A DNA stretch of 64,000 nucleotides from Sphingobium sp. (GTDB lineage: Bacteria; Pseudomonadota; Alphaproteobacteria; Sphingomonadales; Sphingomonadaceae): contig JALCRK010000008.1 of assembly GCA_022652485.1 (NCBI GenBank), positions 18,732 to 82,731 of the forward strand. The letters are read 5' to 3'. Within the stretch, counting starts at the first letter, position 1. Every line of letters begins with the position of its first letter. Shown here piece by piece: positions 1-64,000 of this stretch. Made by a program: the position numbers and the translations under genes. The notes below the pieces were generated by a model. It did not search any database, was not told where the DNA came from, and was given only the letters and a program-made list of their open reading frames with translations.

Positions 1-198
1 ACCGCCGCCGCCCGCAGCCTCGCGGCCGAGGCGGAAGACCTCAACAGGCTGATCGCCCGCTTCAATGTCGGCGGAGGCGTTGCCTCCCCGGCGGCGCGGG
101 CCAAGCCTTCGGTCAATATCTCAGCCCAGCGCCCCGCGCCGAGGATCAGCGGCAATCTCGCTCTCTCGGCGGATACGGACGACTGGTCGGAATTTTAA
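1..198 (+). CDS. Methyl-accepting chemotaxis protein, C-terminal fragment (5' end outside window)
   Basis: Frame 1 is open from base 1 to TAA at 196-198 (..AARSLAAEAEDLNRLIARFNVGGG..DDWSEF*); MCP-like C-terminal tail directly upstream of che genes. Confidence 0.7.
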   Translation, partial: TAAARSLAAEAEDLNRLIARFNVGGGVASPAARAKPSVNISAQRPAPRISGNLALSADTDDWSEF

Positions 199-225
199 TC
201 GCACAGGAAACGGACGAGCACGCGC

Positions 226-504
226 ATGATCATTCTTCCGGCAGTAATCGATCGAACCACGGCAAGCGCCCTGGTGTCTCACCTCGATCAGGCGCTCCAG
301 CCGGGCACCGAGCTGATGGTGGAGGGACGCGACGTCACCCGCATCGGCCAATCCGGCCTGCAACTCATGCTCAGTGCCCAGCACACTGCCGCCGCGCGCG
401 GCGTATCGATGACGGTCCAGGCCTCCTCCGCCATGTTCGGCGCGGCGCAAATCGCGGGGCTGACGGGCGCCTTCAACTGGATGGGACACAGCGATGACCA
501 ATGA
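226..504 (+). CDS. STAS-domain protein of the chemotaxis operon
   Basis: 92 aa, STAS-like pattern ([23 protein letters not shown]); overlaps cheA start. Confidence 0.7.
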
Positions 505-2818
505 CGAAATCCAGAACATCTTCTTCCTGGAATGCGAAGAAGCGCTGGCCAACGCCGAGGAAGGCCTGCTCGCCTGCCGCTCCGGCACGGCCGACGCGGA
601 AACCGTCAACGGGATTTTCCGGGCCGTTCACTCGATAAAGGGCGGCGCGGGCGCGTTCAGCTTCACGCTGCTGCAGGCCTTTACGCACAAGTTCGAGACG
701 GTGCTATCCTATGTGCGGGATGGCGAGCTGGGCCTCAGCGATGGTCTCAACACGCTGATGCTCCGGGCGTTCGATATCCTGGCCGATCATGTCGCCGCCG
801 TGCGCGGAGACGGCGAAACGCCCGATGACGCAGCGATCAGCGCCCAGCTGGAAGACGTGGCCACCAAGGCGGGAGCGGGCCTGCCCGCCTTCGACGAGCC
901 TGCACAGGACGAGGCTCCGGAAGCCGCCGCGCCAGAAGCCGAGGTGGCGGAAGCCGCCCCTGCGGACGATCTCGGTCTCGATTTCGATCTTGACGGACTG
1001 ATGGGCGATCTTGCGGTTGACGAGGCGCAGGCCGCCGCGATGGAAGCCGCCGCTGCCGAAGTGGAACGCAGCCTGGAAGCACGCGAGGCGGAAGCCGCCG
1101 CACGGCGCGAGGCCGCGAAGGGCGCCGCCGCCGGTGAAAATCATGGCTGGAATGTGTCCGTGCGTTTCCTTGACGGCGCGCTCGCCAATGGCAGCGAGCC
1201 GCTGCTGATGCTGCGGGAGCTGGAGGAGCTGGGCGCGCTGTGCGTCTCGACCGATGCAGGCGATCTGCCCACGCTCGACGCGCTCGACGTGGAAAAGGCC
1301 TATCTTTCCTGGAAATTCTTCGTTCCTCCCCATGTCGAGAAGACCGAGATCGAGGATATTTTCGACTTCATCGGCGACGAATGCGAGCTGAAGATCGAGG
1401 TGCAGACCACCCCGGTCGCGCGGACCGGCATCGATGTCCGGCTGCCCGCATTGCCGGCAGCGGCGCTGAAGCCCTTCTCTGCCGAGGCAGTGGCACAGGA
1501 AGAGCCCTCCCCTCTGGCTGAAGCCCGGGCGGAAGCGAAACCGGCACCCGCCGCGTCCGCTCCGGCTGTACCCACTCCGATCGACACGTCCGTGGCCGCG
1601 GCGACGCCCGCAGCGGCGGCGCGCAGCGTCAATTCGGTGGGCCAGACGGTCCGCGTCGACCTCGCCAAGCTGGACAAGCTGATCGACACCGTCGGCGAGC
1701 TGGTGATCGCGCAAGCGATGATGGCCCAGCGCCTCGCCAGCCACGGCCTCAACTCGATCGACGAAATGGGAATGCTCGATCTGCTGACCCGCGACATCCA
1801 GGAAAGCACGATGTCGATCCGCGCACAGCCGATCGGTTCGGTCTTCTCGCGCGTGCCCCGCATCGTACGCGAGCTGGAGACCGACACCGGCAAGCGCGTG
1901 GTCCTGACCATGAGCGGCGAAGCCACCGAGCTTGACAAGACGGTAGTGGAACGCCTCGGCGAGCCGCTGACCCACCTCATCCGCAATGCGGTCGACCACG
2001 GCATCGAAAAGCCCGACGTGCGCCTGTGCAACGGCAAGCCCGCCGAGGGCAAGCTGCATCTCTCCGCCGAGCAGCGCTCGGGCCGGATCGTCATCTCGAT
2101 CTCGGATGACGGCGCCGGCATCAACCGCGAGAAGGTGTTGCAGAAGGCGATCGACAAAGGGCTGGTCACCCCCGGCGCGCAGCTTTCCAACGAGGATATC
2201 GATCACCTCATCTTCGCGCCCGGCTTCTCTACCGCAGAGACCGTGTCCAACATCTCCGGCCGCGGCGTCGGGATGGATGTGGTGCGCCAGAACGTCAAGG
2301 ATCTGGGTGGCCGCATCTCGATCGAATCGCATCCGGGCAAGGGCTGCACCTTCACGCTCGCACTCCCGCTCACGCTCGCCATCGCCGATGGCATGATCGT
2401 GACCGTGGGCGACCAGACGGTCGTGATTCCGCTCACCCATGTGCTCGAAAGCCTGCGCCCCGAGGAAGCGGACGTACAGCATATCGGCAAGGATCTGATG
2501 GTCCTGAACAACCGTGGCCGGTTCCTGCCCATCGTCCGGCTCGACCATAGCGTCGGCGCGCTGGGCGCGGCGCAGAGCGCGCAAGACGCGGTGCTGATCG
2601 TCGTCGACACCGAAAGCCACGGCCAGGCGGTGCTGATGGTCGACAGCATCGTCGACCAGCGCCAGTTCGTCATCAAGAGCCTTGAGGCGCATTATCAGCC
2701 GGTGACTGGTGTGGCGGGTGCCACGATCCTGGGTGACGGCAAGGTGGCGCTGATCCTCGATGTCGACTCGCTCGTCGCCGACAACTTCGCACAGCACGGG
2801 ACGTCGCTCGCGGCATGA
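494..2818 (+). CDS. cheA: Chemotaxis sensor histidine kinase CheA
   Basis: HPt ([12 protein letters not shown]), dimerisation, HATPase ([22 protein letters not shown]) and CheW-like C-terminal domain. Confidence 0.97.
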
Positions 2819-3687
2819 ACCAGCTCGCCCAGGACAGTTTCACGCCCTTTCCTGGGATCAGCGCGCAGGTTTACTGCCGCGCCGATTTCGAGGCGGTGCG
2901 CGATATCGTCTATGATATCGCGGGCATCGTCCTCCCTCCCGGCAAGGCGACTTTGGTCTATTCGCGCCTCGCGCCGCTGGTGCGGGACAGCGGGCAGCAG
3001 ACCTTTTCCCGCTATATCGACTTCATCCGCACCGACGCCGACGCGCGCCGCAAGACGATCAACGCACTTACCACCAACCACACCTTCTTCTATCGCGAGA
3101 GCCATCACTTCGAGCATCTCGCCGAGGAAGTGCGGCCGATGCTGCTCGACAAGATCCGGTCGCGCCAGCCGGTGCGCGTCTGGTCCTCGGCCTGCTCAAC
3201 CGGGGAAGAGCTGTATTCGCTGGCGATGACGCTGCTGGGGCCGGACAAAGCGGGCGCCCGCCCGTTTCTGGAGGGCGACCTCGCGATCCTCGCCACCGAT
3301 CTCGCCGACCACGCCGTCGCGGGCGCCAAGGCCGCGACCTATCCCTACGAGGCGCTGAAGGACGTGCCCGCCGAACTCAAGAACGCATGGGTGAAGCGCG
3401 AGGGCGACCAGGCGATCATCGCGCCGGAGCTGTGTCGCAAGGTGCATGTAAAGCGGCTCAATCTCCTCGGCGACTGGCCGATCCGCAAGCAGTTCGACGT
3501 GATCTTCTGCCGCAATGTGATGATCTATTTCGATCAGCCGACCAAGGACAGGCTGGTGGCCCGCCTCGCGGACCAGCTGCTGCCCGGCGGCCATCTCTAC
3601 ATCGGCCATAGTGAGAGGGTGGCCGGCCCTGCCCAGACCCAGCTGACGCTGGTGGGCAGTACCATCTATCGAAAGGGACGAATGTGA
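2815..3687 (+). CDS. cheR: Chemotaxis protein methyltransferase CheR
   Basis: VWSSACSTGEELYSLAM and FDVIFCRNVMIYFD motifs; ATGA overlap with cheA. Confidence 0.95.
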   Translation: MNQLAQDSFTPFPGISAQVYCRADFEAVRDIVYDIAGIVLPPGKATLVYSRLAPLVRDSGQQTFSRYIDFIRTDADARRKTINALTTNHTFFYRESHHFEHLAEEVRPMLLDKIRSRQPVRVWSSACSTGEELYSLAMTLLGPDKAGARPFLEGDLAILATDLADHAVAGAKAATYPYEALKDVPAELKNAWVKREGDQAIIAPELCRKVHVKRLNLLGDWPIRKQFDVIFCRNVMIYFDQPTKDRLVARLADQLLPGGHLYIGHSERVAGPAQTQLTLVGSTIYRKGRM

Positions 3688-4730
3688 ACACACGGGTTCT
3701 GATAGTCGATGACTCCGCGACCATGCGGGCGATCCTGACGCGCCTGCTCGGCAGCGAGCCGGACATCGAGGTGATCGGCGCGGCCAAGGACGCGATGGAA
3801 GCGCGCGGCATGATCCGCGAGCTCAACCCCGATGTCGTCACGCTCGATATCGAGATGCCCGGCATGAACGGCCTCGATTTCCTCGAAAAGATCATGCAGC
3901 TCCGCCCCATGCCGGTGGTGGTTGTCTCGGGCATCACCCGGAAGGGCGCCGAAACCACGATCCGCGCGCTGGAGCTGGGCGCGGTCGATTGCTACGCCAA
4001 GCCCGACGGGTCGGTCAACGCGCTGCTGGAGAACGACGGCGGCGCACTGGCGCAGATGGTGCGCGAGGCCGCCCGCGTGCGCTTCGTCCGCGTCGCCAGC
4101 AAGCCCACCGTCAGCCCGGTGGCTCAGCAGACCATCGTCGCCTCGCGGTCCGGCTCCACCGTCACCAAGCTGATCGCCATCGGCGCGTCGACCGGCGGCG
4201 TCGAGGCGCTGCATCACCTGCTACCCGCATTTCCCAAGACATGCCCGCCGACCGTCATCGTCCAGCACATCAGCGCCGCCTTCGCGCCCGCGATGGCCGA
4301 GCGTCTGGACCGGCAGTGCACGGCCACGGTGAAGCTGCTCGAATCGGGCGAGATCCTGAAGCCCGGCCACATCTACATCGCCCCCGGCAACGACAAGCAC
4401 GCCGTCATCGGCGGTGTCGACACGCTGGTCGGCAAGATGGTGCCGGGTGAGAAAATCTCGGGCCATCGCCCCAGCATCGATGCCATGTTCGAATCAGTGG
4501 CGCAGCGTCTTGGGCCTGCGGCGATCGGCATTCTCCTCACCGGCATGGGCCAGGACGGCGCGCGCGGGCTCCTCGCCATACGCCGCGCGGGCGGACGCAC
4601 CATCGCGCAGGACGAATCGACCAGCACCGTCTATGGCATGCCGCGCGCGGCCGCCGATCTCGGTGCCGCGGAAAACATATTGCCGTTGCCCCGCATCGCG
4701 GAGCGCGCTCTGTCGGCGGCGGGGCTGTAA
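3684..4730 (+). CDS. cheB: Chemotaxis response regulator / protein-glutamate methylesterase CheB
   Basis: Receiver domain (LDIEMPGMNGLDFLE) plus methylesterase domain with IGASTGG, IVQH and TGMGQDG. Confidence 0.96.
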   Translation: MNTRVLIVDDSATMRAILTRLLGSEPDIEVIGAAKDAMEARGMIRELNPDVVTLDIEMPGMNGLDFLEKIMQLRPMPVVVVSGITRKGAETTIRALELGAVDCYAKPDGSVNALLENDGGALAQMVREAARVRFVRVASKPTVSPVAQQTIVASRSGSTVTKLIAIGASTGGVEALHHLLPAFPKTCPPTVIVQHISAAFAPAMAERLDRQCTATVKLLESGEILKPGHIYIAPGNDKHAVIGGVDTLVGKMVPGEKISGHRPSIDAMFESVAQRLGPAAIGILLTGMGQDGARGLLAIRRAGGRTIAQDESTSTVYGMPRAAADLGAAENILPLPRIAERALSAAGL

Positions 4731-4733
4731 GGA

Positions 4734-5282
4734 ATGCAGCACAACCCCGAACTTTCGATCGGTAGCCCGAACCGCGTTACGGTGATGCAGGGGCAGGTCT
4801 ATGTCGGCAGCGGCGCTCCCGAAATCCTGACCACCGTGCTCGGCAGCTGCATCGCCTGCTGCCTGTACGATCCGATCGCCCGCGTCGGGGGCATGAACCA
4901 CTTTTTGCTGGCCGAACCCAGCGCGGGAAGCGGCACCGTTGCCGATCAGAATTATGGAATTTTTCTGATGGAGCTTCTCATTAACCAGATGATGACACGT
5001 GGCGGTGTAAAGTCCCGCATGAAGGCGCATATTTATGGCGGAGGCAACATGCACGCGGGGATGACCCGGATCGGCGATGCGAACGCGCGGTTCGCACTGA
5101 ACTTCCTCGCCGAGGAAGGAATTCCGGTGGTTCGGCAGGATATCGGCGGAGAGTCGGCCCGGCGGGTCGATTTCGACCCCGTGCTGGGGCGCACCCGCTG
5201 CCGCCATGTCGAGAAGGTCGCCGTACCCGCGCCAAAACCCATAGCCCAGTCCGTCAGTGGCGGCGATCTGGAATTGTTTTAA
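4734..5282 (+). CDS. cheD: Chemoreceptor glutamine deamidase CheD
   Basis: TTVLGSCIACCLYD and GGMNHFLL motifs, che operon context. Confidence 0.93.
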   Translation: MQHNPELSIGSPNRVTVMQGQVYVGSGAPEILTTVLGSCIACCLYDPIARVGGMNHFLLAEPSAGSGTVADQNYGIFLMELLINQMMTRGGVKSRMKAHIYGGGNMHAGMTRIGDANARFALNFLAEEGIPVVRQDIGGESARRVDFDPVLGRTRCRHVEKVAVPAPKPIAQSVSGGDLELF

Positions 5283-5300
5283 GGAAGAGAAGGCCTGTCT

Positions 5301-5678
5301 ATGTCTGATACAATTCGTGTTCTGACCGTGGACGACAGCGCAAGTATGCGCGCACTGCTGCGGTCTGCCCTCTCGTCGCGGGGCTACCAGGTCTCGCAGG
5401 CAGAGGACGGTGTCGCCGCTTTGGAGTGGCTGGCTGACAACGGCAGCCATATCGACGTGATCGTCACCGACATTAATATGCCACGCATGGATGGCTTCGG
5501 CCTCATCGAGGCGCTGCGCGGCCAGTCACGCTTCCGCGATTGCCCGATCCTGGTGCTCTCGACCGAAAGCTCTGACGAGAAAAAGGCACGCGCACGCTCC
5601 GCCGGAGCGACCGGCTGGATCGTCAAGCCGTTCGACGCTGACAAGCTGGATACAGCACTGCGTCGGGTTACGCACTGA
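5301..5678 (+). CDS. cheY: CheY-like single-domain response regulator
   Basis: 125 aa receiver: DDSASMR, VTDINMPRMDGF, KPFD. Confidence 0.9.
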   Translation: MSDTIRVLTVDDSASMRALLRSALSSRGYQVSQAEDGVAALEWLADNGSHIDVIVTDINMPRMDGFGLIEALRGQSRFRDCPILVLSTESSDEKKARARSAGATGWIVKPFDADKLDTALRRVTH

Positions 5679-5710
5679 TAGGACATGACATCGGGGGACT
5701 GGAGGAAAAC

Positions 5711-6151
5711 ATGGCACGTCAACTGATCACCTTTCACCTTGGCACCCAGAGCTTCGGCCTGGACATCATGGCCATCCGCGAAATCCGCGCATGGTCGCCC
5801 ACCACAAGGCTGCCGCATGTGCCGCATTATGTGGCCGGCGTCGTCAACCTGCGCGGCACCGTGCTGCCGGTAATCGATCTCGCGGCGCGGCTGGGCTGGG
5901 AAGCGACCTCGCCGACCGACCGCCACGTCATCATTGTGGCGCAGATCGCCGGGCAGCTGCGTGGCCTCATCGTCGATGCGGTGAGCGACATCGTGACAGC
6001 GCAGGATGAGGACATCCAGCCGCCGCCATCCACCGGCTCCGATGCGGTCGTGCCGTATCTGGAGGGACTGGTGGCGCTTGATGACCGAATGGTGATGGTG
6101 CTCGATCTGCCGGGCCTCACCGCCGACGCGGAACTGCCCGAGGCGGCATAG
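5711..6151 (+). CDS. cheW: Chemotaxis coupling protein CheW
   Basis: CheW fold signature LPHVPHYVAGVVNLRGTVLPVIDLAARLG. Confidence 0.94.
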   Translation: MARQLITFHLGTQSFGLDIMAIREIRAWSPTTRLPHVPHYVAGVVNLRGTVLPVIDLAARLGWEATSPTDRHVIIVAQIAGQLRGLIVDAVSDIVTAQDEDIQPPPSTGSDAVVPYLEGLVALDDRMVMVLDLPGLTADAELPEAA

Positions 6152-6213
6152 CCGCGCGAAGCAACAAAACCCCTGAGCCGACGTGAATTTAGAGTGGGGA
6201 AGGTAAGAATATA

Positions 6214-7293
6214 ATGCCTGCTATCAAGGTCCTGGTTGTCGATGACTCGATCACGATGCGCGCGCTGTTTTCCAGCGCGTTGGAGCGATCGAGCGACCTT
6301 GTCGTCATCGGCGCCGCAGCGAACGCGGACGAAGCGCGCGAGATGATCGAGGACATGAAGCCCGATGTGGTGACGCTCGACATCGAAATGCCCGGCATGA
6401 ACGGCATCGATTTCCTCGAGGAAATCATGACGACGAAGCCGATGCCTATCGTCATGCTGTCCACCCTGACGCAAAAGGGCGCCGAGGTGACGCTGAAGGC
6501 GCTCGAGCTGGGCGCAGTCGATTGCTTCCCCAAGCCGACCAAGGCGACGCCGGACGAGTTCGCCAAGATTTCAGGCAAGCTGTGCAAGCTGGTGGCGACC
6601 GCCGCCAAGAGCAAGGTGAAGAAATATGACCCGGAGGCGGCCGCCGCGGCTGCCGCGAAGGCGGCTTCCGCCCAGGACACGCTGAGCACCGTCAAGCCCT
6701 ACAAATGGAACGGCTCGATCGTGGCGCTGTGCGCATCGACCGGCGGCGGCCCCGCCGTGCTCGAACTGCTCGCCAACTGGCCCGCCAACTGCCCGCCGAC
6801 CATCGTGTTGCAGCAGCTGGAGGAAGGCCTGGCCGCACCGTTCGCCGCGCGCCTCGGCGAGGCAATTGCGCCGGACGTCAAGCTGGCCGAGGATGGCATG
6901 ATGCTTCAGCCGGGCAATGTCTATGTTCTCTCCGCACCGGACAAGCACGGTCTCGTCGACCGCTGGCCGGGCGGCGCTATCCGCCTTGTGGCGCGCGATC
7001 CCGTCAACGGGATGCGCCCCTCGGCCGATCTGCTGCTGACCACGGTGGCGAAGGCCGCACGCGACAAGGCGGTGGGCGTTATCCTCTCGGGCGCCGGCAC
7101 GGACGGCGCGGCCGGCATGGGCGCGGTGAAGCAATTGGGCGGCCTCACCCTGTGTCAGGACAAGGAAAGCGCGATGGTGTTCGAAGCGTCGGCTGCGGCC
7201 ATCGCCAAGGGCGCGGTCGAAGCGCAGCTTTCTATCGCGGATCTGGCCAAGACGATACTCGCCCGGTGTGAGGAGCGGGATCTTGCTGCCTGA
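6214..7293 (+). CDS. Second CheB-like protein: intact receiver plus divergent methylesterase domain (catalytic His apparently Gln)
   Basis: Receiver (LDIEMPGMNGIDFLEE) and CheB domain (CASTGGG, GAGTDG) but TIVLQQLEEG where CheB has VIVQHISA. Confidence 0.88.
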   Translation: MPAIKVLVVDDSITMRALFSSALERSSDLVVIGAAANADEAREMIEDMKPDVVTLDIEMPGMNGIDFLEEIMTTKPMPIVMLSTLTQKGAEVTLKALELGAVDCFPKPTKATPDEFAKISGKLCKLVATAAKSKVKKYDPEAAAAAAAKAASAQDTLSTVKPYKWNGSIVALCASTGGGPAVLELLANWPANCPPTIVLQQLEEGLAAPFAARLGEAIAPDVKLAEDGMMLQPGNVYVLSAPDKHGLVDRWPGGAIRLVARDPVNGMRPSADLLLTTVAKAARDKAVGVILSGAGTDGAAGMGAVKQLGGLTLCQDKESAMVFEASAAAIAKGAVEAQLSIADLAKTILARCEERDLAA

Positions 7294-7582
7294 GCCCTGT
7301 CCCCTTTCCAACGGCGTGACCTGCTCACCGCTTATCGCCCTCGAAGATCTGCGATCCAAGATCGCGGCGGAGCTGGATCAGCTGCGCGAGGACATGGAAG
7401 AGATCGGCGTGCAGCTCTGCCTCGATGAAGAGGTGATGCTGCGCTGCCTGTCGCATCTCCAGCGCCTCGACGAGATGGGCCAGCGCAGCAACTGGCTCGC
7501 CGCGCTGGTGCGCGCGCCCGATCCAACCGAGGTGATCCCGGAGATCACGCTCCAGTCCCTGGCGGACCGGATGAAATCATAA
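7268..7582 (+). CDS. Small hypothetical protein at the end of the chemotaxis operon
   Basis: 104-aa ORF from GTG overlapping the end of the second cheB-like gene; ends just before a terminator. Confidence 0.6.
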   Translation: MRSGILLPEPCPLSNGVTCSPLIALEDLRSKIAAELDQLREDMEEIGVQLCLDEEVMLRCLSHLQRLDEMGQRSNWLAALVRAPDPTEVIPEITLQSLADRMKS

Positions 7583-7591
7583 TCAGGAATT

Positions 7592-7615
7592 TGGGGGCCA
7601 GACGCCCCCATTTTT
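7592..7615 (+). terminator. Rho-independent terminator of chemotaxis operon
   Basis: TGGGGGC-CAGAC-GCCCCCA followed by TTTTT. Confidence 0.8.
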
Positions 7616-7618
7616 CAT

Positions 7619-8446
7619 TCAGGCGTAGGGCGGGCAGTGTAGCCCCTTGGGGCTCAGTGTGAAGATCTCGCAGCCCGTCTCCGTGATGCCGATGCTGTGC
7701 TCGAACTGGGCAGAAAGCGTGCGGTCCCGCGTCACCGCCGTCCAGCCATCCTCCATCATGCGCACGCCCGGCTTGCCGATGTTGATCATCGGCTCGATCG
7801 TGAAGAACATGCCGGGCTTCAGCTCCGGCCCGGTGCCCGGTGCGCCGACATGGACGACCTCGGGCGAATCATGGAAAACACGTCCCAGCCCGTGGCCGCA
7901 GAAATCGCGCACCACGCCATAGCGATGCTTTTCGGCATGTTTCTGAATCGCGTGGCCGATGTCGCCCAGATGATTGCCGGGTTTCGCCTGCTCGATGCCG
8001 AGCATCAAGCACTCGTAGGTCACTTCAATCAGCCGCCGTGCCTTGATCGGCGCCTCGCCCGCAATGTACATGCGGCTGCTGTCGCCGTGCCAGCCATCGA
8101 CCAGCGGCGTGACGTCGATATTAACGATATCGCCTTCCACCAGTCTGCGGTCGCCGGGAATGCCGTGGCAGATCACATTGTTGATCGAGGTGCAGCAGCT
8201 GTGCTGATATCCGCGATAACCCATCGTCGCGGGGACGCCGCCGCCAGCGATACTCATGCGGCGGACGATGTCGTCCAGCTCGCCGGTGGTGACGCCGGGT
8301 ACGACATAAGGCACCAACGCGTCCAGTATCTCCGCCGCCAGCCGCCCGGCCTTGCGCATTCCGGCAAAGCCGCTCTCGTCGTAAAGCTTGATCGCGGTGG
8401 AGCGGGTGGGCGGGCTTTCCGCCGTCATCGTCATATAATCGGTCAT
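7619..8446 (-). CDS. map: Type I methionine aminopeptidase
   Basis: GYRGYQHSCCTSINNVICHGIP, GDIVNIDVTPLVDGWHGDSSRM, CGHGLGRVFHDSPEVVH; likely start MTDYMTM at 8446. Confidence 0.95.
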   Translation of the reverse strand: MTDYMTMTAESPPTRSTAIKLYDESGFAGMRKAGRLAAEILDALVPYVVPGVTTGELDDIVRRMSIAGGGVPATMGYRGYQHSCCTSINNVICHGIPGDRRLVEGDIVNIDVTPLVDGWHGDSSRMYIAGEAPIKARRLIEVTYECLMLGIEQAKPGNHLGDIGHAIQKHAEKHRYGVVRDFCGHGLGRVFHDSPEVVHVGAPGTGPELKPGMFFTIEPMINIGKPGVRMMEDGWTAVTRDRTLSAQFEHSIGITETGCEIFTLSPKGLHCPPYA

Positions 8447-8538
8447 GAACCCGTTATAGACGCGAACTTTCCCCATGACGAGGGTTGATCGCGCTTCCGG
8501 TTCGGCGCAAGGTTCCGCCCGGCAGGAGCGACGACGGC

Positions 8539-9027
8539 ATGGACGAGACGACAAGACATGGCGGATGCACATGCGGCGACGCGCGATACGCGGTGAAGGG
8601 CGAGCCTATCTTCGTCAACAATTGCCATTGCAGGCAATGCCAGCAGCAGACCGGCTCCACCTCGGTCGTGAACATGTTCTATGAAGCGGACCGCCTCACT
8701 CTGCTTTCCGGAGAAATCAGCCGCCATGTGGTGAAGGCGGGCAGCGGGGGGGATCATGTCATAGTGCGCTGCGCCACCTGCGGCTCGGCGCTGTGGAGCC
8801 ATTATCCGCGCCTTGGCGAGCATGGCGCGGGTATCCGTGTCGGCACGCTGGACGATCCCCGCAGCATCCGCCCCGATGCGGTGATCTATGCCGCAGAGAA
8901 GATGGACTGGGTCATGCTGCCTCCGGATATTCCCGCCTTCCCGGCGCAATATAGCCCCGCCGAACTGCTCCCACCGGAGCGGTTCGCGCGGTTGAAGGCG
9001 CTCGCCGCAAAGGCGCGCCCAGCATGA
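8539..9027 (+). CDS. GFA (glutathione-dependent formaldehyde-activating-like / CENP-V) family protein
   Basis: Cys pattern GGCTCGDARY..NCHCRQCQQQTGS..RCATCGSALW. Confidence 0.85.
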   Translation: MDETTRHGGCTCGDARYAVKGEPIFVNNCHCRQCQQQTGSTSVVNMFYEADRLTLLSGEISRHVVKAGSGGDHVIVRCATCGSALWSHYPRLGEHGAGIRVGTLDDPRSIRPDAVIYAAEKMDWVMLPPDIPAFPAQYSPAELLPPERFARLKALAAKARPA

Positions 9028-9785
9028 CTGACCGCATCTGGACCGCCGCCGTCCTCGTCATCGGCGATGAAATCCTCTCCGGCCGGACGCAGGACAAGAA
9101 TGTGAGCCAGATCGCCACCTGGCTCAACGTGCAGGGCATCCGCCTGAGGGAAGCGCGCGTCGTGGCCGATGTGGAGGATGACATCATCGCCGCGCTGCAC
9201 GCCTTGCAGGCGCGCTATGACTATGTGTTCACCACCGGCGGCATCGGCCCGACGCATGACGACATCACCGTCGATGCGATCGCGAAGGCGCAGGGCGTTG
9301 CCGTCGTGGTGCACCCGGAGGCCCGGGCGGTGCTGGAGCGCTATTACGAGACGCGCGGCGGCCTCAACGAAGGGCGGCTGCGAATGGCCCGCGTGCCGGA
9401 AGGCGCGGACCTCATCCCCAACCGCTATTCGGGCGCGCCGGGCATCCGGCTCGGCAATCTTTTCATCATGGCGGGCGTGCCGCACATCACGGCCGGGATG
9501 CTCGATGCGCTTACCGGCACGCTGGAGGGGGGCGACCCCGTACTCTCGGCCCAGATCGGATGCTGGGTGGCGGAAAGCGAGATCGCGGCCCTGCTGCTCT
9601 CAACCGAACGGGCGCATGAGGGCAGCCAGATCGGCAGCTATCCCTTCTTTCGCGAGGGCCGGGTCGGCTGTAACTTCGTGGTCCGCGCGACCCGGCAGGA
9701 TGTGCTCGATGCCTGCGCGCAGGAGCTGGCGGCAGGGCTGGATGCGGCGGGCTGGCCCGCGATCATCGGCGGGATCTCGCTGTAA
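9024..9785 (+). CDS. Molybdopterin-binding (MoaB/CinA N-terminal-like) protein
   Basis: VIGDEILSGRTQDKN, FTTGGIGPTHDDITVDAIAKA. Confidence 0.87.
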   Translation: MTDRIWTAAVLVIGDEILSGRTQDKNVSQIATWLNVQGIRLREARVVADVEDDIIAALHALQARYDYVFTTGGIGPTHDDITVDAIAKAQGVAVVVHPEARAVLERYYETRGGLNEGRLRMARVPEGADLIPNRYSGAPGIRLGNLFIMAGVPHITAGMLDALTGTLEGGDPVLSAQIGCWVAESEIAALLLSTERAHEGSQIGSYPFFREGRVGCNFVVRATRQDVLDACAQELAAGLDAAGWPAIIGGISL

Positions 9786-9905
9786 GGGGAGCGATCCTCC
9801 CGCATCTTGCGCCAGCGGGTTCGTCCCATCCCAAAATCCCCGCTTTGCGAACACGGTGCGGCTGCGGTGAATCTGAAGTTCGCTATTCCCCATCAGATCG
9901 GGTCA

Positions 9906-12152
9906 CTAGGGCGCGATCTCGATATCCGTCGGCCCCTCCCCGTTCAGGAAGCGGTCGTAGGCGGCCTCGTAACCAGCCTCGATGTGGCGGACGAAGCCTT
10001 CGGTATCGAACAGCGGCATCGTGAGCCGGTTGGCCGCGAGGCGGGTACGCAGTTCCTCAAGCCTGGCTGGGTTGGATGCCAGCTCCAGCGCCAACGCTTC
10101 ATAGGCTTCGGAAGTCTCCACCGCGAGTTCCGGCAGACCGACGGCATGGAGCAGGCTGCCCGCGACGCGCGCCGCAAAGCCCTCGCCCATGCGGGTCAGG
10201 ATCGGAAGTCCGCCCCATAGCGCGTCGCTGGCTGTGGTATGCGCGTTGACGTTGAACGTATCGAGAAACAGATCGGCGAGATGCTGACGCGCCAGATGCT
10301 GTTCGACCGGGAGACCTTCGGCAAAGACGATCCGGCTGGCCTCAACGCCGCGCTTTTCCGCCTCTTTGCGCAAATTCGCTTCCGCCCAAGGGTTCGCCTT
10401 GTACAACCACAGCACACTCCCCTCGACCGCCTTCAGCAGGCGCATCCAGATGTCAAACTCCTCCGGAGTGATTTTATACGGGTTGTTGAAACAGGCGAAG
10501 ACGAACGCATTTTCCGGCAGGCCCATCTGGGCGCGCGTGAATCCCGCATCGGCAATAGGGCGGCAATTGTCGTTCACCTGATAGCTGCCCGGCAGATAGA
10601 TCATGCTCTCGCTATAATGCGCACGCTGCGCATCCGGCACGACGACTCTGTCAGCGATCATATAGTCAATGAAGTCGGCCCCGGACGTACCGGGATAGCC
10701 GAGATAGCTCATCTGCACCGGCGCCGCGCCGTAGGAAAGGATCCCCAGGCGCCCATCCTTGGTGTGCCCCTTCAGATCTATCGCGATGTCCAGCCCTGCC
10801 TTGCGCGCGAGCGCCGCCACTTCTTGGTCATCCATCCGGTGCACGTCATAGAAGCGGTCAAAGAGCGAACGATAGGCGCTGCTGTCTTCCGCACCATAGG
10901 AGTAGGCATGGACTTCGAAGCGGTCGCGATCATGCAGCGCGATCATTCGTCCGAGCAGGAACATTGTCGCATGGTGATGAATGTCGGACGTGAAATAGCC
11001 GACTTTGATCTTTTCCGGTCGAGCCGCGGGAGGCGCGATGGGCGTCCGCTCCGCCCCGCCAAAGCGCGCGGCAATGCCCAGCTCCGAGCGAATCCGATGG
11101 CGCGCAGGCGCATCCTCAAGCGCCAACATGCCCCAGGGGGAGACCGCCTGCGTGCCCGTTCCCAGCTCGGGCAAACGATCGAGATAGGGCGCCATGCCTT
11201 CCCAGTCGCAGATGTGCCCCTGCTGGTGCAGAAGCAGCGCGAGCGTCATGTCATCATGCGGATTGCCCTTAAGCCCCCGCTGGTAGGCCTCGATCGCTTC
11301 CTCGCGCAGATTCAGGCCCAGCAGGAGCGCCGCCATCTCGCGATGGGCGTCGCTATATTCCGGGGCGTGGAACATCGCCCGTTCGAAGGACATGATCGCC
11401 TCGCCCACCTTGCCCTGCATGTGGTGGATCAAGCCGAGATTGTAATGCGCGCGGGCATGGCCGGGCTGGAACGTCAGCACCTGATTATAATAAGCGATGG
11501 CGGATGTGGTGTTGCCGACATCCCGATAGGCATTGCCCAGATTGTTATAGGCATCCGCATAATCGGGCTTCAGCTTGATCGCGCTCTGAAGATGCCCAAT
11601 CGCCTCACGGGGCTTCGCCATTGCGAGGTATAGCGCGCCGAGATTGTTATATGCCTCGGCATAGTCCGGCTTGTGGGCGATCGCCGCGTGATATGCGGAA
11701 GCGGCGTCCTCATTTTCCCGCAGCTCCTGCAACACGCGCGCGAGATTATACTGCACCTCCGCGCAGTCCGCCCGCACGGCTAGGGCGCGGCGGAAGCACG
11801 CCACGGCGTGCTCCGGCTCCCTGCGTGCGTAGTGGATCTGGCCCAGCACGTCATGCAACAGCACGGATCGGGGATAGTCGCGCAGCAGCATGGCACCCTT
11901 CACCTGAGCCTCGTCCAGCTTGCCAGCCCTGAAGAGCGCCAGAAAATATTCGATCTCCTGAGCGGGCGGCGCGCCATCGAGCGCGATCGATTCACCTCTG
12001 GCCTTGCGCACTGCATCCAGACCCTGCCGCGCGCGGACATTCTGGGGAAACTCCAGCAGCACGCCTTCATAAAGCGTCCGCGCTGCCTCGTAATCTCCGC
12101 GCTTGGTGTGGCGCCTGGCATTCATGAAGATCGTTTCGAGCGGCTTGCCCAT
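9906..12152 (-). CDS. TPR-repeat protein with C-terminal GT41 (SPINDLY/OGT-like) glycosyltransferase domain
   Basis: Multiple TPR units (AEAYNNLGALYLAMAKPREAI...) then DIAIDLKGHTKDGRLGILSYGAAPVQMSYLGYPGTSG and LFLDTFNVNAHTTASDALWGGLPILT. Confidence 0.92.
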   Translation of the reverse strand: MGKPLETIFMNARRHTKRGDYEAARTLYEGVLLEFPQNVRARQGLDAVRKARGESIALDGAPPAQEIEYFLALFRAGKLDEAQVKGAMLLRDYPRSVLLHDVLGQIHYARREPEHAVACFRRALAVRADCAEVQYNLARVLQELRENEDAASAYHAAIAHKPDYAEAYNNLGALYLAMAKPREAIGHLQSAIKLKPDYADAYNNLGNAYRDVGNTTSAIAYYNQVLTFQPGHARAHYNLGLIHHMQGKVGEAIMSFERAMFHAPEYSDAHREMAALLLGLNLREEAIEAYQRGLKGNPHDDMTLALLLHQQGHICDWEGMAPYLDRLPELGTGTQAVSPWGMLALEDAPARHRIRSELGIAARFGGAERTPIAPPAARPEKIKVGYFTSDIHHHATMFLLGRMIALHDRDRFEVHAYSYGAEDSSAYRSLFDRFYDVHRMDDQEVAALARKAGLDIAIDLKGHTKDGRLGILSYGAAPVQMSYLGYPGTSGADFIDYMIADRVVVPDAQRAHYSESMIYLPGSYQVNDNCRPIADAGFTRAQMGLPENAFVFACFNNPYKITPEEFDIWMRLLKAVEGSVLWLYKANPWAEANLRKEAEKRGVEASRIVFAEGLPVEQHLARQHLADLFLDTFNVNAHTTASDALWGGLPILTRMGEGFAARVAGSLLHAVGLPELAVETSEAYEALALELASNPARLEELRTRLAANRLTMPLFDTEGFVRHIEAGYEAAYDRFLNGEGPTDIEIAP

Positions 12153-12282
12153 CTGTCCCCCGCGTCGGCGCGCAGCGCCGCAATCTGTTGTGCACAGCGG
12201 TGGTTATTGCCGGTTTTCCCTAAAAAGCTGTTAACCATGATTGCAACCCTCCCACGGCATCTCCCAGGATAGGGCGAAAAAA

Positions 12283-12310
12283 ATAATTGACCGTCCGGTC
12301 GGTTAATTAT
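12283..12310. promoter_or_regulatory. 28-bp palindromic operator-like element within a sigma70-like promoter
   Basis: ATAATTGACCGTCCGGTCGGTTAATTAT: 12 of 14 base pairs symmetric; contains TTGACC (12287-12292) and abuts TATAAT (12308-12313), spacer 15 nt, 30 bp before the ATG at 12344. Confidence 0.7.
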
Positions 12311-12343
12311 AATGGAGTCGCAGTACACACATGGGAGGACATC

Positions 12344-13366
12344 ATGCATCACGAAAAACTGGCCGACAAAATGGAGTTTCCGCCGGAAACCCCGCAGCCC
12401 AATGTCTATCCGCTGTCCTGGCATTGCCAGACGGAGAAGCTGGAGGAGGTCTGGGATGCGTCACAGCGCGAATATTGGGATCCCAAGAAGCTGCCCTGGG
12501 ACACATTCGATCCCTCGTCCTACAGCTGGGAGGAACGCGAGGCGATCGCCTATTGGTGGACGCTGCTCTCCGTGTTCGATGCTTCCGCGCCGCCCGTATT
12601 TGCCGAGGCCTTCATCAAGACCTATGAAATGCACGAGGAAGACGCGGTGCGCCGCTGCTTCTTCTCGGTAACGCGCGACGAGCAGAACCATGAGCAGATG
12701 TGCGGCATGGCGATCACCCGCTTGCTGGAGCATCCCGATCCGTTGACTTACACCCCCAAGACGGAGCTGGGCCTGAGGCTTCAGAAGAACGCCAAGTGGC
12801 TGTATCACAATGGCGGGCGCTACTGGACCGGATACAAGGCGGCGGTGCCCAAATACAGCCTCGCCGTGCTGTTCAGCTCGTTCCTGATGGGCGAGATCGC
12901 GGCGGCGACCATCTTCCACCAGATGGCGGCGGGATGCACCGAGCCGGTGTTCCAGGAAGGCTTCCGCAACATCGGGCGTGACGAGGGCCGCCACATGGCG
13001 ATCTGCATGGCGCTGATGGAGCGGGATTATCCGAAGATGGACCTTTCCGAAAAGCCTATCATCACCAAGCAGGTGCGCGCGGGCTATCTGTTCCTTTCCG
13101 CCGTGCTGTTCGAGCCTCCGGCGGATTTCTGGGATTTGCCCGCAGACTTCATCGCCAACCAACGCGAAGGCGAGACGGTGGCACGGCAGGCGGGCTTCTT
13201 CATCCCCGAATATGATGGCAAGCTGGAGAACTGGAAGCAGGCAATGCTCAACCTGAAGGGCGTGCTCGACAAATATGACATCCCGTTCCCCGCCATCCCG
13301 GAAGTGGGCATCACCGGCGAGGAAATCAACGATGTCGACATGGCGGACATCATCCCTGTCTTCTGA
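12344..13366 (+). CDS. Ferritin-like / R2-like diiron oxygenase family protein
   Basis: Two D-E-x-x-H motifs (TRDEQNHEQM and GRDEGRHMAI) spaced as in R2-like diiron proteins; ATG preceded by GGGAGG. Confidence 0.75.
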   Translation: MHHEKLADKMEFPPETPQPNVYPLSWHCQTEKLEEVWDASQREYWDPKKLPWDTFDPSSYSWEEREAIAYWWTLLSVFDASAPPVFAEAFIKTYEMHEEDAVRRCFFSVTRDEQNHEQMCGMAITRLLEHPDPLTYTPKTELGLRLQKNAKWLYHNGGRYWTGYKAAVPKYSLAVLFSSFLMGEIAAATIFHQMAAGCTEPVFQEGFRNIGRDEGRHMAICMALMERDYPKMDLSEKPIITKQVRAGYLFLSAVLFEPPADFWDLPADFIANQREGETVARQAGFFIPEYDGKLENWKQAMLNLKGVLDKYDIPFPAIPEVGITGEEINDVDMADIIPVF

Positions 13367-13438
13367 GTCCGGATCGGATCGGCTCCGCGCCTTGCCCTCG
13401 CGGCAGGGCGCGGGCCTGCGCGTGTTAAGGAGATACAC

Positions 13439-14482
13439 ATGACCCGCATTACCCTTTCCCCTTCCGGCAAATCGGTCGAGGCCGAGAATGGGGAGACAGT
13501 GCTCTCCGCGCTCGAACGCGCCGGATATGCCCTGCCCAACAACTGCCGCGCGGGCGCGTGCGGCGAATGCAAGGTGAAGGTTCTTTCCGGGTCCTTCGAT
13601 CAGGGGCTGGTGCTCGACATGGCGCTTTCCCCCCAGGAGCGCATCCAGGGCTTCGGCCTCATGTGCATGGCGAAGCCCACCTGTGACGACCTCACGATCG
13701 AATGGGGCACGGCCGACGCCAAACCCAAACTTTTTCCGCCCAAAAAGAGCCAGCCCTTCGTCGTTACGGACCGCATTGCCCGAACCGACCGGGTGGCGGA
13801 GCTGCATCTGCGCCCGGTGGGGCAGCCGATGCGCTTCTGGCCCGGCCAATATGTCGTGCTGGGCGGGCAGGGTGGCCCCGCACCGCGCTGCTATTCCATC
13901 GCCAATGCGCCCCGCCCCGATGGCGAGATCATTTTGCAGATCGCCCGCATTGATGGCCTTGGCACCAGCCAGTGGGTGCACGAAACGCTGTTGCCCGGCA
14001 CCGTGCTGTCGCTCGACGGCCCCTATGGCACCTTCATCGGTGATCCGGCGGTGGAGACTCCGATCCTGTGCATGGCTGCGGGAACAGGCCTCGCGCCCAT
14101 CCTCGCGCTGACTGAGGCGGCATTGCGGCGCAACTACCGCAAGCCGGTGATGCTCGTCATCAGCGCGCGCACCGAGGCAGACGTGTATGGCCGGGGGCTG
14201 CTCGATTACTGGCAGCGCCGCTATCGTAACTTCAAATACCGCATCACGCTGACACGCGAGCAAAAGGAAGGCTATCTCCACGGCCGCATCGGGGAAGTGC
14301 TGCCATCCCTGTTCACCGAACTTTCCGCGCACGGAGTCTTTGTGGCGGGCAGCCCGGAATTCGTGGAGGCGGCCTGTGCGGGCGCGCAAGCCCTTGGTGC
14401 CCAGCCCGAGCATATTCATACCGAAGGCTATTTCGGCCAGGCCATGCCCGAGACCCCGCCCCAATCGCAGCTGGTCGCCTGA
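13439..14482 (+). CDS. 2Fe-2S ferredoxin / FAD-NAD(P) oxidoreductase (oxygenase reductase component)
   Basis: CRAGACGECKVKVLSG..GLMCMAKP (plant-type 2Fe-2S), RCYSIANAP (FAD), MAAGTGLAPILAL (NAD). Confidence 0.92.
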   Translation: MTRITLSPSGKSVEAENGETVLSALERAGYALPNNCRAGACGECKVKVLSGSFDQGLVLDMALSPQERIQGFGLMCMAKPTCDDLTIEWGTADAKPKLFPPKKSQPFVVTDRIARTDRVAELHLRPVGQPMRFWPGQYVVLGGQGGPAPRCYSIANAPRPDGEIILQIARIDGLGTSQWVHETLLPGTVLSLDGPYGTFIGDPAVETPILCMAAGTGLAPILALTEAALRRNYRKPVMLVISARTEADVYGRGLLDYWQRRYRNFKYRITLTREQKEGYLHGRIGEVLPSLFTELSAHGVFVAGSPEFVEAACAGAQALGAQPEHIHTEGYFGQAMPETPPQSQLVA

Positions 14483-14540
14483 GAGGGCCGGACCGGAGCC
14501 CACCCTGTGGGGCAAACGCCTTCGATGTCGGGAGACGGAG

Positions 14541-14615
<75 letters not shown>

Positions 14616-14733
14616 GTCCGTAACACAAGCGAGTCTGCCAAGCAGCCCGCCGGAGCCGGGCCTATGGCCTCGTTGGCGCGGAATTGTCAAGCGAGGCTTG
14701 AGTCGTTGCCGCGTTTTTGGTTAACGCCCCTAT

Positions 14734-14871
14734 ATGGCGGAAACGGAAACAGATCGTAAAAAAAGGCTGGCCGAGCAGCTGCGTGCCAATCTGCGACGCA
14801 GAAAGGCGCAGGGCCGCGAGATGGAGCAACAGCAAGGCCCGGCAGGGAAAATCGACCGCGACGGCGAATAG
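14734..14871 (+). CDS. Small (45 aa) charged helical protein, absent from ORF track
   Basis: ATG..TAG: MAETETDRKKRLAEQLRANLRRRKAQGREMEQQQGPAGKIDRDGE; sits in the gap between the tRNA and the convergent 14887 gene. Confidence 0.55.
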   Translation: MAETETDRKKRLAEQLRANLRRRKAQGREMEQQQGPAGKIDRDGE

Positions 14872-14886
14872 CCACTGAAACTTGGC

Positions 14887-17121
14887 TTAGGCAGGCGGCA
14901 CAAGCGGCAGCACACGATGCCGCCGCCCGGTCAGCGAGAACAGCGCCCCGGCCAGGGCGGGAGCCACGACGGGCACCCCGATCTGCCCCGAACCCGCAGG
15001 ATCCGCCGAACTTGGGATCAGCTCCACCGTCACGTCGCCCATATCCGCGAGCAACGGCAGGCCGAGCCGCCCCATCACCGCACGCTCCGGCATTCCCGCA
15101 CGGTAATGCGCGGCGCAGCCGGTGGCGGCGGCAAAGCCGAACACGAGTCCACCCTCGACCTGCTGCCGCGCGATATCGGGATGGGGCTGCGCGCCGAGAT
15201 CCGCAACGGCGGTGATTCGTTTCGCGCGCGGGCGCCCGCTGCGCATATCCGCCTCCACCAGCACGGCGATGAAACCGCCGTCCATCGCATGAATAGCGAG
15301 ACCCTGCCCGCTTCCCATCGCCCCGCCCTGCCAGCCGCCAAGCGCGCCCACCGTGGTGAGGCAGCGTGCGAGCCGCGTCTGGCCAGTGAGATGCTGGAGG
15401 CGGAAGGACATCGGCTCGATCCCAGCGCGTTGCGCCAGTTCGTCCATGAAGCATTCGGTGAAGAAGCACGTCAGACTATCCGCATTGCTCCGCCAGCGCC
15501 CGGCGGGAAGGCCAATGTCCGCCGGATAATGATCGACCGTCATGTGCGGGATCGCGTAAAGCGGCGGCAGGCCGGAGACGGCGGCGACATCGGCGGTTTC
15601 AGAATGTTTGTGCGCGGCCTCAGCGGCGGAGATGCCCTCCGAGATCCGGTCCCAGACCTCCCGGTTGGCGGACGGAGTCGCAATCTTGGCGGCAAGCGAA
15701 TCGATCCTGCCACCAGCGGCCAGCTTCGCCCACAGCCGCGCCCGCGCCGGGGGGCGGGGACGATCGGACAGCACATCCTCAAGCCGCGAATATTGCAACT
15801 GCACCGGCCTGCCGATTTCCCGCGCGATCAGAGCCGCCTGTACCGCCGCGTCATGATCGAAGCGCCGCCCGAACGACCCGCCCGCGCCGAGCGGATAGAG
15901 GGACACATCCGCCTCGCCTACCCCCAGCGCCCTCGCGATCGCGCGGCGGCAGAAGGCGGGCGCCTGGCTCGCCACCCAGATTTCGACCCTGGAGTCAGCA
16001 ACGCGGGCGGTGGCGCACGGCGGCTCCAGCCCCAGATGGAGCGCGGGCGCAACCTCGAAATCGGCGCGAACGAGATGCGCGCCCGCAAAGCTCGCCGCGA
16101 CATCGCCCTGTTCGAAAAAACGGCGGCCGTGCTCGCCATCGAACGCGGCATCGAGCTTGCGGGCGATCAGCGCGTCGGACACGCGCGGCTCCCGCACATC
16201 GAACACGGGATCGAGGAGATCGAGCGCCTTATTCGCCGCCCACCAGCTGCTCGCGACGGCGGCGATCCAGCCCTCCTGCTTGACGACGCGGAGAAAGCCG
16301 CCCACCTTCCGTGCCGCGGCTTCCTTCGCCAAGACCAGCCGGATGGCCCCGACCGGCCCTTGCCGGATCGAGGCATAAACCATGCCGGGCAGGCGGATGT
16401 CCGCCGCGAAATTATATGAGCCATCGACCTTTGACGGAAGATCGAGCCGGGGGACATCCTCGCCCAGCAAGCGCCCGTCACCCTCGTCATCGGTGCGCAT
16501 CGGCAAGACATCCGGCAGGGCGAATCCAGCCGCCTCCGTCGCCAGTTCGCCGATCCGAAGGCTGCGCTGGCCATCGCTCACCACGCCCTTGGAGATGGTG
16601 CAGCTCTCCCACTCCGTGCCCCAGCGCGCCGCCGCCGCCTTGCACAGCAGCACCCGCGCCGCCGCACCGGCCTCGCGATAGGCCTGGCCGAACATCCGCA
16701 AAGATGTCGCGCCGCCCGTCAGCATCATCGCGTTGCGCGTGGCGAACTGCCGTATTGCCCAGTCGCCCGCGCCGCCCGCGATCCGCGCCCAGTCCGGCTC
16801 CATAAATGTCTTTGCGAGCAACGTGTTGGCATAGAGCGGGCTCACCGGCGCGCCCTGCACCGCAACCATGCGCCAGTCAGCACCCAGCTCATCGGCGAGG
16901 ATCTGCGGCAGGACGGTGGAAACCCCCTGCCCCATCTCCAGTTGCGGCATGACGACGATGATTTGCCCGGCGCTGTCGATCTTGAGAAAGGCGTTGATGA
17001 GCGTTTCCGTGTCGGACACCGCCACATTAGGCGCATAATCGCGCGGCCACACACCCCAAGCAAGGAGCAGGCCCGCCGTCGCGCCGCCGCCAACGAGCAG
17101 CGAGCGCCTGTCCAGCCTCAT
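14887..17121 (-). CDS. Xanthine dehydrogenase-family molybdopterin-binding subunit (aldehyde dehydrogenase / isoquinoline oxidoreductase beta-like), Tat-like signal
   Basis: MRLDRRSLLVGGGATAGLLLAWG N-terminus; QLEMGQGVSTVLPQILADELGADW; GAGGSFGRRFDHDAAVQAALIA. Confidence 0.88.
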   Translation of the reverse strand: MRLDRRSLLVGGGATAGLLLAWGVWPRDYAPNVAVSDTETLINAFLKIDSAGQIIVVMPQLEMGQGVSTVLPQILADELGADWRMVAVQGAPVSPLYANTLLAKTFMEPDWARIAGGAGDWAIRQFATRNAMMLTGGATSLRMFGQAYREAGAAARVLLCKAAAARWGTEWESCTISKGVVSDGQRSLRIGELATEAAGFALPDVLPMRTDDEGDGRLLGEDVPRLDLPSKVDGSYNFAADIRLPGMVYASIRQGPVGAIRLVLAKEAAARKVGGFLRVVKQEGWIAAVASSWWAANKALDLLDPVFDVREPRVSDALIARKLDAAFDGEHGRRFFEQGDVAASFAGAHLVRADFEVAPALHLGLEPPCATARVADSRVEIWVASQAPAFCRRAIARALGVGEADVSLYPLGAGGSFGRRFDHDAAVQAALIAREIGRPVQLQYSRLEDVLSDRPRPPARARLWAKLAAGGRIDSLAAKIATPSANREVWDRISEGISAAEAAHKHSETADVAAVSGLPPLYAIPHMTVDHYPADIGLPAGRWRSNADSLTCFFTECFMDELAQRAGIEPMSFRLQHLTGQTRLARCLTTVGALGGWQGGAMGSGQGLAIHAMDGGFIAVLVEADMRSGRPRAKRITAVADLGAQPHPDIARQQVEGGLVFGFAAATGCAAHYRAGMPERAVMGRLGLPLLADMGDVTVELIPSSADPAGSGQIGVPVVAPALAGALFSLTGRRHRVLPLVPPA

Positions 17122-17208
17122 GGCTTTGCCTGCCGTCCTGTCACTCGCGCGCCGCATCGTGCTGGTTTGATACGCAGCCGGGCCGAAAAGGCAAAGCCGG
17201 AAATGCGC

Positions 17209-17637
17209 TCAACGGACCGGCGGAATGCCGAGGCGGGGGATTTCGATTGCCGGGCAGTGATCCATCACCACCCTGAGGCCCGCCGCCTCCGCGCGCGCCG
17301 CAGCCGCCGCGTTGACGACACCGAGCTGCATCCACACCGCCCTCACGCCCGCCGCGATCGCCTCATCCACGGTTTCCCCGGCCGCCTCGCTATTGCGGAA
17401 GATATCGACCATGTCGATCGGCTCCGCGATGTCCGCGAGGGTAGCCGCAACCGTCTGGCCGTGGATTTGTTGTCCCGCAAGCCCGGGATTGACCGGAATG
17501 ACGCGGTAGCCGTGCCCCAGCAGTGTATGCATCACCCGGTAGCTTGGCCTGTCGGGCTTGGGCGATGCACCGACCAGCGCAATCGTGCGGACGGAGTTGA
17601 GCAGATCGGCGATATCAGTGTCCGCAGTCAATGGCAT
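17209..17637 (-). CDS. CoA-binding domain protein (YccU-like)
   Basis: [44 protein letters not shown]. Confidence 0.9.
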
Positions 17638-17774
17638 GGCGTCTCATTCCTTAGACCCGCACACATTTGTTACGGGCTGATCGTCGCTTCGATGACATGG
17701 ATCAATTCGCGTCGTCCAGTCCTGTTCCATGATTTTCACTTGGCCGGTCATGGCCAGGAAGCAGGAGACGGACA

Positions 17775-18029
17775 TTGAGTGAAGCGGGACATGATCTACA
17801 CAGCGTTTTTCCCGACGCCGCCGAGGCGCTGCACGGGCTTAAGACCGGCAATGCGCACTTTCGCTCCCTCGCGGAGCAGTATCACGATCTGACGCGGGAG
17901 ATCGTGCGGATCGAGGAAGGCGTCGACGCGGCGGGAGACGCGCGGCTGGAAGACATGAAGAAACGCCGCCTCGGCCTTCTGGACGAAATCGCGGAGCTGA
18001 TCGCGGTGGAGCGGCGCGCCTCGGCCTGA
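17775..18029 (+). CDS. DUF465 / YdcH-like small protein (TTG start)
   Basis: HSVFPDAAEALHGLKTGNAHFRSLAEQYHDLTREIVRIEEG..MKKRRLGLLDEIAELI. Confidence 0.8.
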   Translation: MSEAGHDLHSVFPDAAEALHGLKTGNAHFRSLAEQYHDLTREIVRIEEGVDAAGDARLEDMKKRRLGLLDEIAELIAVERRASA

Positions 18030-18036
18030 CTGCCGG

Positions 18037-19041
18037 TCAGCCCGGACGCGCGGCCAGCCAGTCCCGCACTTTCGCGGCGAGGCTGAGGAAGGGTTCCGCC
18101 TCTGCGCCTTCCCCGGAAGCGGGCGGCTGGCCCGCATCGGACGCGGTGCGGATACCGATCGAGAGCGGTATCCGTCCGAGGAAGGGCATATTCATGTGCC
18201 TTGCCGCCGCCTCCGCGCCGCCCGAACCGAAGGGATCGGACATTTCGCCGCAATGCGGGCAGACATAGCCCGCCATATTCTCAACCAAGCCGATCATCGG
18301 CACGCCGACCTGCTCGAACAGGTTGACTGCACGGGTTGCGTCAATGAGGGCAAGATCCTGGGGCGTCGAGACGATGACAACGCCTGCGGGCCGGTGCTTC
18401 TGCACCATCGAGAGCTGGATATCCCCGGTGCCGGGGGGCATATCGACCACCAGCACGTCGACCCCGTCCCAGCGTGCGTCGACGAGTTGCGATAGCGCGT
18501 TGCCCGCCATCGGCCCGCGCCACGCGATCGCCTTGCCGGGTTCGACCAGATGCCCCATCGACAGCATCGGAACCCCGCCCGCGCCGCGAATCGGGATCAT
18601 CTTGCTGTCCTCCGCCAGAGGCTTTTGCCCCTCGCTCGCCAGCAGGCGCGGCTGGGATGGGCCATAAATGTCGGCATCGACCAGCCCGACCTTCACGCCC
18701 AGGCGCGAGAGCGCAACGGCAAGATTGGCGGAGACCGTCGACTTGCCGACCCCGCCCTTGCCCGAGGCGACAGCAATGATCGTGAGGCTGCGCTTTTCGG
18801 CTGTCTCCAGGATCCGTACATCCGCCACGGCGGCATCCTCACGCGCGCGCTTCCCGATCGCCGCGACCATCGCCTTGCGCTCCTCGACTGCAAGGCCGCC
18901 AACATCGAGCACGAGGCTGAACACGCCGTCGCGCAGGCGCAGCGCGCTGGCGCGCCCCTGGCTGAGAGTGGTAATGGCGGCGGAAAGGGCGTCGATTTCG
19001 ATCATGCGGCGCGCCATATGCGATAATCTTGGCAAAGGCAC
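18037..19041 (-). CDS. Mrp/NBP35-family Fe-S cluster carrier ATPase (start may be internal)
   Basis: VASGKGGVGKSTVSANLAVALSRLGVKVGLVDADIYGPSQPRLL; PPGTGDIQLSM; CPHCGE. Confidence 0.95.
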   Translation of the reverse strand: MPLPRLSHMARRMIEIDALSAAITTLSQGRASALRLRDGVFSLVLDVGGLAVEERKAMVAAIGKRAREDAAVADVRILETAEKRSLTIIAVASGKGGVGKSTVSANLAVALSRLGVKVGLVDADIYGPSQPRLLASEGQKPLAEDSKMIPIRGAGGVPMLSMGHLVEPGKAIAWRGPMAGNALSQLVDARWDGVDVLVVDMPPGTGDIQLSMVQKHRPAGVVIVSTPQDLALIDATRAVNLFEQVGVPMIGLVENMAGYVCPHCGEMSDPFGSGGAEAAARHMNMPFLGRIPLSIGIRTASDAGQPPASGEGAEAEPFLSLAAKVRDWLAARPG

Positions 19042-19077
19042 TGTTTTTCCGCCGCGCGGCTACCTATAGAAGATGCC

Positions 19078-20256
19078 ATGCAGCAGAACAAAACGCCGTT
19101 TCTTCACCGACTCCGCTCCCTCGTGCCTTTTCCGGGGTTCGCCATGGCCGGCCCCTGGGGCGGCAAGGGCAGCGACGACGAGCAGGCGAATGGGGGCGAG
19201 ACGCCCGAGGGCAAGGGTTCGGGCGGCGGTCCACGCAATCCCTGGACCCATCCGCCCCGCAGCGGCTCGGGCGGCGGCGAAAGCGGCGGCGCACGGCAGT
19301 CCCTGATAGAGGACATCCTGCGCCGCAGCCGCGAGAGCTTCGGCGGCGGAGGCGGCGGCGCGTCAGGGGGCGGATTCGGCGGAGATGGCGAGGCGCGCGC
19401 GCTCTGGCCGATCGCGCTCGGCATCATTGTGATTCTCTGGGTTGCGATGACCAGCTTTCACCGCATCGGCCCGCAGGAGCGCGGCGTTGTGATGATGCTG
19501 GGCAGCTACAGCCGCACCATCACCCCCGGCATCGGCCTCACCCTGCCCGCGCCGCTGGAGACGGTCGAGGTCGTCGATGTCGAGGAAATCCGTACCGTCG
19601 ATATCGGCTCGGCCAGTGGTGAGGAGGAGAATCTGGTACTGACCGGCGACCAGAACATCATCGATCTCGCTTATTCGGTGCGCTGGAATATCCGCAACGC
19701 CGAGCTTTATGAATTCGAGCTCAAGGACCCCGACGGCACCGTGCAGGAAGTGGCCGAGACCGCCATGCGCGCCGTGCTCGCCACGGTGTCGCTGAACGAG
19801 GCACTGGGCGCCGGGCGCACCGGCATCGAGCAGCAGGTCGCCCAGAAGATGCAGGAGATTCTCGACAATTACCGCTCCGGCATCCGCATCCAGGGCATCG
19901 CGATCAAGCAGGCCGACCCGCCCAAGGAGGTCAACGACGCGTTCAAGGAGGTGTCCGCCGCCAAACAGGATGCCGACACCTACATCAACCAGGCCACCGC
20001 CTATGCGCAACAGCTCAAGGCGCGGGCGAGCGGCGAAGCGGCCGCGTTCGACAAGGTCTATGTGCAGTACAAGCTCTCGCCCGAGGTGACGCGGCGGCGC
20101 ATGTATTATGAAACGATGGAGGCAGTGCTTGCCGATACGGACAAGACCGTCGTCGAATCGAACAACGTGATGCCCTATCTCCCGCTGCCTGAAATGAAAC
20201 GGAAGCCACGGGCCGCGGAGAGTGGCGCTGGCGCCACTGTCGAGGGAGGCCGATAA
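19078..20256 (+). CDS. hflK: FtsH protease modulator HflK
   Basis: Gly-rich N-terminus, single TM segment, SPFH/band-7 domain; followed by hflC. Confidence 0.93.
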   Translation: MQQNKTPFLHRLRSLVPFPGFAMAGPWGGKGSDDEQANGGETPEGKGSGGGPRNPWTHPPRSGSGGGESGGARQSLIEDILRRSRESFGGGGGGASGGGFGGDGEARALWPIALGIIVILWVAMTSFHRIGPQERGVVMMLGSYSRTITPGIGLTLPAPLETVEVVDVEEIRTVDIGSASGEEENLVLTGDQNIIDLAYSVRWNIRNAELYEFELKDPDGTVQEVAETAMRAVLATVSLNEALGAGRTGIEQQVAQKMQEILDNYRSGIRIQGIAIKQADPPKEVNDAFKEVSAAKQDADTYINQATAYAQQLKARASGEAAAFDKVYVQYKLSPEVTRRRMYYETMEAVLADTDKTVVESNNVMPYLPLPEMKRKPRAAESGAGATVEGGR

Positions 20257-21101
20257 TGGAACGCGTCCTCCGCAACCCGATCCTCGCCGCGCTGATCGCG
20301 CTCGGCTTCCTCATCCTGCTCGCCAGCACGGTCTCGATCGTGCCGGAAACGCAGCAGGCGGTGGTCGTTCGCTTCGGCCAGCCGGTGCGCATCATCAACA
20401 GCTATGATCCCAGAGAGCGCTTCGGACAAACGGGGGCGGGCCTTGCCGTGCGCGTTCCCTTTGCCGAGCAGGTCGTGTGGATCGACAAGCGCATCCAGTC
20501 CGTCGAAATGGAGCGGCAGCAGGTGCTCTCGACCGATCAGCTCCGGCTGCAGGTGGATGCCTATGCGCGTTATCGCATCACCAACCCTCTGCGCATGTAC
20601 GTCTCCGCCGGGAGCGAGGAGCGCGTACAGGAGGCGCTGCGCCCCATTCTCGGTTCGGCGCTGCGTAACGAGCTGGGCAAGCGCCCGTTCGCGGCGCTGC
20701 TCTCGCCAGAGCGCGGCTGGGTGATGCATAATATCGAGACAGGCCTCAACCGCGTTGCGCGGCAATATGGCGCCGAGGTGATCGACGTGCGGATCAAGCG
20801 GGCAGACCTACCCGATGGCACACCGTTGCAAAGCGCGTTCCAGCGGATGCGCACCGCACGCCAGCAGGAGGCGCTGACCATCCGCGCGCAGGGCGAGCGG
20901 CAAGCGCAGATCATCCGCGCCGATGCCGATGCCGCCGCCGCCGAGGTCTATGCCGCGAGCTTTGGCAAGGATCCGAAGTTCTACGACTTCTATCGCGCCA
21001 TGCAGGCCTATCGCCGCACCTTCAACCCGCAGAACGAGGGCCAGACCACCGTGATCCTGTCCCCGGAAAATGATTTCCTGCGGGAGTTTCGCGGACGTTA
21101 G
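20256..21101 (+). CDS. hflC: FtsH protease modulator HflC
   Basis: SIVPETQQAVVVRFGQPVRI..; SPFH domain; 1-bp overlap with hflK. Confidence 0.93.
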   Translation: MERVLRNPILAALIALGFLILLASTVSIVPETQQAVVVRFGQPVRIINSYDPRERFGQTGAGLAVRVPFAEQVVWIDKRIQSVEMERQQVLSTDQLRLQVDAYARYRITNPLRMYVSAGSEERVQEALRPILGSALRNELGKRPFAALLSPERGWVMHNIETGLNRVARQYGAEVIDVRIKRADLPDGTPLQSAFQRMRTARQQEALTIRAQGERQAQIIRADADAAAAEVYAASFGKDPKFYDFYRAMQAYRRTFNPQNEGQTTVILSPENDFLREFRGR

Positions 21102-21207
21102 GCGAAACCGCCCTCATTCAATTGAGGTTCAGGCAGAAAGAGCCATTCAAGTGCCGTATTCCGCACGGGATCGGCGTGCACATTGAGGACAGAGAGGAAG
21201 TTCACAC

Positions 21208-22698
21208 GTGCGTTATGTCTATGGATTAACCGCCGCTCTTCTGCTGGGCGGCACCGCCGTCGCGATCAGCTCGCACGAGCCGCTGGGCGCCCAGACCGCG
21301 CAGAACGAGGGCAATATTGCCCCCCGTGGCGCGCCGGGCAGCTTTGCCGACATGGTCGAGCGTCTGCAGCCCGCCGTGGTCAATATTTCCACCCGGCAGC
21401 GCGTCCAGGTGCAGAACCCGTTCGCCGGCACACCCTTTGGCGAGATGTTTGGCGGCGGCACCCCCCAGACGCGGCAGGCGCAATCGCTGGGATCGGGCTT
21501 TCTGATCTCGGCAGATGGCTATGTCGTTACCAATAATCACGTCGTTTCCCCCGGTGCTGAGGGAGCTACGGTCGACAGCATCACCGTGACGCTCAACAAC
21601 CGCGAGGAATATACCGCGCGGCTGGTGGGGCGCGATGTCGCCACCGACCTCGCGCTACTCAAGATCGAGGGCAAGAAGCCCTTCCCGTTCGTGAAGTTCG
21701 GCGACAGCACCAAGGCGCGGGTCGGCGACTGGGTGGTTGCAATCGGCGAGCCCTATGCGCTGGCCGGTACGGTAACGGCCGGCATCATCTCCGCCGTCCA
21801 TCGCAGCACCGGCGGCCCCTATGACCGCTTCATCCAGACGGACGCCTCGATCAACCAGGGCAACTCCGGCGGTCCGATGTTCGACATGAACGGCAATGTG
21901 ATCGGCATCAACAGCCAGATCCTCTCGCCCTCGGGCGGCAATGTGGGCATCGGCTTCGCCATCCCCTCCGAACAGGCGATCCCGATCATCGAGACGCTGC
22001 GCAAGGGCCAGACCGTGAAGCGCGGCTATCTGGGCATCCAGATCAGCCCGCTGGGTGACGACATCGCCGACTCGCTCGGCCTCGCCAAGAATCGCGGCGA
22101 GTTCGTGCAAGGCGTGGAGCCAGGCGCGGGCGCGGACAAGGCCGGGATCAAGGCGGGCGACGTGATCGTCAAGGTCAACGGGCAGGAAGTAACCCCCGAT
22201 CAGACCCTCTCTTACATCGTGGGCGGCCAGCCGGTCGGTGCGCGGGTTTCGATCGATCTCATCCGCCAGGGCAAGCCCCAGACGGTTACGGCGATCGTAG
22301 GCGAGCGTCCGCCAGAGGACAAGCTGCGCCAGTTCGGCCAAGGTGGGGATGACGATTTCTCGCAGCCCAACAAACAGGACAATGCGAATGCCGCGCAACA
22401 GGCGCTGGGCCTTGCGGTGCTGCCGCTCAATCCCAGCATCGTCCGCCAGCTTGGCATACCGCTCGACACGCGCGGAGTCGTGATCTCGGCGGTCGATCAG
22501 TCCACCGACGCAGCTGCCAAGGGTCTGCAGCGCGGCGACGTGATCCTCACCGCCAACAATATGGCGACCACCACCGAGGCGGAGCTGAATGCCGCCGTCG
22601 CCGGAGTGCGCAAGGCGGGCCGCAACGCGGTGCTGCTGCAGCTATTGCGGCGCGGCCAGCCCGTCACGTTCATCGCCGTCCGCCTGCGGGATCGATAG
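21208..22698 (+). CDS. degP: DegP/HtrA (Do) family serine endoprotease with PDZ domains
   Basis: SLGSGFLISADGYVVTNNHVV, TDLALLKIEG, DASINQGNSGGPMF; two PDZ regions. Confidence 0.94.
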   Translation: MRYVYGLTAALLLGGTAVAISSHEPLGAQTAQNEGNIAPRGAPGSFADMVERLQPAVVNISTRQRVQVQNPFAGTPFGEMFGGGTPQTRQAQSLGSGFLISADGYVVTNNHVVSPGAEGATVDSITVTLNNREEYTARLVGRDVATDLALLKIEGKKPFPFVKFGDSTKARVGDWVVAIGEPYALAGTVTAGIISAVHRSTGGPYDRFIQTDASINQGNSGGPMFDMNGNVIGINSQILSPSGGNVGIGFAIPSEQAIPIIETLRKGQTVKRGYLGIQISPLGDDIADSLGLAKNRGEFVQGVEPGAGADKAGIKAGDVIVKVNGQEVTPDQTLSYIVGGQPVGARVSIDLIRQGKPQTVTAIVGERPPEDKLRQFGQGGDDDFSQPNKQDNANAAQQALGLAVLPLNPSIVRQLGIPLDTRGVVISAVDQSTDAAAKGLQRGDVILTANNMATTTEAELNAAVAGVRKAGRNAVLLQLLRRGQPVTFIAVRLRDR

Positions 22699-22791
22699 GG
22701 ACTAATTTCTCATGGAGCGTTGGCGGTGCTTTTCACCGTCGGCGCGCTGCGTTATGCCAATGCCCGATCGGTTTCAGGTGGGAGCAGGGCC

Positions 22792-24405
22792 ATGAGTGAC
22801 GGTATTTTCATCGGCGGGGCGGGGGACCAGCCCCAGATGCTCAACCTCCGGCGCGCCAACCGGCATGGCCTGATCGCGGGCGCGACCGGCACCGGCAAGA
22901 CCGTCACTCTTCAAGGCATCGCCGAGAATTTTTCCCGCGTGGGCGTACCCGTGTTTATGGCGGATGTGAAAGGCGATCTGGCGGGGATCGCCATGCCCGG
23001 TTCGCCTACCTTCAAGAATGCGGACAAGCTGGAGGCGCGCGCAAAAGAAATCGGCCTCACCGATTATGCCTATGCCGACAATCCGGTCATCTACTGGGAT
23101 CTCTATGGGCAACAGGGTCACCCGATCCGCACCACGGTCTCGGAAATGGGGCCGCTGTTGCTCGCGCGCCTGATGGATTTGAACGAGACGCAGGAGGGCG
23201 TGCTCAACATAGCGTTCCGCTATGCCGACGAGGAAGGGCTGCTGCTGCTCGATCTCGGCGATTTGCAGGCAATGCTCGCCTACTGCGCGGAAAATGCGGA
23301 CATGCTGAGCGCGCGCTATGGCAATGTGACCAAGGCCAGCGTCGGAACAATCCAGCGCCAGTTACTGAGCCTCGACAGCCAGGGCGGCGCGGCCTTCTTC
23401 GGCGAACCGGCACTCGACATCAACGATTTCCTCGAAGTCGATGACAAAGGCCGCGGCTATATCAACGTGCTCGCCGCCGATCGCCTGATGCAGAGCCCCA
23501 AGCTCTATTCGACCTTCCTGCTGTGGCTGCTGTCCGAGCTGTTCCAGGTGCTGCCGGAGGTCGGTGATCCGGAAAAGCCCAAGCTGGTATTCTTCTTCGA
23601 CGAGGCGCATCTGCTGTTTGACGATGCGCCCAAGGCGCTCACCGACAAGATCGAGCAGGTGGTACGCCTCATCCGTTCCAAGGGCGTGGGCGTCTATTTC
23701 GTGACACAGAACCCGATCGATATCCCGGAGGAGGTGGCAGGCCAGCTCGGCAACCGGGTGCAGCACGCCCTGCGCGCGTTCACGCCGCGCGACCAGAAGG
23801 CGATCAGGGCAGCGGCGGAGACCTTCCGCGTGAACCCGGACCTCGATGTCGAAACGGCGATCACCGAGCTGAAGGTCGGCGAGGCGCTGGTGTCGCTGTT
23901 GCAGGAGGATGGCTCGCCCAGCATCGTGCAGCGCACGCTGATCGCGCCGCCACGCTCGCGTCTCGGCCCTGTCGACGCCAAGGAGCGTGCGATCATCCAG
24001 TCGATCTCGCCGGTCGCGGGGAAATATGACGAAGCGGCGGACCGGGAAAGCGCCGAGGAAATCCTCGCCGCGCGCGGGCAGGCCGCTGCCGCTGCCGCCG
24101 AACAGGCGAAAGCGCAGGCCGAGGCAGACAAGCAGTCCGCCGCCCAAGCCAAGATCGAGGCGAAACAGCGCGAAGCAGAGCTAAGGGAGCAGGCGCGGCA
24201 GCAAGCGCAAGCCGCGCGCGAGGCGGCGAAACCCAGCAATCTGGACCGCGCGATCCAGTCTGCCACCCGCTCGGTCGGCTCCTCGATCGGGCGACAGGTC
24301 GCCAACGAGGTGGGTCGCGCCGTATTCGGCGGCGGGCGCAGATCAAGCGGCGGCGGCCTCGTTGGCGGGCTGGTGCGCGGAGTGCTGGGCAGCCTGTTCA
24401 AATAA
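22792..24405 (+). CDS. DUF853 / HerA-like (YjgR-like) ATPase
   Basis: [66 protein letters not shown]. Confidence 0.88.
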
Positions 24406-24406
24406 A

Positions 24407-24431
24407 GCGGGGCGCTGCCGCAACGCCCCGC
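24407..24431. terminator. Bidirectional stem-loop between convergent genes
   Basis: GCGGGGCG-CTGCCGCAA-CGCCCCGC, perfect 8-bp arms between stops at 24405 (+) and 24442 (-). Confidence 0.6.
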
Positions 24432-24441
24432 CCTCATCGTA

Positions 24442-25131
24442 TTATAAATCCGCTAGCCGGAACCGCACCGTCATCACGCGCTCGCTTGCTACCGGCTCCC
24501 CATCCCGCGTGGCGGGGCGAAATCGCCAGCTTTTCAGCGCCTGCTGTTGCGTCGCCTTCCAGAAGGCGCTGTCATTGGTGTCGACCAGCTCGACCGAGAT
24601 GACCTTGCCTGCCTCATCGATATAGACCTTCACTGTGGCGAAGCCCTCCACCTGAGCGCGGATCATCGCGGGAGGATAAGGCGGCTGGAAATCCCGTATC
24701 CGCTTGGGGTCCGGCGCGGCGGAGACGACCACCGGCTCGCGGATGATCTGCGTATCGACACCGAGAGTTCCGCTTCCGCCGCCTCCACCGAACACCTCTT
24801 CCGTGGACTTGCCGTCAGGATCGGCCAGCGTCTTGGTAGCCAACACGGTTTCACGCCGCGTTTCCTCGTGGCGCTGGAACGGCTGCTCCTTTTTATCCTG
24901 TTGCGGCACAACTTCCGGCTTTGGTGGGGGCGCCTTTTCGAAATGCACCCATAATATATCTGGCACCTTGTCCTTGAGCGTCCCCGGCGGCAGCATCCAT
25001 ACAAGCGCGCCGATGGCTACATGCACCGCGATCGTCGCACCCACGGCAAAGGGCGAGGCCCGACTGCCGGTATAGCCGGTGTATGTGTTTTCCGATGTGC
25101 GATTAAGGTTGAGGATCCACTGCATAAGCAT
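24442..25131 (-). CDS. TonB-family energy transducer
   Basis: N-terminal TM segment, KAPPPKPEVVPQ linker, C-terminal PPYPPAMIRAQVEGFATVKVYIDEAGKV..W. Confidence 0.85.
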   Translation of the reverse strand: MLMQWILNLNRTSENTYTGYTGSRASPFAVGATIAVHVAIGALVWMLPPGTLKDKVPDILWVHFEKAPPPKPEVVPQQDKKEQPFQRHEETRRETVLATKTLADPDGKSTEEVFGGGGGSGTLGVDTQIIREPVVVSAAPDPKRIRDFQPPYPPAMIRAQVEGFATVKVYIDEAGKVISVELVDTNDSAFWKATQQQALKSWRFRPATRDGEPVASERVMTVRFRLADL

Positions 25132-25197
25132 CCCTCCTGTGCGTGGCCTGCACAGGATCGCGCAGGATCCACGAAAGCGATGCTATCACATTGCCGG

Positions 25198-26526
25198 TCA
25201 GTCAGAAAGACGTTTCAGTGCCTCGTCCTTGCCGATGAGGGGCAGCAGCGCAGCCATGTCCGGCCCATGATCGAGGCCGGTCAGCGCACGGCGAAGGGGA
25301 AGGAACAAGTCCTTGCCCTTGCGACCCGTTTCGGCTTTGAGACGCTCGGTGAGGGCGCGCCACACTTCGGCGTCGAACGGCAGTACGGTGAGGGTTGTCG
25401 CAGCGAGGTGCAGGAAATCCGCGTCCTCCGCTGGCCGCGCGGGCGCGGAAATCGGGCCGGTAACGATCCGCCACCATTTTGGTATGTCCGCTACAATTTC
25501 CAGATTGGGGCGCAGTGCCGCCCAGGCTGCCTCGGTCACATCTGCGGGCAGCCGATCCTTGACGGCGGCATAATCGAGCTGGTGCACGATCTTCTGGTTC
25601 AAAAGCGCCAGTTCCGCCTCATCGAACCGGGCGGGCGCGCGGCCGAAATGGGCGAAGTCGAACGCCGCGATCAGCGGTTCGGCGTTCGTCACCGGAATCA
25701 CCGGATCGGAGGTGCCGATGCGCGCCAGCAGAGCAATGAGCGCAATCGCCTCCAGCCCCTGCTCGCGGAAGGTGGAAATGCCCAAAGACCCCAGCCGCTT
25801 GGAGAGCTTGCCCTCGCTGCCGACCAGCAGCGCCTCATGCGCGAACTGCGGCGGCACGGCGCCCAACGCGGTGAACATCTGGAGCTGCGTCGCGGTGTTG
25901 GACACATGGTCCTCGCCTCGCACGACATGGGTGATGCCCATGTCGACATCGTCGATCACCGAGGGGAGCATATAGAGCCAGCTGCCATCCGCGCGGCGGA
26001 TGACGGGATCAGACAAAAGCTTCGGGTCGAAATGCTGATCCCCGCGTACCATATCGGTCCATTCGATCGGCGCTTCATGATCGAGCTTGAAGCGCCAGTG
26101 CGGCGCGCGGCCCTCCGCCTCAAAGGCCGCGATCTGGTCCGCCGTCAGCCCAAGCGCAGCGCGATCATAGACCGGCGGCAGGCCACGCCCCAATTGCACT
26201 TTCCGTTTGAGATCCAGCTCCTGAGCGGTTTCATAGCAGGGATACACCCGCCCGGCATCGCGCAGGTCCGCAAAGCGCGCCTCATAGAGCGCGAAACGAT
26301 CTGACTGCTTTACCTCGGCATCCGGCGTCAGGCCGAGCCAGCCGAGATCGGCGCGGATACCATCCGCATATTCCTCGCGCGAGCGTTCGGCATCGGTATC
26401 ATCGAGCCGGAGCAGGAAACGACCGCCGTGACGGCGCGCCCACATCCAGTTGTGGATCGCGGTGCGCAGGTTACCAACATGGAGATGCCCGGTGGGCGAA
26501 GGCGCGAAACGGGTGATGACGGTCAT
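25198..26526 (-). CDS. gltX: Glutamate--tRNA ligase
   Basis: RFAPSPTGHLHVGNLRTAIHNW (HIGH-type motif), KLSKRLGS (KMSKS-type motif). Confidence 0.95.
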   Translation of the reverse strand: MTVITRFAPSPTGHLHVGNLRTAIHNWMWARRHGGRFLLRLDDTDAERSREEYADGIRADLGWLGLTPDAEVKQSDRFALYEARFADLRDAGRVYPCYETAQELDLKRKVQLGRGLPPVYDRAALGLTADQIAAFEAEGRAPHWRFKLDHEAPIEWTDMVRGDQHFDPKLLSDPVIRRADGSWLYMLPSVIDDVDMGITHVVRGEDHVSNTATQLQMFTALGAVPPQFAHEALLVGSEGKLSKRLGSLGISTFREQGLEAIALIALLARIGTSDPVIPVTNAEPLIAAFDFAHFGRAPARFDEAELALLNQKIVHQLDYAAVKDRLPADVTEAAWAALRPNLEIVADIPKWWRIVTGPISAPARPAEDADFLHLAATTLTVLPFDAEVWRALTERLKAETGRKGKDLFLPLRRALTGLDHGPDMAALLPLIGKDEALKRLSD

Positions 26527-26533
26527 GAAAGGA

Positions 26534-28210
26534 TCAGCTCGTGCGGAAAGCGTTGGTGATGGGATAGCGGCGGTCGCGCCCGAAATTGCGGCTGCCGAGC
26601 TTGACGCCGGGAGGAGCCTGCCGCCTTTTATATTCCGCGATATATAACAGCCGCTCGATCCGGGCGACCGTCTCCCGGTCGAACCCGCGCGCCACGACCT
26701 GATCGACCGACAGTTCGCTTTCGACCAGCCCGTGCAGGATCGGATCTAGTATGTCGTAGGGCGGCAGGCTGTCCTCGTCCTTCTGGTTCTCGCGCAGCTC
26801 CGCCGTGGGCGGCTTGGTGATGACGCGTTCCGGCATCACCGCACCGCTGGGGCCGAGGCCAATGGCGGGCTTGGCCTCGTTGCGCCAGCGGGAAAGATCG
26901 AACACCGTCGTCTTGTAGGCATCCTTCAGCACCGAATAGCCGCCCGCCATATCGCCATAGATGGTGGCGTAACCGACCGACATCTCGCTCTTGTTGCCGG
27001 TTGTGAGCAGCATGTGGCCGAACTTGTTGGAAAGTGCCATCAGCGTGACGCCCCGGATGCGCGACTGGATATTCTCTTCCGTGAGATCACGGCCCTTGCC
27101 GGCGAACACCTCCGCCAACATGCCATCAAAGGATTCCATAGCGGATGCTATTGAAATACTGTCGAGCCGGACGCCTAGCATTTCTGCGCATTCCGCCGCA
27201 TCGTCAAGGCTGTCCTGGCTGGTGAAGCGGCTGGGCATCATCACGCACCAGACCCGGTCCGCCCCCAGCGCATCGACCGCCACGGCAGCGGAGAGCGCGC
27301 TGTCGATCCCGCCCGAAAGCCCCAGCACCACGCCGGGAAAGCGGTTGCGGTTCACATAATCCCGCAGGCCGACGATCATCGCGGAATAGACATCCTCCGG
27401 ATAGGGTGCGAGCGGGGCGATTTCGCCGGGGACGCAGGCCCAGACGCCATCCGCGCCGCCTTCCCAGCGAGTGATGCGCAATTCCTCGCGCCAGTCCGCC
27501 ATCTGGTGCGCGAGGGAGCCGTCGCCGTTCAGCACGAACGATGCGCCGTCGAACGCCAGCTCGTCCTGCCCGCCGACACGGTTGAGATAGGCGATGGGCA
27601 GGCCCGTCTCCGCTACGCGCGCCGCGCACACCTGCGCCACGCGACGCTCATCCTTATCGATCTCGTAAGGGCTGCCATTGGGCGACAGCAATATCTGCGC
27701 GCCGCGCTGTTTCAGATGCCCGCAAACGAACGGGAACCACACATCCTCACAGATCGGCACGCCGATCTTGACCCCACGAAACTCGATCGGCTCTGGCAGC
27801 GGCCCGGGCGCGAACAGGCGCTTCTCATCGAAGGTACCGTAATTGGGCAGCTCGCGCTTTTGCCGCACCGCCTTGATCTCTCCGCCATCGAGCAGCGCCA
27901 CGCAGTTGAACAGCGCGCCTTGATTGGCGATCACGGTGCCGACCAGCATGGCGGGGCCGCCATCGCCCGTAGCCTGCATCAGCCGCAGCAGCTCCTCGCC
28001 CGCACGCTCCACCATTGCCGGCTTCAGCACCAGATCCTCGGGCGGATAGCCGATAAGCTGCAACTCGGGAAACAGGATGAGGTCCGCCCCCTGCGCCACC
28101 GCGCGCGCGCGCCACTCCAGCATGGCATCCGCATTGCCGCGAAGATCGCCCACCGACTGGGTTGCCTGCGCCAGAGCGATGGTGAGAGCCGGGGAAGAAG
28201 AATGCGTCAT
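26534..28210 (-). CDS. nadE: Glutamine-dependent NAD+ synthetase
   Basis: N-terminal nitrilase domain plus LGLSGGIDSALSAAVAVDALG. Confidence 0.96.
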   Translation of the reverse strand: MTHSSSPALTIALAQATQSVGDLRGNADAMLEWRARAVAQGADLILFPELQLIGYPPEDLVLKPAMVERAGEELLRLMQATGDGGPAMLVGTVIANQGALFNCVALLDGGEIKAVRQKRELPNYGTFDEKRLFAPGPLPEPIEFRGVKIGVPICEDVWFPFVCGHLKQRGAQILLSPNGSPYEIDKDERRVAQVCAARVAETGLPIAYLNRVGGQDELAFDGASFVLNGDGSLAHQMADWREELRITRWEGGADGVWACVPGEIAPLAPYPEDVYSAMIVGLRDYVNRNRFPGVVLGLSGGIDSALSAAVAVDALGADRVWCVMMPSRFTSQDSLDDAAECAEMLGVRLDSISIASAMESFDGMLAEVFAGKGRDLTEENIQSRIRGVTLMALSNKFGHMLLTTGNKSEMSVGYATIYGDMAGGYSVLKDAYKTTVFDLSRWRNEAKPAIGLGPSGAVMPERVITKPPTAELRENQKDEDSLPPYDILDPILHGLVESELSVDQVVARGFDRETVARIERLLYIAEYKRRQAPPGVKLGSRNFGRDRRYPITNAFRTS

Positions 28211-28320
28211 ATCGCTGCCCGTAGAGTATTTTTGTTCGCGGCAAAAGCCTTGCCCTTTGCGCCCCGCCCGCTAAAGGGCTGGCTTATCCAGAGTCACAGG
28301 ATTGCAACGAGGGGCGTTCC

Positions 28321-29256
28321 ATGAAATTGATGACCGGTAACAGCAACCGGCCACTCGCGCAGGCGATTGCCGATTATCTCGAAATGCCGCTCACCAATGC
28401 CAGCGTCCGCCGCTTCGCCGACGAAGAGGTGTTTGTCGAGGTCCACGAAAACGTCCGGGGCGAGGACGTGTTCCTGATCCAGTCGACCAGCTATCCCACC
28501 AACGACAACCTTATGGAGCTGCTGATCTGCATCGATGCGCTGAAGCGCGCGTCGGCCAAGCGGATCACGGCTGTCGTCCCCTATTTCGGCTATGCGCGGC
28601 AGGACCGGAAGCCCGGCCCGCGGACGCCGATCTCGGCGAAGCTGGTGGCGAACCTCATCACTGTCGCCGGGGCCGACCGCGTGCTGTGCGTCGATCTCCA
28701 CGCCGGGCAGATCCAGGGCTTTTTCGACATTCCGACCGATAACCTGTTCGCGGCGCCGGTGATGTCGGCCGATATTCAGGCGCGCTTTGGCGACCGGAAC
28801 ATCATGGTCGTTTCCCCGGACGTGGGCGGCGTGGTGCGCGCCCGTGCGCTCGCCAAGCGGCTCGACAACGCACCGCTCGCCATCGTCGACAAGCGACGCG
28901 AGCGGGCGGGCGAATCAGAGGTGATGAACATCATCGGTGATGTGAAGGGCCGCTTCTGCGTGCTGATTGACGACATCGTCGATTCGGCGGGCACGCTGTG
29001 CAACGCCGCCGCCGCGCTGAAGGCAGCGGGCGCGGAGGAAGTGGTCGCCTATGTCAGCCACGGCGTGCTCTCCGGCGGTGCGGTGGCGCGGGTCGATGCG
29101 TCGCAACTGCTGGAGTTGGTGATTACCGACTCGATCCTCGGCACAGACGGGGTGCACGCCTCCGCCAAGGTGCGCCACTTGCCCATCGCGCCGTTGCTGG
29201 GCGAGGCGATCAAGCGCATCTCGGATGAAAGCTCGGTGAGCTCGCTGTTCGATTAA
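28321..29256 (+). CDS. prs: Ribose-phosphate pyrophosphokinase
   Basis: [44 protein letters not shown]. Confidence 0.97.
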
Positions 29257-29281
29257 GGCCGGATCGCACTTCCCCCAATAT

Positions 29282-29406
29282 CGTCATCCCGGAAGCTGAT
29301 TTTCTCCAAATCCGTCAGGATTTGGACAGACAATCGCGCTATCCGGGAGCCAGAACCCAAGCGCAGCGGGGAAAAAGCGGGATCCCGGATCAAGTCCGGG
29401 ATGACG
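29282..29406. repeat. Intergenic REP/MITE-like element bounded by CGTCATCCCGG ... CCGGGATGACG inverted ends
   Basis: Perfect 11-bp terminal inverted repeat; internal hairpin TCCAAATCC-GTCA-GGATTTGGA (29305-29326); partial match to GGATCAAGTCCGG at window end. Confidence 0.7.
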
Positions 29407-29419
29407 GTTTCTCAGAGCC

Positions 29420-29674
29420 TTAAGCAGGCCCCACCAGCACCAAAGGCAGCGCCAGCATCAACGCGATGCAGGCGGCGGCGCGCTGTTTGCCGGTGAGGAA
29501 ATCCGAGAGTGGATAGAGCTTCCACAGGAACGGGCAGGCGAAGAAGCTGGCGATGAACAGGCCGGTAGAGATCGTGTCCCCTAATGCGCGCGGCAAGTCC
29601 ATCTGCGCGGCGAGGCCGCCCAGGAAGCTTCCGATACAGATGATCCATCCGAGCATGAGACCGCCCACCTCCAT
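29420..29674 (-). CDS. Small hypothetical membrane protein
   Basis: 84 aa with several hydrophobic segments. Confidence 0.5.
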   Translation of the reverse strand: MEVGGLMLGWIICIGSFLGGLAAQMDLPRALGDTISTGLFIASFFACPFLWKLYPLSDFLTGKQRAAACIALMLALPLVLVGPA

Positions 29675-29750
29675 CCGGACGTAAGAACGGATCGCGTCGC
29701 CCGAACTTTACCCCCTTGCGCCGGCGTGCCGACTTGCCCAAGGAAAGCCG

Positions 29751-30545
29751 ATGCGCCTTTCCGACGATCTTGCCCTCGCCCACGCCCTCGCCGACGCGGC
29801 GGGCGACGCCATCCGCCCCTTTTTCCGCGCCCGCTATGACACCGAGTTCAAGGCGGACGCCTCACCCGTCACCGAGGCGGACCGGGCGGCAGAATCTGCG
29901 ATCCGCGCAATCCTGGAAAAAGAACGCCCCAATGACGGCATCATCGGCGAGGAATATGGCGCGACGCGCGAAGATGCCGAGCGGGTCTGGATACTGGACC
30001 CGATCGACGGCACGAGGAGCTTCATCGCCGGCAGGCCCATCTTCGGCTCGCTGATCGCGCTCTCCCAGGCGGGATGGCCGGTTCTGGGCATCATCGACCA
30101 GCCGATCGCGCGCGAACGCTGGGCAGGCGCGGCGGGACTTGGCACGACCTATAACGGTAGTCCTGTGAAAACCCGCGCCTGTCGCCAGCTTTCCGACGCG
30201 ATTCTCGCCAGCACCGCGCCGCAGCTCTTCCCCGGCTGCACCGGCGAGCATTTCTCCCTGCTTGCCCGCGATTGCCGCGACACGCTCTGGGGCGGGGACT
30301 GCTACAATTATGCGCTGGTGGCGTCCGGCCATGTTGATCTTGTAGTAGAGGCGGGGTTGAAGCTGCACGATATCGCCGCCCTCGTGCCGGTGGTCGAAGG
30401 CGCAGGCGGGCGCATGTGCGACTGGTCGGGCGATCCGCTGACCGATGCCAGCGACGGCCGCGTCATCGCGCTGGGCGATCCTGCACGGCTCGACGATGTG
30501 CTGGAGGCGCTGAACGCCGGGCATGAGGGGCATCACCACCACTAA
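29751..30545 (+). CDS. hisN: Inositol monophosphatase-family phosphatase (histidinol-phosphatase HisN-like)
   Basis: GEEYG..VWILDPIDGTRSFIAGRPIFGSLIAL; DIAALVPVVEGAGG. Confidence 0.85.
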   Translation: MRLSDDLALAHALADAAGDAIRPFFRARYDTEFKADASPVTEADRAAESAIRAILEKERPNDGIIGEEYGATREDAERVWILDPIDGTRSFIAGRPIFGSLIALSQAGWPVLGIIDQPIARERWAGAAGLGTTYNGSPVKTRACRQLSDAILASTAPQLFPGCTGEHFSLLARDCRDTLWGGDCYNYALVASGHVDLVVEAGLKLHDIAALVPVVEGAGGRMCDWSGDPLTDASDGRVIALGDPARLDDVLEALNAGHEGHHHH

Positions 30546-30692
30546 AAGCCTTGCCTTGCTAGGTCTTCCTCCCTATAGGCGCGCCTTCGTCCGGCTTGCC
30601 GGATGATTCTTGATGGGATGGGCCGGCTAAAAGGGCTGCCGAGTTCATCCGCAACCGTCAAAAGGCTTCGGCCTGCAAAGAAGGAGACGAAA

Positions 30693-30896
30693 ATGCCCAA
30701 GCTCAAGACCAAGAGCGGTGTGAAGAAGCGCTTCAAGTTCACCGCGACCGGCAAGGTGAAGCATGGCGTCGCTGGCAAGCGGCACCGCCTCATCAGCCAC
30801 AACGCAAAGTATATCCGCCAGAACCGTGGCACTTCCGTGCTGTCCGATGCCGACGTCGCACACGTCCGCCTCTGGGCGCCCTACGGCCTGAAGTAA
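30693..30896 (+). CDS. rpmI: 50S ribosomal protein L35
   Basis: [33 protein letters not shown]. Confidence 0.97.
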
Positions 30897-30909
30897 GGAG
30901 TAGAGAGAT

Positions 30910-31269
30910 ATGGCACGCGTAAAACGGGGCACAACCACCCGCGCCAAGCACAACCGCATTCTTGATGCGGCGAAGGGCTATTATGGCCGCCGCAAGAACA
31001 CGATCCGCATTGCTCGCCAAGCCGTTGAAAAGGCTGGGCAATATGCGTATCGCGACCGCAAGGTCAAGAAGCGGAATTTCCGCGCGCTGTGGATTCAGCG
31101 CATCAACGCCGCCGTGCGTATGGAAGGCCTGACCTATGGCCAGTTCATGCACGGCCTGAAGCTCGCGGGCGTCGAACTGGACCGGAAGGTTCTCGCCGAC
31201 ATCGCGATGCACGAGGGCGAGGCGTTTAAGGGCATCGTGGCGCAGGCCAAGAGCGCCCTTCCGGCCTGA
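30910..31269 (+). CDS. rplT: 50S ribosomal protein L20
   Basis: [39 protein letters not shown]. Confidence 0.98.
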
Positions 31270-31292
31270 TCCGCGGACATAAATTAGCGAAG

Positions 31293-31321
31293 GGCGTCGG
31301 GGGCAACTCCGGCGCCTTTTT
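31293..31321 (+). terminator. Intrinsic terminator after rplT
   Basis: GGCGTCGG-(8 nt)-CCGGCGCC followed by TTTTT; one G-U type mismatch. Confidence 0.7.
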
Positions 31322-31364
31322 CCTTTGGCTTTTCCTTTGGGTGAAATTGGGGTAGCGCGCGGGC

Positions 31365-32459
31365 ATGAGCGAAGTAACTGCATTGAAGGCCGGGCTGCTG
31401 GCTGACATCGAGAGCGCCGATACGCTGGCACAGGTCGAGGAGCTGCGCGTCGGCGCGCTGGGCAAGTCCGGCGTGGTGACGGCGCTGCTGAAAACGCTGG
31501 GCGGCATGTCCCCGGAGGAGCGCCTCGAAAAAGGCCCGCCGATCCAGGATCTCCGGACAAGCGTAACCGACGCCATCGCGGCCAAGAAGGCTGCGCTGGA
31601 GGCGGCGGAGTTGAATGCGCGGCTGGCGAGCGAGCGGCTCGACATGACGCTGCCCGCAGAAGCAGCGCCGCAGGGCAGCGTGCATCCGGTGTCCCAGGTG
31701 ATGGACGAGCTGGCGGAAATCTTTGCCGATCTGGGTTTCGCAGTCGCCACCGGGCCGGAGATCGAGGACGACTGGCGCAACTTCACCGCGCTCAACATCC
31801 CCGAGACACACCCGGCGCGCGCGATGCACGACACCTTCTATTTCCCGGACACGGATGCGGAAGGCCGCGCGATGCTGCTGCGCACGCATACCTCGCCGGT
31901 GCAGATCCGCACCATGACGTCAAACCCGCCGCCGATCCGCATCATCGCGCCGGGCCGGGTCTATCGCAGCGACTCGGACGCGACCCATACGCCGATGTTC
32001 CACCAGATCGAGGGACTGGTGATCGACAAGGGCATTCATTTGGGCCACCTCAAATGGACGCTGGAGACGTTCCTGAAGGCGTTCTTCGAGCGTGATGACA
32101 TTACGCTCCGCCTGCGCCCGAGCTATTTCCCGTTCACCGAGCCTTCGGTGGAAGTGGATGTCGGCTACACCATCGAGAAGGGCCAGCGCGTGATCGGCGG
32201 CAGCGGCGACGCGCCCGGCGGCGGCTGGATGGAGGTGCTGGGCAGCGGCATGGTCAACCGGCGCGTGATCGAGAATTGCGGGCTGGACCCTGACGAGTGG
32301 CAGGGCTTCGCCTTCGGCACCGGGGTCGATCGCCTCGCGATGCTCAAATATGGCATGAACGACCTCCGCGCTTTCTTTGACGGCGATCTGCGCTGGCTGC
32401 GGCATTATGGGTTCAGCGCGCTCGATGTGCCCACGCTTTCGGGGGGAGTAGGCGCATGA
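31365..32459 (+). CDS. pheS: Phenylalanine--tRNA ligase alpha subunit
   Basis: [47 protein letters not shown]-type motif 3. Confidence 0.97.
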
Positions 32460-34855
32460 AATTCACCCTTTCGTGGCTTAAGGAGCATCTGGAGACGGAG
32501 GCGAGCCTTGCGGATATCCTCGTGGCATTGAACGCCATCGGCCTTGAGGTCGAGGGCGTCGAGAATCCGGCGGAGAAGCTGGCCGGGTTCAAGGTGGCGA
32601 GGGTCTTGACCGCCGCGCCCCATCCACAGGCGGACAAGCTACAGGTGCTCACTGTCGATCAGGGCGACGGCATGCCATTGCAGGTCGTCTGCGGAGCACC
32701 CAATGCGCGCGCGGGGCTCGTCGGCGTGTTTGGCGTCGAGGGTGCCGTCGTGCCTGCCAACGGGATGGTGCTCAAGAAGGCTGCGATCCGGGGAGTCGAA
32801 TCCAATGGCATGATGTGCTCCACCCGCGAGCTGGAGCTGGGCGACGATCATGACGGCATCATCGAGCTGCCCGCCGAGGCGCCAGTGGGGAGCGATTTCG
32901 CGGATTATGCGAGCCTCAACGATCCGGTGATCGACCTTTCCATCACCCCCAACCGGCAGGATTGCATGGGGGTGCGCGGCATCGCGCGCGATCTCGCGGC
33001 AAAGGGGGTGGGGACACTGAAGCCTTTGCGCTCAGTGTACCGGATGCCCGCCGCTCCGCTGCCGACAGATGGCCCCGATCCCGATGTCGCTACGCTCGAC
33101 CCGGAGGGCTGCCCGGCCTTTTACGGCCAGGAAGTGCGTGGCGTTAAGAACGGCACAGCGCCGGATTGGATGGCGCGGAACCTCAAAGCCATCGGCCAGA
33201 AGCCGATCAGCTGCCTGGTTGACATCACCAATTTCGTGATGATCGACCTCGGCCGCCCGCTGCACGTCTATGACAAGGCGAAATTGTCCGGTGGGCTGGT
33301 GGCGCGCAAGGCCAAGGCGGGCGAGCAGGTGCTGGCGCTGAACGGCAAGACCTATACCCTCGACGAAGGCATGACCGTGATTGCTGATAGCGCCCATGTG
33401 CACGACATCGGCGGCATCATGGGCGGCGAGGATTCGGGCGTCAGTGAGGCAACCACCGATGTCGTCGTCGAATGCGCCTACTTCACGCCGGAGAGCATTG
33501 CGCGCACCGGGCAGAAGCTCGGCTTGACCAGTGACGCGCGCCAGCGGTTCGAGCGCGGCGTCGACCCGGCGTTTCTGGACGAAGGGCTGGAGATCGCGAC
33601 CTGGCTGATCGTGCAGCATTGCGGCGGCACACCCAGCGATGCGACGCGCGCCGGGACACCGCCAGTTGCGCCGCGCAACTTCGCCTATGATCCCGCGATG
33701 ACGGAGCGGTTGGCTGGCTTTACGCTCGATGCGGAAGCGCAGCGGGCAATCCTTGAAAAGCTGGGCTTTGGCGTAGGTGCGGACTGGATCATCACCGTGC
33801 CGACCTGGCGGCGCGATGTGGATGGCGCGCCTGATATCGTTGAGGAAGTGGTGCGCATCCACGGGCTGGAGAATGTGCCCTCCACTCCGTTGCCACGCGC
33901 GCCGGGCGTCGCGAAGCCCACTGCGACGCCAGAGCAGATGACGGAGCGCCGCGCGCGCCGCGCTGCGGCCGCGCGCGGGCTTTCGGAAGCGATCAACTGG
34001 AGCTTTATCTCCGAAAAGGAAGCAGCGTCCGTGGGCGGGGGTGATTGGACGCTTGCCAATCCCATCTCCGAAGACCTGAAGGTCATGCGCCCTTCTCTCC
34101 TGCCCGGCCTGCTCGCGGCGGCGGCGCGCAATCAGGCGCGTGGTGCGTCGTCCGTCCGGCTGTTCGAAATCGGGCGACGCTATTTCCGCGCAGAGGATGG
34201 CAGCAGCATCGAGAGGCTGACGCTGGCAATCGTGATGGCGGGCGACAAGAGACCGCGCGGCTGGCAGAGCGGCAAGGCGCGCGCCTTCGACGCGTTCGAT
34301 GCCAAGGCCGAGGCGCTGGTGTTGCTGGGGGCGGCAGGTGCGCCGGTGGGCAATCTCCAGATGTTCGGCGAAGCGGGCGATGCCTATCACCCCGGCCAGT
34401 CCGGCACGTTGCGGCTCGGGCCGAAGACAGTGCTTGCGGAATATGGCGTGCTCCATCCGGCGCTGGCTAAGGCGTTTGATCTGTCTGGCACCGTGGTCGC
34501 GGCGCAACTGTTCCTCGACTCCATCCCGGCGAAGCGCAAGGCGGGCTTAATGCGCGCGCCCTATGCCCCGCCCGCGTTGCAGGCGGTGACGCGCGACTTC
34601 GCTTTTCTGATGCCGGAAGCGCTGGAGGCGGACGCACTGGTGCGCGCCGTCAGGCAAGCGGACAAGAAGAACATCGTCGATGCACGGTTGTTCGATGTAT
34701 TCACCGGCGCGGGAGTCGAGCCGGGAATGAAGTCGCTTGCCGTGGAGGTCACGCTGCAACCGGGCGAGAAGAGCTTCACCGAGGAGGAGCTTGTCGGGAT
34801 CAGCACGGCGGTGGTGAAGGCGGCGGAGAAGCTCGGCGGGGTTTTGCGCGGCTGA
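32456..34855 (+). CDS. pheT: Phenylalanine--tRNA ligase beta subunit
   Basis: [22 protein letters not shown]-like domain, C-terminal FDX-ACB; ATGA overlap with pheS. Confidence 0.97.
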
Positions 34856-35443
34856 TCAGGCGCGGGGCGCACGGCCGATCAATGGCTCGTGCGCCTCATA
34901 GCGCTCCATCGCATCAATGAGCGCGGGCAGGCTGGCGCGCGCGATCAGGATCCCCGCGTGCTGCGAGCGGATGAAGCCGCACTCCGTCATATGGCGGTAA
35001 AAGGCAAGCAGCGGATCGTAGAATCCTTCCACATTGAGCACGCCAACGGGTTTGGCATGATAGCCCAGTTGCGCCCAGCTCACCGCCTCCCACAGCTCGT
35101 CCATCGTTCCGACGCCGCCGGGCAGGGTGAGGAAGCCATCGGAGAGGCTGGTGAACAGCGCCTTGCGGCTGTGCATATCCGGCACGACATGCAGCTCAGT
35201 CAGGCCGCGATGCGCGAGTTCGGCATGGACCAGCGCCTCCGGGATCACGCCGATCACTTCGCCACCTGCACTTAAAGCGCCGTCCGCCACCGCGCCCATC
35301 ATGCCTACGCACCCACCGCCATAGACGATGGCAATGCCCCAGCGAGCGAGCTGCGCGCCCACATCGCGCGCGCAAGCCATGAACGCGGGATCAGTTCCTT
35401 CCGAGGAACCGCAATAGACGGCCAGGCGCTTCAGTTTTCGCAT
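34856..35443 (-). CDS. LOG family (cytokinin riboside 5'-monophosphate phosphoribohydrolase-like) protein
   Basis: VYCGSSEGTDPAF, YGGGCVGMMGAVADGAL, MHSRKALFTSLSDGFLTLPGGVGTMDELWE. Confidence 0.95.
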   Translation of the reverse strand: MRKLKRLAVYCGSSEGTDPAFMACARDVGAQLARWGIAIVYGGGCVGMMGAVADGALSAGGEVIGVIPEALVHAELAHRGLTELHVVPDMHSRKALFTSLSDGFLTLPGGVGTMDELWEAVSWAQLGYHAKPVGVLNVEGFYDPLLAFYRHMTECGFIRSQHAGILIARASLPALIDAMERYEAHEPLIGRAPRA

Positions 35444-35444
35444 G

Positions 35445-36947
35445 TCATCCTTCCAGCATCAGCCCGGCGGTGAGCTTGGCACCCGCGAGGACATAAGGTA
35501 CGCCCGCGCCGGGATGCGTCCCCGCGCCGACGAGATAGAGGTTGCGGATCACGGCATCGCGGTTGTGCGGGCGCAGGCAAAGGCTCTGGCTGTTCACGGG
35601 CGCAAGCGAAAAAGCGCTGCCGAGATGCGCGCGCATGTCGCCCGCGAAATCGGACGGGGCAACATGATGCCGCGTAATGATACGGGCGCGAATGTCCGGA
35701 ATCAGGCGGCGCTCGATCTCGTTGAGGATGCGATCCGCATAGAGGGGCGCCATATGATCCCAGTCGATCGGCAGCTTGCCCAGGTGCGGCACCGGCGCGA
35801 GCGCGCTGAACACGGAGCACCCCTCCGGCGCAAGGCCGGGGTCGGTCACGCTCGGATGATAGAGGAAGATCATCTGGTCGGCGGGCAGCACGCCATGCTG
35901 AAAGATGTCGGTCAGCAGCCCTTCGTAACGCGGACCCAAAAGGAGGCTGCGGTGTGGAATACCGGGCCATGTGCCGCGAATGCCGAAATGGAGCGCAAAC
36001 AGCGCCGGTGACCATTGCTTGCGCGCGAGCTTCTCGGCATGGCCGCGCCCCCGCGGATGCTGGCCGAGCAGATCGCGATAGCTGTGCATGAGGTCGGCAT
36101 TGCTGGCGATGACATCCGCATCGCCGCGCCAGCCCCCCTGCGTGACGACCCCGGTCGCCCTGTCTCCGATCATCTCGATGCGCGCGACCGGATCACCTAG
36201 CCGGATCGCGCCGCCCAGCCGTTCGAACAGGGCCACCAGCGCTCCTACCATCCGGTTGAGGCCACCCTTGGGATGCCAGAGGCCGGTGTCGTGCTCCAGC
36301 CGGTGCCGCCAGCCGTGCAGCGCGTTGGCCTCCAGCGGGTTGCCGCCGGCGAGCAGGCTTTCGAACGAGAATGCCTGCCGCAATTTGTCCTGGCCGACCT
36401 GGCTCGACACCATGTTATAGAGGGAACGCCAGCCCTGATGCTGGAGGAGGGTCGGCACGGCCTTCAGCATCGCGCGCATGTCTGAAAATTCCTGCTGCGC
36501 GAGGCCACCCAGCCCTTCTCGCAGCGCCTCTCCTCCAAGATCGAGCAGACGTTGCCAGCCGGGGAGATCCCGTCCATCCATGCGGGCAACCTCCTGCCGC
36601 ATCAGCGCATCGTCCGCGAGCAGATCCATCGCGCTGCCATCGGCCCAGCTCAGCCGCCACAGCGGGGAAACCGGCTCCAGCGTCACGTCCCGCGCCATAT
36701 CCTGCCCGGAGAGCCGCCACAGCTCGGCGAAGCTGTCGGGATCGGTGATGGCGACCGGCCCGGCATCGAAGATAAACCCCTCGCGTATGCTCCACGCGGC
36801 GCAGCCACCTGGCTTCTCCCGCGCTTCGAGGAGCGTCGTCGCCACGCCCGCCGATTGCAACCGCACGGCGAGTGCCAGCCCGCCTAGCCCCGCGCCGATC
36901 ACGATGGCCCTTTTGCCTTCCCGCTGGTGATCCGCTGGAGGCGTCAT
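35445..36947 (-). CDS. crtI: Phytoene desaturase (CrtI family)
   Basis: AIVIGAGLGGLALAVRLQSAGVATTLLEAREKPGGCA; C-terminal LYLVGAGTHPGAGVPYVLAGAKLTAGLM. Confidence 0.95.
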   Translation of the reverse strand: MTPPADHQREGKRAIVIGAGLGGLALAVRLQSAGVATTLLEAREKPGGCAAWSIREGFIFDAGPVAITDPDSFAELWRLSGQDMARDVTLEPVSPLWRLSWADGSAMDLLADDALMRQEVARMDGRDLPGWQRLLDLGGEALREGLGGLAQQEFSDMRAMLKAVPTLLQHQGWRSLYNMVSSQVGQDKLRQAFSFESLLAGGNPLEANALHGWRHRLEHDTGLWHPKGGLNRMVGALVALFERLGGAIRLGDPVARIEMIGDRATGVVTQGGWRGDADVIASNADLMHSYRDLLGQHPRGRGHAEKLARKQWSPALFALHFGIRGTWPGIPHRSLLLGPRYEGLLTDIFQHGVLPADQMIFLYHPSVTDPGLAPEGCSVFSALAPVPHLGKLPIDWDHMAPLYADRILNEIERRLIPDIRARIITRHHVAPSDFAGDMRAHLGSAFSLAPVNSQSLCLRPHNRDAVIRNLYLVGAGTHPGAGVPYVLAGAKLTAGLMLEG

Positions 36948-37063
36948 GCGCGCGTTGAGATGAACTTCGGCAGCATCGGCGCTCTTATGCGCATGGGCAG
37001 GCAAGGAAACAAGCCCGCATGACAGATTGACGTCAAAGCGGCGTAAGGCGTAGGCAGGAGGGC

Positions 37064-38008
37064 ATGAGCACCGCGCCCCATGAGCACAGCCATTATTACG
37101 ATCATATCTACCTGCCCGAAACGCACGACCGCAACGCACGGCGCACGCACTGGGTGATCGGCCTCACCACGCTGACGATGGTGGTGGAGATCGTCGCGGG
37201 CTGGCTCACCGGCTCTATGGCCTTGCTGGCGGACGGGTTTCACATGGCGACCCATGCGGGCGCGCTGGCGATCGCGGGCCTCGCTTATGCCTTCGCGCGC
37301 CGCCACGCGCGCAATGCCCGCTTCACCTTCGGCACCGGCAAGGTGGGCGATCTTGCCGGGTTCACCTCGGCGATCCTGCTGGGGGTGGCGGCGCTGGGCA
37401 TTGCAATCGAGTCCGGTTCGCGGCTGATCGCGCTGCACAAGATCGATTTTTCGAGCGCCATACTGGTCGCTGTGATCGGGCTGGGGGTCAATCTCGTGAG
37501 CGCGTTCATGCTGATGGAGCGCGGGCATCATCATGGTCATGACCATCACGCTCATGGCCACGATCATCATGGACATGGTGAGGGCCACCGGCACGGCCAT
37601 GCCGATACCAATCTGCGCGCGGCCTATCTGCATGTGCTGGCCGACGCGTTAACATCTGTCGCGGCAATCGCGGCGCTGCTCGCCGGGCGCTATCTTGGAT
37701 GGCTGTGGCTCGATCCCCTGATCGGCGTTGCCGGCGCGGTCATCATCGCGCGCTGGGCCTGGGCGCTGATGCGCGACGCCGCCGAAATATTGCTCGACAC
37801 CGCCGAACCAGAACAGGCGGCCGCGATCCAGCGGATCGCGAATGAAGCAGGCGCCACCATCGCCGATCTGCACGTCTGGCGCCTCGGCCCCCACGCCAAC
37901 GCGGCCATCGTCAGCCTCAAGGGGGAGACCGGCGACCTCCATAGAATCAGGCAGGCGCTGCATGCGCTGCCCCACTTCGTGCATGTCACCGTGGAACGCC
38001 TGACTTGA
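37064..38008 (+). CDS. Cation diffusion facilitator transporter with His-rich cytoplasmic loop (DmeF/CzcD-like)
   Basis: ALLADGFHMATHAGALAIAG; loop MERGHHHGHDHHAHGHDHHGHGEGHRHGHADTN; LHVLADALTSVAAI. Confidence 0.92.
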   Translation: MSTAPHEHSHYYDHIYLPETHDRNARRTHWVIGLTTLTMVVEIVAGWLTGSMALLADGFHMATHAGALAIAGLAYAFARRHARNARFTFGTGKVGDLAGFTSAILLGVAALGIAIESGSRLIALHKIDFSSAILVAVIGLGVNLVSAFMLMERGHHHGHDHHAHGHDHHGHGEGHRHGHADTNLRAAYLHVLADALTSVAAIAALLAGRYLGWLWLDPLIGVAGAVIIARWAWALMRDAAEILLDTAEPEQAAAIQRIANEAGATIADLHVWRLGPHANAAIVSLKGETGDLHRIRQALHALPHFVHVTVERLT

Positions 38009-38088
38009 CTTACCAGACCGATTAAGGACGTTCTCCAAGGAACAATTAGTCTAACTCGCTCATTATCCTTCCTGTCGGGAGTGAATAA

Positions 38089-38940
38089 ATGCGTCGCAGA
38101 CTGGAAATATATGTTTTCTCGGCTGCATTTTGCGTGATGAGCTTCGCCAGTCCTGCGCGAGCGCAGGACAGCGGCAATGACGACAATGAGTTGACCATCG
38201 GCGTCGGGGCGGCCGCGATCCCCACCTATGACGGTTCCGACGATCATGTCGTCACGCCGGGCGCGATCGTCCGGGGCAAGATCTCCGGCTATTCCTTCTT
38301 CACGCGCGGCACGAGTCTCTATCTGGACGTGATCCGCAAGAGGGAGTCGTCGTCTTCCGGCGTCGATGTAAGCTTTGGGCCGCTCGCCACGGTGCGCCTC
38401 ACCCGCACCCGCAGCATCAAGGATCCGCAGGTCAATGCGCTGGGCAAGCTCGATACCGCAGTGGAAGTGGGCGGCTGGGGCGAGATCGGCAAGACCGGCA
38501 TATTCACCGGCGGCTATGACTCGCTCTCGTTCCGGGTCGCATACGGGCACGATGTCACGGGTGTGCACAAAAGTTATCTCATCAAGCCATCGCTCGAATA
38601 CGGCGCCCCGCTCTCGCCCACTACCTTCGTCGGCGTGTCGCTCTCGGCAGATTATGTCGGCAAGGGCTTTGGCCATTATTATGATGTCGACCTCGCAGGC
38701 AGCCAGGCGAGCGGTCTTGGCGTCTATGGCGCGGCAGGCGACAGAGCGGGCTTCGCGAAACTCAGCCTCGGTATCGTCGGCGCGAAGTCCCTGTCAGGCG
38801 ACCTGCGCAAGGGCTGGGCGGTGTTCGCGCTTGGCGGCTATGGCCGCCTGCTTGGCCGATACGCTGATTCCCCGCTGGTGAAGGACGCGGGCAACCGCAA
38901 CCAGTGGCTGGGCGGACTGGGCGTCGCCTATACGTTCTAG
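38089..38940 (+). CDS. MipA/OmpV family outer membrane protein
   Basis: Signal peptide, GVGAAAIPTYDGSDDHVVTPGAIVRGKISGYSFFTRGTSLYLD, C-terminal GLGVAYTF. Confidence 0.85.
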   Translation: MRRRLEIYVFSAAFCVMSFASPARAQDSGNDDNELTIGVGAAAIPTYDGSDDHVVTPGAIVRGKISGYSFFTRGTSLYLDVIRKRESSSSGVDVSFGPLATVRLTRTRSIKDPQVNALGKLDTAVEVGGWGEIGKTGIFTGGYDSLSFRVAYGHDVTGVHKSYLIKPSLEYGAPLSPTTFVGVSLSADYVGKGFGHYYDVDLAGSQASGLGVYGAAGDRAGFAKLSLGIVGAKSLSGDLRKGWAVFALGGYGRLLGRYADSPLVKDAGNRNQWLGGLGVAYTF

Positions 38941-38947
38941 GCTCGGA

Positions 38948-40186
38948 TCAGCCCGCCACGTCGCCGTCCAGATCGATCTCGCCGGATTGTTCGGCCTCAA
39001 TTTCCACATGGTGCGGGTGGAGGGGCGCCAGACGCAGCACCGCATATCCCAGCAGCGCCGAAAGCAGAGACCCCGCCAATATGCCCGCTTTCGCTTCCTC
39101 GATCAGTTCGACACGACCGGGAAACGCGAGCGCACCGATGAACAGGCTCATCGTGAAACCGATTCCGCAGAGCAGCGAGAGGCCATAGATCTGCGTCCAG
39201 GTTGCGCCGCGCGGCATCTGCGCGATCCGGAAGCGCACACACAGCCAGATGCTGCTGAATATTCCCGCCTGCTTGCCCAGCGCCAATCCTGCCGCCACGG
39301 CAAGCGGCAGCGGAGAGAGCAGCGCCTCAAGGCCCAGCCCGCGCAAATCGACGCCCGCATTGGCGAAACCAAATAAAGGCACGATCACATAGGCGCTCCA
39401 GGGATGTAGCCCGTGCTCCAGCCGGTGCAGCGGGCTATCCACCGCGTCAGGCGCGCCCGGCGTGACCCGGATCGGAATCATGATGGCGGTCAATACGCCC
39501 GCGATGGTCGGGTGCACGCCGGAAACCAGCACCGCAGCCCAGAGGGCGCACGCGAGCATCAAATAGACCGCGAGGCTTTTCACCCCAAGCCGGTTCAGCA
39601 GCGCCATCACGCCGAGAACCGCCACGCCTGCTCCCACCGCGCCCCAGTGCAGCGCGCCGGTGTAGAACAAGGCGATGATCACAACCGCACCGATATCGTC
39701 GACGATGGCGATGGTCATCAGCAGCAGTTTGAGCGCGGTGGGCGCGCGCGAACCGAGCAGGGCCATGATGCCGAGCGCAAAAGCGATGTCCGTCGCCGCC
39801 GGTATCGCCCAGCCACGCGCGAGGCCGGGGGTGGCGCCCGCTATCCCCAGATACACCAGAGCGGGGATCGCCATGCCCGCCGCCGCCGCAATGACGGGCA
39901 GGATCCGTCGGCGAGTATCAGACAGGCGCCCATCCAGGCATTCGCGTTTGATCTCCAGGCCGACGAGCAGGAAAAACACCGACATCAACCCATCGTTGAT
40001 GCCATGATGGACCGTCATCCCCCCGCCGATCCGGGTATCGAGGAGCCGCTGATAAAACGCTGCGCCCTGCTCCCCGGAGTTAACGAGCACCAGGGCCAGC
40101 ACTGCCGCACCGATCAGCAACAGCCCGCTTCTCGCCTCGCCGGTGAGGAGGTCGCGCAGCACGGATGGGGGAGATTTCAAGCGCAC
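38948..40186 (-). CDS. nhaA: Na+/H+ antiporter NhaA
   Basis: VNDGLMSVFFLLVGLEIKRE-type motif (INDGLMSVFFLLVGLEIKREC), ATDIAFALGIMALLGSR, IVDDIGAVVIIALFYT. Confidence 0.97.
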   Translation of the reverse strand: MRLKSPPSVLRDLLTGEARSGLLLIGAAVLALVLVNSGEQGAAFYQRLLDTRIGGGMTVHHGINDGLMSVFFLLVGLEIKRECLDGRLSDTRRRILPVIAAAAGMAIPALVYLGIAGATPGLARGWAIPAATDIAFALGIMALLGSRAPTALKLLLMTIAIVDDIGAVVIIALFYTGALHWGAVGAGVAVLGVMALLNRLGVKSLAVYLMLACALWAAVLVSGVHPTIAGVLTAIMIPIRVTPGAPDAVDSPLHRLEHGLHPWSAYVIVPLFGFANAGVDLRGLGLEALLSPLPLAVAAGLALGKQAGIFSSIWLCVRFRIAQMPRGATWTQIYGLSLLCGIGFTMSLFIGALAFPGRVELIEEAKAGILAGSLLSALLGYAVLRLAPLHPHHVEIEAEQSGEIDLDGDVAG

Positions 40187-40271
40187 CGCCGGATTCTAGC
40201 CGTCCAAAAATACAACGTCAAATGGACCTAAATCCATTTGGCCCCCGTTCCGGACCTGCCTATCCTTTCAT

Positions 40272-41732
40272 TTGCCGAATCGTAGTGCTCAAGGAAGCAA
40301 TATTCCATGCAAGGGGGCGTGCTTGGAATTTTGGGGAAACATTGCGGGCTTAGGGTCTGCGCTACAGTATGAATTTCTTCTGTTTGCACTTGCCGGTCTT
40401 CTGATCGGCGGGATAGATGACTTTTTCTTTGACGGAATTTTCCTTGCCCGAACGGCATGGCGGAAGATGTTCATCTATTCGCGACATGAACGGATGAACG
40501 GCGATAGCCTGCCGCCCTCCGCGCGGCCCGGCCCGATCGCGATCTTCATTCCCGCCTGGCACGAGGCCGCCGTGATCCGCCCCATGCTGGACACCTGCCT
40601 TGCGCGCTGGGGTAAGGGAAATTTCAGAATCTTCGTCGGAGTCTATCCCAATGATCCCGAAACGATCCGGGAGGCGAGCGCGGTGGCGGAGGCCGACGCA
40701 CGCGTCCGCGTCGTCATCCTCCCCCATGACGGCGGCACGACCAAGGCCGACTGCCTCAATCATATATGGCGCGCAATGACCCAGTTCGAGGCGATCCACG
40801 GGCGGCACTTCAAGGCCATCGTGCTGCACGACGCGGAAGATGTCGTCCACGCCGACGAAATCCGCCTGTTTGACGCGATGATTGACCGCTTCGACATGGT
40901 GCAGCTGCCAGTGATGCCGCTAATCTCGCCACGCTCGCGCTGGGTTGCGGGACATTATGCCGATGAATTTGCCGAGGCGCACGGCAAGCACCTCGCAATG
41001 CGCGAGGCAATCGGCGCGGCGGTGCCGTCCGCCGGGGTGGGCTGCGCGTTCGCGCGTGACATGATCGGCGCGATTGCTCGGGAGCGCGGTGGCGCGCCCT
41101 TCGACGCCGATTCCCTCACCGAGGATTATGAAATCGGCCTGCGCATCGCCGAGAGGAAAGGCCGCACCGCATTCGTCTCCATGCGCGACGCGTCCGGCCA
41201 GTTGATCTGCGTGCGCGAACATTTCCCCGAGACCCTGCACGATGCGGTGCGGCAGAAGGCGCGCTGGCTGGCGGGCATATCGCTCTCAGGCTGGGACCGA
41301 CTCGGCTGGGCGGGCTCATGGCGCGAACGCTGGATGCGGCTGCATGACCGGCGCACCAGCCTTTCGGCCCTGGTGCTGTTCGCCGCCTATTGCGCGACCA
41401 TCGGCTATGGTATTGCGCTGGTACTGGCACAATTGGGGCTGGAGCCCGTGCGTCCCATGCCGCACTGGCTGGAAACGGCGCTCCTCATCACCGCGTTCCT
41501 GATGCTGTGGCGGCTTATCTTCCGCGCCTACTGGACGACGAAATTTTACGGCTGGCGCGAGGGGATACGCGCCATCCCCCGTGTAATCGTCTGCAATCTG
41601 GTCGCGATGATCGCGGCGCGAAAGGCGATGACGAGCTATATCAAGCAACTGCGGAGCGGCCATGTTGTCTGGGAAAAGACCGCCCACCGCTTCCCCGGAA
41701 AGGCCGATCTGCATGACGGCACCCCGGCCTGA
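40272..41732 (+). CDS. Membrane GT2 glycosyltransferase, bacteriophage N4 adsorption protein B (NfrB)-like (start uncertain)
   Basis: AIFIPAWHEAAVIRPML, FRIFVGVYPND, IVLHDAEDVVHADEIRLFD, DSLTEDYEIGLRI, RQKARWLAGISLSGWDRLGW; C-terminal TM segments. Confidence 0.85.
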   Translation: MPNRSAQGSNIPCKGACLEFWGNIAGLGSALQYEFLLFALAGLLIGGIDDFFFDGIFLARTAWRKMFIYSRHERMNGDSLPPSARPGPIAIFIPAWHEAAVIRPMLDTCLARWGKGNFRIFVGVYPNDPETIREASAVAEADARVRVVILPHDGGTTKADCLNHIWRAMTQFEAIHGRHFKAIVLHDAEDVVHADEIRLFDAMIDRFDMVQLPVMPLISPRSRWVAGHYADEFAEAHGKHLAMREAIGAAVPSAGVGCAFARDMIGAIARERGGAPFDADSLTEDYEIGLRIAERKGRTAFVSMRDASGQLICVREHFPETLHDAVRQKARWLAGISLSGWDRLGWAGSWRERWMRLHDRRTSLSALVLFAAYCATIGYGIALVLAQLGLEPVRPMPHWLETALLITAFLMLWRLIFRAYWTTKFYGWREGIRAIPRVIVCNLVAMIAARKAMTSYIKQLRSGHVVWEKTAHRFPGKADLHDGTPA

Positions 41733-42798
41733 GCCCGCGCGACCCCGCAGAGGGCAGCCGCTGCGTTTCCTCGCGGTGGTGCTGGCGCTCTGGGCGAGCA
41801 GCCGTCTCGTGGTGGCGTCCGCGTGGCTCGAAAGCCCCAAGGCGGCAGCAATCGCCGCATCCTTGACAATCCAGAACCAGAAAATGCCCATCCCGCCACG
41901 TGCCTATGCCAATTCCGGCGCAGTGCTTCAAAATCCGTCCCGATGGGCCGCGCGGATCGAACAGGCGCCCATAGCACACACCCGTGCTCTCTGGGCGCCA
42001 CAGATCGATCGCGCGCCGGTGTTCCACCGCGAGACAAGGCAGACCGCGCTCGCAGTCGCCCAAGCTCCTGACGCTGCCGCACTCGCAGACGCCGCGCCGG
42101 CTCTTGCCGCCCCCGCCTCCCTCCCCGCACCCGGTGCCGCCCCTCCCCGCGCACGACGCTGGAGCGGGAGCGCGTGGCTGTTCTGGCGCGAAAATGGCGG
42201 CGGCGCGGCGCTGAGCCAAGGCCAACTCGGCGGGCCTCAGGCCGGGCTTCGGATTGAACGCCGTCTTTTGGCGATCGGCGCGAAAGCCATGCCCGTGCTG
42301 TTCTACGGACGTGCCACCGCTGCGCTCAAGACGCCGCATCAAGGCGAGGCCGCGCTCGGGGTCGCCCTGAGACCTGCCTCGGGCCGAATGCCGCTCACCA
42401 TCGGCATCGAACGGCGGTTCGCGCTCGATCGCACGGGCCGCAACGCCTTCGCGCTGCTGATGGCGAGCGGCCTCAACCCAACCCGCATCCGCGGACCGCT
42501 GATGGCGGAAGGCTATGCCCAGGCTGGAATGGTCGGCCTTTCACGACGGGACATGTTCGCCGACGGGCGCATTGCACTGTCCGTTCCTCTCGACAAGGCG
42601 GCACGGACCCGCGGGGGAATGAGCCTATCCGGGGGCGCGCAGCCCGGCGTTGCCCGACTCGACATCGGCCCGATGGTCGAGGCGCGGATGCCTATAGGTC
42701 CGCTCCAGACGCGCCTGGTGATGGAATGGCGTCAACGCGTGGCCGGGCGCGCGCGACCCGGCTCCGGCGTTTCGGTCACGCTAGCCAGCGATTTCTGA
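41713..42798 (+). CDS. Putative outer-membrane beta-barrel partner (NfrA C-terminal domain-like)
   Basis: Overlaps the NfrB-like gene; N-terminal TM/signal, Ala/Pro-rich linker, amphipathic C-terminal region ending ..GVSVTLASDF. Confidence 0.6.
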   Translation: MTAPRPEPARPRRGQPLRFLAVVLALWASSRLVVASAWLESPKAAAIAASLTIQNQKMPIPPRAYANSGAVLQNPSRWAARIEQAPIAHTRALWAPQIDRAPVFHRETRQTALAVAQAPDAAALADAAPALAAPASLPAPGAAPPRARRWSGSAWLFWRENGGGAALSQGQLGGPQAGLRIERRLLAIGAKAMPVLFYGRATAALKTPHQGEAALGVALRPASGRMPLTIGIERRFALDRTGRNAFALLMASGLNPTRIRGPLMAEGYAQAGMVGLSRRDMFADGRIALSVPLDKAARTRGGMSLSGGAQPGVARLDIGPMVEARMPIGPLQTRLVMEWRQRVAGRARPGSGVSVTLASDF

Positions 42799-42851
42799 AA
42801 CCGCGCGGGAAACGGGTTCCGTTACCTGCGATTTCCGGTAAATGCTAAGGC

Positions 42852-43766
42852 ATGGATCTTTACCTGCCCATTGCCAATCTGCCAGTGAACATGCTGGTAA
42901 TCATCGGCCTGGGCGGGATTGTGGGCCTGCTCTCCGGCATGTTCGGCGTCGGCGGGGGGTTTTTGACCACGCCGCTGTTGATTTTCTATGGCATTCCACC
43001 CACCGTGGCCGCGGCTTCGGCGACAACGCAGGTGACCGGCGCCAGCGTCTCGGGTGTGTTCGCGCATCTTTCGCGCGGCACGGTCGATCTGCGCATGGGC
43101 ACGGTGCTGGTCGTGGGCGGAGTGCTGGGCGCGGTCCTTGGCGCGGGCCTGCTCGATCTGCTCGAAGCGATCGGCCAGACCGATACCGTGATTGGCCTGC
43201 TTTATGTGATATTGCTCGGATCGATCGGTGGGCTGATGGCCTGGGAGTCGGTGCAGTCACTGGTGCGCCGCAAGCGCGGCGTTGCGGCACCAGCGAGCAA
43301 GCGGCGACATCATCCGCTGGTCGCGGCGTTACCGATGCGCTGGCGCTTCTACAAGTCTGGCCTCTATATTTCCCCGCTCGCGCCGCTGTTGCTTGGTGTG
43401 CTCACCGGCATCCTGACGATGCTGCTCGGCGTGGGCGGTGGGTTCATCATGGTCCCCGCGATGATCTACCTCCTCGGCATGTCGACGCAAGTGGTGGTCG
43501 GCACTTCGCTGTTCCAGATCCTGTTCGTGACAATGGCCTCGACACTGGTCCACAGCCTCACCACCAAGGCGGTCGATCTGGTGCTCGCGATCCTGCTGCT
43601 GATCGGCAGCGTGACCGGGGCTCAGCTCGGCACTCGCATATCCCGCAAGGCTCGCCCAGAATATCTGCGCATGATCCTAGCCTTCATCGTGCTCGTGGTG
43701 GCGATCCGCATGGCGCTGGGGCTGGGCTGGCGCCCGGATGAAATCTACACGATCGAGGCGGGATGA
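42852..43766 (+). CDS. TauE/SafE (TSUP) family sulfite/anion exporter
   Basis: IIGLGGIVGLLSGMFGVGGGFLTTPLLIFYGIPPTVAAASATTQ; second repeat GILTMLLGVGGGFIMVPAMIYLLGMSTQVVVGTSLFQI. Confidence 0.93.
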   Translation: MDLYLPIANLPVNMLVIIGLGGIVGLLSGMFGVGGGFLTTPLLIFYGIPPTVAAASATTQVTGASVSGVFAHLSRGTVDLRMGTVLVVGGVLGAVLGAGLLDLLEAIGQTDTVIGLLYVILLGSIGGLMAWESVQSLVRRKRGVAAPASKRRHHPLVAALPMRWRFYKSGLYISPLAPLLLGVLTGILTMLLGVGGGFIMVPAMIYLLGMSTQVVVGTSLFQILFVTMASTLVHSLTTKAVDLVLAILLLIGSVTGAQLGTRISRKARPEYLRMILAFIVLVVAIRMALGLGWRPDEIYTIEAG

Positions 43767-44539
43767 TGCAGCCCGGCAGGCGCCTCTCCCTTCTGCTCAT
43801 CCTGCCGCTGCTGGGCCTCGCGCTCGGTGGCGCGAGCACGCCGCTGCTGGTGCCGGACGTGTCGCAGCGCCAGATCGACATTCAATACAGCTTCAAGGGC
43901 GCGGAGCTGCTGCTGTTCGGGGCGATCATCTACCCCGGCGGCCGCCCTCCGAACACCCGGACCGACGTCGTCGTCGTGCTGAAAGGTCCGGAACAGCAGA
44001 TCCGTATGCGCGAAAAACGGAAGATCGCCGGCATCTGGGTTAATGCCGACAGCCTGCAATTCCAGTCCGCCCCCAGCTTTTACGCGCTTGCGAGTTCGCG
44101 CCCGATCAAGGACATCGCCGACGATCGCACCGCCGCGATCTACGAACTGGGCATCGACAATATCCAGCTTTCGCCCACATCCTTCACCGACAGCGCAGAG
44201 ATCAGCCGGTTCGAAAACGGCCTTGTCGACCTGCAAAAGCGCAAGGGCCTGTTCGTGCAGGCGCCGGGTACGGTCGAGATCACAGATGGCGTCCTTTATC
44301 GCGCCCATCTGCCGCTCTCCGCGCGCGCCGTGGTGGGCAACTACACCGCGGAAACCTTCCTGATCCAGAATGGCCGCGTCGTCGCGGCCGCCGTACGCGA
44401 CATCGATGTGCGCAAATCGGGGCTGGAGCGGTTCGTCGCCAACGCGGCACAGGACTGGTCGCTGCTGTACGGGTTGGCCGCGATGGCGGTCGCGGTGCTG
44501 ATGGGCATCCTCGCGGGCTGGATCGGCCGGAGATTGTAA
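43763..44539 (+). CDS. TIGR02186-like predicted transmembrane protein, coupled to TauE/SafE
   Basis: Four-base overlap with TSUP gene; ELLLFGAIIYPGGRPPNTRTDVVVVLKGPEQQIRMREKRKIAGIWVNADS; C-terminal TM segment. Confidence 0.8.
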   Translation: MMQPGRRLSLLLILPLLGLALGGASTPLLVPDVSQRQIDIQYSFKGAELLLFGAIIYPGGRPPNTRTDVVVVLKGPEQQIRMREKRKIAGIWVNADSLQFQSAPSFYALASSRPIKDIADDRTAAIYELGIDNIQLSPTSFTDSAEISRFENGLVDLQKRKGLFVQAPGTVEITDGVLYRAHLPLSARAVVGNYTAETFLIQNGRVVAAAVRDIDVRKSGLERFVANAAQDWSLLYGLAAMAVAVLMGILAGWIGRRL

Positions 44540-44656
44540 ATCCATCGCGCCCGAATATTTCCGCCGATATTTCGCGTCGTCTAAAACTCTTCTTTACCTT
44601 GTTTCTCTATTTCGGTGGAGCCGCATCGTGCGGAGCAGTGGGCGCAGGATATTCTT

Positions 44657-46336
44657 ATGAACGACATGACGGGCACTTTTTCGCTGGCATCGCAGCTTCG
44701 CGCCGCGAAGGCCGAGGCTCCCGGCCAAGTGCCCCAGCAGGTAGACGAGATCGGCTTCGTCTTTCAGATCTCCGGGAGCAGCTCGCAGATATTGATCGAT
44801 CTGAAAAGCATAGAGACCCTCGGCGAGCACCCCGATCCCTGCATCGCGATGACCGGCCAGGTCGGCAGCCAGGTGAAGATGCGGCTGGGCAGCATGTGGA
44901 TCATCGCCAATATCCGCTCCATGGTGCTCGATCGCCGCGATCCTTCCCGGGTGGTCGCGGATATCGACTTTCTGGGCGAGGGCAACGAACAATTCGGCAC
45001 CGGCCGCATTGCCAACTTCCGCCGCGGCGTGACCCGCTATCCCACACCCGGAACCGAAATCTACCCGGTATCAAGCGCCGACATGGACCAGATCTACGCC
45101 GCCAGCGACATGCCGCACGTGCAGATCGGGACGGTCTATCCCACCACCCACACCCGCGCCGCCCTCTATGTCGACGCGCTGCTCGGCAAGCACTTCGCGC
45201 TGCTGGGATCGACCGGCACCGGCAAATCGACCTCGGCGGCGCTCATCCTGCACCGTATCTGCGATCAGTCGCCCAAGGGCCACATCGTCATGATCGACCC
45301 GCATGGCGAATATTCCGCCGCCTTCGCCGACAACGGCGCGCTGTTTGACGCATCCAACCTCGCTCTGCCCTACTGGCTGATGAATTTCGAGGAGCATTGC
45401 GAGGTGTTCATCACCTCAACCGGGTCGGACCGCAATATCGACAGCGAAATCCTGGCCAAGTGCCTGCTCGCCGCCCGCGCCAAGAACCGAGCCGCGGAAG
45501 GGATGGCGCGCCTCACGGTCGACTCGCCGGTCCCGTATCTGCTCTCGGATCTCACCACGATCCTTTCCAACGAGATGGGCAAGCTCGACAAGGGCACCAC
45601 CTCGCTGCCCTATATGCGCGTCAAGGGCAGGATCGACGAAATCAAGGCCGATCCACGTTACAGCTTCATGTTCTCCGGAATGCTGGTGGCGGACACAATG
45701 CAGGATTTCATCGCCAAGCTGTTCCGCCTGCCCGCGAACGGCAAGCCGATCTCGATCGTCGATACCTCGGCGATGCCGTCAGAAATCACCTCGGTGGTGG
45801 TCTCCGTGCTTTCGCGCCTCGTCTTCGATTATGCGATCTGGGCACGCAACGAACCGAAGCGCCCGATCCTGCTCGTTTGCGAGGAGGCGCACCGCTATAT
45901 CCCCAACACCACCACCGGCGCGGGCCAGTCCGTCCGCAAGATCCTAGAGCGGATCGCCAAGGAAGGCCGCAAATATGGCGTATCGCTGGGCCTCATCACC
46001 CAGCGTCCGTCCGACCTCGCCGAGGGCGTGCTGTCGCAATGCGGCACCATCCTCTCGATGCGCCTCAACAACGACCGCGACCAGGCGTTCGTGAAGGCTG
46101 CGATGCCGGAAGGCGCGCGCGGCTTCCTCGATTCCATCCCCGCGCTCAGGAACCGGGAGTGCATCATATGCGGCGAGGGTGTTGCCATTCCCATCCGCGT
46201 GTCGCTCGATGATCTGGAGGAACGGCGCCGTCCGGCCTCCGCCGACCCGAGCTTCTCCGAACTGTGGAAACAGTGCGGCGGCGAAGACGATATTCTTGGC
46301 CGCACCATCACGCGCTGGCGCAACCAGGGGCGCTGA
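44657..46336 (+). CDS. HerA-like (DUF87) hexameric ATPase
   Basis: HFALLGSTGTGKSTSAALILHRIC, HIVMIDPHGEYSAAF, PILLVCEEAHRYIP, SLGLITQRPSDLAEGVLSQCGTILSMRLNNDRD. Confidence 0.9.
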   Translation: MNDMTGTFSLASQLRAAKAEAPGQVPQQVDEIGFVFQISGSSSQILIDLKSIETLGEHPDPCIAMTGQVGSQVKMRLGSMWIIANIRSMVLDRRDPSRVVADIDFLGEGNEQFGTGRIANFRRGVTRYPTPGTEIYPVSSADMDQIYAASDMPHVQIGTVYPTTHTRAALYVDALLGKHFALLGSTGTGKSTSAALILHRICDQSPKGHIVMIDPHGEYSAAFADNGALFDASNLALPYWLMNFEEHCEVFITSTGSDRNIDSEILAKCLLAARAKNRAAEGMARLTVDSPVPYLLSDLTTILSNEMGKLDKGTTSLPYMRVKGRIDEIKADPRYSFMFSGMLVADTMQDFIAKLFRLPANGKPISIVDTSAMPSEITSVVVSVLSRLVFDYAIWARNEPKRPILLVCEEAHRYIPNTTTGAGQSVRKILERIAKEGRKYGVSLGLITQRPSDLAEGVLSQCGTILSMRLNNDRDQAFVKAAMPEGARGFLDSIPALRNRECIICGEGVAIPIRVSLDDLEERRRPASADPSFSELWKQCGGEDDILGRTITRWRNQGR

Positions 46337-46387
46337 CAGCCGCAAACCGGTGGTCATTGGCGCGGCGCTTTGATAAACCCCGCGCCC

Positions 46388-46822
46388 ATGACGAAATATC
46401 TCCACACCATGATCCGCGTTACAGACCCGGACGCGACGATCCGCTTTTTCGAGCTGATCGGCCTGAACGAGGTGCGCCGCATCGACAACGACAAAGGCCG
46501 CTTCACCCTGATCTTCCTCGCGGCGCCGGGCGACGAGGAGGCGCAGGTGGAGCTGACCTACAACTGGCCGCCTGAGGGCGGCACGGCGGAGACATATTCC
46601 AGCGGGCGCAATTTCGGCCATCTCGCCTATCGCGTGGATAATATATACGACACCTGCCAGCGGCTGACGCAAGCGGGCGTGACCATTAACCGCCCGCCGC
46701 GTGACGGACATATGGCGTTCGTGCGTACGCCGGACGGCATCTCGATCGAGCTGTTACAGGGGGGAGGCGCGCTGCCGCCACAGGAGCCCTGGGCTTCCAT
46801 GCCCAACACGGGAGAATGGTGA
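46388..46822 (+). CDS. gloA: Lactoylglutathione lyase (glyoxalase I)
   Basis: HTMIRVTDPDATIRFFELIGLNEVRR, FGHLAYRVDNIYDTC, FVRTPDGISIELLQ. Confidence 0.93.
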   Translation: MTKYLHTMIRVTDPDATIRFFELIGLNEVRRIDNDKGRFTLIFLAAPGDEEAQVELTYNWPPEGGTAETYSSGRNFGHLAYRVDNIYDTCQRLTQAGVTINRPPRDGHMAFVRTPDGISIELLQGGGALPPQEPWASMPNTGEW

Positions 46823-47544
46823 TGATCGAAGTGGTGGGCGTGCCGGTGCTCAGCGATAATTATGTCTGGCTGATGCACGAGGTGGTGACGGGCGACACGG
46901 TGGTGATCGATCCCGCAGTCGCTGCCCCTGTTCTGGAGGCTGCCGAGCAGCGTGGCTGGACCATCAGCCAGATATGGAACACGCACTGGCATCCCGATCA
47001 TGTCGGCGGCAATGCGGAGATCAAGGCCGCGACCGGGTGCCGCGTCACCGGCCCGGCGGCGGAAGCGGGCAAGATCGATACGCTCGATGTGCGGGTGAAA
47101 GGCAACGACATCGCCACCATCGGCGGCCTGCGCGCCGAGGTGTGGGATGTGCCGGCGCATACGGCGGGCCATATCGCCTATCATCTTCCCAGCGCGGGCA
47201 TCATCTTCGTCGGCGATACGCTGTTCGCGATGGGATGCGGGCGGCTGTTCGAGGGCACGGCGGCGCAGATGTACGACAATATGCTGCGATTCGCGGCGCT
47301 GGATGACGCGACAAAGGTCTATTGCGCGCACGAATATACCCTCTCCAACGCCAAATTCGCGGCGGCAATGGAGCCGGACAATGCCGACATAGCGGCGCGC
47401 CTGGCGGAAGTCAGCGCAATGCGTGAACGCGGCGAACCGACCGTGCCGACCACGATCCGACAGGAGCGGGCGACCAACCCCTTCATGCGCGCGGGGACTG
47501 TGGAGGAGCTGGCACGGCTAAGGACCGCGAAGGATAATTTCTGA
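46822..47544 (+). CDS. gloB: Hydroxyacylglutathione hydrolase (glyoxalase II)
   Basis: NTHWHPDHVGGNAEIK (THxHxDH), HTAGHIAYH, VGDTLFAMGCGRLFEG, AHEYTLSNAKFA. Confidence 0.95.
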   Translation: MIEVVGVPVLSDNYVWLMHEVVTGDTVVIDPAVAAPVLEAAEQRGWTISQIWNTHWHPDHVGGNAEIKAATGCRVTGPAAEAGKIDTLDVRVKGNDIATIGGLRAEVWDVPAHTAGHIAYHLPSAGIIFVGDTLFAMGCGRLFEGTAAQMYDNMLRFAALDDATKVYCAHEYTLSNAKFAAAMEPDNADIAARLAEVSAMRERGEPTVPTTIRQERATNPFMRAGTVEELARLRTAKDNF

Positions 47545-47547
47545 AGG

Positions 47548-47979
47548 CTATTGATTCAGGCGGAGCAGATGCGAGGTGCAGAGCGCGCAATCGCTGCTAC
47601 CGAAGCCGGGGATCGGTGCCTGAAACGCTCCTGAGTCCATCAACCGGCTGATGATCGCACATTCCCTGCCACGCTCAAGTGCAAGCGCGCTGAGCCTATC
47701 CGCCGCGACCGTCAACGCATCAATGTGCCAGTGCGGGCGCTTCTCCGCGCGGAAATGCCGCCGCAACCGTGCGCGCAGACCGCCCGGGCCATAGGCGCTT
47801 CCGGCATAGATGTAAGCTCCCGGAGTCAATTGGTGCACCGCCCCCTTGTGCGTGAAGGCCAGCGGCCTACAGAAGGTCAGGATCAGCGCATAGGCTCCGG
47901 GCGCGGAGATCGCGTCGTCCGCTGTCTCGCGCTCGACCCGTATTGCGCCATCCAGCAGCGCCTGTAGCGCTGTCAGCAA
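47548..47979 (-). CDS. GIY-YIG nuclease-like (DUF123) protein
   Basis: GAYALILTF...GAYIYAGSAYGPGGLRARLRRHFR..PHWHIDALT. Confidence 0.8.
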   Translation of the reverse strand: MLTALQALLDGAIRVERETADDAISAPGAYALILTFCRPLAFTHKGAVHQLTPGAYIYAGSAYGPGGLRARLRRHFRAEKRPHWHIDALTVAADRLSALALERGRECAIISRLMDSGAFQAPIPGFGSSDCALCTSHLLRLNQ

Positions 47980-47982
47980 GCG

Positions 47983-50076
47983 CTAGACCCGATCCGCCTG
48001 CGCCACGAAATCCAGCGCGCGCAGGGCGGAGAGGATGCGCATCAGGTGCTGCGCATCGGCCACTTCGAGATCGATGATGTCCGTGTGGAACGGCCCTTCG
48101 CGGTTCACCAGTTGCAGGTTGAGGATGTTCGCCTTGTTGACGCCGAAGATATTGGCGACGGCGGCCAGTGCACCGGGCTGGTTCTTGACGATCACCTGAA
48201 GCCGCGCCGTGCCGCCTTTGGATTTGGTGTCCCACGCGAGGTCCACCCAGTCCGCGTCCTGCCCGCTTTCCAACGCCAGACAATCGATGGTGTGCACCTC
48301 AATCGGTTCGCCGGTCTGGCGGATGCCCACAATACGGTCGCCCGGCACCGGGTGGCAGCATTCGCCGAGCTTGTAGGCGATGCCCGGCGTCAGGCCGCGG
48401 ATCGAGACCGGCTTGTGCTGGCCGTGCGGATCGACGCCTTCGCTCTCGGTCGAACCGGGGATCAGCGCCTCCATCACCTCGCCATCGGTGACGCGGTGGG
48501 TGGCAATGGCGATCATCAGCGCGGCCTTGTCCTCCAGCTTGAGGCGCTTGAGGGCCGCCTTCACGGCCTTGTCACCGATCTCGACCGGCAGGCGGGACAC
48601 GATGTCCTCGTAGAGCTTTTCGCCGAGCGCGATGGTTTCGTCGCGCTGCTTGTGGCGGATATAGCGGCGGATCGCGGCGCGCGCCTTGGCGGTGATCGCA
48701 AAGGTGAGCCAGCCGGGCTGTGGCTCCTGCCCCCCGCTTTTCAGGATTTCGACCTGATCGCCATTCTCGAGCACGGTGCGCAGCGGCACCACGCGGCCAT
48801 TCACCTTGGCGCCCACGGTCTGGTCGCCCAGATCAGTGTGGATCGCATAGGCGAAGTCGACCGGCGTCGCGCCCTTGGGCAGCTGGTGCAGCTCGCCCTT
48901 GGGGGTAAAGGCGAAGATACGGTCCTGATACATTGCAAGCCGCGTGTTCTCGAGCAATTCTTCCGCGTCGTGGCTCTGGTCGAGGATTTCGATGAGGTCG
49001 CGCAACCAGCCCGCCTGCCCGTCCGGCGTCGCGCTGCCGCTGCGCTTGTAGGCCCAGTGCGCGGCGAGGCCGAACTCGTTCTCGCGGTGCATCTCGGTGC
49101 TGCGGATCTGGATCTCGATGCGCGCATTCTCGCCGTGGATCACCGTGGTATGGAGCGAGCGATAGCCATTGCGCTTGGGCGTGGAGATATAATCCTTGAA
49201 GCGGCCCGGCACCATTTTGTAGCGGCCGTGAATGATGCCGAGCGCGCGGTAACAATCGTCCGTGCTCGCGGTGATGACGCGGAACGCCATGACGTCAGTC
49301 AGCTGTTCGAAGCTGATGTGCCGCTCCTGCATCTTGCGCCAGATCGAATAGGGATGCTTCTCTCGCCCCGAAACCATGACCTTGAGCCCGGCGCTACCCA
49401 GCAGGAGCTGAAGGCCGGACGCAATCCGCGCTACCTTATCGCCGCCGCCCTCGGTCAGCTGGGCAAGGCGGCGCGTGATGCTGTCATAGGCCTCCGGTTC
49501 GATTTCCCGGAAGGCGAGAAGCTGCATCTCGCGCATGAAGTCATACATGCCGATGCGCTCGGCCAAGGGCGCGTATATCTCCATCGTTTCGCGGGCAATG
49601 CGGCGGCGCTTGTCCGGGTTGGCGATGAAATGCAGCGTGCGCATGTTGTGCAGCCGGTCGGCGAGCTTGACCAGCAGCACGCGAATGTCATCCGACATGG
49701 CGAGCAGGAACTTGCGCAGATTTTCGGCCGCACGCTCGTTCTCGGACTGCGCCTCGATCTTGGAGAGCTTGGTGACGCCATCGACGAGCCGCGCAATCTC
49801 CTCACCGAACAGTTGCTCGACCTCTTCATAAGTAACGAGCGTGTCTTCAATCGTGTCGTGCAGCAGTGCGGTGACGATAGTCTTGTCGTCCATGTAGAAA
49901 TCGGTGAGGATGCCCGCCACCTCGATCGGGTGGCTGAAATAGGGGTCGCCGCTGGCGCGCTTCTGGCTGCCATGCTTCTGCACCGAAAACACATAGGCGC
50001 GGTTGATCATCGCCTCATCCGCATCGGGATCGTAGCGTTTCACTTTCTCGACAAGTTCATACTGACGTAACATCAA
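47983..50076 (-). CDS. rsh: Bifunctional (p)ppGpp synthetase/hydrolase (RelA/SpoT)
   Basis: HD domain (ALLHDTIEDT), synthetase motif (TPKRNGYRSLHTTVI), TGS (FAFTPKGELHQLPKGATPVDFAYAIHTDLG), ACT. Confidence 0.97.
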   Translation of the reverse strand: MMLRQYELVEKVKRYDPDADEAMINRAYVFSVQKHGSQKRASGDPYFSHPIEVAGILTDFYMDDKTIVTALLHDTIEDTLVTYEEVEQLFGEEIARLVDGVTKLSKIEAQSENERAAENLRKFLLAMSDDIRVLLVKLADRLHNMRTLHFIANPDKRRRIARETMEIYAPLAERIGMYDFMREMQLLAFREIEPEAYDSITRRLAQLTEGGGDKVARIASGLQLLLGSAGLKVMVSGREKHPYSIWRKMQERHISFEQLTDVMAFRVITASTDDCYRALGIIHGRYKMVPGRFKDYISTPKRNGYRSLHTTVIHGENARIEIQIRSTEMHRENEFGLAAHWAYKRSGSATPDGQAGWLRDLIEILDQSHDAEELLENTRLAMYQDRIFAFTPKGELHQLPKGATPVDFAYAIHTDLGDQTVGAKVNGRVVPLRTVLENGDQVEILKSGGQEPQPGWLTFAITAKARAAIRRYIRHKQRDETIALGEKLYEDIVSRLPVEIGDKAVKAALKRLKLEDKAALMIAIATHRVTDGEVMEALIPGSTESEGVDPHGQHKPVSIRGLTPGIAYKLGECCHPVPGDRIVGIRQTGEPIEVHTIDCLALESGQDADWVDLAWDTKSKGGTARLQVIVKNQPGALAAVANIFGVNKANILNLQLVNREGPFHTDIIDLEVADAQHLMRILSALRALDFVAQADRV

Positions 50077-50220
50077 CAGAACGATGCGGCCTCAGCCTGT
50101 TGTGACGCAACAAAAAAATCGGGCAAATGCGAAGATATGGCGTCGACATGGCCTTTGGCCGCCGCGCAAAGCGTCGAAACGGGTTCGCAACCGCGATTTT
50201 AGCGGTTATGACCAGTGCCA

Positions 50221-51306
50221 ATGTCCGTGAACCCGTTTCAGCCCAAACCCTTTTTTCAGGACAAGAGCCGCGCGTTCTGGAACCTTCAGCTCGCCGGATG
50301 GGCAGGCGCCTTCATCCTGCGCGGCATCTCGGGCCTCGCCAACGGGCAGCCGATCTCGTTTCTCATTCCTGTCCTGATCTCGACCATCACCGGCTATTCC
50401 CTGACGCTGATCATGGCGGTGATCTTCCGCCTGCTGCTGCGCCAGCGCCCGCTCGTCACCTGGGGAGTGTCGATCCTCGTCGTGATCGTCGCTGCGGCGA
50501 TCGGCGCGTTCATCGATGCATGGGTATTCACGATGCAGAACCGGGGCGGCGGTCTGGCGAGTCTGCAACTTCTGCTCGGCGCCTATTATCTCACCGTGAC
50601 ATTGCTGTTCGCATGGTCGGCGCTCTATTACGCGATCAACTTCTACCTGACTGTGGAGGAACAGGCGGATCAGCTCCAGCGCCTCGAAGGACAGGCCTCC
50701 GCCGCCCAGCTGGCAATGCTGCGCTATCAGCTCAACCCGCATTTTCTGTTCAACACGCTGAACAGCATCTCCACGCTGGTGCTGCTGAAGCAGACCGAAC
50801 CCGCGAACGCGATGCTCTCGCGCCTGTCCTCGTTCCTGCGCTATACCCTTATCAACGAGCCGACCGCGATGGTGCCGCTCAGCCAGGAGGTCGAGACTCT
50901 CAAGCTCTATCTCGACATCGAGAAAATGCGCTTCGAGGACCGGCTGCGTCCCAACTTCGAGATTGATCCTCTGGTGGAAAAGGCCCACCTGCCCTCGCTG
51001 CTGTTGCAGCCTCTGGTGGAAAACGCGATCAAATATGCCGTGACCCCGCGCGAGGAAGGCGCGGATATCAGCATCGTCGCGCAGCCTGCGGGAGGGAATG
51101 TGCGTATCATCGTTTCGGACACCGGGCCTGGCTTTGGCGCGGAAAGCGGAGAGGATATCGTGTCGACCGGGGTGGGCCTTGCGAACATCCGCGACAGATT
51201 ATCTCAGGCGTTCGGGGAACGACATCGCTTCGAAACGCGTTCTACCTCTGGCGGCGGTTTTATCGTGACGATCGAGCTGCCCTATATGACGCAACAACAA
51301 GAGTGA
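50221..51306 (+). CDS. LytS-like sensor histidine kinase (His_kinase/HATPase)
   Basis: MLRYQLNPHFLFNTLNSISTLVLL, LPSLLLQPLVENAIKYAV, GVGLANIRDRL. Confidence 0.92.
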   Translation: MSVNPFQPKPFFQDKSRAFWNLQLAGWAGAFILRGISGLANGQPISFLIPVLISTITGYSLTLIMAVIFRLLLRQRPLVTWGVSILVVIVAAAIGAFIDAWVFTMQNRGGGLASLQLLLGAYYLTVTLLFAWSALYYAINFYLTVEEQADQLQRLEGQASAAQLAMLRYQLNPHFLFNTLNSISTLVLLKQTEPANAMLSRLSSFLRYTLINEPTAMVPLSQEVETLKLYLDIEKMRFEDRLRPNFEIDPLVEKAHLPSLLLQPLVENAIKYAVTPREEGADISIVAQPAGGNVRIIVSDTGPGFGAESGEDIVSTGVGLANIRDRLSQAFGERHRFETRSTSGGGFIVTIELPYMTQQQE

Positions 51307-51310
51307 CACT

Positions 51311-52114
51311 ATGACGATCCGTACCATCCTCGTCGATGACGAGAGCCTTGCAATTGAGGGACTTAGGCTACGGTTGGAGCCGCACGAGGATGTAGAGATC
51401 GTTGAAACCTGCCAGAATGGGCGCGAGGCGATTCGGGCGATCAAGACGCACAAGCCCGATCTCGCCTTTCTCGATATCCAGATGCCCGGCTTTGACGGTT
51501 TTTCCGTGGTGCAGGGGACGATGGACATCGAACAGCCCCTGTTCGTGTTCGTCACCGCCTATTCCGACCATGCGCTGAAAGCCTTCGAGGCGCAGGCGGT
51601 GGATTATATCGTGAAGCCCGTGGACGAGCAGCGCCTTGCCGACGCGCTGGAGCGCGTGCGGCAATGCCTGGGCGACAGGCGGCAGGCACAGGAAGCAGAG
51701 CGGCTGCGCGAGGTGCTCGCCGAAGTCGCGCCCGAGGCGATGAGCCATTTCGATCAGGGCGACGAGGAAGCGCCCGCCGCCAACCGCTATGAGAAGCTCA
51801 TCAACATCAAGGACCGGGGCCAGATCTTCCGTGTCGATGTCGACAGCATCGAACGTATCGACGCCGCCGGCGACTATATGTGCATCTACACTGCGGACAA
51901 TTCGCTCATTCTGCGCGAGACGATGAAGGATCTCGAAAAGCGGCTCGATCCGCGCAATTTCCAGCGTGTACACCGCTCCACCATCGTCAATCTGGGGCAG
52001 GTCCGGCAGGTCAAGCCCCATACCAATGGCGAATGCTTCCTGGTGCTCGAATCCGGCGCGCAGGTGAAGGTCAGCCGCTCCTATCGCGACGTGGTGGCGC
52101 GCTTCGTGCATTGA
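51311..52114 (+). CDS. LytTR-family response regulator
   Basis: Receiver (VDDESLAIEGLRLRL, LAFLDIQMPGFDGF, IVKPVDE) and LytTR domain (NFQRVHRSTIVNLGQVRQV). Confidence 0.94.
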   Translation: MTIRTILVDDESLAIEGLRLRLEPHEDVEIVETCQNGREAIRAIKTHKPDLAFLDIQMPGFDGFSVVQGTMDIEQPLFVFVTAYSDHALKAFEAQAVDYIVKPVDEQRLADALERVRQCLGDRRQAQEAERLREVLAEVAPEAMSHFDQGDEEAPAANRYEKLINIKDRGQIFRVDVDSIERIDAAGDYMCIYTADNSLILRETMKDLEKRLDPRNFQRVHRSTIVNLGQVRQVKPHTNGECFLVLESGAQVKVSRSYRDVVARFVH

Positions 52115-52144
52115 GCATTTCGCCTCGGCCTGAACGAAATGAGC

Positions 52145-52573
52145 TTAGCGAAATACCCATTTCTTGTTGATGACGAACACCAGGGCGGGCGTGACGAACA
52201 GCATTGCGGGAATAGGCGTCCATGTCGGCCAGTGCCGCCAAGAGACGCAGAGCCACACCCAGATCGCGTTCAGCCCCCAGCTCACCAGCGAGGCGGCGAC
52301 GAACTTGGTTCCGCGCACCGCGTGCGCCGCGCCGCTGTCCGGCCGGTCCGCCTCCGCGAAGGTGTAGCGCCCGTGGAGAAAATACCCCCCCGTCACCGCG
52401 ACGAGATAACCCGCGAAGTTGGCGATCTGGCTGTGCACATGCGCCTGCTCGGCGAGCACCCAGTAAACCAGCGCCTGCGCACTCGTGACCGCGAGACCCA
52501 CCAGTCCGTACCGCACGATCTGCAAGAGCAGCGCGCGCCGTTCGGCGGGAATTCCGTTCCAAAGGTCAAGCAT
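52145..52573 (-). CDS. GtrA-family membrane protein (putative polyprenyl-linked sugar flippase)
   Basis: VRYGLVGLAVTSAQALVYWVL..FAGYLVAVTGGYFLHGRYTF..FVINKKWVFR. Confidence 0.88.
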   Translation of the reverse strand: MLDLWNGIPAERRALLLQIVRYGLVGLAVTSAQALVYWVLAEQAHVHSQIANFAGYLVAVTGGYFLHGRYTFAEADRPDSGAAHAVRGTKFVAASLVSWGLNAIWVWLCVSWRHWPTWTPIPAMLFVTPALVFVINKKWVFR

Positions 52574-52647
52574 ATGCGCGCGCGGCTCCCGTTCCCGCGC
52601 AACAAGGCCATTGCGCTTTGCTGCAACGCGTCTAATCCGTCTATGCG

Positions 52648-54558
52648 ATGAGGGAAAGCGCCATCAGTCTGGGCAGGGGCCGGTTTGCGGCGCACGGTGC
52701 GGCGGCCATCGGCTGGGCGAACGGCAACTGGAAATTCCTCGTCTTCCTGATCTGGGTCGGCATCAGCGCCTATTATTTGAGCTTGCGCGCCGACGCGGTG
52801 CACTGGTTCGCACTGGGCGATACCGACGACAATATGCGCTATCTCCAGGTGCGGGACTGGCTCAACGGGCAGAGCTGGTTCGATCTGCGGCAGTACCGGA
52901 TGAACCCGCCGGAGGGCGCGAACATTCACTGGTCCCGCATCGTCGACCTGCCGATCGCGGCGTTGATGCTGCTGTTCCGGCTGGTGTTGAGTGCACCTCT
53001 GGCCGACCGCTGGGCCTGCGCCGTCGCCCCGCTGCTTCCGCTGCTCCCGCTGATGTGGAGCCTTGCCTTCATCACCCGCCGCCTGTCGCGCGAGGGCAGC
53101 CTCGCGTGGGTCGTCGCCGCGTTCGGGCCGCTCGGCGCGCCGATGGGGCTGGGTATGTATATGCCGCTCCGCATCGACCATCATGGTTGGCAGCTGGCGC
53201 TGGTGGTGGCGATGCTTGCCGGGATCGTCGACCGCAAATGGCTGCGCGGCGGCCTTGTCGCGGGGGCGGCGAGCGCGCTTTCGGTTGCCATCGGCATGGA
53301 GATGATGGTCTATCTCGCCGGGGCGGGCGGCCTCATCGCGCTGCGCTGGGTGTTCAAGGAAGGCGCGGCGCGGCGCATGATGCCCTATGCTCTGGCCCTG
53401 GGCGGCGGCACCGGGCTGTTGTATGTCGCCTTCGCAAGCAACGACAACCGCAGCATCGCCTGCGACGCGATCTCGCTTAACTGGACGGCGACCCTGATTC
53501 TCGCGGCGGGCGGTATGCTGCTATTGAGTGTCATGCACCTGCGGGGCTGGCCGAAGCGGCTGGCGGCGGGCGCGGTGATCGGCGCGGCGGTGGCGGCGTT
53601 CAGCTGGCATTTCTGGCCGCAATGTTTGACCAGCGCCTATCAGATCGACCCTGAGCTGGACCGCCTGTGGCTCTCGCACATTCGCGAGGCGAAGCCCATC
53701 ACAGGCCAGTCGCTCTCCTCCGCCATTCCGATGATCGCGCTTCCCATTGGCGGCCTTATCGCGGCACTGATCGGCTGCTTAGCAGCCCGCGCAGACAAGG
53801 AGCGGCTGTGGGCCTGGGCCAGCGTCATGTTGATGGTGCTGTTCGCCTTTGCGCTGATGTTCTGGCAGATTCGCTCCGGCCCGGCGGCGCAGCTGATCGC
53901 GATCCCGGCGGTGGCGTGGGTCGGTTATGGTGCGCTCGAATGGCTGGTGCGCGGCTCGGCGGGCGAGCGGGCGAGCGCCCTTCTCGGCCTCGGCGCGGCG
54001 GCGCTCGCGTTCAACGGTAGCTGGGTCTATCCGCAGCTCCAGAATATGGGACTGGTGAAGCCCGCACCTGCGCCCACGGCAACATCCAAAGCCCGTAGCG
54101 CCCGCTTCAAGAAGATCGACACCGCCAATGCGCGCTGCCGCACGCAACCGGCCTTGAGCGTGCTGGACCAGTTGCCGCCCGCGACGATCATGACGCTGGT
54201 GGATCTGGGTCCGCGCCTCATCGCGGTGACGCATCACAGCGTGATCGCGGGGCCGTATCACCGCAACGGCAAGGCGATCCTCGATCTGCACCATGCCTAT
54301 GACGGCAATGAGGCGACCTTCCGCGATGTCGCGCGGCGGCACGGGACGCGCTATTTCCTGCTGTGCCCCGACTTCCCCGAAGGCACCATCTACCGCGCGC
54401 GCAGCCCTGGCGGCATGTATGACCGGCTGGAAAAAGGGCAGATCCCGGCGTGGCTGAAGCCGGTGGAGCTGAAGAGCGGCTTTGCGCTGCCATATAGGGT
54501 GTATCGGATTGAGGGTGGGGCCGCACCTAGCGCCGCTTCCCCTCAAAAAAACCCCTGA
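52648..54558 (+). CDS. Polytopic membrane protein, probable GT-C-type glycosyltransferase-like
   Basis: Many TM segments; acidic motif in first loop ([49 protein letters not shown]). Confidence 0.65.
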
Positions 54559-54988
54559 GCAAATCCGCCGCTTGCGGCTCGCCCAGCCCACCATAGACCT
54601 CGGGCCGATGGTGGCATTGGGGATGCGCGAACACCCGCGCGCCATGCTCAACGCCGCCGCCCTTAGCGTCTGCCGCGCCATAATAGAGGCGGGCGATGCG
54701 GGCGTGGGAGATCGCGCCCGCGCACATCGGGCAGGGTTCGAGCGTCACATAGAGGTCGCATCCCGCGAGGCGATAGTCGCCAAGGCGCGCCGCCGCCGCG
54801 CGAATCGCAACCATCTCGGCATGGGCGCTGGGGTCGTTATCGCGGCGGTTGCGGTTTTCCCCTTCGCCGAGTATCGCGCCATCGCGCACCACCACCGCGC
54901 CGATCGGCACCTCCCCCGCTCGCTCGGCCGCGCAGGCAAGCTCCAGCGCGCGGCGCATGGGGGCAGGCAGGGGGAAGGGCTGGCTCAT
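54527..54988 (-). CDS. tadA: tRNA adenosine(34) deaminase
   Basis: [37 protein letters not shown]; start [18 protein letters not shown] at 54988 (not the long ORF start). Confidence 0.95.
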
Positions 54989-55102
54989 TGCTACCCTATC
55001 GGCGGAAAATCGCGCCGCCGCAAGCGGGGGCCGCTTGACGAAACACCCCATAACCGCTATCCGCCCCGCTTCCCGGAGTTTCCGAGCAACAGGATTTTGA
55101 TT

Positions 55103-55396
55103 ATGTCGCGCATTTGCGAACTGACCGGCAAGGGCCGCCAGGTGGGTCACAACGTATCCCACGCCAACAACAAGACCAAGCGGGTGTTCCTGCCCAACCT
55201 CCAGAACGTCACTTTGATGTCCGAGGCGCTGGAAACCAGCGTGAAGCTGCGCGTTTCGACGCATGGCCTGCGCTCGGTCGAACATAATGGCGGCCTCGAC
55301 AACTGGCTGTTGAAGACCGCCGACGACAAGCTGTCGCTGAAGGCGCGCCGCTTGAAGCGCGACATCGCGAAGAAGAAGGCCTCTGCCGCCGCCTGA
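55103..55396 (+). CDS. rpmB: 50S ribosomal protein L28
   Basis: [36 protein letters not shown]. Confidence 0.98.
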
Positions 55397-55423
55397 TTCG
55401 CGAATCGGTTCTGGATTACAGGG

Positions 55424-55449
55424 AAGCGGCTCTTTCGGGCCGCTTTTTT
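55424..55449 (+). terminator. Intrinsic terminator of rpmB
   Basis: AAGCGGC-TCTTTCGG-GCCGCTT followed by TTTT. Confidence 0.85.
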
Positions 55450-55463
55450 GTTGGGTTACCTTG

Positions 55464-55495
55464 ATCCGAAACAGGCAGCTCCGCTGCGTTCGGAT
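55464..55495. repeat. Nested hairpin between rpmB terminator and long hairpin
   Basis: ATCCGAA ... GCAGC-TCC-GCTGC ... TTCGGAT. Confidence 0.6.
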
Positions 55496-55586
55496 GTTCG
55501 GCACCAACCCTCTCCCCCGCCCAGCCACCCGATAGCATATCGCACAATATCGGGTGGCTGGGCGGGGGAGAGGGCTGGTGCCGAAC
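55496..55586. repeat. 91-bp long hairpin, 39-nt arms (38/39 complementary), 13-nt loop
   Basis: GTTCGGCACCAACCCTCTCCCCCGCCCAGCCACCCGATA-GCATATCGCACAA-TATCGGGTGGCTGGGCGGGGGAGAGGGCTGGTGCCGAAC. Confidence 0.95.
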
Positions 55587-55588
55587 CC

Positions 55589-56584
55589 TTACAGAGATTC
55601 ATCCAGCGCAAATTTCAGCAGCAGCGTGCGTTGCAGAAACAGGTGGTTGTCATCGGACACCATCCACAAGATCCGCTGGTTGCCGACCCGCTCCAGCGCC
55701 AGCCCCTCGAAATTGTCGGCCAGGATGGGCGGAGCGAAGCGCGCGATTTCCGGCCCGGTAATGACCGCGCCCGGCCTCATATGGCCAATGTCGACCAGCT
55801 TCAGTACCGCAGTAAAGCCATCGTAAAGCGTCGCGCGGCGATTGAGCACCAGCAGCTTGCCGTTGCCGATATAGACCGCGTCGGTCGGGTCATAGCCGGT
55901 GGGCGGCAGATAGCTCATGCGGATGGGCGGCGGCGTCCGCGCCTCGACCGGGTCGCCCGCGAACACAAGCATGTCGCGTCCGCCGTTCCGCCCCGGCGCG
56001 CCTTCGGAAATGGATATGAAGCGCCCGTCCGGCAGGCGCACCAGCGATTCGATGCTTTCGGTATCGGACCAGTTCGCCATCTCCCTCGGCGCGCGGCAGG
56101 TGCCGATGCTCTTAAGATCGCTCTTGTAGCGGCATATGAGCTGCATCAGCTCATAGCCGACCCAGACATGGGAGAAATCGGCAGCGGCGGCGAGGGATTC
56201 GCTGTCTTCCGGGCGCGGCATCCATTTCTTCTGGGGCTTGGCGGTGCGCAAGACCCGCGCGAGACCGATGAACCGGTCATGGCCAGCCGGCTCGGGGAAC
56301 TCGAACATCGCGCCGCCGTCACTGAGCGTCCAGATTTCGCCTCCTGGCCGGATCACCACCGACGACAACCCGCCGAACAACGTCCGGCCGCTCTTCAGCT
56401 GCCAGCCCCCCAGATAATGTAACGGCCCCACTGCCACCTGCCCCGGATCTGCGGAATTGAGCACGAGCGGAATCGCCTCGATCGCCACGGGTCCGTCAGT
56501 AGGCCGCCCCGGTTTGGTATTCAGCGACAAGCCTATCCCGGCAACCACGAGACAGACGAACAGGACGGCAATCAACCAGCGCAT
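55589..56584 (-). CDS. Esterase-like activity of phytase family protein
   Basis: Signal-anchor N-terminus, FGGLSSVVIRPGGEIWTLSDGG, ESIESLVRLPDGRFISISEG, FEGLALERVGNQRILWMVSDDN. Confidence 0.8.
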   Translation of the reverse strand: MRWLIAVLFVCLVVAGIGLSLNTKPGRPTDGPVAIEAIPLVLNSADPGQVAVGPLHYLGGWQLKSGRTLFGGLSSVVIRPGGEIWTLSDGGAMFEFPEPAGHDRFIGLARVLRTAKPQKKWMPRPEDSESLAAAADFSHVWVGYELMQLICRYKSDLKSIGTCRAPREMANWSDTESIESLVRLPDGRFISISEGAPGRNGGRDMLVFAGDPVEARTPPPIRMSYLPPTGYDPTDAVYIGNGKLLVLNRRATLYDGFTAVLKLVDIGHMRPGAVITGPEIARFAPPILADNFEGLALERVGNQRILWMVSDDNHLFLQRTLLLKFALDESL

Positions 56585-56597
56585 GGGCCGGACCTAG

Positions 56598-56641
56598 GCT
56601 ATCGGCTCGATAATTTCACTCATTATTATCGAGCCGATAGC
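56598..56641. promoter_or_regulatory. 44-bp palindrome (17-bp perfect arms, 10-nt loop) in divergent intergenic region
   Basis: GCTATCGGCTCGATAAT-TTCACTCATT-ATTATCGAGCCGATAGC. Confidence 0.9.
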
Positions 56642-56798
56642 GCCGCTTCGGCGCTCATAACAAAACTGAACATTTGCTGACACGGCCATTCAGTATAGGC
56701 TCAACGCCAGGAGCCGATAACGGTCATGACAACGGAACGATGATTCGGCTTTCGCACAAAGCCAGCGCTCCGGGTCGGAATTGGCAAGGAGCACAGAC

Positions 56799-57203
56799 AT
56801 GACCATGACAACCGGAAAAAAGCTCGTCGCCGCCCTGAGCCTCGGGCTGGTATCCCTGACTGGCGCAGCGGCCACCCCGGCCTTCGCCCGTCATCATGAG
56901 TATCGCCCGGGCGACTATTACCGGGGTTATGACTATTCGCGCGGCGGCTATGAGGACGGCTATTATCGGCGTGGAAACTATTATGACGGCCACCGTCGCG
57001 ATCGTGGCCATTACGACCGCGACTGGAACTATCGCTGCCGGGACGAAGGCAAGGGCGGCGCAGTGATCGGCGCAATCGCGGGCGGGCTGCTGGGCAGCGC
57101 CGTGACCGAGCGCGGCAGCAAGACAACCGGAACCGTGGTCGGTGCGGCGGTCGGCGCGGTGACCGGCCATCTGATCGACAAGAGCGACGGCCGCCGCTGC
57201 TAA
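56799..57203 (+). CDS. Glycine-zipper 2TM domain protein with Tyr/Arg/Gly-rich region
   Basis: Signal peptide (..SLTGAAATPAFA), then GGAVIGAIAGGLLGSAV and GTVVGAAVGAVTGHLIDK. Confidence 0.85.
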   Translation: MTMTTGKKLVAALSLGLVSLTGAAATPAFARHHEYRPGDYYRGYDYSRGGYEDGYYRRGNYYDGHRRDRGHYDRDWNYRCRDEGKGGAVIGAIAGGLLGSAVTERGSKTTGTVVGAAVGAVTGHLIDKSDGRRC

Positions 57204-57244
57204 ATGATCCCCGAGAGCCTTGCCGGGAGCTGGGGGATAGACGG

Positions 57245-58351
57245 CTAGCGCGTGTAACCCCGGCCTACCCTTTCCCGCCCCTTGGGCGAAAGAAATATGG
57301 CTCCAGCGGAGACATGGCTGCCGCGCATGACCAGCACGATCTGGTCGTCAGCCATGATCTCCACCGTCTCGCCGGGATGAACTATGCTGGGGCCACCGGG
57401 CCGGTCGATCTGGACGATGAAGAACGCGCCGCTTGCCCGCCGTTCCGCCTCACCGACCGTGCAGCCGGTCAACGCGCCCTTGGGCGCCGCTGTGACGACT
57501 TCCATCGCCAGCCCATATTCGCGCAGCCTGCGCTTCATCTCTTCCAGATGTTCCTGTTCGCTGGCGGAGCGCGCGGTCGCGGGATAGAGAATCATCTCGG
57601 CGATACGCTCCGCGCCGATATGGGTCGGCAACACCACCTTGTCCGCGCCCGCGTGGAACAGCTTCCCTTCGGTGGAAGGCAGCTCTCCCCGCGCGATGAT
57701 CTCCAGTTTCGGGTTGAGGTTGCGCGCGGAGAGAGTGATGAACACGTTTTTGGCGTCGTCCGGCAGGACCGTGGCCAATACCCGCGCGCGCTCGATCCCC
57801 GCTTCCCGTAACGCCTCTTCGTCGGTCGCGTCGCCCACAAGGCACAGATATCCCAGCGCTTTCGCCTGCGCGGCCTTGGCAGGATCCCGCTCCAGAATGA
57901 CGAAGGCGCTGCCTGCCGCCGCCAGCTCCTTGGCCAGCTGGTTGCCGATCCGGCCCAGCCCGCAGACGATGGCATGGCCATTGAGCTTGTCGATTTCACT
58001 GTGCATCCGGTCCATCCCCAGCAGCCGCGTGATCTGATAATGGGCAAATACCTGCACCAGCGCGCCGGTCGTGACAATCATTCCCGTGCAGCCAAGGATG
58101 ATCGTCCCCATCGCGAGCAGGCGCAGCCAAGGGGTATCGATGGGATGAACCTCGCCATAGCCGACCGAGAAAATGGTGAGCGTCACCATGTAGAAGGCGT
58201 CAGCCACTGTCCATCCGGCAGCGACGAAACCAGCGGTCGCCAGCACATAGACGACGCCGACAAACGCCAGCGCCCGGGCCAGATTCTGAACCGGGGAACC
58301 GAATACGCCCTGCTCGGCGAAATCCGCAGGATGATGGAAAGTCTCGCTCAT
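57245..58351 (-). CDS. Potassium channel with TrkA-N (RCK) NAD-binding and TrkA-C domains
   Basis: Pore motif LTIFSVGYGEVHP; GHAIVCGLGRIGNQLAKELAAAGSAFVILERD. Confidence 0.9.
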   Translation of the reverse strand: MSETFHHPADFAEQGVFGSPVQNLARALAFVGVVYVLATAGFVAAGWTVADAFYMVTLTIFSVGYGEVHPIDTPWLRLLAMGTIILGCTGMIVTTGALVQVFAHYQITRLLGMDRMHSEIDKLNGHAIVCGLGRIGNQLAKELAAAGSAFVILERDPAKAAQAKALGYLCLVGDATDEEALREAGIERARVLATVLPDDAKNVFITLSARNLNPKLEIIARGELPSTEGKLFHAGADKVVLPTHIGAERIAEMILYPATARSASEQEHLEEMKRRLREYGLAMEVVTAAPKGALTGCTVGEAERRASGAFFIVQIDRPGGPSIVHPGETVEIMADDQIVLVMRGSHVSAGAIFLSPKGRERVGRGYTR

Positions 58352-58410
58352 GGGGGCAAGACTAATATGCTGCGCCCATCACGCAAAGGAAAAGAGCCTT
58401 TGGGGCGCGT

Positions 58411-58515
58411 TCAGCGGCGTAATGCGTCTTCCAAAGAAACGGCGACCAGCACCAACATGAAGATACCGGCGGCGACAACAGCGCCCAGTACAGGAAGTTC
58501 GTTTAGCATGGTCAT
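58411..58515 (-). CDS. 34-aa single-TM small protein, absent from ORF track
   Basis: MTMLNELPVLGAVVAAGIFMLVLVAVSLEDALRR; preceded by AAGGGAGAGGGCTCA Shine-Dalgarno-like sequence. Confidence 0.6.
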   Translation of the reverse strand: MTMLNELPVLGAVVAAGIFMLVLVAVSLEDALRR

Positions 58516-58575
58516 TGAGCCCTCTCCCTTTTCAGAGAGACGGATATCCCCGGAAAGCGGCCCTGCGTCCTTGAT

Positions 58576-59295
58576 TCAGGTCAACGGACGGGTGGGCGTA
58601 TTGAGGGCGTTGATGGCCGCTTCGGCGCGCGCCTCCGCCTCGGCGCGTGGCAGACCCGGCGGGATGATCTCGCCCACCTTGTAGGTGATGACGCCGGACC
58701 GCTTGAGGAAGCTGTTGCGCGGCGAGACCAGACCGCTGTCCACCGCCACCGGCACGACAGGGAGGCCCAGCATCTGATAAATCCCGGCAAAACCGGAGCG
58801 CAGCGGCGGGCGCTCCCCATGGGGCACGCGCGTCCCTTCGGGAAACAGGCAGATCGGCCGCCCGGCCTCGACCGCCTTGCCGACCTCACGGCGTAGATGG
58901 CGGATCGCCTTTGCGCCATCATCCCGCCTCAGGCCGATAACGCCGTGCCGACGCGCGACCCAGCCCCAGCCGGGAATGTCGATCAGCTCCTGCTTTGCGA
59001 TTACCACCGGCTCGGCAAACAGGCAGAGGATGTCGATCGTCTCGAATATCGACTCATGCTTGAACACATAGAGCTGCGGCTCGCGCGGCAGATCGCCCAC
59101 GATCCGTATCCGTTGCCCCAGTACATAGCGGCACAGGCTGCGGTGGATCTGTCCCCACAAGGTAACGATGCGGCGCATGAGCGGGGCAGAGACGAAAGCC
59201 GCCAGCACGCAGGCGAGCACGCAGAGCGTGGTGAAGAAATAAAACAGAAGCGCAAACAGGGCGGAGCGCAGGGCAACGACGGGAATTGCGTTCAT
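58576..59295 (-). CDS. plsC: 1-acyl-sn-glycerol-3-phosphate acyltransferase (PlsC-like)
   Basis: YVFKHESIFETIDI (HX4D-like: KHESIFE), ICLFPEGTRVPHGE. Confidence 0.85.
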   Translation of the reverse strand: MNAIPVVALRSALFALLFYFFTTLCVLACVLAAFVSAPLMRRIVTLWGQIHRSLCRYVLGQRIRIVGDLPREPQLYVFKHESIFETIDILCLFAEPVVIAKQELIDIPGWGWVARRHGVIGLRRDDGAKAIRHLRREVGKAVEAGRPICLFPEGTRVPHGERPPLRSGFAGIYQMLGLPVVPVAVDSGLVSPRNSFLKRSGVITYKVGEIIPPGLPRAEAEARAEAAINALNTPTRPLT

Positions 59296-59301
59296 GGGCG
59301 C

Positions 59302-59832
59302 TCAGATCCCCAGCAGCGCGGCGAGGCGACGCAGCACATATTTGTTATACTCCCAGAACAGCGTCGAAAAGCTCGGCTGGCTCGGCACCGCGTCGTACAC
59401 CACCACGATATCGCGCGGCAACGCCTGCCTCAATTCAAACGCCGCGCGCCGCATATGCCAGTCGCTGGTGATGAGACGCACCGTATCATAGCCTCGCCGC
59501 TCCAGCCATTGAGCCGTCTCGATGCCGTTGGAGCGCGTGTCGATGGCTTCCCGCCCCAGGGTGACGCAGCAATCGAACAGCTTGTCCGGGGCGTCGTAGC
59601 GCACCGCCAGCTCGTGCGGTTTCACCGAGCGGTCCACGCCGGATATCAGCATTCGCTTGGCCGCTCCCTCACGCATGAGCGCAAGCCCCCGATCAAGCCG
59701 GCCCGGCCCGCCGGTCAGCACAACGATGGCGTCCGTGGTGCGCCCGTCAAGCGGCTGGGGCAGCAGCAGCGCGAACCAGCCGAAGCCCAGTCCCCACACG
59801 AGCAGCATGAGGGCGCCAAGGCGCGCGGTCAC
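59302..59832 (-). CDS. YdcF/SanA-like DUF218 family protein (GTG start overlapping ftsX stop)
   Basis: AIVVLTGGPGRLDRGLALMREGAAKRMLISGVD, DTRSNGIETAQWLERRGYDTVRLITSDWHMRRA. Confidence 0.85.
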   Translation of the reverse strand: MTARLGALMLLVWGLGFGWFALLLPQPLDGRTTDAIVVLTGGPGRLDRGLALMREGAAKRMLISGVDRSVKPHELAVRYDAPDKLFDCCVTLGREAIDTRSNGIETAQWLERRGYDTVRLITSDWHMRRAAFELRQALPRDIVVVYDAVPSQPSFSTLFWEYNKYVLRRLAALLGI

Positions 59833-60722
59833 AGGTTGCGCTCCAGCGCGCGCATCACCGTGATTCGCGCCGTGAGCGCCGCGACCAGCACGGCAAAGAG
59901 GGGCAGGCCGAACAATATCGCGACCGAACGCCACGGCAGGCGGATCAGCCCCGCCAGCTCAGACTGGCTGACATGGAGATTGCTGTCGAGCAGCCAAAGC
60001 AACGCAGCAGCCGACACCGTTCCCGCCATCGCGCCCAGCGCCGCATCCAGCGCAATGCGCCGCTGGAACAGTCGGGCGAGCTGGAGATCTGTCGCGCCGA
60101 GCATATGGATGATATCGATCGTGCCCCGATGCGCGGCATGGGCGCTGTTCGCGGCCAGCACCACGACCGCGCCCGTCATCAACAGCATCAGCGCCACGAG
60201 CCCGCCCGCAAGCCACATCAGGGTGCGCATCAGCCCCTCCACCGGGGCGAGATAGCCCTGATGGGCATCGATCCGCGCGGAGGGCAAGATCCGCTTCACT
60301 GCCTGCTCGATCTGCGTGACCCGGGCACTTCCCGCGGCCGGTCTGAGCGACAGGTCGATCAGCGCCGGGATCGGCAGCTCGTCGGCGCGCGCATCCTCCC
60401 CCAGCCACGGCGCAAGTTGCGCCAGCATCTGGGCCTCCGGGACGACCTTATAGGTCCGCACGCCGCGGGCACTGTCGAGATAGGCGGAGATGCCGCGCAC
60501 CGCCTGCATCCGTTTGGCCGCGTTCGCCTCCACAATCTGGATCGTATAGCCACCGGCAAGGTCGCCGCGCAGCCGCGTCAGCGCGTGCCCCAGACCCAGG
60601 GCGCAGGCGGCGGAGAGCACGGTGAGGAACATCATGATGCCGATGATCCACGGCATCGGCCCCCGCCGCCCTTCCGGCAACCAACGGTTGCGCGCGGCGC
60701 GTGAGGAGCGCGCGGACGTCAT
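59829..60722 (-). CDS. ftsX: Cell division protein FtsX
   Basis: Permease with large extracytoplasmic loop ([19 protein letters not shown]), directly after ftsE. Confidence 0.88.
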
Positions 60723-61462
60723 TGCGGCTTGCCCAGCGGCAGGCCTGCGCGGTCATCGCGCGCGGGGCTGGCGGGCGGGAAGCGCAGCGCGCCCGTAGGA
60801 TCGATCAGGCGCCCCTTGTCGAGCCGCATCATCTGCGCATGGGCGATCTGCCCGATCAGTGGCAAATCGTGCGTCGCGATAACGATCGTGGTCCCAAGCC
60901 GGTTCAGCGCCTCGAACAGGGCAATCAGCCGCTTTGCCATCTCGGCATCGACGTTACCGGTCGGCTCGTCCGCCACCAATATGTCGGGCCGTCCGATGAC
61001 GGCGCGGGCAATCGCAATGCGCTGCTGCTCCCCGCCGGAGAGCGAAGCGGGCAGCGCGCCTTCCCGACCGCCCAAGCCAACCCAGGCGAGCATTTCCTCG
61101 ACCGGCCCGGCAATGTCCTTTTCCTCGATCCCTGCCACACGCAGCGGCAGCGCGATATTGTCGAACGCCGAGAGATGCGGTACCAGCCGGAAATCCTGGA
61201 ACACCACGCCGATGCGCCGCCGAAATCCGGGCAGGCGGCCACGGTGCATCATCACCACATCCTCGCCGAAAAGCCTGAGCACCCCGCGTGTGGGTCGCTG
61301 CGCGAGGTAAAGCAGCTTCAGCAGCGAAGTCTTCCCCGCCCCGGAGGCGCCGGTGAGAAAATAGAAACCTCCGGCGGAAAGGGAAAAATTGATATCCCTG
61401 AGCACCTCGGCGTCCGCCCCGTAGCGCAGGCCGATATTCTCGAACTGGATGACCCTTTCCAT
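60719..61462 (-). CDS. ftsE: Cell division ATP-binding protein FtsE
   Basis: [15 protein letters not shown] (Walker A), [33 protein letters not shown]. Confidence 0.94.
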
Positions 61463-61613
61463 CACCGTGAAGCACCGACCCCCGCGCAAATCCCGCAACC
61501 GGAGCCATCGCACAAGGCTCCGCACAGGTAAAGCCCGCGCGACTTCAACCGCAATGGTTAACAACTCGTCAACATGGCTTGCGCGCGCGTTCGATGCGCG
61601 CTTAATAAGGGAC

Positions 61614-62483
61614 ATGATCCTGATCTGCCCCCAATGCGCCACGCGCTACCTGGTTCCCGACGAGGCAATCGGTGTAACAGGGCGCCAGGTGCGCTGCGCC
61701 TCATGCAAGCACAGCTGGTTTCAGGAAGGGATCGCGCTTCCCGCGCGCGAGGAAAAGGCCGCCGCACCCGTTGCGTCGCCTGTGCAGAATGCGCCCCCCG
61801 AGGCAGCCACCGCGGCCCCCGAAAGCGCCGCCGAGCGCCCGGTCGACCGGGTGGCGGATGATTTCGGATTTGATGCCGTCAACACGGAAACCGGCGGCGA
61901 TCCCGTGCCGCAGGGCCAGGCGCGCGAAGTCGATGTCACCGATGTCGGCCCCACCAATCCGCGTGTCATCGATGCGCAGGCGGGCAAGCGCGCCGCCGAT
62001 CTGGCCGAGGCGGAAGACTATGCCGACGAGGAAGAGGACGAACCGTTCCGCCCGCGCCGCAATCCGGCACGGCTCTGGACCTGGGCGGCGATTGTCTTTG
62101 CCCTGATGCTCGCGGCCGCGGGCGGTGCCCTAGCCTATTTCGGCCCGCCGCAATGGGCGGTGCGCGCCGGTCTGCTCGCAGATGCCGAGGAGCCCGCCCT
62201 GCTGTTCAGCCTCACCAAACCCGCCGAATGGCGCACCCTGCCCAATGGCGCGGAGTATTTCGCCTTCGCGGCCCAGATCCACAATGGCGGCACGAATGTC
62301 GAGCCGGTGCCACCGGTTGAGGTGCAGCTCCGGGACCGCCAGGGCCGGCTGGTGTTCAGCTGGATCACCCGTGCCGACAAGGCAGAGTTGAAGCCGGGCG
62401 AGGAAGCAAGCATCAACGAAAGCCGCGTCGATATCCCCAAGAGCGTCGAAAACATCTCGCTGGCTTTCGTCAACGCACCCTAG
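61614..62483 (+). CDS. MJ0042-type zinc-ribbon membrane protein
   Basis: MILICPQCATRYLVPDEAIGVTGRQVRCASCKHSWF; one TM segment; conserved C-terminal domain. Confidence 0.85.
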   Translation: MILICPQCATRYLVPDEAIGVTGRQVRCASCKHSWFQEGIALPAREEKAAAPVASPVQNAPPEAATAAPESAAERPVDRVADDFGFDAVNTETGGDPVPQGQAREVDVTDVGPTNPRVIDAQAGKRAADLAEAEDYADEEEDEPFRPRRNPARLWTWAAIVFALMLAAAGGALAYFGPPQWAVRAGLLADAEEPALLFSLTKPAEWRTLPNGAEYFAFAAQIHNGGTNVEPVPPVEVQLRDRQGRLVFSWITRADKAELKPGEEASINESRVDIPKSVENISLAFVNAP

Positions 62484-62591
62484 CCGCAAATATTCTCGGT
62501 TGTGGCACGCGAGGGCGCTTGCATGGCCCTGCCCCCTTTGCTAAGGGCCAGCGCCTGCCAGGTGCCGGGTTGCCGGTTTCCTATCTGATGT

Positions 62592-62678
62592 GCGGTCGTG
62601 GCGGAACTGGTAGACGCGCAACGTTGAGGTCGTTGTGGCCGAAAGGCCGTGGAAGTTCGAGTCTTCTCGACCGCACCA
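62592..62678 (+). tRNA. tRNA-Leu (anticodon GAG)
   Basis: GCGGTCGTGGCGGAACTGGTAGACGCGCAACGTTGAGGTCGTTG..GTTCGAGTCTTCTCGACCGCACCA; long variable arm, encoded CCA. Confidence 0.96.
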
Positions 62679-62879
62679 ATCAGTCTTCATGACAAACTGA
62701 AATCAACCCCTAGGGGGCGTCCCGCGCGAGAATGGCGCGGTTCCGCGAGGTTTCGCGGCACATCCTTTCGGCACTGCAGCCAGAGACGCGGTCCCACCCG
62801 CCGTTTCACGCAAGAAAATCGTCGGATTCTCTGGTCGGAAGAATATGGCTTCACTGTCATTTGCTGGATGGTCCGACGA

Positions 62880-63878
62880 TCAGCCGGCGAAGCCGAGCAT
62901 CCGCTCCTGCGCTGCCCAGTCAATCGGCAGGTTCGCCGCAAGGAGCATCTGGCGGTTGAGCTTACGGAGCTGCACTCCCTCAGTAATCGCCTCCACGATC
63001 CGGGGGCTGAGCCACGCGATACGCAGAAGACGCGCGAGATGGGTCCGACAGCGCCCTTTACTCTTGCCGATCTGATGCAGGCTGAGTTCCGGGCTGGACT
63101 GGACCAGTTCCAGTGCCGCGCGCGCGTCCGTCAGCAGCGCCAGTAGATCGTCATTCACCGGCCTGCCGGGTTCTCCACTGTCGATCCTGAGCCTGGCTTC
63201 GCGATATGGCTTGCGAGACGGAAGCGGGATACTCCAACGCCAGCATGGCTGATTGGTGAGACCGAGCGCGGCGGGCTTGAGGGTGAGATCGAGGTTGCCT
63301 TTCTCCACCTTGATCAGCGCGACCAGTGACCTGATCGCTGTCTGCGCATCGCCCGTCTGCTTGAGGCGGCTCCTTAGAAATCTGGGGCCCTCGAACATGG
63401 TGCGCAGCAGATCGGCCTCCTCCACCTCCAGGTTCGCCAGCCTGCGCAGAGCATGGCCATCAAGTGCACCCTGCCCGAATCGGCTAGACGGCGGATCGGC
63501 GGGGCGTGCGAGGTCTTTACGGGTCTCGTAATAGGAGTAGCGGCGCGCCCCCTTTGTGGCATAAGTCGGTACGATCTGGCGGCCATGCGGATCAGCAAGC
63601 AATCCGATCAGCAGCGCGTTTTGCCGATCATTCTTTGGCCGCTTGCGGGGCGGCGCCTTTTCCCGCAGCTGCGCCTGCACCGCGTCCCACAGTTCCTCAT
63701 CAACGATTGGCACATGCTCACCATCATGAACCGTGCCTCTGTGCACGATCTTGCCGCGATAGACCGGATTCTTGAGTAGGTAGAACAGACTGCCCCGCCG
63801 GAACGGAATGCCCCCACGATGAGGGCTGCCGACCCGGTGCTGGACCTTCGTCAAAATGCCTTCCCGCTCCAGCCGCAC
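62880..63878 (-). pseudogene. 5'-truncated large serine recombinase (recombinase and zinc-ribbon region; no resolvase catalytic domain)
   Basis: LEREGILTKVQHRVGSPHRGGIPFRRGSLFYLLKNPVYRGKIVHRGTVHDGEHVPIVDEELWDAVQAQL is typical of the Recombinase domain; in-frame stop TAA (63953-63951 on minus strand) just upstream. Confidence 0.7.
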
Positions 63879-63981
63879 TATGTGTTTAGTCCCGGCATTT
63901 GATGGTGCATTATTCGGCCAGGAATGGCAGGATGCGCTATGGGACAGATTTTACACGGGAGCGCCCGCACGACAGAGGCAG

Positions 63982-64000
63982 TCCCCCGGATCAAGTCCGG
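63982..64000. repeat. Partial copy of the intergenic repeat found at 29388-29400
   Basis: CGGATCAAGTCCGG shared with the right end of the 29282-29406 element; cut by window edge. Confidence 0.5.

Follow-up and report, generated by a model that had tools for sequence, protein, structure and literature searches.

Hairpins downstream of rpmB in Sphingobium are very probably the remnant of an IS1031-type MITE

The nested hairpin and the long hairpin that lie between rpmB and a convergent gene in a Sphingobium genome very likely belong to a MITE in decay, of which they make up the left two-thirds. The element would have been moved in trans, in all probability by an IS5-family transposase of the IS1031 group, entered a stop codon, and kept its arms alike through recopying. 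What started as an odd hairpin can now be placed in a MITE family, with an IS as the probable partner. The overall picture is that of an IS1031-type MITE in a decayed state, known and ordinary in kind; the family, its matching transposon and the mode of arm maintenance seem to be new, as far as the literature searched shows (no description of this MITE family was found in that literature, which included few subscription papers and left out ISfinder).

Results

Three hairpins at the end of rpmB

The window, that is, the entire 64-kb stretch of DNA that was analysed, contains three hairpins downstream of rpmB, all of them where the preliminary description had placed them (Table 1): the rpmB stem with its T-run, a smaller nested hairpin, and a long hairpin in which 38 of the 39 nucleotides of the arms are complementary across a 13-nt loop and which stops 2 bp short of the stop codon (TTA) of the convergent gene. 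The long hairpin is the strongest close inverted repeat in the window, and the RNA fold of positions 55410-55600 reaches -131.5 kcal/mol versus -69.5 +/- 4.4 for shuffled sequences (z = -14.1). The open reading frames that cross the hairpins are spurious, as had been proposed. A known structured RNA was rejected because nothing at the hairpins matches Rfam at the gathering score: a tRNA is the sole such match in the window, no family reaches the cut-off at the hairpins, and the sub-threshold matches there, on both strands, are miRNA-like hairpin models. The runner-up among the close inverted repeats is an imperfect one of 28 nt (82%) at 56587-56652, immediately upstream of the phytase-like gene.

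Table 1. Features of the rpmB-phytase-like gene interval in the window
Feature	Coordinates	Strand	Evidence
rpmB, ribosomal protein L28 (context)	55103..55396	+	PF00830, 9.6e-27
rpmB intrinsic terminator, host feature outside the element	55424..55449	+	about 30 genomes of the genus keep this stem and T-run after rpmB, with or without the element
TTA, possible left target duplication	55456..55458	.	matches TTA at 55589-55591; suggested by position; TNA duplications exact in intact copies
left terminal repeat, shortened: CCTTGATCCG (when intact in G000: GAGTCTGTTTGATCCG)	55459..55468	.	intact ends at G000 C45 and C6, L007/L023
left side hairpin H1	55463..55495	.	about 20 other copies have this hairpin, on a constant side
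left arm of core palindrome A	55496..55534	.	inverted-repeat scan, repeat copies, covariation
loop of core palindrome	55535..55547	.	both orientations occur among copies
right arm of core palindrome A	55548..55586	.	beyond it, right side hairpin and right terminal repeat missing compared with intact copies
stop codon (TAA) of convergent gene; probable right copy of target TTA	55589..55591	-	ORF 55589-56584; intact copies insert in stop codons
convergent gene, protein with phytase-like esterase domain (context)	55589..56584	-	PF13449, 1.1e-28

A dispersed repeat family in the same genome

A search for the palindrome in the genome to which the window belongs (G000, 3.06 Mb) found it in about 30 places, and about 41 sites were recognised there in all, short, non-coding, dispersed and without a transposase; the small hairpin sits on the constant side of many of the palindrome copies. 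The preliminary description had allowed for a simple terminator without other copies, which is not what this genome holds. According to a simple gene caller, 39 of the 41 sites are intergenic; the flanking genes are codirectional at 22 of them, divergent at 10 and convergent at 7, a mix near that of the window itself, and there is no clear orientation bias. A terminator or a device of convergent genes was rejected since the sites show no orientation preference and the element is not conserved at rpmB.

Some copies have been altered internally. Foreign hairpins (for example, TTCAAACGAG...CTCGTTTGAA or CCCCACAAAGTAATACTTTGTGGGG) interrupt one of the two arms of the core palindrome in G000 (L034) and at five further loci (L276, L130, L112, L120 and L132), as if palindromes were insertion targets of other palindromes. 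The loop of one copy contains a tandem expansion, three units of ATAGGATACC (L046, near 1600), and another copy is flanked by a 20-bp direct repeat, GGTTGACGCGGCGTTAAATG, which is longer than the TNA duplication (L037, around 1540-1690).

Intact copies, target duplications and an empty site

Complete copies, retrieved by searching for the outer ends, are 142-154 bp long in relatives and are bounded by TNA on either side. Inward from it come GAGYCYGTTTGGAAA on the left and TTTCCAAACRGRCTC on the right, and between these ends lie a side hairpin, the long palindrome and, in most copies, a second side hairpin. The terminal inverted repeats, GAGYCYGTTTGGAAA at both ends of the intact copies, are degenerate in the window copy, and relics of the ends are found at four loci in G000 (L007, L023, L003 and L002). 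All 13 distinct copies with intact ends in the genus are flanked by exact 3-bp TNA target duplications; the four 142-bp copies in one genome, G042, have TAA, TAA, TGA and TCA. An insertion in G042 (L230) lies in a TAA stop codon, and the orthologous site is empty in G000, G032, G054 and G060, with a single TAA in G032 (GGCGGCTAAGCG) versus TAA-element-TAA in G042 (GGCGGCTAA-element-TAAGTCG). Together, the repeat family, the terminal repeats, the TNA duplications, the empty site and a matching IS (see below) identify these repeats as a MITE family, so that the mobile palindrome suggested in the preliminary description is borne out.

On one strand or the other, any TNA triplet reads TAA or TGA, which explains why the hairpins are often found at stop codons; a MITE that enters a stop codon would restore the stop through the TNA duplication. 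Six of the 13 intact copies are in the stop codon of an ORF of more than 100 codons versus the 17% expected from the share of such positions among those TNA sites of the window that are permissible (p = 0.014). The excess is modest, the copies may be non-independent, and selection against other sites could have a share in it.

There are also shorter derivatives, 48-122 bp in length, from which the palindrome has been lost wholly or in part. Three mini-elements, of 76 bp (L275, 1503-1579), 57 bp (L288, 1503-1560) and 48 bp (L290, 1503-1551), have the same ends and TTA duplications without the core palindrome, which may be dispensable or else may have been deleted after insertion.

A matching transposon of the IS1031 group

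By searching the MITE terminal repeat itself, we identified a 905-bp transposon, identical in two genomes and with a close copy in a third (G111, G016 and G128), that has the same ends as the MITE and TNA duplications (TTA, TGA and TTA). It encodes a 265-aa transposase (NF033580 IS5, 5e-72; PF13340 and PF01609, DUF4096/DDE_Tnp_1), and its IS5-family DDE transposase, GAG ends and 3-bp TNA duplication, the last a published mark of the group (PMC12016507), place it in the IS1031 group. The shared ends make it probable that this IS moves the MITEs: a transposase of this type would act in trans on the GAGYCYGTTTGGAAA ends, insertion occurring at TNA with duplication of the TNA. The 30 top-scoring DUF4096 loci were also considered as partners and rejected, having other ends (CTAG-flanked GCGGCGTGGACAAATT and others). 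The partner that shares the MITE ends exactly comes from other species of the genus. In G000 itself, the IS of this group has different ends, GAGGCTGACC, and TAT flanks, which suggests that the G000 copies may no longer be mobile.

The window copy as a remnant

Between the two TTA triplets (Table 1), the window copy begins with CC-TTGATCCG..., continues through the left hairpin and the palindrome and ends in AACCC, without an intact terminal repeat. The triplets, short as the matching sequence is, may represent the target duplication. In that case, the likeliest course is insertion into the TAA stop codon of the phytase-like gene, after which the right hairpin and most of the terminal sequence (the right end and part of the left end) would have been lost. 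The near identity of the arms had been read as a possible sign of recent origin, a reading that finds no support here: the window copy has decayed ends, and in G032 an element with both hairpins occupies the same place.

Why the two arms agree

Across 31 copies, 93.5% of the stem cells pair, and 12 of the 32 pairs change on both sides; 47 cells show double changes, whereas shuffles give 17.6 +/- 3.1 and sliding the register gives 0-6. Among five close copies in G042, the right foot of L230 has been converted en bloc, from CGGTGCCGG to CCGCACCAG, into the exact complement of the left foot; in L228 and L234, the loop runs in opposite directions. Such block conversion and loop flipping among near-identical copies indicate that arm-to-arm copying happens and that self-templated repair may suffice. 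The arms, then, would be kept alike mainly by recopying one from the other, via template switching or hairpin repair, and the same recopying would also flip the loop. Active maintenance of the arms, the other possibility raised in the preliminary description, is in part supported by the covariation and the arm-to-arm copying.

The same covariation, with 12 stem pairs changing on both sides and more than twice the double-change cells of the shuffles, would also be expected if the palindrome were selected as an RNA hairpin at the 3' ends of genes, be it as a transcript end, an RNase III site or a protection of the mRNA end, and the extreme stability of the fold and the location of the window copy between two convergent genes also speak for that scenario. 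We nevertheless consider it unlikely: copies lie between divergent and codirectional as well as convergent genes, in proportions near those of the window; in most orthologues of the rpmB site, the terminator is kept while the element is missing, cut short or exchanged for other repeats; and arm conversion can produce covariation without selection. That compensatory stem changes can stem from arm-to-arm copying is a reason for caution in covariation-based RNA discovery in bacteria.

Comparison with known repeats

The elements resemble MITEs of the IS5 family (IS1031 group) in their short length, the lack of a transposase, the GAG... ends, the 3-bp TNA duplications and the presence of a matching autonomous IS in the genus, but differ in the internal, near-perfect palindrome of 32-39 bp and the side hairpins, which are absent from the IS, and in that the window copy is a remnant. 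With REP/BIME repeats and REPINs, which are associated with RAYTs, they share the many intergenic palindromes per genome and the composite hairpins. If the repeat were of the REP/BIME type and mobilised by a RAYT (Y1, HUH) transposase, dozens of such copies would be accounted for; however, this origin is highly improbable, given that no Y1_Tnp gene, and hence no RAYT, is present in G000, nor is there a Y1_Tnp gene in G032, G042 or G054, that the RAYT-like genes of G060 are unflanked by the repeat, and that intact copies carry terminal repeats and TNA duplications instead. The genes in G060 form a nearly identical pair, of RAYT size and spaced by 2 kb, that encodes Y1 transposases (L108, G060:C1:742401-744653).

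The CcrM-associated intergenic repeats of Caulobacter (CIR1-4), roughly 110 bp in length, are intergenic, two-armed stem loops from another alphaproteobacterium (PMC2229807), with GANTC in the terminal loop. GANTC is absent from the palindrome and the left hairpin of the G000 copies examined, and identity with CIR was rejected on this ground, by comparison with the description of CIR rather than by sequence alignment. QMITE2 of Coxiella burnetii, a stable palindromic MITE located mostly in 3' untranslated regions, for which partial alphaproteobacterial relatives have been reported (PMC5896051; PMC10969869), is similar by description and serves as a lead only.

The rpmB site across the genus

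Over about 30 members of the genus, rpmB and its terminator are conserved, and so, in most, is the convergent gene; a simple terminator scan of the window did not flag the rpmB terminator, though its stem and T-run are kept across the genus. The presence of the element at this site varies, as the comparison of relatives proposed in the preliminary description reveals: G000 and G032 have the small hairpin with the full palindrome, G042 has a truncated copy, G016, G018, G022 and G030 have partial copies, and in G054 no element lies between rpmB and the convergent gene. With the terminator kept while the intervening sequence varies, the first hairpin emerges as the host terminator and the other two as an insertion with a turbulent history. 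That the three hairpins, which do lie end to end after rpmB, form a single multi-part terminator is the least probable reading of all, one that synteny refutes for the second and third, considering that the rpmB terminator alone is conserved, that these two are missing or different in most members of the genus and that they recur at about 40 unrelated loci. In nine loci from different species of the genus (L059, L064, L071, L075, L078, L080, L082, L083 and L086), the same spot downstream of rpmB holds different, unrelated palindromic repeats.

Distribution of the core palindrome

A degenerate 29-nt pattern of the core, for which composition alone predicts about 0.14 matches in the whole collection, matched at least 116 stretches. 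Among the matches listed, all are from Alphaproteobacteria except for one unclassified MAG, with Sphingomonadales foremost and Kiloniellales, Hyphomicrobiales, Rhodospirillales, Kordiimonadales and Minwuia also represented. Sphingobium sp. DEHP117 (L186) has the same composite, and the core is present on one megaplasmid of Novosphingobium resinovorum. We tentatively entertain the possibility, although we would not favor it, that the core is a self-maintaining DNA module which, throughout Alphaproteobacteria, is common to MITEs differing in end type, with arms homogenised by copying and a loop that flips; covariation would then come from mutation and repair, mimicking selection for RNA structure. 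An automatic search for terminal repeats at the core loci of other genera yielded mostly noise. Three copies (L126, L173 and L185) have CTAG, not TNA, at both borders, which hints at one core on different end types.
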